From Chloroflexota bacterium (GTDB taxonomy: Bacteria > Chloroflexota > Dormibacteria > CF-121): 32,882 nt of DNA. Both the position numbers and the translations under genes were made by a program. Location: assembly GCA_005880605.1 (NCBI GenBank), contig VBIS01000161.1:1-32882 (forward strand). The letters run 5' to 3'. Shown here one piece after another: positions 1 through 32,882 of the stretch (the stretch's first letter is position 1; the number at the start of each line of letters is the position of its first letter). The notes under the pieces are model-generated. The model did no database searches. It saw only the letters and a program-made list of their open reading frames with translations, and was not told the DNA's origin.

Positions 1-1468
1 ATCCTGCTCGAACAGGAACCAGGGCCCTGGTTGGGTGGACAGGCCTTCTGGTCGTTTGGCGGCCTCTTCCTCGTCAACTCGCCGGAGCAGCGGCGCCTCG
101 GTGTGCGCGATTCCCACCAACTCGCGACCAAGGACTGGATGGCGACGGCCGGATTCGATCGACAGGAAGACCACTGGCCAAGAAGGTGGGCCGAGGCGTA
201 TCTCGCATTTGCGGCCGGCGAGAAACGTTCGTGGTTGCATACACAGGGGGTTCGATTCTTCCCAGTGGTGGGCTGGGCGGAGCGACGGAGCGACCGGCCC
301 GTAGGCCCCGGGAATTCCGTGCCTCGCTTCCACGTCACGTGGGGGACCGGCCCCGGCGTCGTGGCTCCGTTCGAGCGACGCGTGCGCGAGGCCGTGACTC
401 GCGACCGGGTTGTTCTGAGGTTCCGACATCGAGTGGACGCGCTGACCGTGCGTGGCGGGGCGGTGGACGGGGTGCGTGGTGCGGTCCTCGAGGCGAGCTC
501 AGTGGAGCGGGGGAGACCCAGCTCGCGCGTCACTGTCGGGGCGTTCGAGCTCCACGCGCAGATCGTCATCGTGACGTCGGGGGGAATCGGCGGGAATCAC
601 GATCTCGTTCGTCAGTCCTGGCCGGCACGCCTGGGGACTCCGCCCGGGCAGATGCTGACCGGGGTACCGGCTCACGTCGACGGCCGCATGCTCGCCATCA
701 CCGAGGCCGCCGGGGGATCGGTGATCAATCGCGATCGCATGTGGCACTACACGGAAGGCATCCAGAACTGGAACCCCATCTGGCCCGGACATGGCATCCG
801 TATCCTGCCGGGACCGTCATCGATGTGGTTCGACGCGATCGGCGACCGCCTACCTGCGCCATTGTTTCCGGGGTCTGACACGTTGGGAACGCTGGCGCAC
901 CTGCGAACGACCGGCTACGACTATTCCTGGTTCGTGCTGACCCAGCGAATCATCAAGCGCGAGTTCGCGCTATCCGGGTCCGAGCAAAACCCCGACCTGA
1001 CGAACAAAGACATCAGGCTGCTCCTGCAGCGAGTGGTTTCAACGTCCGGGCCGGCGCCGGTTGAAGCCTTCAAGCAACACGGCGCGGACTTCGTCGTGGC
1101 GTCGAACCTCGGCGACCTGGTCCGCGGGATGAATGCGCTGGCGGACGAGCCGCGCCTGGATCTGGCCAAGCTGCCGCGTCAGATCGCCGATCGCGACGAC
1201 GCGATCGCCGGCCCGGCGACCCCCCCTGATTGCCGTTCGCCTCCATATCCTGACGCGGAAGTCACTGGGCGGTCTGCAGACGGACCTCTCGGGTCGCGTG
1301 CTTCGGCCGGATGGGATCCCGCTACCGGGCCTCTACGCGGCCGGCGAAGTTGCTGGCTTCGGCGGGGGAGGGATGCATGGGTACCGATCCCTTGAGGGCA
1401 CATTTCTTGGGGGTTGCCTCTTTTCAGGCCGAACCGCCGGGCGGGCCGCCGCGGCCACCCTCGGCTGA
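1..1468 (+). pseudogene. FAD-binding dehydrogenase (fumarate reductase/KsdD-like flavoprotein), 5'-partial, frameshifted
   Basis: The reading frame is open from the first base, so the N-terminal FAD-binding Rossmann part lies outside the window. Visible family hallmarks are a GGQAFWSFGGLFLV segment near the start and, in another frame, the C-terminal FAD-closing motif PGLYAAGEVAGFGGGGMHGYR. The family oxidises or desaturates small organic or steroid-like substrates with FAD; the exact substrate cannot be read here. Frame 1 runs to 1395 but turns to nonsense after about 1220. The true C-terminus continues in frame 2 to the TGA at 1466-1468. The switch lies at a run of seven C (1220-1226), so one extra C, either a real indel or a sequencing error, explains it. 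It ends 4 bp from the convergent gene at 1473. Confidence 0.8.
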
Positions 1469-1472
1469 CCCT

Positions 1473-2222
1473 TTAGCGGCCGGCTGGCGGCGATCCTCCG
1501 CCTATTCTGGTCAATGCCTCGTCGGGCTGCGAGAACAGCGCGCTGCGCAAGTCCCGGAGTGCCTGGACGGCGTCACCGCTGAACGCGGGCCCGTGCATGC
1601 ACGCAAGGACGCCCGGTCGCAACGCTTCCAGGCGATCGAACACCCGCCCTGTGTGCTGGCTCACCGGGATATAGGTGGGCAGTTGTTTGTGAGATGCCAT
1701 GGTACGTTCCACCATGTCGCCGCTGGTCATAGAGGTTTTCTCGCCGAGCTGGGTAAAGAGGTCGCTTGCCATCAGCGTGCCGGTCGTCTCCTCGAAGGCG
1801 AGGATCGCATCCCAGCAGTGGGGGACCTGCGGTGTGATCAGGAATCGGAGTTTGTGCTGGCCCAGATCGAGCACCTCACCATCGCCCATGACCTTGGCTG
1901 GACGGATGGCGAAGTCGTTGACGTTGACGATCACCCCCAGTTCGCTATGAACGGCTTCCGCCTGCGGCGCGATCTGGAGAAATTCATTGAGGGCTCCCGA
2001 CTCGTCCGCTTCCAGGTGCGACCACGAAATGTAGCGCAACCGGCTCGGGTCGATCACCTGTCGAACCGCTTCCACGGTCAGGGGAAAGAGCATCCGCTGT
2101 CCGGTGTGAAACAGGAGCGGCTTTTCATCCGCGATCAGGAATTGGTTAAACGTAATGTTGGCCTCCGGGACAAAGGTTGCGATCCGGAAGATACCGTCAG
2201 CGATTTCGTGCACTTCGGCCAT
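1473..2222 (-). CDS. Metallo-beta-lactamase-fold protein of the flavodiiron (ODP) type
   Basis: This is a 249-aa stand-alone MBL-fold protein. The metal motif is HLEADESGAL, matching the H-x-E-x-D pattern of oxygen-binding diiron proteins (FprA/ROO) rather than the HxHxDH of hydrolases. The remaining expected ligands are visible downstream: H in TPQVPHCWD, D in LMASDLF and H in CMHGPAF. There is no flavodoxin domain, so it corresponds to the N-terminal half of a flavodiiron protein. Such proteins reduce O2 or NO or act as redox sensors; which applies here is not shown. It lies 11 bp downstream of the TetR gene in the same direction, so the two are probably co-transcribed and the regulator may control it. 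Confidence 0.8.
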   Translation of the reverse strand: MAEVHEIADGIFRIATFVPEANITFNQFLIADEKPLLFHTGQRMLFPLTVEAVRQVIDPSRLRYISWSHLEADESGALNEFLQIAPQAEAVHSELGVIVNVNDFAIRPAKVMGDGEVLDLGQHKLRFLITPQVPHCWDAILAFEETTGTLMASDLFTQLGEKTSMTSGDMVERTMASHKQLPTYIPVSQHTGRVFDRLEALRPGVLACMHGPAFSGDAVQALRDLRSALFSQPDEALTRIGGGSPPAGR

Positions 2223-2233
2223 GGTGTTCCCTC

Positions 2234-2830
2234 CTAGCGAGTTGCTGATCGTCGCGTCAACCAGGTCATGAGCATCTCGGTAATGAGTCGCGCGGCCGCC
2301 TCTGTCGATAGGCCCGAGTGGGTGAGCGACCGCCAGACACCGAAGTCCGTCAGGGCCAACGCCGCCTCCAGCGCGTGGCGCCGGCGTCGGAGCGGCCCGA
2401 GCGTCTCCTCGACGAGCGCCTTGAGTGCCGCTTCACGACGGCTGAGGATGCTGTCGAGAACCGGGATCTCGTGGCGGTCGATGCCGGCTCTGGGCGTCCA
2501 TGGCGCGGTCCGCCCGTAGAACGCGAAGAGCTCCTGGACGAATTGGCCGATGCGCTCCTGCGGGCGGGTCAGCCCAACGAGGATGCTCGGTCCGGGAGGC
2601 TTCGTGCGAAGGGCGTTCTCAGATGTACATGCGGGTACGAGTTGATCGAGGCTAGGAAAGTGCCGGTACACCGTCCCCAGCGCAACGTCGGCTCGCTTGG
2701 CAATGTCAGGCCAACTCGTACCGAGGACGCCTTTCTGAGCATGGAGAGCGATCGCGGCGTCCACGATGCGTCGGCGAGTCTCCGCGTTGGCGGCGGCTCG
2801 GCGCGTCATCCGGTAAGCCCTCGGAGCCAT
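2234..2830 (-). CDS. TetR/AcrR-family transcriptional regulator
   Basis: This is a 198-aa protein. The N-terminal region (about residues 14-60) is a TetR helix-turn-helix: RRRIVDAAIALHAQKG followed by WPDIAKRADVALGTVYRHFPSLDQL. The C-terminal half is the variable ligand-binding helical domain. A 15-bp near-palindrome just upstream (2843-2857) is a good candidate operator for autoregulation and for control of the divergent methyltransferase. A -10-like hexamer TTTAAT (2842-2837) sits exactly 6 nt before the ATG with no Shine-Dalgarno, suggesting a leaderless mRNA. The ligand is unknown. Confidence 0.9.
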   Translation of the reverse strand: MAPRAYRMTRRAAANAETRRRIVDAAIALHAQKGVLGTSWPDIAKRADVALGTVYRHFPSLDQLVPACTSENALRTKPPGPSILVGLTRPQERIGQFVQELFAFYGRTAPWTPRAGIDRHEIPVLDSILSRREAALKALVEETLGPLRRRRHALEAALALTDFGVWRSLTHSGLSTEAAARLITEMLMTWLTRRSATR

Positions 2831-2836
2831 GATTTA

Positions 2837-2842
2837 ATTAAA
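2837..2842 (-). promoter_or_regulatory. -10-like hexamer of leaderless TetR gene
   Basis: TTTAAT on the minus strand lies 6 nt before the ATG at 2830. It falls inside a 12-bp perfect AT palindrome (2832-2843, ATTTAATTAAAT), the most AT-rich spot in the area. Confidence 0.5.
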
Positions 2843-2857
2843 TGAACGTTACATTCA
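2843..2857. promoter_or_regulatory. Candidate TetR operator
   Basis: TGAACGTTACATTCA is a 15-bp inverted repeat (TGAAyGT-T-ACrTTCA) with one mismatched pair. It lies between the divergent TetR and methyltransferase starts and next to both candidate -10 elements, where a TetR dimer could repress both. The assignment is from position and symmetry only. Confidence 0.55.
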
Positions 2858-2880
2858 ATATATGCCACTGTCAAGCAAGC

Positions 2881-2886
2881 TACGAT
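2881..2886 (+). promoter_or_regulatory. -10-like hexamer of leaderless methyltransferase gene
   Basis: TACGAT is followed by exactly 6 nt and then GTG at 2893. This argues for the GTG as the real start rather than the ATG at 2842, which overlaps the candidate operator. Confidence 0.5.
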
Positions 2887-2892
2887 TCCGCG

Positions 2893-3639
2893 GTGACCAG
2901 CACGGAGTTATCGGCATATCCCGGAGAAGGCTTCGAGCCGCAGCTGGTCGAGCACTTCGTGAGCCTTCGACGCAAACGTGTCCTGGAGATTGGCTGCGGA
3001 GACGGACGGCTCACGTTCCAGTACGCCCCGCGCGCCTTGTCGGTCCTGGCGATCGACCCCGATCGGCCGAGTATCGACGAGGCCATTTTTCAGCAGCATG
3101 CGCGTGGCCTTTCCAACATCGAGTTTCGCATCGGCTCGATCGAGCGCCTACCCAGGCCGGGTGCCCCGTTCGATGTGGCTCTGTTCAGCTGGTCGCTTTG
3201 ATGAATCGCGCTCAGGGGCATGGTCCATGCCCTCCGGCGAGCGGGTCGCTACCTCCGACGCGGCGGCATGCTCATCAGCATCCGACCGCACCGGACGTGG
3301 CGGCCGGCGATTGCCATCGTGGCGGGCGGGCGGCGACTGCCCGTGACGACCCTTCTCAACCCGACCTTTGAAGTCAATCTGGAGGCCGCCGATTTGGCTC
3401 TGGAACGGGTCGTCGACGAAGGCTCGTTTGCTTTAGCCGGCGTCCGATCAGCCAGGTTCCGCAGCTACCTCGACCGTCCTTCGCAGATGCGGACGTACCT
3501 CGAATTGATCAACCCGCCACGTCCGCGGTTTCCTCGGGGCGGCCGTGCCAGGCTCGATGCAATGTGGGACTCGGCGCCGCGCGGCGCGAGAATCGAAGTT
3601 ATGGAGTCGCTCGTCGTGAACGCCTTGCGTCGTCGCTAG
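2893..3639 (+). pseudogene. Class I SAM-dependent methyltransferase, interrupted by tandem stop codons
   Basis: The first part shows the SAM-binding motif I, VLEIGCGDGRLT, followed by the acidic-loop motif VLAIDPD and motif post-II around FDVALFSWSL. The reading frame is then closed by two consecutive TGA codons (3199-3204). It resumes in the same frame with GMVHALRRAGRYLRRGGMLISIRP, the typical motif III region (LRPGGxLxxxRP) of this fold, and runs to the TAG at 3637-3639. The two parts therefore form one gene of about 249 codons. Either it is a pseudogene or the 3199-3210 segment contains small compensating sequence errors. The start is taken as GTG 2893 because of the hexamer 6 nt upstream. 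The substrate is unknown. It reads toward the MBL gene at 3641 with a 1-bp gap, suggesting an operon. Confidence 0.75.
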
Positions 3640-3640
3640 G

Positions 3641-4378
3641 GTGGGAAAGATGGGGTCGCGAATACCTTCTGTCAGACGAATCGACTTTGGCTACTTCGTA
3701 CGGCCCGCCGACGAGACCGGGACTGGCAAGCCCCGCATCGAGTGCGTCCTCGGCTACGCGATCGAGCATTCAGCTGGCCTATTGCTCTTTGACACCGGCC
3801 TGGGGGAGGGGGACCCGGAAGTCGACGCGCATTATCGACCGGTCCGCCGTCCCCTACCAGTGGCGCTGCGCGATGCCGGGCTTGCGATGAACGATGTCCA
3901 ATGGGTCGTGAATTGCCACCTGCACTTCGACCACTGCGGCGGCAACCCGGCGCTGGCCAGCCGTCCGATCTTCGTCCAATCTCGCGAGCTACGCGCGGCG
4001 CGCACGGCTACGGATTACACGCTCTCGCACCTCATTGACTTCGATGGCGCCGAGTACCGCCAGATCGATGGCGAGACGGAGATCCTGCCGGACGTTCTCG
4101 CGATCCCGACGCCAGGGCATACCGACGGCCACCAGGCAATCGCGGTTCGCGGCAAGGACGGAACCGTCGTCCTCGCCGGACAGGCGCATAACACCGCGTT
4201 TGATTACGCGGCTGACCAGCTAGCCTGGCGTGCGCGCCACGAGGGGCGCGTCGACGATCCGGCGCTGGACTACCGGCCGTGGATCGAGCGGCTCCAACAG
4301 CTCGACCCCTCCCGCATCCTGTTTGCCCACGATCAGGCCGTATGGGAGCCGGCGACCGGTCGCTTCGCGAAGACCTAG
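3641..4378 (+). CDS. N-acyl homoserine lactonase-like metallo-beta-lactamase-fold hydrolase
   Basis: This is a 245-aa protein starting at GTG 3641, or in frame at ATG 3650. The MBL signature is clear: CHLHFDHCGGN (HxHxDH) at about residues 92-102 and GHTDGH at about 165, the arrangement of AHL lactonases and related quorum-quenching enzymes. The position where AHL lactonases have the metal-bridging Asp (GDAxY-like) reads LAGQAHNT here, with Gln encoded at 4181-4183. The metal site may therefore differ and lactonase activity is not assured. It follows the interrupted methyltransferase directly and converges with the PDH operon 11 bp later. Confidence 0.8.
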   Translation: MGKMGSRIPSVRRIDFGYFVRPADETGTGKPRIECVLGYAIEHSAGLLLFDTGLGEGDPEVDAHYRPVRRPLPVALRDAGLAMNDVQWVVNCHLHFDHCGGNPALASRPIFVQSRELRAARTATDYTLSHLIDFDGAEYRQIDGETEILPDVLAIPTPGHTDGHQAIAVRGKDGTVVLAGQAHNTAFDYAADQLAWRARHEGRVDDPALDYRPWIERLQQLDPSRILFAHDQAVWEPATGRFAKT

Positions 4379-4389
4379 GCGCCCTGTCT

Positions 4390-5814
4390 TCAGAGAACCA
4401 GAGCCATCGGGCTCTGCAGCAGGCGCTTGACCTCCTGCAGAAATTGCGCTGCCGTCACCCCGTAGAAGACCCGGTGGTCAACCGAAAGCGTCACCCGCAT
4501 GCGTTTGCCGGGCACCACCTGGCCATCCTTGACCACCGCCTTGTCCTCGATGGCGCCGATCGCGAGGATGCCGGAATCGGGCGGGTTGATGATGGCCGTG
4601 AACTGATCAACGTCGTACATGCCGAGGTTGGAGATGCTGAAGGTGTTGCCCATGTAGTCCTGGGCGCCCGCCTTGTTGGCGCGTGCCCGCTCGATCAGGG
4701 CCTTGGACTCGACGGCAATATCCTTGAGCGACTTCTGGTCGGCGTTCTTCAGGACCGGCACGATCAGGCGGTCTGGGAGTCCGACCGCAATTCCGATATT
4801 GATGTCGCGCTTGCGCTCGATCCGGCCGTCGGCCCAGGAGGCATTGACCTCTGGGAATTTCGTCAGTGCCAGGGCGACCGCCTTGACGATCAGGTCGTTG
4901 AGGCTGATCGATTCTGACTTGTCGACCGCCTCGTTGAACATCTGACGCAGATGCACGGCGTCGTCCATGGCGATCTCGGAGGTCACGTAGAAGTGCGGCG
5001 CCGAGAACTTGCTCTGCGCCAGGCGCATGGCGACGGTGGTCTGCAGCTTGGAGAGTTCGACCACTTCGACGTCTTGTGTGGGCCGCGGGGTCGCCTGCCG
5101 CTGGGCCGGCGCGGGCGCCGCGGCGGTGGCCTCCCTGGTGACGGTGGCGGCGGGCCTCGTCGACTGTTGGGCGGCAGCCTCGACGTCCTCTTTCTGGATC
5201 CGACCGCCGGGCCCCGTTCCCTTGACCCGACTCAGGTCGACGTTCTGCTCTTCCGCCAGCCGGCGGGCGACCGGGGAGACCTTCAGCCGCTCGCCGTTTT
5301 CCTTCCCGCTGGGGCGTCGGATCACGTTGAGGGCGGCCTGGGCCGCGGCCCCGACTTCCGTTCGGTCGTCCGGACCGCCGTGCGGATACTGCTCGCCGCC
5401 AGCGTCGGAACCGACCTGGGCGGTTTTCGCCATCGCCTTCTCGGCCTGTTCGACGTGAGCTTCGGGCTTGTCCGCCTGCGCTTGGGGCGACTCGGCCGCC
5501 GGTGCCTTTCCTTTCTGCTCAGGCTCGGCGGCGGGCGCCTGACCCTGGGGGGCGGCCGGCTTTTCCGCATCGCCGCCGGCGGCGCCACCGATTTCCGCGA
5601 TCACGGCGCCGATCGGCGCGCTCTCCCCCTCGGCAACCACGATCTTGCTCAGCTTGCCGGACGCATACGCCTCGACCTCGATGTTGGCTTTGTCGCTCTC
5701 GATCTCGACCAGGGGCTCGCCCTTCTTGACATCCTCGCCCTCTTTCTTGAGCCAGCGCAGGATCTTGCCAGTCTCCATCGAGTCCGACAGGCGCGGCATC
5801 TGAACGCTGGCCAT
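4390..5814 (-). CDS. pdhC: Pyruvate (2-oxo acid) dehydrogenase E2, dihydrolipoamide acetyltransferase
   Basis: This is a 474-aa acyltransferase core of the complex. Residues 1-78 are a single lipoyl domain with the lipoylated Lys42 in ESDKANIE. A long Ala/Pro/Glu/Lys linker follows (about 79-165), then the E1/E3-binding domain (about 178-213, LKVSPVARRLAEEQNVDL), another flexible linker, and the catalytic domain from about 250. The active-site His is in DHRVFYG (446-452). The Asp usual in HRxxDG is Tyr here, a variant I recall from plastid-type E2s. It is last in a tight operon, 5 bp after the E1beta gene. No E3 gene is present in the window. Confidence 0.93.
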   Translation of the reverse strand: MASVQMPRLSDSMETGKILRWLKKEGEDVKKGEPLVEIESDKANIEVEAYASGKLSKIVVAEGESAPIGAVIAEIGGAAGGDAEKPAAPQGQAPAAEPEQKGKAPAAESPQAQADKPEAHVEQAEKAMAKTAQVGSDAGGEQYPHGGPDDRTEVGAAAQAALNVIRRPSGKENGERLKVSPVARRLAEEQNVDLSRVKGTGPGGRIQKEDVEAAAQQSTRPAATVTREATAAAPAPAQRQATPRPTQDVEVVELSKLQTTVAMRLAQSKFSAPHFYVTSEIAMDDAVHLRQMFNEAVDKSESISLNDLIVKAVALALTKFPEVNASWADGRIERKRDINIGIAVGLPDRLIVPVLKNADQKSLKDIAVESKALIERARANKAGAQDYMGNTFSISNLGMYDVDQFTAIINPPDSGILAIGAIEDKAVVKDGQVVPGKRMRVTLSVDHRVFYGVTAAQFLQEVKRLLQSPMALVL

Positions 5815-5819
5815 GGCCT

Positions 5820-6800
5820 TTAGTTCTTTCCGAGCAGGGCTTTCGCCGTGATGATCACGTCGGCCTTACCGGGGAAGGCGATCTTCTCCAGCCGCTTGTT
5901 GTACGGCGCCGGCACCTCCGCGGCGCCGATCCGGGCGACGGGGGCATCGAGGTAATCGAACGCTTCCTCGTAGACGCGAGAGGCAATCTCGGAGCCGACG
6001 CCATAGGAGCGCCAGCCCTCCTCCACCGTGATCAACCGGCTGGTCTTCTTGACCGACGCGATCACAGGCGCCATGTCGAGCGGCCGCAGCGCCCGCATGT
6101 CGACAACCTCGGCGCTGATACCTTCTTTCTCGAGCTCGGCGGCGGCGTCCATGGCGACGATCAGCATGCGTGAGTGCGCGCAGATGGTGATGTGCTCGCC
6201 GGGTCGCTTCACCTCGTTCTTGTCCAGCGGCACCAGGTGCTCCCCGTCGGGAACCTCACCCTTGACGGCGTAGGTGCCTTCGTTCTCGATGAACATCACG
6301 GGATTGTCGTCCCGGATGGCGGACTTGAGCATCCCTTTGGCGTCGGCCGGGGTGCCAGGCGCAACCACCTTGAGGCCGGGCACGTGGGCGAACCAGTTCT
6401 CGTGACTGTGCGAGTGCTGGGCCCCCAGCTGGTGGCCACCGCCACCGGGAGTGCGGATGACCAGTGGGACCTTCGTGCCGCCGCCGAACATGTAGCGGAT
6501 GTGCGCCGCGGCGTTGACCACCTGGTCCATCGCCACCATGATGAAGTTGACCGTCATCATCTCGGCGACCGGCCGTAGGCCCGACATGGCGGCGCCGATC
6601 GCGGTGCCGATGATGATCTCCTCGGCGATCGGCGTATCGAGTACGCGCTTCTCGCCAAACTCCTTCATCAAGCCGCGGGTCACCTTGAAGGAGCCGTCAT
6701 AAAGGCCGATGTCCTCCCCCAGCAGGAATACCGCCTGGTCCCGCTTCATCTCCTCGCGGAGCGCCTGGTTGAGGGCGTCGCGCATCGCTAGGACGGCCAT
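5820..6800 (-). CDS. pdhB: Pyruvate (2-oxo acid) dehydrogenase E1 component, beta subunit
   Basis: This 326-aa transketolase-like protein (Pyr and C-terminal domains) partners with the upstream E1alpha to form the ThDP-dependent decarboxylase. Typical blocks are LGEDIGLYDGSFKVTRGL, TPIAEEIIIGTAIGAAMSGLRPVAE and RTPGGGGHQLGAQHSHS. The length matches the family. Its ATG overlaps the E1alpha stop as TGATG (6802-6798 on the minus strand), implying translational coupling and equal subunit output. The substrate is inferred as pyruvate from the overall similarity and the E1a-E1b-E2 order; an acetoin or branched-chain role is less likely but not excluded. Confidence 0.93.
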   Translation of the reverse strand: MAVLAMRDALNQALREEMKRDQAVFLLGEDIGLYDGSFKVTRGLMKEFGEKRVLDTPIAEEIIIGTAIGAAMSGLRPVAEMMTVNFIMVAMDQVVNAAAHIRYMFGGGTKVPLVIRTPGGGGHQLGAQHSHSHENWFAHVPGLKVVAPGTPADAKGMLKSAIRDDNPVMFIENEGTYAVKGEVPDGEHLVPLDKNEVKRPGEHITICAHSRMLIVAMDAAAELEKEGISAEVVDMRALRPLDMAPVIASVKKTSRLITVEEGWRSYGVGSEIASRVYEEAFDYLDAPVARIGAAEVPAPYNKRLEKIAFPGKADVIITAKALLGKN

Positions 6801-7816
6801 CAGCTCGCCACCTGGTCGGCGTAAACGTCGCGGTAGAGGTCCTTCGGATCCGGGTCGGGACTTTCCTCGGCGAACTTCACCGCCGCCTCGACCTGGGCGG
6901 TGACCTCCTCGTCGATCTTTTGGATCTCCTGGTCGTCGAGCATCTTCTGCTTCTTCATCTGGTCGCTAAGGCTCAGGATGGCATCGCGCGTCTGCCACTC
7001 CTTGATCTCGTCCTTGCCGCGATAGGTGTCGGGGTCGGACATGGAGTGGCCGCGGTAGCGGTAGGTCACGCACTCGAGCAGACTGGGCTCGTGCTTCTCG
7101 CGAGCCTGCGCCACCAATTGGTCCGTGATCCGGCGTACCGCCAGCACGTCCATCCCGTCGACCCGTTCGCCGGTCATGTCGTAGGCGCAGGCCTTCTTCC
7201 AGATCTCGGTAACGGCCGAGGCGCGGTTGACGGCGGTGCCCATCCCATAGAGGTTGTTAACGCAGACGAACACGATCGGCAGGTGCCACAATTTGGCAGC
7301 GTTGAGCGACTCGTGGAAGGCGCCGATGTTGGTGGCGCCGTCCCCGAAGATACTCATCACCACCTCGTCCTTTTCCTCATAGTTGATGGCGTAGGCGCTG
7401 CCGCACGCAATGGGAAGCGCCTGGCCGACGATGGCGTAGCCGCCGTAAAAGCGATGTTCCTGGCTGAAGAGGTGCATCGATCCGCCCCGGCCATGCGAGG
7501 TCCCGGTCTCCTTCCCGAAGAGCTCGGCCATCACCGCGTTCGGCTCGACACCCTTGGCCAGGGCGTGGCCGTGCTCCCGGTAGGTGCTGTAGACATAGTC
7601 CTTGGGGCGGAGAGCCGAGATCGTGCCGACGATGGTCGCCTCCTCGCCGATGTTGAGGTGGCAGAAGCCGCCGATCTTGGCCGCCTGGTACATCTCGGCC
7701 GTCTTCTCCTCGAAACGGCGGACCAGCAGCATCTCCCGGTAGAGCTTCAGAAGGGTCGCTTTATCCGTCAGCGCGTCCTTTGATGGGCTGGCGGCGGGGC
7801 GCTGTTCGACCTTCAT
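6800..7816 (-). CDS. pdhA: Pyruvate (2-oxo acid) dehydrogenase E1 component, alpha subunit
   Basis: This is a 338-aa protein. The ThDP/Mg-binding motif is clear: GDGATNIGAFHESLN to FVCVNN (about residues 165-195). The conserved phosphorylation-loop region YRYRGHSMSDPDTYR and the N-terminal MLLVRRFEEKTAEMY block are also present. It is the first gene of the operon. The ATG at 7816 has a good Shine-Dalgarno, AGGAG, 7 nt upstream, and a -10-like TACAAT about 50 nt upstream. This gives a normal leadered mRNA, unlike many neighbours. Confidence 0.93.
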   Translation of the reverse strand: MKVEQRPAASPSKDALTDKATLLKLYREMLLVRRFEEKTAEMYQAAKIGGFCHLNIGEEATIVGTISALRPKDYVYSTYREHGHALAKGVEPNAVMAELFGKETGTSHGRGGSMHLFSQEHRFYGGYAIVGQALPIACGSAYAINYEEKDEVVMSIFGDGATNIGAFHESLNAAKLWHLPIVFVCVNNLYGMGTAVNRASAVTEIWKKACAYDMTGERVDGMDVLAVRRITDQLVAQAREKHEPSLLECVTYRYRGHSMSDPDTYRGKDEIKEWQTRDAILSLSDQMKKQKMLDDQEIQKIDEEVTAQVEAAVKFAEESPDPDPKDLYRDVYADQVAS

Positions 7817-7863
7817 GATGGCTCCTGAGATGGAAATAACTGGGGCGTGGCAAAATCGCTTCT

Positions 7864-7869
7864 ATTGTA
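7864..7869 (-). promoter_or_regulatory. Candidate -10 of the PDH operon
   Basis: TACAAT on the minus strand lies in an unusually AT-rich stretch (about 7845-7890), about 48 nt before the pdhA ATG. No convincing -35 is seen 16-18 nt further upstream, so the promoter is tentative. The rest of the gap 7817-7946 holds a loose GGATCG/CGATCC inverted repeat and no gene. Confidence 0.4.
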
Positions 7870-7946
7870 TCTATCAATGATTTCTATGGATCGCTGCTGG
7901 TGCCATAGGCGAGCGGGTCGATCCGATGGGTCCTGCGAGCAGAACG

Positions 7947-8354
7947 TCAGGCGCCGGCCTCATCGCTGAGGCCGTTGGGTGTCAAGCCCTTCTGGGCGTG
8001 CCGCGCGGTAACGACGGTCTTGATGTTGCCCCGGACGTTGAAGTCGCCGATGACCTCGATGAAGCGGGGATCGAGCAAGGCGACGAGGTCATCGAGGATC
8101 CGGTTGACCGCCGCCTCGTGGAAGACCTCCTCGTCGCGGTACTTATTGATATAGAGCTTGAGCGACTTGAGCTCGACCAGTGTCCGGTCGGGGATGTAGC
8201 GGATGCGGATGGTGGCGAAGTCCGGGAAGCCTGAATCGGGCGCGAGGCAGGTGAACTCCGGAATGGTGAAGTGGATCTCGTAGTCGCGCTCGGGCTTACT
8301 GTTGGGGACAGCCTCAAGGGTGGACTCCGCGATCATCTTCGCCCCGTATTTCAC
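7947..8354 (-). CDS. queF: QueF-like (preQ0 reductase family) protein
   Basis: This 135-aa tunnel-fold protein aligns over its length with type I QueF, the NADPH-dependent nitrile reductase making preQ1 for queuosine. Blocks are [60 protein letters not shown] and [12 protein letters not shown]. The GTG at 8354 gives the usual start (V/M-KYGxKxIxE). In QueF the catalytic Cys immediately precedes Pro (SLCPxTGxPDF); here that position is Ala38 ([13 protein letters not shown]) and a Cys lies two residues earlier (Cys36). The conserved Asp45 and the FHE motif (Glu80) remain. The family is certain but the activity is questionable. Upstream in-frame codons to 8783 lie over the neighbouring gene and look non-coding. 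Confidence 0.82.
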
Positions 8355-8401
8355 GCCATCAATGCTAACGTGGCGCTGCCGGCCGGTCGCAGGAACGCGC
8401 G

Positions 8402-9409
8402 TCAGGGCATGACCGTGAAAGCGATACGTGAGCTGGTGACGGTGCCGTCGCCGCTGGTGACCTGGACGATGTAATCCTGGACGACGCGGCCGGCCGGGAC
8501 CTTGACCGTCAGCGTCGATGGGTTCACAAAGGTAGGTGCCAGCCCCTCGAAACCGCCGCTCGGGCTCGCCAGCGGGATGAACTGGACGCGAAGCATCTTG
8601 CCGTCGCTCAAGCCGCTGCCCTGGATCGTGACCACCGTGTCCTGTGCCGCCGAGGCTCGCGTGGGGCTGACGGATTGGATGCTGGGTCCGGCGGCCGGCG
8701 CGCTGGTCGTCTCGGTCCCGCGCAACACCAGGTTGCCCGGCAGCGGGGCGAGCGGGACCGCGGTCCCTGCCAGGCGTCGCCATTGCGGGATGTCCGCGAG
8801 GGCTACGGTGATGGGCAAAGCCCGCCCACTTCCAATCAAGATGCCGACGACTTTACCGCCCGGGCCCACGATGGGACCACCGAGGCTCGCCGGCAGGTCG
8901 TCCACCCGCAGGGACAGCTCAGTATCGCTTCGCTTGAGCACGACGGCCGGGGTCGAGGTACGCAGGTTGACGACCTTGGGGCTGGCGAGGAGAACCACGG
9001 GATCGTCCACCTGCAGGGCCGCGGGTGCACCGAAAGCCAGCGGAGTGCCGTCATTGCTGGCTCGGACGATCGCGATCCCCAGGTCGGCGTCGATTCCGAC
9101 GAGACGCACCGCATGGGAGCCGCCGGTGTTGTCGACCAGGCGCAGGCTGGCACTGCCGTTGACCACGCTGGCCGCGGTGAGGAAGTCGCCCTGTGGGTCG
9201 ATGAGAAACGCGGTGGCAAATGAATGGTCATTGACGATCGTCATCACGCCCTGGAGGTCGCGGTCGAGCTCCTCGGGGAGCAGCACCGCGGAAGGCGGGG
9301 CGGTGGGGGTCGGCGTCGGGACGGGCGTGGGATCGGGTCGCGGAAAGAACGCAGCCCTTTCTTGGGCGCGACCGGTTTCCGATACATTCTTGACGATGCG
9401 GCTGCGCAA
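8402..9409 (-). CDS. Degenerate trypsin-like protease with C-terminal IPT/TIG domain
   Basis: Up to 335 aa from a TTG at 9409; the start is uncertain. Residues about 55-215 follow the DegP/HtrA-type chymotrypsin fold ([48 protein letters not shown]). The catalytic His is replaced by Ser81 and the catalytic Ser (GNSGGP) by Leu176; only Asp109 is in place. Residues about 240-335 are an IPT/TIG beta-sandwich ([25 protein letters not shown]). A Pro/Thr linker ([10 protein letters not shown]) precedes the protease domain, as in anchored secreted proteins, but no signal or membrane segment is present. The 5' end collides with the divergent ligase start at 9396. It may be N-terminally truncated or start at GTG 9286. 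Likely a binding protein, not an enzyme. Confidence 0.72.
9383..9388 (+). promoter_or_regulatory. -10-like hexamer of leaderless ligase gene
   Basis: TACATT lies 7 nt before the ATG at 9396, with no Shine-Dalgarno between. It overlaps the extreme 5' end of the divergent gene. Confidence 0.45.
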
Positions 9410-10538
9410 TACGGAAACGGGTGCGGTGCAGCCGCTGGAGCCCGCTCACCGGCCGGTCCGTGTCTACGTCTGCGGCATCACCCCTTACGACACCACCCAC
9501 CTCGGCCATGCCTTCACCTACGTGGCCTTCGACGTATTGGTCCGGGCGCTCCGAGCCGCCGGGCACACGGTCCGCTACGTGCAGAACGTGACCGACGTCG
9601 ACGACGACATCATCCGTCGGGCTCGCGAGCTGGGCACCAGCTGGGACCGGCTGGCGACCAAGGAGACCGCCCTCTATGAGGCGGACATGGCTGCGCTCAA
9701 CGTGCGGCCGCCAGACGTGTTCCCCAGGGCCAGCCAAACCATTCCGAAGATCATCGATCTGGTACGCCTGCTCGAGGCGCAGGGACACGCCTACCAGCGA
9801 GAGGGCCACGTCTATTTTCGTGTGGGCAGTATCACCGACTACGGCCGCCTGAGCCGACTGAGTCGCGAGGACATGATCAAGCTGTTGGCGCAGCACGGCG
9901 CCGATCCAAACGACCCACGTAAGCAGGACCCGCTCGATTTCATCCTCTGGCAGGCAAGCGCGCCGGACGAGCCGCGCTGGGAAAGCCCGTGGGGTCAGGG
10001 ACGGCCGGGCTGGCACATCGAGTGTTCGGCGATGGCGCTGGAACACCTCGGCGAGCAGGTGGACGTGCATGGGGGTGGTGCCGACCTGATCTTTCCCCAT
10101 CATGAAAGTGAGATCGCGCAGTCGGAGTCGGTCACGGGCGTCCGGCCCTTCGCCCGCATCTGGGTGCACGTGGGCATGCTGCGCTACCAGGGCGAGAAGA
10201 TGAGCAAGTCGTTGCGCAATCTCGTGCTCGTCGGCGACCTGCTGCGTCGCTACGATGCGGACAGTATTCGGGTGCTGCTGCTTCGACACCACTACCGCGA
10301 ACCCTGGGAGTACACGCCGGACCAGTTGGAGGATGCGGCGGGCTGGACCCAGCGATTGCGCCAGGCGGCCCGCGGCCCCGGGGATGCCAGAGGCGACAGC
10401 CCGATGGCGATCCGGGCGGCCCTCGAAGATGATCTCGACACGCCGCGCGCACTGCGCGTGCTCGAGGACGCGGTTAGCGGCGGCGACGCCGGCTGGCGAA
10501 CCGCTTCGGATCTCCTTGGGCTTCGACTCAAAGCCTGA
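9396..10538 (+). CDS. Short cysteine ligase of the CysS/MshC type (no anticodon-binding domain)
   Basis: This 380-aa class I ligase activates cysteine with ATP. It has the HIGH-type motif THLGHA (residues 34-39), KMSKS at about 268, and the zinc ligands Cys26 (VCGITPYD), Cys in GWHIECSAMA, and His/Glu in FPHHESEIAQSE. The CGITPYDxTHLGHAxTY, GRPGWHxECSAxAL and GGxDLIFPHHE blocks, with a C-terminus ending in EDDLDTPRAL...LLGL, match MshC, which joins cysteine to GlcN-inositol in mycothiol synthesis. Canonical CysRS is longer and carries DALR and anticodon-binding domains, absent here. I therefore prefer an MshC-like small-molecule ligase over tRNA charging. A minimal CysRS remains possible. The start is set by the leaderless-type hexamer 7 nt upstream. 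A strong terminator follows. Confidence 0.8.
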   Translation: MRLRNTETGAVQPLEPAHRPVRVYVCGITPYDTTHLGHAFTYVAFDVLVRALRAAGHTVRYVQNVTDVDDDIIRRARELGTSWDRLATKETALYEADMAALNVRPPDVFPRASQTIPKIIDLVRLLEAQGHAYQREGHVYFRVGSITDYGRLSRLSREDMIKLLAQHGADPNDPRKQDPLDFILWQASAPDEPRWESPWGQGRPGWHIECSAMALEHLGEQVDVHGGGADLIFPHHESEIAQSESVTGVRPFARIWVHVGMLRYQGEKMSKSLRNLVLVGDLLRRYDADSIRVLLLRHHYREPWEYTPDQLEDAAGWTQRLRQAARGPGDARGDSPMAIRAALEDDLDTPRALRVLEDAVSGGDAGWRTASDLLGLRLKA

Positions 10539-10545
10539 GGAAAAC

Positions 10546-10578
10546 GAGAAAGGCGCCCGGGTGGCGGGCGCCTTTCTC
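10546..10578. terminator. Strong bidirectional hairpin terminator
   Basis: A perfect 14-bp stem (10546-10559 with 10565-10578) encloses a 5-nt loop (GGTGG). The arms run from GAGAAA at the base to GGCGCCCG at the loop. A-rich sequence precedes it and a short T-rich tail lies in the right arm. It sits between the convergent ligase (+) and coiled-coil (-) genes and can serve both. Confidence 0.85.
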
Positions 10579-10597
10579 TAATGGGGGAGGGGGCCGG

Positions 10598-11119
10598 TTA
10601 GTCGTTTCCCTCGCGCGACGTCGACCGCACTTCAGGCTTCTCAGCGTTTTCGACTTCGGGCTTTTCAGCCTGGTCGACTTCCTGCTGATTGCCGTCCTGC
10701 TTCTCGACGTTCGGCTGCGTGGACTCAGCCTTCAGTTCAGTGATCGCGGCAGCGTACTCCGCCTTCAGGTTCGCGATCGACTGGCACGCCTCATCGACGA
10801 CCGCGGTCAGCTGGGCGTTGATAGCCCTGGCGTCTTTCGCGCCATCTTCGTCGACTTTTTCGGCGGCCAGCTCATCGATGCTGCTGTTCGCCTCAGCCGT
10901 AATTTCAGCGAGCCCGACCGTGGTCTCGGCATTAAGAGCCCGGGCCTCGGTGGCGGCTTGAGCCGAGAGGGTTGCTGGGTCGGTCAACACGACCGTGGCT
11001 GAGCAGGTCGCGATGGCAGCCTTTGCCGTCGCGGGCGTAAAGTCGGCAAAGCCCGCCACACTGGTCCACAGTGCGAGCCCGCCGGCGACGATCATCGCGC
11101 CGAATACGTTTCGCGTCAT
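10598..11119 (-). CDS. Secreted Ala/Glu-rich coiled-coil protein, unknown function
   Basis: This 173-aa protein was not recognised. Residues 1-25 form a typical export signal (MTRNVFGAMIVAGGLALWTSVAGFA), probably cleaved after a small residue near 23-25. The middle (about 30-130) is rich in Ala, Glu and Lys with heptad-like spacing, consistent with long helices. The C-terminal tail is acidic and repetitive, with EKPEV occurring twice (AEKPEVENAEKPEV). One Cys lies near each end of the helical part. It is a single gene, flanked downstream by the terminator at 10546 and upstream by the hairpin array at 11202-11294. Confidence 0.75.
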   Translation of the reverse strand: MTRNVFGAMIVAGGLALWTSVAGFADFTPATAKAAIATCSATVVLTDPATLSAQAATEARALNAETTVGLAEITAEANSSIDELAAEKVDEDGAKDARAINAQLTAVVDEACQSIANLKAEYAAAITELKAESTQPNVEKQDGNQQEVDQAEKPEVENAEKPEVRSTSREGND

Positions 11120-11201
11120 GCACTCTTAGACGCACGCGGCTAATCGGATATTCGTAACGATGTCGCGCCCAGGTGACGCCCGGGCTACGCGGCGCTGATG
11201 A

Positions 11202-11294
11202 GTGCGCTCCGGCGTGGAAAAGCGCGCGGTAACCAGCGCGCTCCGGCGTGGAAAAGCGCGCGGTATGAGCGCGCTCCGGCGTGGAAAAGCGCGC
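11202..11294 (+). repeat. Hairpin repeat array A, three tandem copies
   Basis: Three units lie at 11202-11227, 11236-11261 and 11269-11294 (spacing 34 and 33 nt). Each has a 7-bp stem closed by T-A (GCGCGCT/AGCGCGC; the first copy has GTGCGCT with a G-U pair) and an identical 12-nt loop CCGGCGTGGAAA. Each is followed by GGTA or GGTT. The same loop recurs with other stems at 12998-13054 and 27689-27714. The remainder of the 181-nt gap 11120-11300 shows no gene. Confidence 0.85.
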
Positions 11295-11300
11295 GGTTCG

Positions 11301-11720
11301 TTACGTGATGCGATGAACTCGCGGTAGCCCCGGCGGGGGGAATGTGGGCAGATCGGCTGGCCCGCGGCGCTCGAGTTCCTGTCGGAGGGCGGCGGTTTCC
11401 AACACCAGCCGCTCGACGTCGATCGTCATGCAACGTGGCCGGTAGGCTTCTAGCTTGGCGAGCCCGTGGCCGAGCTTGGCGACGGCGCCACGCCAGTTGC
11501 CGCGCCGCCAGTGGTAGAAGCCAACCCCGACCTGCAGGATGCCCTGATAGAGGTATCGAACCGCGTCCGGCTCGTGGATCCAAATGCCCTCGAGCGTCTC
11601 GTGCTGCTCGAAGAACTCCTGCCGGTTGAACTCGTCGATGCCATGGAGCAGAGCATCCGACGGGGGGTCGTCGCATCGGGCAGTGCGGCGCGGCGCCGTT
11701 TTCTTCGGGTGGACGCTCAT
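11301..11720 (-). CDS. DUF309 family protein
   Basis: This 139-aa protein is all-helical. The family signature is FNRQEFFEQHETLEGIWIHEPDAVRYLYQGILQVGVGFYHWRRGNWRGA; the FFExHExLExxW and GNxxGA blocks are diagnostic of DUF309 (COG1547). The function is unknown; the conserved His/Glu residues could bind metal. The ATG at 11720 is chosen because the family homology begins about 30 residues after it. Earlier in-frame codons overlap the histidine kinase gene. It follows that gene on the same strand after 22 bp, suggesting an operon. Confidence 0.85.
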   Translation of the reverse strand: MSVHPKKTAPRRTARCDDPPSDALLHGIDEFNRQEFFEQHETLEGIWIHEPDAVRYLYQGILQVGVGFYHWRRGNWRGAVAKLGHGLAKLEAYRPRCMTIDVERLVLETAALRQELERRGPADLPTFPPPGLPRVHRIT

Positions 11721-11742
11721 CGGGGATCGGCCGATGCGCCCG

Positions 11743-12969
11743 TCAGGCCGGGCTCTGGTTGTTGGCGAGCGAGAGCTGGGACTCGTCGCCATCGGGCGAT
11801 GCGCCCGGCAGCTCCAGGTAGAAGGTTGTGCCCTTGCCCTCGAGGCTGTTCGCCCAGGCGCGCCCACCGTGCGCTTCCGCCACCCGGCGAAGGAGATAGA
11901 GGCCGAGGCCCTGGCCGCGGTCGGGTTGCTGCTCGGCCAGCGGGCCGAAGAGGTCCTCGAGCCTGTCGGCCGACATGCCGGGACCGTCGTCTTTCACGAT
12001 TAGCTGAAAGCGGTCGTTGCTCGCCTGCCGGAGGCGAAGCTGCACCACGGTAGCACTCAGAGCGTGCTTGAACACGTTGTGGAGCATCTCGTCCAATGCG
12101 GCCTCGAGTAAGGTGGCGTCGCCCCACACGTCCGCCTGGGTGTCGAGCTGGAGCCGCAGCTCCATGCCGATCCCGGCCATCCGCTCGCGGATCCGTCGTG
12201 CCGCTTCCTGGGCGACGCCATTGAGGGAGACGCGGACGGTGAACGCCAGCTCGAGGGGAAGACGGGAGAGCAGGAGCACCTGGTCTGCGATCCGCAGCAG
12301 CGTCTCTGATTGCTGTGCGAGCCGCTTGGCGACCAGTGGCATCTGGTTTGCGGGGACTTCGTTGTTACGCAGCATGTCTGCATAGCCCCGCAGGATCGCG
12401 AGCGGTTCTTTGACTTCCTGCGACGCCATGCGGACGGCCGAAACTGGGGTCCGCGACTGGCCGTTGGCAGGCGTCGAATCCTCGCGCAGCCGTGGGGCGA
12501 GCAATCCGGCCACGACCAGCAGCACGTCCTGGTCCTCCGGAGAAAAGACCCGGGTGCCTTTCCCCAGTACCGCAATGGTCCCGGCGAGGTCGCCGGTCTT
12601 ACGCCGCCAGCTGGTACCCAGGTAGCTCACGATGCCGAACTTCGCCCGCATTTCGAGGCTCTTGAAGGGCTGTCGTTTGCTCGCGTCCAGAATGTTGAGG
12701 ACCTCACCCACGGTCTCGTCTTCGGCGCTCGCGAAGGTGGACTCCAGCGGCAGTTGGAGCCCGCGTTCGATCCCCGGGCCGCTCTCGACCACGGAACCCA
12801 TGATCTCCAGCGTGTCATCGTCAATCTTGCCGAGAAAGGCGGCGCGGCCATCGAGCGCCTGGACCAGGCAGGCCAGGGCGTGATCGATGAGATCGGGGAG
12901 GGGCCGATCGAGATTGGCGACCACCAGGCGGCGGACCACGCTGAGGGGTGACTGGGGGTCAGGGCTCAT
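11743..12969 (-). CDS. GAF-domain sensor histidine-kinase-like protein lacking the phosphoacceptor His
   Basis: This is a 408-aa cytosolic protein with no membrane segments. Residues about 20-160 form a GAF-like sensory domain. Residues about 178-237 form the dimerisation helices, and about 245-395 the HATPase_c domain with N298 (LHNVFKHA), G1 box DDGPGM (327-332) and G2 box GQGLGL (352-357). The H-box reads ASQEVKEPLAILRGYADML, where the usual SHELRTPL His is Gln184 (codon CAG at 12418-12420). ATP binding looks intact but His autophosphorylation by the normal route is not possible. No response regulator is adjacent. The upstream region contains TATAAC about 15 nt before the ATG and hairpin array B. 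Confidence 0.85.
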   Translation of the reverse strand: MSPDPQSPLSVVRRLVVANLDRPLPDLIDHALACLVQALDGRAAFLGKIDDDTLEIMGSVVESGPGIERGLQLPLESTFASAEDETVGEVLNILDASKRQPFKSLEMRAKFGIVSYLGTSWRRKTGDLAGTIAVLGKGTRVFSPEDQDVLLVVAGLLAPRLREDSTPANGQSRTPVSAVRMASQEVKEPLAILRGYADMLRNNEVPANQMPLVAKRLAQQSETLLRIADQVLLLSRLPLELAFTVRVSLNGVAQEAARRIRERMAGIGMELRLQLDTQADVWGDATLLEAALDEMLHNVFKHALSATVVQLRLRQASNDRFQLIVKDDGPGMSADRLEDLFGPLAEQQPDRGQGLGLYLLRRVAEAHGGRAWANSLEGKGTTFYLELPGASPDGDESQLSLANNQSPA

Positions 12970-12997
12970 GTAGGCGCGCCCACGGTTATAACAGTAA

Positions 12998-13054
12998 GCG
13001 GCCCCGGTGTGGAAAGGCCGCGTGTCATAAGCGGCCCCGGTGTGGAAAGGCCGC
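12998..13054 (+). repeat. Hairpin repeat array B, two tandem copies
   Basis: Two units lie at 12998-13021 and 13031-13054 (33-nt period). Each has a 6-bp stem GCGGCC/GGCCGC and the 12-nt loop CCGGTGTGGAAA. The loop matches that of array A except for one C-to-T, whereas the stem sequence is entirely different yet fully paired. The array lies between the divergent kinase (-) and PHP (+) starts. Confidence 0.85.
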
Positions 13055-13072
13055 GTGCCATGTTCTTAGAAT

Positions 13073-13835
13073 TTGCCAGCATTGGCTGAGGTATCCAACG
13101 GACGCGCGAACCTGCACCTGCACACCATCTTCAGTGACGGTGAACTCGAGCCGGCCCAGGTTGTGGAAGCCCATGTCGCCGCCGGCTTCACTGCCATCGC
13201 GCTAACCGACCACGACACGCTGGCGGGGATCGACGCGCTTGGCCGCCTCGAGGGACGTCGGCTGCGGATGATTGCCGGCGTGGAGCTGTCAATCGAAGAT
13301 GAGCCGGCTGGCGGCGGCTGGATTCAAGGTGAATTGGGATGATGTGCGGGCGCGCGCGCGCGGCAATGTGGGCAAGCCACACATCGTCGCCGCCATCGAG
13401 GCGGCACAGCCGGGGGTTGCGCGCGAAGAGCTCTACGCCGTGATGGGCCCCGGTGGGGCGGCGCACGTGCCCCGGGCAAAAGAGATGTCGCTGGATGAGG
13501 GCGTCGACGTGATCGCAGCGGCGGGCGGCGTGACCGTGCTGGCGCATCCAGGCGTCTACCGTTACGTGGCCGATCTCGAGGTGCTGTTTCGAACCTGCGC
13601 CGTGGCCGGCGTCCTCGGACTGGAGGTCACCTATCCGCAGGCGCCCGATGATCCCTACGGGCCCAAGAGTGCGGCGTTGATGGAGCGCTTCGCGAAGGTG
13701 GCCGCATCCTATGGATGGGTCGCGACTGGCGGCGACGACTTCCACGGGCCGCAGGTGACGCCGCTGATTCGGCTGGCGGGCTGGACGGCGACGCCGGCGA
13801 CCTGCGTCGACGAGCTGCTCTCCCGCCGCAGCTAG
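13073..13835 (+). pseudogene. PHP-domain phosphoesterase (TrpH/RNase AM-like) with internal deletion and frameshift
   Basis: The N-terminal half (frame 2, to 13342) shows the PHP metal motifs NLHLHTIFSDGE and ALTDHDTLAGIDAL, then IAGVELSIEDE. The C-terminal half (frame 3) resumes with RLAAAGFKVNWDDVRARA, GNVGKPHIVAAI, GGVTVLAHPGVYR and GWVATGGDDFHGP. In intact family members about 40-45 residues (the GxEVHLLGYxxD segment and a helix) separate these two parts. Here they abut near 13300-13310 with a frame change, so about 130 bp appear deleted. The result should be non-functional unless this is an assembly error. Start codon uncertain: TTG 13073 or TTG 13082, next to TAGAAT. The stop overlaps the convergent hydrolase stop in a shared CTAG. 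Confidence 0.8.
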
Positions 13836-15253
13836 CGGGTCGTCAAAAACCGCGTAATCGCCTCGACCACCGCGTCCGGGCGGTCGAGCGGAAGGAAATG
13901 GCCACCCGGGTCGATGATCTCGACCGTCGAGCTGCGGAACTTGCGCTGGAGGACCTCTGCCCAGCGCGGTTCGAGAAACGCGTCGTTCGCGCCCCATAAG
14001 ATCAGGGTCGGTGTCTCGAGCTCTTCGAGGTGCTTCGATCGGCTGACCAGGTCACGGTTGTTGAGCGCCCGCGCGGCTCGCAGGTAAGCGCGGCGCCCGC
14101 CGAGATCCTGGAACGGTCGCGTCCACTCGTCGACGACCTCGTCGGTGACGCGGTCAGCCGTGACCATCCCTTTCTCGAGTCCCTCCCGCAAACCTTTGCG
14201 CAGGTCGATGTTGACCATGATCTGATCCCAGGCCGGCTCCTTCAGCCGCGCGATCACCGGCACCGGCCAGTTGTTGTCGACCGCGCTATCGATCAAGGTC
14301 AGCCGCGCGACGCGCTGCGGTTCGTCGACCGCCATCAGCTGGGCCACGCCGCCGCCGATATCGTGGCCGATCACGGCCGCCTGGTGCAGCCCGAGCGTTT
14401 CCATGAAGGCGACCATGTAGCGCGCCTGCGCCGCGATCGAGAGGTCGGCGTCGAGCCGCTTGTCGGAATCACCGTAGCCGAGCAGGTCGGGAGCCAGCAC
14501 ATCGAAGGTTGCGGACAGGGGATCGATAACGTCTCGCCACAAGTAGGACGAACTGGGAATCCCGTGCAAGAGCAGAACAGCCGGGCCCTGACCCTTGCGA
14601 AGGTAAGCGACGTCCCCGGCGAAGGTGCGGATCTTGCGCTTGCTTCGGGCGAGCGGCGCCGTGCTGATGAGCTCGGTGGTCATCGAGGGCGACACCGCGG
14701 GCGTGGCGGGACGTTCCAGCGGCGATGGCGGCGGGGCAAAGCGGGCCGGTGGCTCGGACGTTACGGCGGGCGCGGTCTCGGCAGGTGCGGCCGCCCATGC
14801 CGGTTGGGCCACGCGCCGCTGCAGGATGATGTTCGTCGAGCTGGCGCGCGCGATCAGCTGATTCTGCTGGTCGAGGACGTCGGCTTCGGCCACCGCCACC
14901 TGCTGGCCGCGTTGCACCACACGGCCGATCGATCGCAGCGTGCCGGACTCAGCGGTGACCGCCCTCAAGAAATTGACGTGGAGCTCCGCCGTCGTGAAGT
15001 TCTCGCCGGGCGCGAGCGTACTCAACACCGCGAACCCCATCGCGCTATCGGCGAGCGACGTGATCGCGCCGCCGTGCACCACATTGTTCGGGTTGTAGAG
15101 CTCGCTTGTCGACGGCATCTCGAAGGTTGCGCTGCCATCGGCCACCGCGATGAAGCGCATGTTGAGCAGCCGCACGTAGGGCGGGGGCGGCGCCGCACCA
15201 CGGAGGGCGGCTTCGAGGAGGTCACGACCGGACGGCTCGGCCGGCGCGGACAT
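13832..15253 (-). CDS. Fusion of hotdog (PaaI-type) thioesterase and Asp-nucleophile alpha/beta hydrolase
   Basis: This is a 473-aa two-domain protein. Residues about 15-146 form a hotdog thioesterase: NPNNVVHGGAITSLADSAMG (HGG at 60-62, Asp69). A Pro/Ala-rich linker (about 150-195) follows. Residues about 205-473 are an alpha/beta hydrolase with oxyanion motif HGIPSSSYLWR (230), nucleophile elbow IGHDIGGG (Asp298), acid region LWGANDAF and His452 in PGGHFLP. An Asp at the elbow is typical of haloalkane/haloacid dehalogenases and epoxide hydrolases, not esterases. The start is ATG 15253: TACAAT lies 7 nt upstream and overlaps the alternative ATG at 15262. Reaction and substrate unknown; a role on CoA-linked or xenobiotic compounds is only inference. 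Confidence 0.85.
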   Translation of the reverse strand: MSAPAEPSGRDLLEAALRGAAPPPPYVRLLNMRFIAVADGSATFEMPSTSELYNPNNVVHGGAITSLADSAMGFAVLSTLAPGENFTTAELHVNFLRAVTAESGTLRSIGRVVQRGQQVAVAEADVLDQQNQLIARASSTNIILQRRVAQPAWAAAPAETAPAVTSEPPARFAPPPSPLERPATPAVSPSMTTELISTAPLARSKRKIRTFAGDVAYLRKGQGPAVLLLHGIPSSSYLWRDVIDPLSATFDVLAPDLLGYGDSDKRLDADLSIAAQARYMVAFMETLGLHQAAVIGHDIGGGVAQLMAVDEPQRVARLTLIDSAVDNNWPVPVIARLKEPAWDQIMVNIDLRKGLREGLEKGMVTADRVTDEVVDEWTRPFQDLGGRRAYLRAARALNNRDLVSRSKHLEELETPTLILWGANDAFLEPRWAEVLQRKFRSSTVEIIDPGGHFLPLDRPDAVVEAITRFLTTR

Positions 15254-15260
15254 CGCCCGC

Positions 15261-15266
15261 ATTGTA
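15261..15266 (-). promoter_or_regulatory. -10-like hexamer of leaderless hydrolase-fusion gene
   Basis: TACAAT on the minus strand lies 7 nt before the ATG at 15253. Because it overlaps the upstream ATG (15262), it supports the shorter start. Confidence 0.45.
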
Positions 15267-15323
15267 GGCCTGCGAAGCCTGGTGACACCGAGGCTAAAAA
15301 CAACTACTTAGGCCGTCCAATTG

Positions 15324-15413
15324 GTTACGCACCTGGCGTAACGGCTGGGTGACGGTCGTGTGATAGCTCGTCGCGTCGATGCAAGCCAGCGTCACCAGGA
15401 ACAGTTGGTCCTG
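15324..15413 (+). promoter_or_regulatory. Structured leader upstream of the LysM-CHAP gene
   Basis: The 182-nt gap 15254-15435 contains several potential stems: a perfect 7-bp hairpin GTTACGC-acctg-GCGTAAC (15324-15342), a longer-range 7-bp pairing GGTGACG (15348-15354) with CGTCACC (15390-15396), and a 5-bp hairpin CAGGA/TCCTG (15396-15413). This is consistent with a cis-regulatory RNA for a cell-wall enzyme. I do not recognise a known riboswitch class. Confidence 0.4.
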
Positions 15414-15435
15414 TGTAGGCCGCCGTGACCTGCGA

Positions 15436-16422
15436 ATGAGGGGAGAGAAAAGGGGGACTTTTCTGAAGTACGCTGCGCCGCGATTTGCGACACACTCGGC
15501 CGTCCTGCTGATGGCAGCCGCGATGCCATGGGTCATTTTCCATGTGCCGGTCGGGGCCTCGCCCGCCATGGCCGGCGGCACGGTCCCCGGCGCGGCCCTG
15601 GCGCAGGCACCCTTCGGCCGCGCGGTCGACGGCATCGGCTGGTCGATGAGTGGCTCGCTGGTCATCCCGGCACTCCCCGCTGCCCCGCCCGCGGAGAAGC
15701 ACCGCGACATCGTCAATTACCAGGCGGTCGATGGCGACACGCTTCGGGCGCTGGCATCGAAGTACGGTTTGTCGGTCAATACGCTTCTCTGGTCGAACCC
15801 CAAGCTCGTGGACCACTTGACCGCGGGCCAGGACGTGGTCATCCCGCCGGTGGACGGTGTCCTGGTCAAGGTCTCGGCCAAGGATACGGTCGCCTCGCTG
15901 GCGCAGAAGTACCGCGCCGAGTCCGACGCGATCATCGAGTTCAACCTGCTGCGCCATCCCGAGACGCTGCCGGTTGACGACTACTTGATGGTGCCCTACG
16001 GCGTCGGCCCGGAACCAGCGTCCGTTCCCCAGCCCAACCCGCAAACGGTCAGCGCCGGAAAGCGCTCCTGGTACGTGACGCCGGTGTACTCGGCCGGCGG
16101 GGCCAGCTATCCGTTCGGTCAGTGCACCTGGTACGTCAACACCCGCCGGGCCGCGCCCTGGGGCCGCAATGCCTGGCAATGGTTTGGGCGGGCGCGCGCC
16201 TACGGCCGTCCGGAAGGACCGAGCCCGCGGGTGGGCGCCATCATGGTGACCTGGGAGTCACCCTACTGGGGCCATGTCGCCTACGTGGAGCAGGTCTACG
16301 GCGACGGCAGCTGGCTGGTCTCAGAGATGAACTACGCGAGCCCAAGCGGCGGCGGCTGGGGACGGGTCAGCTACCGCCATGTCACCCCGGGCACGGTTCC
16401 GCTGATCGGCTTCATCTACTAA
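15436..16422 (+). CDS. Secreted peptidoglycan hydrolase with two LysM domains and a CHAP domain
   Basis: From ATG 15436 the protein is 328 aa. A signal peptide (about residues 10-48; hydrophobic AVLLMAAAMPWVIFHV, ending near ASPAMAGG) directs export. Two LysM-type wall-binding repeats follow: YQAVDGDTLRALASKYGLSVNTLLWSNP and VKVSAKDTVASLAQKYRAESDAIIEFN. The C-terminal CHAP domain has the catalytic Cys in YPFGQCTWYVN, His in WGHVAYVEQV and Asn in SEMNYASP. CHAP enzymes are cysteine amidases or endopeptidases that cut peptidoglycan during growth or division. The codons 15379-15435 are open but lie in the structured leader. The stop overlaps the convergent amidase stop by 4 nt (CTAA). Confidence 0.88.
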   Translation: MRGEKRGTFLKYAAPRFATHSAVLLMAAAMPWVIFHVPVGASPAMAGGTVPGAALAQAPFGRAVDGIGWSMSGSLVIPALPAAPPAEKHRDIVNYQAVDGDTLRALASKYGLSVNTLLWSNPKLVDHLTAGQDVVIPPVDGVLVKVSAKDTVASLAQKYRAESDAIIEFNLLRHPETLPVDDYLMVPYGVGPEPASVPQPNPQTVSAGKRSWYVTPVYSAGGASYPFGQCTWYVNTRRAAPWGRNAWQWFGRARAYGRPEGPSPRVGAIMVTWESPYWGHVAYVEQVYGDGSWLVSEMNYASPSGGGWGRVSYRHVTPGTVPLIGFIY

Positions 16423-17774
16423 GCCTCAGCAAGCTCTTCAATCAAGCGTCCAACCGCTAACACCCGGGCTTCGTCCATCCATTGCCCCACGACCTGCACG
16501 CCGACGGGAAGGCCGGCGGCGCGCCCAAAGGGGACCGATAAGGCCGGCAGCCCGGTGAGGTTGAAGGGCGCGGTCAAGCGCACCAGCGCGCCATCGACCG
16601 GCTCCTCGCCGGAGCGCCAACGCACCGTCCGCTCACCGACGAGAGGCGCGGTGATCGGCGTTGCGGGCAGGAGCACGACGTCGACCTCCTGGAAGACCCG
16701 TCCCATGGCTGCCCGAAGGCGGCCCCGCATCCGCTGCGCGAGCACGTAGTCGGCGCCGGCGACCAGCGCGCCCAGCTGCAACCGGGTCCGAACGTCAGCG
16801 CCGTAGGCACGTGGCTGCGTGCGGATCCAGCGGCGATGGACCGCGCTGGCCTCGGCGCGAAGCGTGACCAGCTGCATGGCGACCGTCCACTCCATCTCGG
16901 GAATGCTTATCTCGCGAACTCGCAGCCCTCGCCGTCGCAGCGCGGCGGCCGCGGCATCAACCTGCTGGGCAATGCGCGGCTGCACCTTCTGGATAATCGG
17001 CCCTCGCAGGACGCCAACCCGCAGGCCGCGGGTCGCCGTTCGTCGGGCGCGCCGTCCTGTGTCCATGCCGGTCATCACATCCAGGAGCAGGCCCGCATCG
17101 CCCACCGTCCTGGCCAGCGGACCGGCGTGGTCGAGCGACCAGCCCAGGGGAAACGTCCCCTCCAGGGGGATCAGACCAAACGTGGGCTTCAGCCCGACGC
17201 ACCCACAGAGGGAGGCCGGGACCCGGATCGATCCACCGGTGTCCGAGCCAAGAGCGCCGGCGCAGAGCCCGGCCACCACCGCGATCGCCGAACCGCCGCT
17301 CGAGCCCCCGGGGCTGCGCCTGGGGTCATGTGGGTTGCGGGCGACCCCCCACCAGGGATTGGCATTGCTGACGCCGTAGGCGAACTCGTGAAGGTTGGTC
17401 TTCCCGAAGATGATGGCGCCGGCCCCCCGGAGTCGGGCGATTACGGCGGCATCCCGCGAGGGCACCCAGTCCTTAAGGATGCGCGACCCCGCCGTCGTGC
17501 GCACGCCGCGGGTGGCAAACAGGTCTTTGACGGCAATCGGCACGCCCAGCAGCGCTCCAGGTTCACCCCGCGCCAGCCGGCGCTCCGCCCGCCGGGCCTC
17601 CCGCCGAGCCCGCTCCCCGGGCAGCGTGATAAAGGCGTGCAAACCGCCCGCCGCTTCGATGCGCCGGCTGTAGGCGTCCACCAGCTCGAGCGGGGAGACC
17701 GTGCGCCGGCGAAGCGAGCGGGCGATCTCGGCCATCGGTGCCTTGGTCAGCGCCTCAATCGCCCTCATCCCCAT
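16419..17774 (-). CDS. Amidase-signature family amidase
   Basis: This 451-aa amidase-signature enzyme hydrolyses a C-N amide bond. The Ser-cisSer-Lys triad is complete: Lys83 (GVPIAVKDLFA), cis-Ser158 (PGGSSGGSAIAV) and nucleophile Ser182 (GSDTGGSIRVPASLCG). The substrate loops are divergent and the substrate cannot be assigned. GatA identity is unlikely because there is no GatB in the window. A second in-frame ATG at 17768 is an alternative start. The start overlaps the end of the small AtzG/GatC-like gene by about 20 nt, implying coupled translation. Confidence 0.88.
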   Translation of the reverse strand: MGMRAIEALTKAPMAEIARSLRRRTVSPLELVDAYSRRIEAAGGLHAFITLPGERARREARRAERRLARGEPGALLGVPIAVKDLFATRGVRTTAGSRILKDWVPSRDAAVIARLRGAGAIIFGKTNLHEFAYGVSNANPWWGVARNPHDPRRSPGGSSGGSAIAVVAGLCAGALGSDTGGSIRVPASLCGCVGLKPTFGLIPLEGTFPLGWSLDHAGPLARTVGDAGLLLDVMTGMDTGRRARRTATRGLRVGVLRGPIIQKVQPRIAQQVDAAAAALRRRGLRVREISIPEMEWTVAMQLVTLRAEASAVHRRWIRTQPRAYGADVRTRLQLGALVAGADYVLAQRMRGRLRAAMGRVFQEVDVVLLPATPITAPLVGERTVRWRSGEEPVDGALVRLTAPFNLTGLPALSVPFGRAAGLPVGVQVVGQWMDEARVLAVGRLIEELAEA

Positions 17775-17916
17775 CCTCAGGCGCCATTGCCGCTCTCAGT
17801 TCGTCGACCAGGCCCAGGTACCGCTTCCAGGCCGGCAGCAGGTAAGCCACGTCCTGGGCGGTCAGCCGAAGGCCGGCGGCTCGTCCGGCGGCCGCCAGTT
17901 GTTCCCTCTCCGTCAC
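17755..17916 (-). CDS. Small AtzG/GatC-like amidase partner protein
   Basis: This is a 53-aa gene starting at GTG 17916: VTEREQLAAAGRAAGLRL then TAQDVAYLLPAWKRYLGLVD and ELRAAM, ending in an acidic EDGDEGD tail. The pattern of a short first helix, a 'GLxLtxxD' turn and a second amphipathic helix resembles the DUF4089/AtzG and GatC families, small chaperone-like subunits that wrap around amidase-signature enzymes. Its stop lies inside the amidase start region, exactly the arrangement expected for such a partner. Too short for automatic callers; the family assignment rests on context and pattern. Confidence 0.6.
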   Translation of the reverse strand: MTEREQLAAAGRAAGLRLTAQDVAYLLPAWKRYLGLVDELRAAMAPEDGDEGD

Positions 17917-17986
17917 CGGGACAGTATGCAATCCCTGGCGGCTGGCCGGTGATCGGCTCCATCATTACTTGCGAGTGCGAAATGGT

Positions 17987-18016
17987 TTGACAAGAGTGAT
18001 TGCTCGGCCCTAAGCT
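17987..18016 (+). promoter_or_regulatory. Candidate sigma-70-type promoter
   Basis: TTGACA (17987-17992), an 18-nt spacer and TAAGCT (18011-18016) match a housekeeping promoter. It lies about 90 nt before the ATG at 18105. The gap 17917-18104 otherwise contains a potential 9-bp stem (18017-18025 with 18055-18063, one G-U) and a run of seven T (18080-18086) in the leader. Confidence 0.55.
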
Positions 18017-18104
18017 GCCACTGCCGCTTACCGGCTCTTGGGGAGGCGCAGGGTGGCGGTGGCGCTGCCGTTCATCCAATTTTTTTGCTGAGGAGCCCGA
18101 AACA

Positions 18105-19526
18105 ATGCTGCTTGTGGAAGTCCGCCGCCTTGACATCGCCCCCAACACCGACCAGTTCTGGACCATCGTCTCCCGCATCAACGGCCCTGAGTTCATGGGC
18201 GTTCTCTATCGGGCGCGCGAGGCGATCTTCGATAGCGCCGGGATCAGCTTCACGCTCGACCTCCTGAACAAGTTCCTCCAGTTCGACGTGACCAAGAGTT
18301 GGTCGGCGTCCGACGAGGGAGAGCTCTTCATGGGATCGGCGCCAGTGGTCGGCTGGCTGCGTGTCCGGCGCCCCGGGTCCGCCACCCTTCGCGAGCTGCG
18401 CTCGGACGATGTCCATTTCATGGAGCTCGAGCACGCCGCCAAGCCGGCGTTCATCGAAGTCGGCGTAGCGTACCGTGCCGGGACCGAGAAAATCCGCACC
18501 GACTTCCTCAAGCGCGTTCGGACCGCCGCCCAGGAGGCGCTCGGCCAGGAGGTCGGCACCCCGTCGTCATGGCCCGTGCTCGCTCCGGTGGGCAGCCACA
18601 ACTTCGACGCCATCCGTAAGTCGCGCCAAACGATCAACGAGGCGACCGCCGAAGAGAACCAGGCGATGGCCGCCTTCACCACCCCCGAGATCCGGGCCCT
18701 CATCCGCGATCTCGAGCGCGTCGGATCACTGACCGTCTCGGATCTGCCGAAAGTGCTTGGCGAGGCCCAGGGAACGGCCGTCGCCGGACGGCTCGGCGAG
18801 CTCCGCCAGCTCGGCCTAATCCAGTCGGAGTACGTGATCGTGTGCTCGCGCACCGGCAACGCGGTGCTCCGCACCGACGACCCCAACAAGCTGCAGAAGA
18901 TGGCGCCGGACTGGATGAAGTGCGCCTGCGGCCGGCCGCTGAACGAAGAGCGCGTCGACCAGGTCATCATGCCGACCGAGCGCGCCACCGCCCTCAACGA
19001 CAAGGGTCGCTGGATGACGACCCTCGCGACCGCCATCCTCCCCAAGCTCGGCATCAGCCGCGAGCAGGTCATCATCGAGGCCGGCCCGACGGGCACCGAT
19101 ATCGTTCTCGACCTCAGCGGTGACCTCGTGCTGGTCCAGCTGAAGGATCGCGAGTTCAACCTGGCCGACGCCTACGCGTTCAACGCCAAGGTCTCACGGA
19201 TCAAGGCGGCTGAAGGCGTGATCGTCAGCAATGAAGGTCTGTCGGGCGATGCCAAGAAGCTCGTCCAGGAGGAGCTCGGGCCGCAGCGGGCACGGATCAC
19301 CGATCCCTTCCGCATCTCCTTCGTGGAAGGCGTCCAGGGTCTGGAGCACGAGCTTGGCCGCGTCGTGGAGCGGCGTCGCCGCCAGTACTTCCTGCGCGCG
19401 CTCGGCGACCTCGCGACCATCCAGGGGCTCAACATCGGGCAGCTGGCTCTGGCCAAGGTCGAGGCCGGCGGCCGCGCTGGCAAGGAACTCGCCGTTAGCG
19501 CCGAGCCCGTCGCCGCGGAAGCGTAG
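18105..19526 (+). CDS. Unrecognised 473-aa protein with winged-helix-like region, Cys cluster and PD-(D/E)XK-like nuclease core
   Basis: I do not recognise a named family. ATG 18105 is preceded by a clear GAGGAG Shine-Dalgarno. Residues 1-190 are an unassigned mixed alpha/beta region without membrane segments. Residues about 193-255 look like a winged helix (TPEIRALIRDLERVGSLTVS, then a recognition-helix-like segment and beta-hairpin). Cysteines Cys247, Cys273 and Cys275 (KCACGRPL) could form a metal knuckle. Residues about 318-392 resemble a restriction-endonuclease core: Glu325, Asp332 (GTDIVLDL), and Gln345-x-Lys347 (VLVQLKD), then a helix and AAEGVIVSNEGLSGDAKKL as in Mrr-like enzymes. 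A DNA-binding nuclease or decayed nuclease is plausible. It is monocistronic with its own promoter and a GC-rich double hairpin downstream. Confidence 0.75.
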   Translation: MLLVEVRRLDIAPNTDQFWTIVSRINGPEFMGVLYRAREAIFDSAGISFTLDLLNKFLQFDVTKSWSASDEGELFMGSAPVVGWLRVRRPGSATLRELRSDDVHFMELEHAAKPAFIEVGVAYRAGTEKIRTDFLKRVRTAAQEALGQEVGTPSSWPVLAPVGSHNFDAIRKSRQTINEATAEENQAMAAFTTPEIRALIRDLERVGSLTVSDLPKVLGEAQGTAVAGRLGELRQLGLIQSEYVIVCSRTGNAVLRTDDPNKLQKMAPDWMKCACGRPLNEERVDQVIMPTERATALNDKGRWMTTLATAILPKLGISREQVIIEAGPTGTDIVLDLSGDLVLVQLKDREFNLADAYAFNAKVSRIKAAEGVIVSNEGLSGDAKKLVQEELGPQRARITDPFRISFVEGVQGLEHELGRVVERRRRQYFLRALGDLATIQGLNIGQLALAKVEAGGRAGKELAVSAEPVAAEA

Positions 19527-19540
19527 CGGGCATCAGGCCG

Positions 19541-19595
19541 CCGCGCGTTGGCGCGGTGCGTCGTCGCGTTGGCGAACTTCGTGTTCGCGCGACGA
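19541..19595. terminator. Tandem GC-rich hairpins, probable transcription-stop or RNA-end structure
   Basis: Two hairpins lie 14 nt after the stop at 19526: CCGCGC-gttg-GCGCGG (19541-19556) and a longer one with outer stem TCGTCGC/GCGACGA and inner stem GCGAAC/GTTCGC around loop TTCGT (19561-19595). A gttg bulge sits in the left arm of the second. There is no U-run, so this is not a classical intrinsic terminator. Confidence 0.5.
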
Positions 19596-19614
19596 AGTGT
19601 GCAACGCGAGCGCG

Positions 19615-19620
19615 TAGTGT
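19615..19620 (+). promoter_or_regulatory. -10-like hexamer of leaderless small membrane protein gene
   Basis: TAGTGT lies exactly 6 nt before the ATG at 19627, with no Shine-Dalgarno. Confidence 0.45.
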
Positions 19621-19626
19621 ACGTGC

Positions 19627-19818
19627 ATGCATATCGGCAGGGTGGTCGTGGGCGTGATCGGGATGCTGGCCGGTGCCGTGTGGATCCTGCAGGGGTCGGG
19701 CGTGATCCCGGGCAGTTTCATGACCGGCCAGCGCATGTGGCTCGTCATCGGCATCGTGGTTGCGATCGTTGGACTGGGCATCGCCTACATCGGAATCCGC
19801 GGGCCGGCCAAGCCCTAA
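19627..19818 (+). CDS. Small two-helix membrane protein
   Basis: This is a 63-aa hydrophobic protein. Two membrane segments are visible: VVVGVIGMLAGAVWILQG and MWLVIGIVVAIVGLGIAYIG, joined by a short loop containing IPGSFMTGQ, a motif I have seen in small uncharacterised membrane proteins of high-GC bacteria. The function is unknown. The downstream oxidoreductase starts 4 bp after its stop, so it is probably the first gene of that operon and may be a subunit or accessory. Confidence 0.75.
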   Translation: MHIGRVVVGVIGMLAGAVWILQGSGVIPGSFMTGQRMWLVIGIVVAIVGLGIAYIGIRGPAKP

Positions 19819-19822
19819 CTCC

Positions 19823-21250
19823 GTGCCCGGTCACCGCCCGCTGATCACCGGCATTGGGGCCGGCGTGCTCGCCCTGGGGGCCGACTACCTCGCCCATGCG
19901 CTCTTCGCTGTGCCGTTGCTCCCGGAGCAGGCGGGTTTCCTGCTGCTCAAGGTGCTGCCACTTTCGGCGTTCGAGAACATGCTCAAGGCGCTGGGCGTGC
20001 TTGCCCGGCCGTTGCTGCTGCTGGGCGCGACGGTCGTGATCGTGGCGCTCTACGCGGCGGCGACGCTCCTCGGCGCGCGCCTCTTGCCGCGTGTCTACGT
20101 GGTGGGCGTCACTGCCCTGGCCGCCGTCGTCGGCGCCGTCGTCGCCATCATGGCCTTCTCGCCCGGCGACTCGGCGATCGGCGTCGCGGTCGAGGTCGTG
20201 TTACTCGCCGCCACCATCCCCGTCGTCGACCGCGTGCTCGACGGGCTCGCGTCGCCCGGCACCGTCAACGCAGATCGCCGCATCTTGCTGCGCAACCTCT
20301 TTTATGGAGCGGTTGGCATCGCCGTCCTCGGCATCGGCTATGCCAACGTGCGCCGCTTCACCACGGCGCTTGCGATGCGCGAAGGAAGCCGAGCGCCGAG
20401 TGAGGTCACCAACGTGAACGACTTCTACGTCGTCTCCAAGAACCTTGGTGGCGACCCGGTGGTCGATGGTGCGACCTGGCGGCTCAACCTCCCGACTCGG
20501 TCGCTCACGTACCAGGAGTTGTTGGCCATGCCAGCCCAGCCGCTCGAGCTGACGCTGGAATGCATCAGCAACGATGTTGGCGGCACGCTCATCAGCAACG
20601 GAATGTGGAAGGGCCCACGCGTCACCGATGTTCTTGCCCTGACCACGGTGCCGTCGAATGCCGTCTGGATGCTGATGGAAAGCACCGACGGCTACACCGA
20701 GAGCTTCCGGCTGGCCGAGCTGACCCCCGACCACCTGCTCGCGACCCATCTCAATGGAGCGCCGCTGACACCCCAGCACGGCTTCCCCGCGCGCTTCCTC
20801 TTTCCCGGCCACTACGGTATGAAGCAGCCCAAATGGGTAACGAGGATCCGCTTTTCCAACAGCGACCAGCCGGGATACTGGGAGAACAACGGCTGGGACG
20901 AGCGCGCGATCATCAAGACGATGTCGCGCATCGATCGGCCGGCCGATGGGGCGGCGGCGGCGGCCGGGTCGATCGAGTTCGGTGGCATCGCCTTCGCCGG
21001 CTCGCGCCGCATCAGTGGCGTGGAACTGAGCTGGGACGGCGGCCGTTCCTGGCAGGCGGCCAACCTGGAGGCCGAATTCGCGGCCAACGCCTGGCGCTTC
21101 TGGCAGCTCACCACGAGCCTTCCGGCCGGACATTACCGCGTCAGCGTGCGAGCTCGCGATGGCGAGGGAACATTACAGACTTCGAAGACCGCGGGCACGC
21201 TGCCCAACGGCGCCGACGGGTATCACAGCATCACACTCGACCTGGCGTAA
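19823..21250 (+). CDS. Membrane-anchored molybdopterin-dependent oxidoreductase (sulfite-oxidase/MsrP family)
   Basis: 475 aa from GTG 19823, 4 bp after the preceding stop. The N-terminal 175 residues contain about five hydrophobic segments (for example LITGIGAGVLALGADYLAHA and VYVVGVTALAAVVGAVVAIM). The catalytic domain follows: LTLECISNDVGGTLISNGMWKG carries the Mo-ligand Cys247 typical of the sulfite-oxidase fold, then LNGAPLTPQHGFPARFLFPGHYGMKQPKW and a C-terminal Ig-like dimerisation domain (ISGVELSWDGGRSWQAA). The Mo domain should face outward. Known relatives oxidise sulfite or reduce oxidised methionine or N/S-oxides; the substrate here is undetermined. The ferric-reductase-like heme protein three genes later could be its electron donor, as MsrQ is for MsrP. 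Confidence 0.88.
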   Translation: MPGHRPLITGIGAGVLALGADYLAHALFAVPLLPEQAGFLLLKVLPLSAFENMLKALGVLARPLLLLGATVVIVALYAAATLLGARLLPRVYVVGVTALAAVVGAVVAIMAFSPGDSAIGVAVEVVLLAATIPVVDRVLDGLASPGTVNADRRILLRNLFYGAVGIAVLGIGYANVRRFTTALAMREGSRAPSEVTNVNDFYVVSKNLGGDPVVDGATWRLNLPTRSLTYQELLAMPAQPLELTLECISNDVGGTLISNGMWKGPRVTDVLALTTVPSNAVWMLMESTDGYTESFRLAELTPDHLLATHLNGAPLTPQHGFPARFLFPGHYGMKQPKWVTRIRFSNSDQPGYWENNGWDERAIIKTMSRIDRPADGAAAAAGSIEFGGIAFAGSRRISGVELSWDGGRSWQAANLEAEFAANAWRFWQLTTSLPAGHYRVSVRARDGEGTLQTSKTAGTLPNGADGYHSITLDLA

Positions 21251-21368
21251 CGAACTCAGCCGCCTCTCAGGAGCATCTCAGCCAGGTTCGCGCGCCGGCC
21301 CCTACCGTAAGGTTCGAGGCCGCCGGAAAGACATGAACCGCCGCGTTGTATCAGGCAGGGAGAGGAAT

Positions 21369-21542
21369 ATGTCCTCGATCGCGACGCTGAGGTGGGCGTC
21401 GGCCTTGGGCACGCTGCTGCTGGCGCTGCTCGCTGGCGGCGTGGTCGCCACTTCCCCCAAGCCATCACAGGCCCCGCTGCACCCTTCGGTCACGCTGCTG
21501 CCGAACGATGCCACGGTCCAGAGTGAGAGCTATGTCTCGTGA
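21369..21542 (+). CDS. Short exported/anchored peptide between Mo-oxidoreductase and ApbE
   Basis: 57 aa from ATG 21369 with a strong Shine-Dalgarno (GAGAGGA, 5 nt upstream). The N-terminal segment WASALGTLLLALLAGGVVATS is a signal peptide or membrane anchor; the remaining 30 residues (PKPSQAPLHPSVTLLPNDAT...) are Pro/Ser-rich and short. Its position is where flavin-transfer operons often place an FMN-binding domain protein. No flavinylation motif (DxxSGAT/S) is present, so it is either unrelated or a truncated remnant. Its 3' end overlaps the apbE start by 11 nt. Confidence 0.6.
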   Translation: MSSIATLRWASALGTLLLALLAGGVVATSPKPSQAPLHPSVTLLPNDATVQSESYVS

Positions 21543-22398
21543 CCACGCGTCTCGACACTTCAGCGCGCTGGGCTCAACTTGCGAGCTGCTGGCCCTTGGG
21601 GTGGGGCAGGCGGCCCTCGAGCGTTGCGAGCAGCGGGTGCGCGAGGAAGAAGCGCGCTTCACGCGATTCGTCATGGACAGTGAGCTCGCGCGCCTGAACG
21701 CGGGCGACGGTCGCTATGTTCCCGTGAGCCCGGAGATGTTCGCCATGCTCGAGGCGGCGCTCTGGGCGTACCAGGAGAGCGGTGGCTTGGTCAACGCCGC
21801 CATCCTTCCCGCGCTCACCGCCGCCGGCTACGACCGCCCCTTCCGTCAGGGACTTACGCAACCCGCCTCAATCGAGCCGATGCACGTACCGGGCCTGCCG
21901 GAGGTCCTGATCCTCGACCGGACGACCCGATCGGTCGCGCTCGCCCCAGGGGCGGCACTGGATCTGGGTGGGATCGCCAAGGGAGCGCTCGCCGACCTTC
22001 TCATCGACGAGCTCGGTGAGGATGCCCTTTGCAATCTCGGCGGTGACATCCGGGTACGTGGCACCGGACCTGAGGGCGACGGCTGGCATATCGGACTCTG
22101 CGATCGCTCGGCGGTCGCGGTGCGAGACGGCGCGGTGTGCACCAGCGGCACCACCCGGCGTCGCTGGGGCCAGTCGATGCATCACCTGATCGATCCCAAG
22201 ACAGGGATGCCGGTCAAAACCGACCTGGCTGAGGTCTCCGTTGTCACCGATTGCGCCTTGCGTGGGGAGGTCTACGCGAAGTGCGCGATGTTGCTCGGCG
22301 CATCCGCGGGTCTGGCTTTTCTCGAGTCGCACGGCGTTCGCTACGCGGTCGTCCGGGTGGCCGGCAACGGCGACGACCGCCTTCCGGCTGCCGCGTGA
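21532..22398 (+). CDS. apbE: ApbE-family FAD:protein FMN transferase
   Basis: 288 aa from ATG 21532 (MSRDHASRHFSALGST). Family blocks are visible: DLGGIAKGALADLLIDEL, LCNLGGDIRVRG, VCTSGTTRRRW and HHLIDPKTGMPV. ApbE uses FAD to attach FMN covalently to Thr/Ser of extracytosolic electron carriers. There is no lipoprotein signal, so it is probably cytoplasmic or lacks the usual export signal. It overlaps the genes on both sides (11 nt and GTGA), which ties it to this redox operon. The acceptor protein is not visible in the window. Confidence 0.9.
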   Translation: MSRDHASRHFSALGSTCELLALGVGQAALERCEQRVREEEARFTRFVMDSELARLNAGDGRYVPVSPEMFAMLEAALWAYQESGGLVNAAILPALTAAGYDRPFRQGLTQPASIEPMHVPGLPEVLILDRTTRSVALAPGAALDLGGIAKGALADLLIDELGEDALCNLGGDIRVRGTGPEGDGWHIGLCDRSAVAVRDGAVCTSGTTRRRWGQSMHHLIDPKTGMPVKTDLAEVSVVTDCALRGEVYAKCAMLLGASAGLAFLESHGVRYAVVRVAGNGDDRLPAAA

Positions 22399-22940
22399 GT
22401 CTCGACCAGCTGCTCTGGCTGACGTCGCGCGCGGCGGCGCTCACCGCCTTCTTTGTCATGGCCGCGGCGCTGCTCACCGGCCAGGCCCTGCGCAGTGCCA
22501 TGTTCGAAGGCGCCGTGCGCAATCGCGACCTCTCGAACCTCCACCGGTTCCTGACCATGTGCTGGGTACCGTTTGTTGCGCTCCACGTGCTGGCGATGAC
22601 GCTCGACGCCGTGGCGCGCATCGGCCCACTCGACCTCGTCATTCCCTTTCGGGTCTCCTACGCGGCGCTGCCGATCGGTTTGGGGACGATCGGCTTCGAC
22701 CTGCTGCTGCTCGTCACGATCACCGCCTATCTGCGAGACCACCTCGACCCGGCCGCGTGGCGATGGCTGCACCGCCTCTCGTATGTGATGTTCGGGGTCT
22801 TCGTGCTGCACGCTTTGCTCGCGGGCACCGACTTCGCCCGGCCCGTCGTGCTCGCCCCGGCCGCCGGGGTGGTGGCCTTCATCGCGATCACGACCCTGGC
22901 CCGTCTGGTTTTCGGGCGACTGAAAACAAGCGCCCGCTAG
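22395..22940 (+). CDS. Ferric-reductase-like (MsrQ/YedZ-type) di-heme membrane protein
   Basis: 181 aa from GTG 22395, whose GTGA overlaps the apbE stop. Five to six membrane helices are visible. Two helices each carry a paired His spacing typical of b-heme ligation: His50/His64 (LHRFLTMCWVPFVALH) and His126/His139 (LHRLSYVMFGVFVLH). There is no C-terminal FAD/NAD domain, so it is the compact form that moves electrons across the membrane. With the Mo-oxidoreductase and ApbE upstream, it most likely supplies electrons to an extracytosolic acceptor. Confidence 0.85.
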   Translation: MSLDQLLWLTSRAAALTAFFVMAAALLTGQALRSAMFEGAVRNRDLSNLHRFLTMCWVPFVALHVLAMTLDAVARIGPLDLVIPFRVSYAALPIGLGTIGFDLLLLVTITAYLRDHLDPAAWRWLHRLSYVMFGVFVLHALLAGTDFARPVVLAPAAGVVAFIAITTLARLVFGRLKTSAR

Positions 22941-22952
22941 ACTCCCGGTCAA

Positions 22953-23723
22953 ATGATGGATCCATGGCATCGGGCGATTGCCTTCGTACGCACGGTCGAC
23001 GAGCGCGGCGCGGAGCAGGTGGTTCCCTTTCGCTGGGGCCGTGCGCTGATCAACCGTCGGCTCAACCTGGTGCACGATCTCAACTTCTTGATCGTGGACC
23101 GGGTCGATGGCGCCGACACGGGGGCGCTCGCCGCCGAGGCGGATCGGATCCAGGGCGGGGCCGGGGTCTCACACCGCCGCGTCAATGTCGACGACCAGGA
23201 CGCCGCGGACCGCTTCGCGCCGGCTTTTGCGGCGGCCGGCTATAAGGTGGAGCGGTTCGTCGTGATGGTGCATCGCCGGCCTCTCGGTCGGCAGGTCGAC
23301 AGCAGCGGCGTGCGGGAAGTCGAGTGGAGGCAGTTGCGCCCTGCCCGTGAGCTCGAGTTGCGCCAACAACCGTGGGCCGGCGCCCCTGGACTGGTCTCAC
23401 AGATCCTCGCCAAACACGAGCTCACGGCGAGCCGAATCAACACGCGCTACTTCGGGGCGCTGGTCGATGGCGGCATCGTCTCATCATGCGAGCTGCGGAC
23501 CGAGGGCGACGTCGCACAGATCGAGACCGTCGAAACGCTCGAGGCCTTTCGGCGACGTGGCCTCTCCCGGGCCGTCGTCAGCGCGGCGCTCGAGGCCGCC
23601 AGCGCGTATGACTTCGTCTTCCTGGTTACCGACGCCAACGACTGGCCGCAGGAGTTCTATCGCCGGCTTGGTTTCGAACCGGTCGGCATCGAGTCGCGGT
23701 TCCTTCGTCTAACCAACGGCTGA
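22953..23723 (+). CDS. GNAT-family N-acetyltransferase
   Basis: This is a 256-aa protein. The C-terminal half is a GNAT fold: a beta-4 region IETVETLEAFRRRGLSRAVVSAALEAA (the acetyl-CoA pyrophosphate loop, RRRGLSR), then FVFLVTDANDWPQEFYRRLGFEPVG, the conserved YxxLGF end. The N-terminal half (1-110) is possibly a degenerate second GNAT domain. The substrate is unknown. It begins 12 bp after the ferric-reductase gene, so co-transcription is possible; TAGACT lies 9 nt before the ATG as an alternative promoter. Confidence 0.8.
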   Translation: MMDPWHRAIAFVRTVDERGAEQVVPFRWGRALINRRLNLVHDLNFLIVDRVDGADTGALAAEADRIQGGAGVSHRRVNVDDQDAADRFAPAFAAAGYKVERFVVMVHRRPLGRQVDSSGVREVEWRQLRPARELELRQQPWAGAPGLVSQILAKHELTASRINTRYFGALVDGGIVSSCELRTEGDVAQIETVETLEAFRRRGLSRAVVSAALEAASAYDFVFLVTDANDWPQEFYRRLGFEPVGIESRFLRLTNG

Positions 23724-23814
23724 CGATCCGGCGATCAATCCGAGCCGGCAACCGTTAGGCTGAAGACCGTCGGCGACTGCTTTCGGCAAAGAGGCCAACC
23801 CAGGGAGGACTGCG

Positions 23815-24150
23815 ATGCGTGTCATGGATGTCGTCAATGAGGCGAAGGGTGCGATGCGGGCGAGCGAAGTCTTCGGGACGCCCTACGAAAAGAATGGGAT
23901 CACCATCATTCCCGCCGCGAAAATCTCAGGTGGCGCCGGTGGTGGCGGGGATCAGCAGAATCCGCAGGCTGGCGGGGTGGGATTTGGTGTTTCCTCACGG
24001 CCCGTTGGCGCCTTCGTGATCAAGGACGGCGACGTCAGGTGGCAGCCGGCCCTCGACCTCAATCGGATCATCCTGATGGGGCAGATGGTCGCGATCGTCG
24101 CGCTGTTGACGGCTCGAGCAATCGTGAAGGCATCGACTAAGCGACGCTGA
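23815..24150 (+). CDS. GerW/YtfJ-family protein
   Basis: This is a 111-aa protein with the family hallmarks GITIIPAAKISGGAGGGG, a Gly-rich stretch, VGFGVSSRPVGAFVIKDGDVRWQPALDLNRI and a C-terminal hydrophobic segment (MGQMVAIVALLTARAIV). YtfJ/GerW is needed for spore germination in Bacillus but homologues occur widely in non-sporulating high-GC bacteria. A good AGGGAGGA Shine-Dalgarno precedes the ATG. The stop overlaps the next start as TGATG, so the two proteins are co-expressed. Confidence 0.85.
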   Translation: MRVMDVVNEAKGAMRASEVFGTPYEKNGITIIPAAKISGGAGGGGDQQNPQAGGVGFGVSSRPVGAFVIKDGDVRWQPALDLNRIILMGQMVAIVALLTARAIVKASTKRR

Positions 24151-25400
24151 TGGCCACCCCGACCACGATCGACTTGGACCTGCAATCCGTGCGGCGGCAG
24201 TTTCCCTCGCTCTCCCGCAAAGTCGATGGCCAGACGGTCGTCTACCTCGACAATCCCGCCGGTACGCAGGTGCCCCAGCGGGTCATCGACCGCACCGCGG
24301 AGTATTGGCGCACCATGAATGCCAACCGTGGAAGCGCCTTCGTCACCAGCGAGGAGACGGAGGCCCTGCTCGCCGAGGTGCGTCGAGCGGCCGCGGTCTT
24401 CCTCAACGCGGCGTCGGCCGACGAGATCGTCTTCGGCGCCAACATGACCACGCTGACCTTCGCCGTCAGCCGGGCCATCGGGCGCGAGCTGCGCCCGGGC
24501 GACGAGATCCTGGTGACGCGACTCGAGCACGATGGCAACGTGTCGCCGTGGCTGGCGCTTCAGGAGCAAGGGGTCGTGGTGCGCTTCGTCGACATCGCGG
24601 TTCCCCAGTGCACCCTGGACATGGACGACTTCAAGCGCCAGCTCGGCCCGCGGACACGGCTGGTCGCGGTCACCCACGCCTCGAACGCCGTCGGCACCAT
24701 CCCCGACCTGAAAGCGATCTCACACGCGGCCCATGCCGTGGGCGCCTGGGTCTGGGTGGACGCCGTTCACTACGGCCCGCATGGTCCGATCGACGTCCGC
24801 GCCATCGACTGCGACTTTCTCGTCTGCTCGAGCTACAAGTTCTACGGGCCGCACCAGGGCATCCTTTACGGCCGGCGCGAGCTGCTCGAGCGGCTCCGCC
24901 CCTACAAGGTTCGTCCGGCAAGTGATGAAGGCCCGAGCCGATGGGAGACCGGCACCCAGAACCACGAATGCCTGGCGGGGCTGCTGGGCGCCTTCGAATA
25001 CCTGGCGGACCTGGGTGGCGCTCCGCGGATGGCCCGTCCCGCGCTGGAAGCCGCCATGGATCGCATCCAGGCCCACGAGCGGGCGCTCGCGGCACGACTG
25101 ATTGACGGGCTCCAGCAGATCAGCGGTGTCCAGATCTACGGAATTACCGACGCGGAGCAGTTAGACCGGCGCGCGCCGACGGTGTCGATGACATGGGCGC
25201 CGCACCGTCCCGAGGACTTAGCCCGGTGGCTCGGAAGCCACTACGTGTTCACCACGCATAGCGATCACTATGCGACCGAGCTGATCAATCGACTCGGACT
25301 CGCGGAGCAGGGTGGCACGCTACGCATTGGTGCTGCCCACTACAACACCGCCAGCGAAGTCGATCTCGTGCTGGAGTTGCTCGCCGGCTACCGTCCGTAG
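24150..25400 (+). CDS. Cysteine-desulfurase-like class V aminotransferase (VC1184/TIGR01976 type)
   Basis: This is a 416-aa PLP enzyme. The N-terminal VYLDNPAGTQVP block, the PLP-binding VWVDAVHYGPHGPID (Asp204, His207) and the Schiff-base Lys230 in CSSYKFYGPHQG identify the fold. The SYKFYGPHxG motif is that of the 'cysteine desulfurase-like' subgroup, which lacks the proven IscS/SufS active-site Cys loop. The true substrate in this subgroup is not established to my knowledge. It is translationally coupled to the GerW gene, and ends 4 bp from the convergent transporter gene. Confidence 0.87.
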   Translation: MATPTTIDLDLQSVRRQFPSLSRKVDGQTVVYLDNPAGTQVPQRVIDRTAEYWRTMNANRGSAFVTSEETEALLAEVRRAAAVFLNAASADEIVFGANMTTLTFAVSRAIGRELRPGDEILVTRLEHDGNVSPWLALQEQGVVVRFVDIAVPQCTLDMDDFKRQLGPRTRLVAVTHASNAVGTIPDLKAISHAAHAVGAWVWVDAVHYGPHGPIDVRAIDCDFLVCSSYKFYGPHQGILYGRRELLERLRPYKVRPASDEGPSRWETGTQNHECLAGLLGAFEYLADLGGAPRMARPALEAAMDRIQAHERALAARLIDGLQQISGVQIYGITDAEQLDRRAPTVSMTWAPHRPEDLARWLGSHYVFTTHSDHYATELINRLGLAEQGGTLRIGAAHYNTASEVDLVLELLAGYRP

Positions 25401-25404
25401 CCGA

Positions 25405-26238
25405 TCAGAGACTGATCAGGAGCACTCCCGCCAGCGCCAGGCCGATCCCGACCTGCTGCAGCCGCAGCATTCGCTCCTTCAGCACGATCCGAGCCAGGAT
25501 AACGGTGGCCACCGGGTAAAGCGACGAGAGAATCGAGACGATGCTCAAGAGACCGATGGTGGTCGCGAACGCAAAGAAGACATCGGCGGATACGTCGAGG
25601 ACGCCGACGGTGAGCAGGGGTAGCATGTCGGTGCGCTGCACCCGGATGCGCGAACGGAAAGCAAGCCCGAGCAGCAGCAGCGCCGATACGCTCCCGGTTC
25701 GGGTCGCGAGCACGCCCCACAGCGGATCGGGTCGGCTCGCATATTTGATCGCTACCAGGAAGATGCCGAACGCGAGCGCCGCCAGCAGCGCCAGGCCAAC
25801 TCCGGGAACCAGCTTCCCGCCGGATTGTGGTCGTCGATCGAAAGCCAGGAGCCCGATCCCGGCGAGCGTCACCAGGATGCCCACGAATTGCAGGACGCTT
25901 GGTCGTTCACCCAACACCAGACCAACCAGGATGGGGATGACGGGGCCGGTCGCCGCAATGGTCGAGACGACGCCGACCACTCCGATGGCCATTCCTCGGT
26001 AGACGGCCGAGAGGCCGACCAGGCCGGCCAGCCCGGCGACGACGCCGGCGGCGATCCAGGGACCGGGCACCAGGGGAACGCCGCGAATGATGACCACGGC
26101 GGCGATCAGCAGGAGCGTCGGCGGCTGAGAGATGAAGAGAACGGCGAGCGTGCCCAGGCGCCGGGTTTTGAACCCGCCGACGAAATCACCGACGCCCCAG
26201 CTGAGGCTGGCGGCGAGTGCCAGCAGAACCGCGGTCAG
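25405..26238 (-). CDS. EamA/DMT-family transporter
   Basis: A 277-aa protein with ten hydrophobic segments arranged as two EamA repeats (first: VLLALAASLSWGVGDFVGG; second: VGLALLAALAFGIFLVAIKYAS), the layout of drug/metabolite exporters. The family start (M-TAVLLALAxxLSWG) aligns here with CTG at 26238-26236, overlapping the upstream stop as CTGA. No ATG, GTG or TTG is found in frame between the neighbouring coding sequence and the first helix, so a CTG start is proposed. Longer in-frame extensions lie over the DedA-RDD gene and look non-coding. The substrate is unknown. Confidence 0.8.
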   Translation of the reverse strand: MTAVLLALAASLSWGVGDFVGGFKTRRLGTLAVLFISQPPTLLLIAAVVIIRGVPLVPGPWIAAGVVAGLAGLVGLSAVYRGMAIGVVGVVSTIAATGPVIPILVGLVLGERPSVLQFVGILVTLAGIGLLAFDRRPQSGGKLVPGVGLALLAALAFGIFLVAIKYASRPDPLWGVLATRTGSVSALLLLGLAFRSRIRVQRTDMLPLLTVGVLDVSADVFFAFATTIGLLSIVSILSSLYPVATVILARIVLKERMLRLQQVGIGLALAGVLLISL

Positions 26239-27323
26239 TGAGCCACCCGACGAACGGAGGTCGTGGTGAGAAGATCGCCAAGCCGCTGGCGGTGACTGCG
26301 CAGCAGCAGGACCGCATCGATCGGCCAGGTGACGACCGCCACCCCGACGAGGTTGCGAGCGGCCGCGCGCCACCAGCCGGGTACGCCGCCATCCGGTCCG
26401 TACACCGAGATCCCCATCAGCGTCTTGCCAACCGTCTGGCCGGTGCGCGCCTCGATGGGAACGCGATACGCCAGGGCGATGATCGCCAGGAGCAGGAGGC
26501 CTTGAGGGTCGAGGACGATCTCGGCGTTGTCCAGACCGGAAACGGCCGTCAGGACCAGAATGGCGACCGCGAACACAATGGCCAGGTCGATCAGCCCGGC
26601 CCAGAGGCGGCGTGTGAGCGGATACTGACGCCACTCGCCGCTGCGGAAAATCGCCGCGTCGATTGAGTCCGCCATGTCACGACGCACGCCCAACACGATC
26701 GGCTCCAGGGCTGACAGGGCGCCTCGGCGGGCGAGCCACCGGATCGACAGGATGACGGCCAGCGCGGCAAGGACAGTCACGGCAACGACAAAAAATCGAT
26801 GCTCGGCCCGGTGGAAGAGCCGGACCGCAGGCTGGCCGGCGAGCGCCCCGAGTCCGACGAAGAACCCGATGTAGATGATCACCGAGGGGATCAGGCCGGC
26901 AACAAAGGTCAGGCGGGGCACTTTGCTGACGCCCGCTACCTGGGTGGTGCTGATCCGAAGTCCGGGAATCAGCCGCCCGATGAAGACCGCCAGCGCTCCC
27001 CGACGCCGCAACAGATGCGTCGCGCGTTCCAACCCCGGGCGGAATCCCAGCGTGTCTGCCGCTTTCATCAGCGCCGGCCGGCCAACCGCCGAAAAGACTT
27101 CCCGGCCGATGGTGGCACCGACCACGGTAGCGGGAAGGAGCGCGGCGACCATCGGAATTGGTTCCACCGTGTCGCTGGCGATCGCGATCCCCGCGATGAT
27201 CAGGAGCAGATCGCCGGGCGCGAAGGGGACCGGGATCCCGGTTTCCTCGATGAAAACCAGCCCCGCGATGACGCCGATCAAGAGGTCGCCGCTCAGAGTG
27301 GCGATCGAGCCAATCGGGTTCAT
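26235..27323 (-). CDS. DedA-family membrane protein fused to an RDD domain
   Basis: This is a 362-aa protein. Residues about 1-200 are DedA/VTT: FIEETGIPVPFAPGDLLLIIAG, then FIGRLIPGLRISTTQVAG, the conserved (F/Y)xGRFxPxxR-type motif of this flippase/transporter family. Residues about 230-362 are an RDD domain: RRLWAGLIDLAIVFAVAIL, GQTVGKTLMGISVYGPDGG and a final hydrophobic pair. DedA proteins act in lipid (undecaprenyl-phosphate or phosphatidylethanolamine) translocation; RDD domains are implicated in ion or small-molecule transport. The covalent link suggests a joint membrane role. It precedes and overlaps the EamA gene. Confidence 0.87.
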   Translation of the reverse strand: MNPIGSIATLSGDLLIGVIAGLVFIEETGIPVPFAPGDLLLIIAGIAIASDTVEPIPMVAALLPATVVGATIGREVFSAVGRPALMKAADTLGFRPGLERATHLLRRRGALAVFIGRLIPGLRISTTQVAGVSKVPRLTFVAGLIPSVIIYIGFFVGLGALAGQPAVRLFHRAEHRFFVVAVTVLAALAVILSIRWLARRGALSALEPIVLGVRRDMADSIDAAIFRSGEWRQYPLTRRLWAGLIDLAIVFAVAILVLTAVSGLDNAEIVLDPQGLLLLAIIALAYRVPIEARTGQTVGKTLMGISVYGPDGGVPGWWRAAARNLVGVAVVTWPIDAVLLLRSHRQRLGDLLTTTSVRRVAH

Positions 27324-27360
27324 CCGCCGGCCTCAGCGCCGGCGTCGAGGAGCGGAGCGC

Positions 27361-27654
27361 TTACTTCTTTGGGCGCCGGCTGCCTCGCCGGTCGGCGTGC
27401 GCGCGCATGAAGGTGTAGGTCTTTTCCGCCGCATACCCTTTTTGTACCGCGTCCTGGATGCGCGGCCAAAACTCTTCCTTCACCCAGTTGCGGGCGATCA
27501 GCACCTCGACCCCGGCGAGCCGGAGATCTCCCTTCTCGAGATCGGAGCTCGTATCGCCGCGCTGCAGGGCGCGAACGGCATCAAGGCTGAGGTTCGGCAG
27601 AAGCCACGCGCTGGGTATGAGGACCTCGGCCTGCCCGCGCGGGTCGTCTGGCAC
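27361..27654 (-). CDS. Hypothetical protein, 97 aa
   Basis: Not recognised. GTG 27654 is chosen because TATAGT stands exactly 6 nt upstream with no Shine-Dalgarno; the in-frame codons up to 27771 would run over the hairpin and the divergent promoter. The protein is soluble, with one hydrophobic stretch (VLIPSAWLLPNLSLDAVRAL) and a basic C-terminus (RADRRGSRRPKK). The central block NWVKEEFWPRIQDAVQKGYAAEKTYTF looks helical. Confidence 0.65.
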   Translation of the reverse strand: MPDDPRGQAEVLIPSAWLLPNLSLDAVRALQRGDTSSDLEKGDLRLAGVEVLIARNWVKEEFWPRIQDAVQKGYAAEKTYTFMRAHADRRGSRRPKK

Positions 27655-27660
27655 GGAGCA

Positions 27661-27666
27661 ACTATA
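27661..27666 (-). promoter_or_regulatory. -10 hexamer of leaderless hypothetical gene
   Basis: TATAGT on the minus strand, 6 nt before the GTG at 27654. It is a mirror image of the divergent promoter at 27722. Confidence 0.55.
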
Positions 27667-27688
27667 AACGGGAGCCAGCGGTAACCTA

Positions 27689-27714
27689 GCCGCCTCCGGC
27701 GTTGAGAAGGCGGC
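27689..27714 (+). repeat. Hairpin repeat copy C, single copy between divergent promoters
   Basis: A 7-bp stem GCCGCCT/AGGCGGC encloses the 12-nt loop CCGGCGTTGAGA. The loop differs from arrays A and B by only two or three bases, while the stem sequence is different. It lies between the -10 elements of the two divergent genes (27661 and 27722), at the -35 distance of the rightward gene. Confidence 0.75.
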
Positions 27715-27721
27715 GTACCGG

Positions 27722-27727
27722 TATGCT
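27722..27727 (+). promoter_or_regulatory. -10 hexamer of leaderless DUF2269-like gene
   Basis: TATGCT lies 6 nt before the GTG at 27734, with no Shine-Dalgarno. Confidence 0.55.
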
Positions 27728-27733
27728 GCTGAC

Positions 27734-28159
27734 GTGGTGGTGCTGAAAACGCTGCACGTGTTCGGTGCCATCTTCCTCCTCGGGGGCGTGACCAGCCACG
27801 TCTTGCTGCGGCCGATGGCGGGGCGCGCCGCCGACCTGGCCCAGCACGCGCTCTACCAGTTCGCCTGGCGCGTCCAGGTGGTGATGGTCTACGTCGGCTC
27901 GGCGCTGGTGCTAGTCACCGGCCTGCTGTTGTGGATCGGGCGCTTCAAGTTGTTTACGGGTTGGCTCCTGCTTGGCGTCCTGCTCTTCGTGGCGGCCATG
28001 GGACTGGACGGAGCGTTTCTCGCGCCCAACCTGCGCCGGGCCCGCAGCGCCACCGGAGAGACGTCCGGGACCGTCGCCGGCGCCGCCATGACCGTACAGC
28101 TGGTGGCCTGGCTGTTACTGGTGGTCGTCGTCTTTCTCATGGTGGCGCGGCCCTTCTAG
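27734..28159 (+). CDS. Four-helix membrane protein, DUF2269-like
   Basis: 141 aa from GTG 27734. Four membrane segments are visible: LKTLHVFGAIFLLGGVTSHVLL, VMVYVGSALVLVTGLLLWIG, GWLLLGVLLFVAAMGLDGAFL and VQLVAWLLLVVVVFLMVA. The KTLHVxGAIxxxGG opening resembles the DUF2269/CopD-like group, in which conserved His residues may bind heme or copper. The function is not established. The GNAT gene begins 14 bp downstream. Confidence 0.7.
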   Translation: MVVLKTLHVFGAIFLLGGVTSHVLLRPMAGRAADLAQHALYQFAWRVQVVMVYVGSALVLVTGLLLWIGRFKLFTGWLLLGVLLFVAAMGLDGAFLAPNLRRARSATGETSGTVAGAAMTVQLVAWLLLVVVVFLMVARPF

Positions 28160-28173
28160 CTTTATTCGCCTCG

Positions 28174-28761
28174 ATGCCCTCGCTTGGACCAATCACGTTG
28201 ACCGGGAAGCACATCCGGCTCGAGCCGATGCGTCCGGCACATGCGCTCGCGCTGCTCGAAGCGGGGCGCGCCGCCGAAATCTGGGAGTGGATGCCGAGCC
28301 GTCCGCTGGACCCCGCCGTGATGGAGGGGTGGCTGCAGACAGCCATGCAGGCGGAAGCGACGGGCCGTGAGTATCCGTTCGTGGTGATCCATGTCGCAAC
28401 CGGCCGCCTGGTGGGCAGCACGCGGTACCTGGAAGTCCACGAGGATGACCGAAACGTCGAGATCGGCTGGACCTGGTACGCGCCGGACACCTGGGGTGGT
28501 GTCGTCAATCCCGAGGCGAAGTATTTATTGATGCGCCACGCGTTCGAGGACTGGGGCGCCATCCGGGTGGCCCTCAAGACCGACATCCGCAACCTCCACT
28601 CGCAGGCCGCCATCAAGAAGCTGGGCGCCAAATACGAAGGAATGCTGCGCAATCAGCGGATCCGTCCCGATGGGAGCTACCGTGACACGGTGATCTTCTC
28701 GGTGATCGAGAGTGAGTGGCCAGCAGTGAAAGCCCGCCTCGAAGCGCGCCTGCGCATTTAG
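28174..28761 (+). CDS. RimJ/RimL-type GNAT acetyltransferase
   Basis: 195 aa from ATG 28174. The family pattern is clear: GKHIRLEPMRPAHALAL at the N-terminus, VGSTRYLEV, VEIGWTWYAPDTWGG, the acetyl-CoA-binding/helix region KYLLMRHAFEDWGAIRVAL, and NLHSQAAIKKLGAKYEG(M), typical of RimJ/RimL N-terminal or small-molecule acetyltransferases. The substrate is unknown. Its TAG stop shares a 4-nt TTAG with the convergent gene. Confidence 0.87.
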   Translation: MPSLGPITLTGKHIRLEPMRPAHALALLEAGRAAEIWEWMPSRPLDPAVMEGWLQTAMQAEATGREYPFVVIHVATGRLVGSTRYLEVHEDDRNVEIGWTWYAPDTWGGVVNPEAKYLLMRHAFEDWGAIRVALKTDIRNLHSQAAIKKLGAKYEGMLRNQRIRPDGSYRDTVIFSVIESEWPAVKARLEARLRI

Positions 28762-29066
28762 CGCTTCCCGCCGTTGAGCACGCGCAGGGAGCCGGGCCTA
28801 TCCGTCGCCGCTTCGCCCGGGAGGTCCGGGTCGGGGGTCTGCTTGCGACGGGCCCGATAGCCGCTGGCGACCTTCGCCGCTGCCGCTTGCGCAGCCGCGA
28901 TCACTTCTGGAGCAGCCACGTCCGCGTTGGCGAGCGATTCCACCTCGAAGGGAATCATTTCGCTGACGCAGATCTGGCGCTGGGGATCGATGATGACGAC
29001 CGCGACAAAGGGCTCTTGACTTGTAATGCTCGGATGGATCTGCGACCACGGAATGACATTGCCCAT
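28758..29066 (-). CDS. Hypothetical protein, 102 aa
   Basis: Not recognised. It begins with MGNVIPWSQIHPSITSQEPFVAVVIIDPQRQICVSE, which reads like a compact beta-rich domain. An Ala-rich helix (VIAAAQAAAAKVASG) and a Pro/Arg-rich disordered tail follow. A TAGGCT hexamer exactly 6 nt before the ATG supports expression as a leaderless mRNA. Confidence 0.65.
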   Translation of the reverse strand: MGNVIPWSQIHPSITSQEPFVAVVIIDPQRQICVSEMIPFEVESLANADVAAPEVIAAAQAAAAKVASGYRARRKQTPDPDLPGEAATDRPGSLRVLNGGKR

Positions 29067-29072
29067 GACGCG

Positions 29073-29078
29073 AGCCTA
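29073..29078 (-). promoter_or_regulatory. -10-like hexamer of leaderless hypothetical gene
   Basis: TAGGCT on the minus strand, 6 nt before the ATG at 29066, with no Shine-Dalgarno. Confidence 0.45.
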
Positions 29079-29136
29079 AACCCCCGTTTTGACAGCTGTC
29101 TGTCGCAACTTCCCCCGACTTTGCAGATCAGCGCGG

Positions 29137-32100
29137 TTAGGTGGAGACTTCTTCTTCGACCTGGTCGGGGCTCGACCCGTTGGCCGGCGCTCCCTCGGCG
29201 GAGGCTGGCACGAGAGATGGTCCCGGCAGCCGGATGATGGTCCAGTCCTCGTTCTTCTCGGCGCGGTCGGCGAGCGCCTCATCCTTCGAAAAGAGGATGA
29301 CCTGGTGGTCGAGGCGGCCCAGCTCGTCCATCGCCGCCCGCAGCCGGCGGCGATCGGCGTGCACCAGCGCTTCGTCGAGCAGCAATGGCGGCGGCTCCGC
29401 GTTTCCGCCGATGATCCGGGCCAGCGCCAGGCGCTCGAGCAAGTAGATCAACGAACGGGTCCCAAGACTGAGGTTATCGACGTCTTTATATCCTCGTTGA
29501 TCCTGCGTCTTGACCGAGAGCGCGAGATCTTCCCCGATCCGCACATCCCGGTAGCGGCCGTTCGTGATGGGGGAGAGCTGGCCCTGTAGGGCCGACTTGA
29601 GGCGGGGGATGACAGCTCGACGCACGGATTTCGACGCCGCCTCCAGAGTTTCGATGGCGAGGTCGTAGGCGTGGGCCTCGGCCTCCAGCTCCTGCAGCTG
29701 CTCGCGGACGGTGGCGATCTCCTCCTCGAGGGAGGCGACATCGCCGATCTGGGATAGCCGGTCGTTCAGAAGCTCCTCGGCGCGGGCCCGTTCCTCTTGG
29801 GCTCGCTCCTTGACGCTGCGGTGTTGGTCGCGCTGCCGCTCGAGCTCGGCCAGGGGAAGCGCCGCGAATTCGGCCGCACGGACCGGGTCGACGTTGGCGC
29901 CCACCTCGCCTAGCTGGCGGGTGAGGTCGTCGACCAGCTGACGCAGCGACCCCGCTTCGTCCGCCGTCACGCCGCCGCGCTGCGATTCCAACTCTGCCAG
30001 TCGAACGCTCGACGTCCGGTAGGCCTCGGCGTGACTGACGCCGGCTTCCCAGGCCACAGCCCCAGCCTCCATATCGGGATCGGTGATCCCGGACCGCGCG
30101 TAGATCGCCGCTAATTGCCGGGCGTAATCGTCAGCCTTCGCACGTTCGGCGGTCGAGCGCTCGCCAGGAGCGCGAAGTTGCGCCAGCTGGGCGTCAAGCT
30201 GCTCGATCCGGGTGCGAACCTGCTGCGCCTGGCGCTCGGCCTCGCAACTGGCGATAAAGTCGCGGGCCGCGCCCAGCGCCTCGCGCCGGTCGAACCCGAG
30301 CCGGTCGAGCAGGCTGTGGAGCTGCTGCCGCAACGATTCCCGGCGCTGGTCCATCTCGGTCTCGGCGCGCGACGCCTCCAGCGAGCGCTGGCTGGCGGCG
30401 TTCCACGCCTGACTGTCCTGAGCCAGCGATTCCACGTCTCTGGCGGTCTCCTCGACCGCCTCTTCGCTGGGGGCAGGCTGGGGTAGCCCCCAGGATCCGA
30501 CCAGCTCGCGCAGGCTCCGACCGGCGATCTGCGCTCGCTCTTCCAACTCGGTGGCCTGGCGATCGAGCTCGAGGCGGGTGGCATCGTAGCGGACCTTCTG
30601 GAGGTGCTCGACGAGCGCCTGCTGCAGCTCCCCCGAGCTGCGGACGCCCCAGGGTTGCAGGATCTCCCGGCGCTTGACGCGAGCCTCGTCTTTGGCTCGA
30701 AGGCGGCGATCGACCTCCCGGACGGCGGCGCCGCGGACCCAGATGCCGATGCCCGTGGACAGCACGCCCATGCCGAGCAGGAAGAAGGCCACGCCGCTGA
30801 GCGGCAGGGGCATACCGCCCTGAAGCGCGAGAAAGGCGACCAGGATCGCCATCGCGGTGAGCAGGAGGCCACCGAGCATGGCGCCGAGGAAGGTTCGCTG
30901 CCGGCTCCGGGCGCGCTCGGCCATGGCTTCCTCACGCCGCATTGCCTCCTCGGCCTGCTGGCCCGACTTGATGACATCCGGGACTTCCTTGTAACGCGCG
31001 ATGTCGTGCTTGAGCTGCTCCAGCCGCGGCGGGAGTTCGGCACCGGCGCGGCTGCGCGCCTCGGTGGCGACGTTATGGCGCTCGCGCCATTCGGAGTAGA
31101 CGCGCTGGAACTCCATCTGGCGGGCGGGCCAATCGAGGTTCTGGCCGATTAAGCCGGGGTGCCGCTCGGCGATCCGCCGCGCCTCTTCGGCCGCCGTCTG
31201 GGCGCGCAAATGGATCTGCGGGGCCTGGGCATCCGCGACATTGAGAGAGCTCAGCAGTTCACGGACCGCCGGTTCCTGTTCCAGCGCTGCGGCATCGATG
31301 CCACGGGCGCGGGTTTGGTGACCTTGCGCGTCCTGTTCGAGCTTGGCCCGCTCGGCCTCGAGCTGCTGCACCTGCGCGGCGTTCTCCGCGGCACGACGCT
31401 CGAAGTCCTCCTGCGCCTCGCGAGTCGCCCGCAGGTGGCTGCGCAGCTCCTGGACCTCCGCCTGACGGTCGAGCGGGAACATCGCAAAGCGCGTGTGGTC
31501 CTCCTGACGAGTCCGCTCGTCACCGATCGCCCTCTCCAACATCTCGACGCGCTCGAGCCGATGACGCGCCTCGTCCAGGCGGGAGGCGAGGACGGCGGCG
31601 TCAAGCAGCTGGACGACGGCCAACTCCGCCTCGGTCAGCGCCGATACGGTCTCGCGCTTCTGCGCCAGTTCGTCGACGGCGCTACGAGCCTGGCGAGCGG
31701 CGGTGATTTGCCGCTCCAGGTCGGAGAGTCGGCTTTCAAGGTCGTGGAGCGGGCCCGTACGTCCGCGTGGCTTCCCGATGCGCTGGGCTCGTTCCTGGCG
31801 CAGCCGGTCGAGTACCCCTTGTGCGGTTCGATCCGGGTGTGCCGAGTCCGCCAGCGCCACGATCGCTTCCTTGATGCTGCCGGCGTCCTCGAGACGCAGC
31901 ACCTCGCTGCGCGAGATGCAGGCCGTGTTGGTGTAGATGTCCCGGCTGATGCCGAGCAACTGCCGCCCTACCTGGAGTCCACCCCAGGGGTCGCGTTCGA
32001 ACCGGTCGTTGAGCTCCGCACCGCTGGCGAGATCGAGGACCCGAACCGAGTCGGCGTCGAGGTCGCGCTCGACCCGTAGTCTCGAGCCGTCGTCCAGCTC

Positions 32101-32340
32101 GAATTCGAGCGCGAGGCCGAAGCCCCCGCCCTCCCACGGTCGCCAGCGATCGGTGCGCTCGGCGATGGCTGATCGCCGGTCGCCGGTCTCGAGACCATAC
32201 AGGCCGCTCACGATCGCTTCCTGGAGCGTCGACTTCCCGGCCTCGTTGGGGCCAACGACGAGGTTCATCGTGGGACCGAAGCGGAGATCTATCCCTTGAA
32301 GGGTGCCGAAGCCTTCGACCTCGATGCGGGTCAGGCGCAT
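29137..32340 (-). CDS. YhaN-type SMC/Rad50-like ATPase with internal membrane segments
   Basis: This is a 1067-aa protein. Walker A GPNEAGKST (30-38) starts an ABC-type head; the second half-head at the C-terminus has the signature LSLGTRSLIYLLERLAL (in place of LSGGQ) and Walker B PPLLLDEALVHAD, then the switch LFSKDE. Between them is a very long Glu/Arg/Gln-rich coiled coil. It is interrupted at about residues 478-536 by two hydrophobic segments (AMLGGLLLTAMAILVAFLAL and GVAFFLLGMGVLSTGIGIWV). This layout is that of Bacillus YhaN rather than SbcC. It follows the SbcD/YhaO-like gene after 28 bp, so the two likely form a DNA end-processing complex, here perhaps membrane-linked. Confidence 0.88.
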   Translation of the reverse strand: MRLTRIEVEGFGTLQGIDLRFGPTMNLVVGPNEAGKSTLQEAIVSGLYGLETGDRRSAIAERTDRWRPWEGGGFGLALEFELDDGSRLRVERDLDADSVRVLDLASGAELNDRFERDPWGGLQVGRQLLGISRDIYTNTACISRSEVLRLEDAGSIKEAIVALADSAHPDRTAQGVLDRLRQERAQRIGKPRGRTGPLHDLESRLSDLERQITAARQARSAVDELAQKRETVSALTEAELAVVQLLDAAVLASRLDEARHRLERVEMLERAIGDERTRQEDHTRFAMFPLDRQAEVQELRSHLRATREAQEDFERRAAENAAQVQQLEAERAKLEQDAQGHQTRARGIDAAALEQEPAVRELLSSLNVADAQAPQIHLRAQTAAEEARRIAERHPGLIGQNLDWPARQMEFQRVYSEWRERHNVATEARSRAGAELPPRLEQLKHDIARYKEVPDVIKSGQQAEEAMRREEAMAERARSRQRTFLGAMLGGLLLTAMAILVAFLALQGGMPLPLSGVAFFLLGMGVLSTGIGIWVRGAAVREVDRRLRAKDEARVKRREILQPWGVRSSGELQQALVEHLQKVRYDATRLELDRQATELEERAQIAGRSLRELVGSWGLPQPAPSEEAVEETARDVESLAQDSQAWNAASQRSLEASRAETEMDQRRESLRQQLHSLLDRLGFDRREALGAARDFIASCEAERQAQQVRTRIEQLDAQLAQLRAPGERSTAERAKADDYARQLAAIYARSGITDPDMEAGAVAWEAGVSHAEAYRTSSVRLAELESQRGGVTADEAGSLRQLVDDLTRQLGEVGANVDPVRAAEFAALPLAELERQRDQHRSVKERAQEERARAEELLNDRLSQIGDVASLEEEIATVREQLQELEAEAHAYDLAIETLEAASKSVRRAVIPRLKSALQGQLSPITNGRYRDVRIGEDLALSVKTQDQRGYKDVDNLSLGTRSLIYLLERLALARIIGGNAEPPPLLLDEALVHADRRRLRAAMDELGRLDHQVILFSKDEALADRAEKNEDWTIIRLPGPSLVPASAEGAPANGSSPDQVEEEVST

Positions 32341-32368
32341 GAACGATTCACCACGTACAGGCTAAACG

Positions 32369-32882
32369 TCATTCGTCGAAGGCATCGAGCGCCAGCTGGA
32401 GCGCTCGACCAACCGTCTGTTCCTCCTGGCGTGATCCCTGCTTGTGATCGACGAGCTTGCGAACCATTTCTCCGCGGCTGGTGAACTCCTGGGTCGCCGC
32501 CTCGAGGTCGTGCGAGACGCGAGACTGGTCGCGGAACTCGAGATAGGCGAATCCGTCGCTACACTCGGTCGACAGTGCCTGCGGATCGATGTTCAACGAC
32601 CGGGCCCGTTCGCCGACCAGCGTCGCCCGGATCACGGCGCCCTCCAGGTGCTTGCCCTCACGAATCGCAAAGACCGCGTCGCGCACCTGGTCGGGGCTTG
32701 TCATGCCGGTGATATCGATCGTCTCTTGGGCGAACTGGCGCTGATTGACGTCCTCCAGCAACACGTGCACCGCGCCATCATCCTCGATGGTCACGAGCGC
32801 GGTACAATGCCGCCCGGTTTCGTTCCACCCCAACGGTTCGGGACTACCCGGATATGTCATCGGGCCGCCCGTGCGTGCCTCG
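32369..32882 (-). CDS. SbcD/YhaO-type DNA repair exonuclease, C-terminal part only
   Basis: The minus-strand frame is open to the right edge of the window, so the catalytic metallophosphoesterase domain and the start lie outside. The visible 170 residues begin with a YPGSPEPLGWNETG block, the conserved 'YPGSxxPxxFxE' junction where the nuclease domain meets the C-terminal capping domain of SbcD/YhaO proteins. VTIEDDGAVHVLLEDVNQRQF and a helical end (QTVGRALQLALDAFDE) follow. A Met at 32860 is internal, not the start. Its partner ATPase gene follows on the same strand. Confidence 0.8.
   Translation of the reverse strand, partial: EARTGGPMTYPGSPEPLGWNETGRHCTALVTIEDDGAVHVLLEDVNQRQFAQETIDITGMTSPDQVRDAVFAIREGKHLEGAVIRATLVGERARSLNIDPQALSTECSDGFAYLEFRDQSRVSHDLEAATQEFTSRGEMVRKLVDHKQGSRQEEQTVGRALQLALDAFDE

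Follow-up and report, generated by a model that had tools for sequence, protein, structure and literature searches.

The gene and its surroundings

The window, that is the whole analysed stretch of 32,882 bp, comes from a family of soil Chloroflexota (the records of its relatives read Chloroflexi bacterium, from soil-depth samples). Open reading frame analysis finds in it a gene for a protein of 473 amino acids with an ATG start (Table 1). The gene had been described as solitary, and its surroundings agree with this: the adjoining amidase gene is divergent, and a co-directional molybdopterin oxidoreductase gene follows about 260 bp downstream. Between the target gene and the latter lies a hydrophobic open reading frame of 63 codons (MHIGRVVVGVIGMLAG..., 19629-19817, plus strand), which probably encodes a small membrane protein. 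Another short reading frame (about 17755-17930, minus strand), with a GatC/AtzG-like look, is found just 5′ of the amidase start and is divergent from the target. At 29137-32340 on the minus strand an SbcC/Rad50-like AAA protein is encoded, and the adjoining reading frame 32369-32860 may be its partner.

Table 1. Position of the gene, its upstream signals and the parts of its product within the window
Feature	Position	Strand	Remarks
-35 hexamer TTGACA within the invariant GTTTGACA block	17987..17992	+	invariant in 14 aligned upstream regions; motif seen at the target only in the genomes searched
-10-like TAAGCT, 18-nt spacer	18011..18016	+	TATTCT in some relatives; poor sigma-70 match
Conserved leader block with GGGGA core	18034..18046	+	upstream alignment; no support for RNA structure
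Shine-Dalgarno GAGGAG, 9 nt 5′ of ATG	18090..18095	+	upstream alignment
Coding sequence, family-restricted core protein	18105..19526	+	start shared by the 14 aligned upstream regions; an orthologue in each of the 18 family genomes
N-terminal module, residues 1-175	18105..18629	+	no known domain found; residues 1-110 at 89-90% identity
ArsR-like winged-helix region, residues 180-243	18642..18833	+	weak matches; helices in model
Cys module, residues 244-292	18834..18980	+	invariant C247, C273 and C275 (CxC)
Mrr-like PD-(D/E)XK fold domain, residues 293-408	18981..19328	+	profile comparison, Pfam, model
Asp332, invariant	19098..19100	+	aligned with the Mrr catalytic Asp
Gln345, Gln of the proposed QxK	19137..19139	+	Val in 16/18 sequences
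Lys347, invariant	19143..19145	+	aligned with the Mrr catalytic Lys
Long basic C-terminal helix, residues 409-457 (RVVERRRRQYFLRA)	19329..19475	+	alignment and model; core near-invariant

The signals in front of the gene are well preserved. The GTTTGACA block, the AGGAG core of the Shine-Dalgarno sequence and the ATG are kept in all 14 aligned upstream regions, and in the homologues AGGAGC precedes the shared ATG. In most of these regions CCTAAGCT is found about 18 nt past TTGACA. The composite motif GTTTGACA-N16-22-CTAAGCT was searched for in four genomes and turned up a single time in each of three, always at the target gene. A scan for consensus sigma-70 promoters did not list this promoter because its -10 element is poor. 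We rejected an alternative TTG start at position 18000 (508 amino acids): the leader has indels between relatives, and the ATG and its Shine-Dalgarno sequence are conserved. Since the start, the Shine-Dalgarno sequence and the upstream blocks are conserved and the motif is seen at the target only, we conclude that this is a real and separately expressed gene, with the strong Shine-Dalgarno sequence and the TTGACA promoter of its own that the initial annotation had assigned to it. The structured flanks proposed there were not confirmed: no relevant family was found when the leader RNA was compared with Rfam, and a covariation test of the leader alignment gave no favourable term. The leader with its conserved GGGGA block (18017-18089, plus strand) is probably transcribed and is a possible operator or regulatory site.

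Distribution and sequence constraint

The gene is present in one copy in each of the 18 genomes of the family, in split pieces where assemblies are fragmented. It was absent from the 43 other class relatives of a first survey, and no full-length copy was found in the 92 other genomes of a class set of 110, one of which, from a sister family, carries a broken remnant. A phylum sample of 400 genomes gave family members and chance matches only. The absence thus refers to the class genomes and the Chloroflexota sample, one contig scan having used two exact peptide patterns only. Weak genome matches to hydrogenase small subunits (L040-L042) were inspected and judged to be due to chance, as were weak matches to a methyltransferase, to DnaJ and PheS, to a protein resembling alcohol dehydrogenase and to PurM read in an antisense frame. 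Searches of phages, plasmids and viral contigs gave no match to either the target or the sister-family remnant.

The gene order histidine kinase, hydrolase, LysM/CHAP protein, amidase, target, molybdopterin oxidoreductase, ApbE and aminotransferase is shared. In the more distant genera a few of these neighbours are missing or undetected; the order is otherwise broadly kept. A survey of the neighbours, which the initial annotation had proposed as a check, thus finds largely the same genes throughout the family and no defence genes among them.

In all eight loci that were ranked no neighbouring gene is as conserved as the target. Across genera it retains 76-85% identity, compared with medians of 61-66% for the neighbours and 88-90% for RecA. 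The ratio pN/pS is 0.05-0.11 when read within a genus, as synonymous sites are near saturation at greater distance. The gene is therefore under purifying selection. This constraint is unevenly distributed along the protein. The Cys module ranks highest (92-96% identity across genera, 92-100% overall), followed by residues 1-110 (89-90%); judged from these identities both are conserved about like RecA. The C-terminal part retains 77-85%, the winged-helix region 72-91% and residues 111-175 68-80%. The restriction endonuclease-like domain is, at 71-74%, the fastest-evolving large module. Few parts of the protein are less constrained than this domain, and in this the protein is unlike an enzyme whose purpose is cutting.

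Domain structure

The initial annotation had proposed a winged helix, a cysteine cluster and a PD-(D/E)XK fold. With regard to the fold, the C-terminal alignment was compared by hhalign with one of true Mrr_cat domains of the same class, which gave a probability of 83% and E = 9e-6; D332 falls on the Asp of Mrr, and Q/V345-x-K347 on its QxK. The domain alone scored 20.2 bits both against Mrr_cat (PF04471) and against NA-iREase1 (PF22722), below the gathering cut-offs of 21 and 27, respectively. The profile comparison and these near-threshold matches bear out the Mrr-like segment. The AlphaFold models are of low confidence (mean pLDDT 46.5 and 58.5). In the model with mean pLDDT 46.5, built with 17 close sequences, the secondary structure of residues 292-407 follows the order alpha-beta-beta-beta-alpha-beta. 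A full-length Foldseek search against the PDB with such a low-confidence model gave nothing below E = 0.001; the only sensible matches were to the Rpb5 N-terminal domain, the best with a probability of about 0.9. SCOP classes this domain with the restriction endonuclease-like fold. KRAS-like matches of a domain-only model (probability at most 0.25) were disregarded as meaningless given the model quality. The assignment of the C-terminal part to a distant Mrr-like PD-(D/E)XK domain thus appears to be largely right.

The winged helix is less clear. ArsR-type matches do fall on residues 180-243 and all are weak (E 0.04-0.07): NmtR (2lkp) aligns with residues 178-241 at E = 0.039, the NCBIfam model HTH_metalloreg at E = 0.074 with 12.9 bits, where the cut-off is 55, and a profile of the N-terminal part recovers an ArsR regulator at E = 0.04. 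Residues 116-167 resemble a beta-alpha-beta unit of 4-oxalocrotonate tautomerase, which is not significant (E = 0.09). Matches to the Pfam families DPBB_PEX6, MLTR_LBD and DRAT were below threshold and were rejected. The three cysteines singled out beforehand (Cys247, Cys273 and Cys275) are invariant in the family alignment.

The active site

The sequence had been taken for an active nuclease of the QxK type. The catalytic Asp expected on the second strand is found as the invariant D332, and Lys347, Asp336 and Asp348 are invariant as well. Glu325, also named as a residue to check, is either E or D among the homologues. Gln345 occurs only in the window protein and in one further protein (L022), which are 98% identical; the other 16 of the 18 sequences carry Val there, and a (D/E/Q)xK motif on the third strand was therefore not found as a family feature. 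Gln345 is a change specific to one lineage and limited to two nearly identical genomes. The codons GTG, GTC and GTT all encode Val345, so that the residue was kept through synonymous change. In the model residue 345 would face D332 (strands 330-337 and 340-346) and hence occupy the position of the second metal ligand. The helix-A Glu of the Mrr FE motif is absent; the position corresponding to it, 305, is Thr or Ile, an assignment extrapolated two to three residues past the aligned block. At the level of the aligned sequences the Mrr-type domain thus keeps Asp and Lys and has Val in most members at the acidic/Gln position of the third strand. With Gln in only two near-identical genomes and the helix-A Glu missing, the proposal of an active QxK nuclease is not upheld.

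The remnant in the sister family (L106; G020, contig C13, 212818-213181, minus strand) is a broken restriction endonuclease-like domain at a contig end with an interrupted frame. It is 33% identical over the aligned part and reads LELKDREF, in which ELK is a canonical ExK. This suggests that the ancestor had a complete active site; a single decayed copy is, however, no proof.

Proposed function

We suggest, with moderate confidence, a core chromosomal protein specific to this lineage, which binds DNA, is mostly catalytically dead and probably acts as a regulator or a nucleoid-associated factor. The ArsR-like winged helix would contact DNA, and the Cys module could stabilise it, perhaps with a metal. 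The restriction endonuclease-like domain and the basic C-terminal helix might provide surfaces for DNA binding and/or dimerisation without cutting, and the conserved N-terminal module may serve a key interaction with a ligand or partner. In this reading the protein derives from an Mrr-type nuclease; that catalysis was mostly lost is suggested by Val345 in 16 of 18 sequences and by a catalytic-type domain that diverges beyond the other large modules. Against this, the invariant Asp332, Lys347, Asp336 and Asp348 could mean that a non-canonical active site is retained, Gln345 restores the QxK pattern in the genome of the window itself, the winged helix and a metal at the cysteines rely on weak matches or none, and the models are of low confidence. 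A more far-reaching version is tentative and rather doubtful, namely that the protein is a family-specific, probably essential DNA-binding factor in which an Mrr-type nuclease has lost catalysis and gained a new, highly conserved N-terminal module and a Cys module, and so became a domesticated housekeeping regulator or chromosome organiser. A core protein under constraint close to that of RecA, found in every family member examined and virtually absent from the rest of the phylum sample, would point to a lineage-specific chromosome biology. If true, this would be a clean case in which a nuclease domain of the restriction type became a housekeeping part that does not cut, and the broken ExK relative in the sister family would hint at the ancestral state.

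Other functions have to be considered. The cysteines could be the sensor of a metal- or redox-responsive transcription factor with a winged helix, the N-terminal and restriction endonuclease-like parts being structural. The winged-helix matches are indeed to ArsR-type metalloregulators, no other part is as conserved as the Cys module, and the promoter and leader are dedicated and conserved. We nevertheless consider this unlikely: the matches are weak, the cysteines fall outside the usual ArsR metal motif, and no gene for metal transport or efflux was found adjacent. From ArsR/SmtB proteins such as NmtR, to which residues 178-241 align weakly (E 0.04), the target differs in being far larger, and an ArsR metal motif was not found in it. 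An active housekeeping nuclease that serves repair or recombination and relies on Asp332, Lys347 and a second metal ligand of a non-canonical kind seems improbable to us. The four invariant residues D332, K347, D336 and D348, the ELK of the sister-family remnant and the universality and near-RecA conservation would suit it, but Val stands in 16 of 18 sequences where a partner of Asp332 is expected, Thr or Ile305 replaces the helix-A Glu of Mrr, and the nuclease-like domain is the fastest-evolving large module. Quite improbable is a scaffold that binds protein or RNA independently of DNA, with protein contacts made by the winged helix and the restriction endonuclease-like domain as by the Rpb5 jaw in RNA polymerase; the eroded catalytic site and the Rpb5 match of the model would agree with it, yet the model is of low confidence.

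Very improbable in our view is a type IV-like, modification-dependent restriction enzyme composed of a winged helix and an Mrr (PD-QXK) domain. Fusions of this kind are putative type IV enzymes (PMC11037411), and the order of the domains, with the winged helix preceding the Mrr-like domain, is similar; Gln345 in the genome of the window would also agree with it. Unlike the wH-Mrr (PD-QXK)-NTPase fusion endonucleases (PMC11037411), however, the target has no NTPase, its Gln is not conserved, and it is neither patchy nor linked to defence. PADLOC gave no match, no defence genes were found among the neighbours at the family loci, and the searches of phages and plasmids gave no match either. Within its one family the gene occurs in every genome as a single copy, in conserved surroundings, and evolves slowly; among the roles initially considered this makes defence unlikely and favours housekeeping, and the protein can still be called undescribed.

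Relation to restriction endonuclease-like families

Inactive restriction endonuclease domains are known from defence proteins (PMC10853773). The target shares with NA-iREase1, the NACHT-associated inactive restriction endonuclease domain, a probable restriction endonuclease-like fold, a degenerate site and an equal Pfam score. It differs in its other accessory domains and in scoring below the gathering threshold, and no NACHT domain was found in the protein as a partner. With Mrr_cat, which forms the PD-QXK catalytic part in restriction enzymes of the Mrr type, it has in common the predicted fold order, the active-site Asp and Lys and a segment resembling AxGVIVSNxGLSxxA. In contrast to Mrr_cat it mostly has Val for Gln, lacks the helix-A Glu, scores below the gathering cut-off and is a universal core gene of its family, whereas true Mrr_cat genes are patchy (28 of 61 genomes of the same set), as restriction genes are expected to be. 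One such separate, true Mrr_cat gene lies in the same genome (L021; G000, contig C274, 1273-1428) and is apparently cut or frame-broken.
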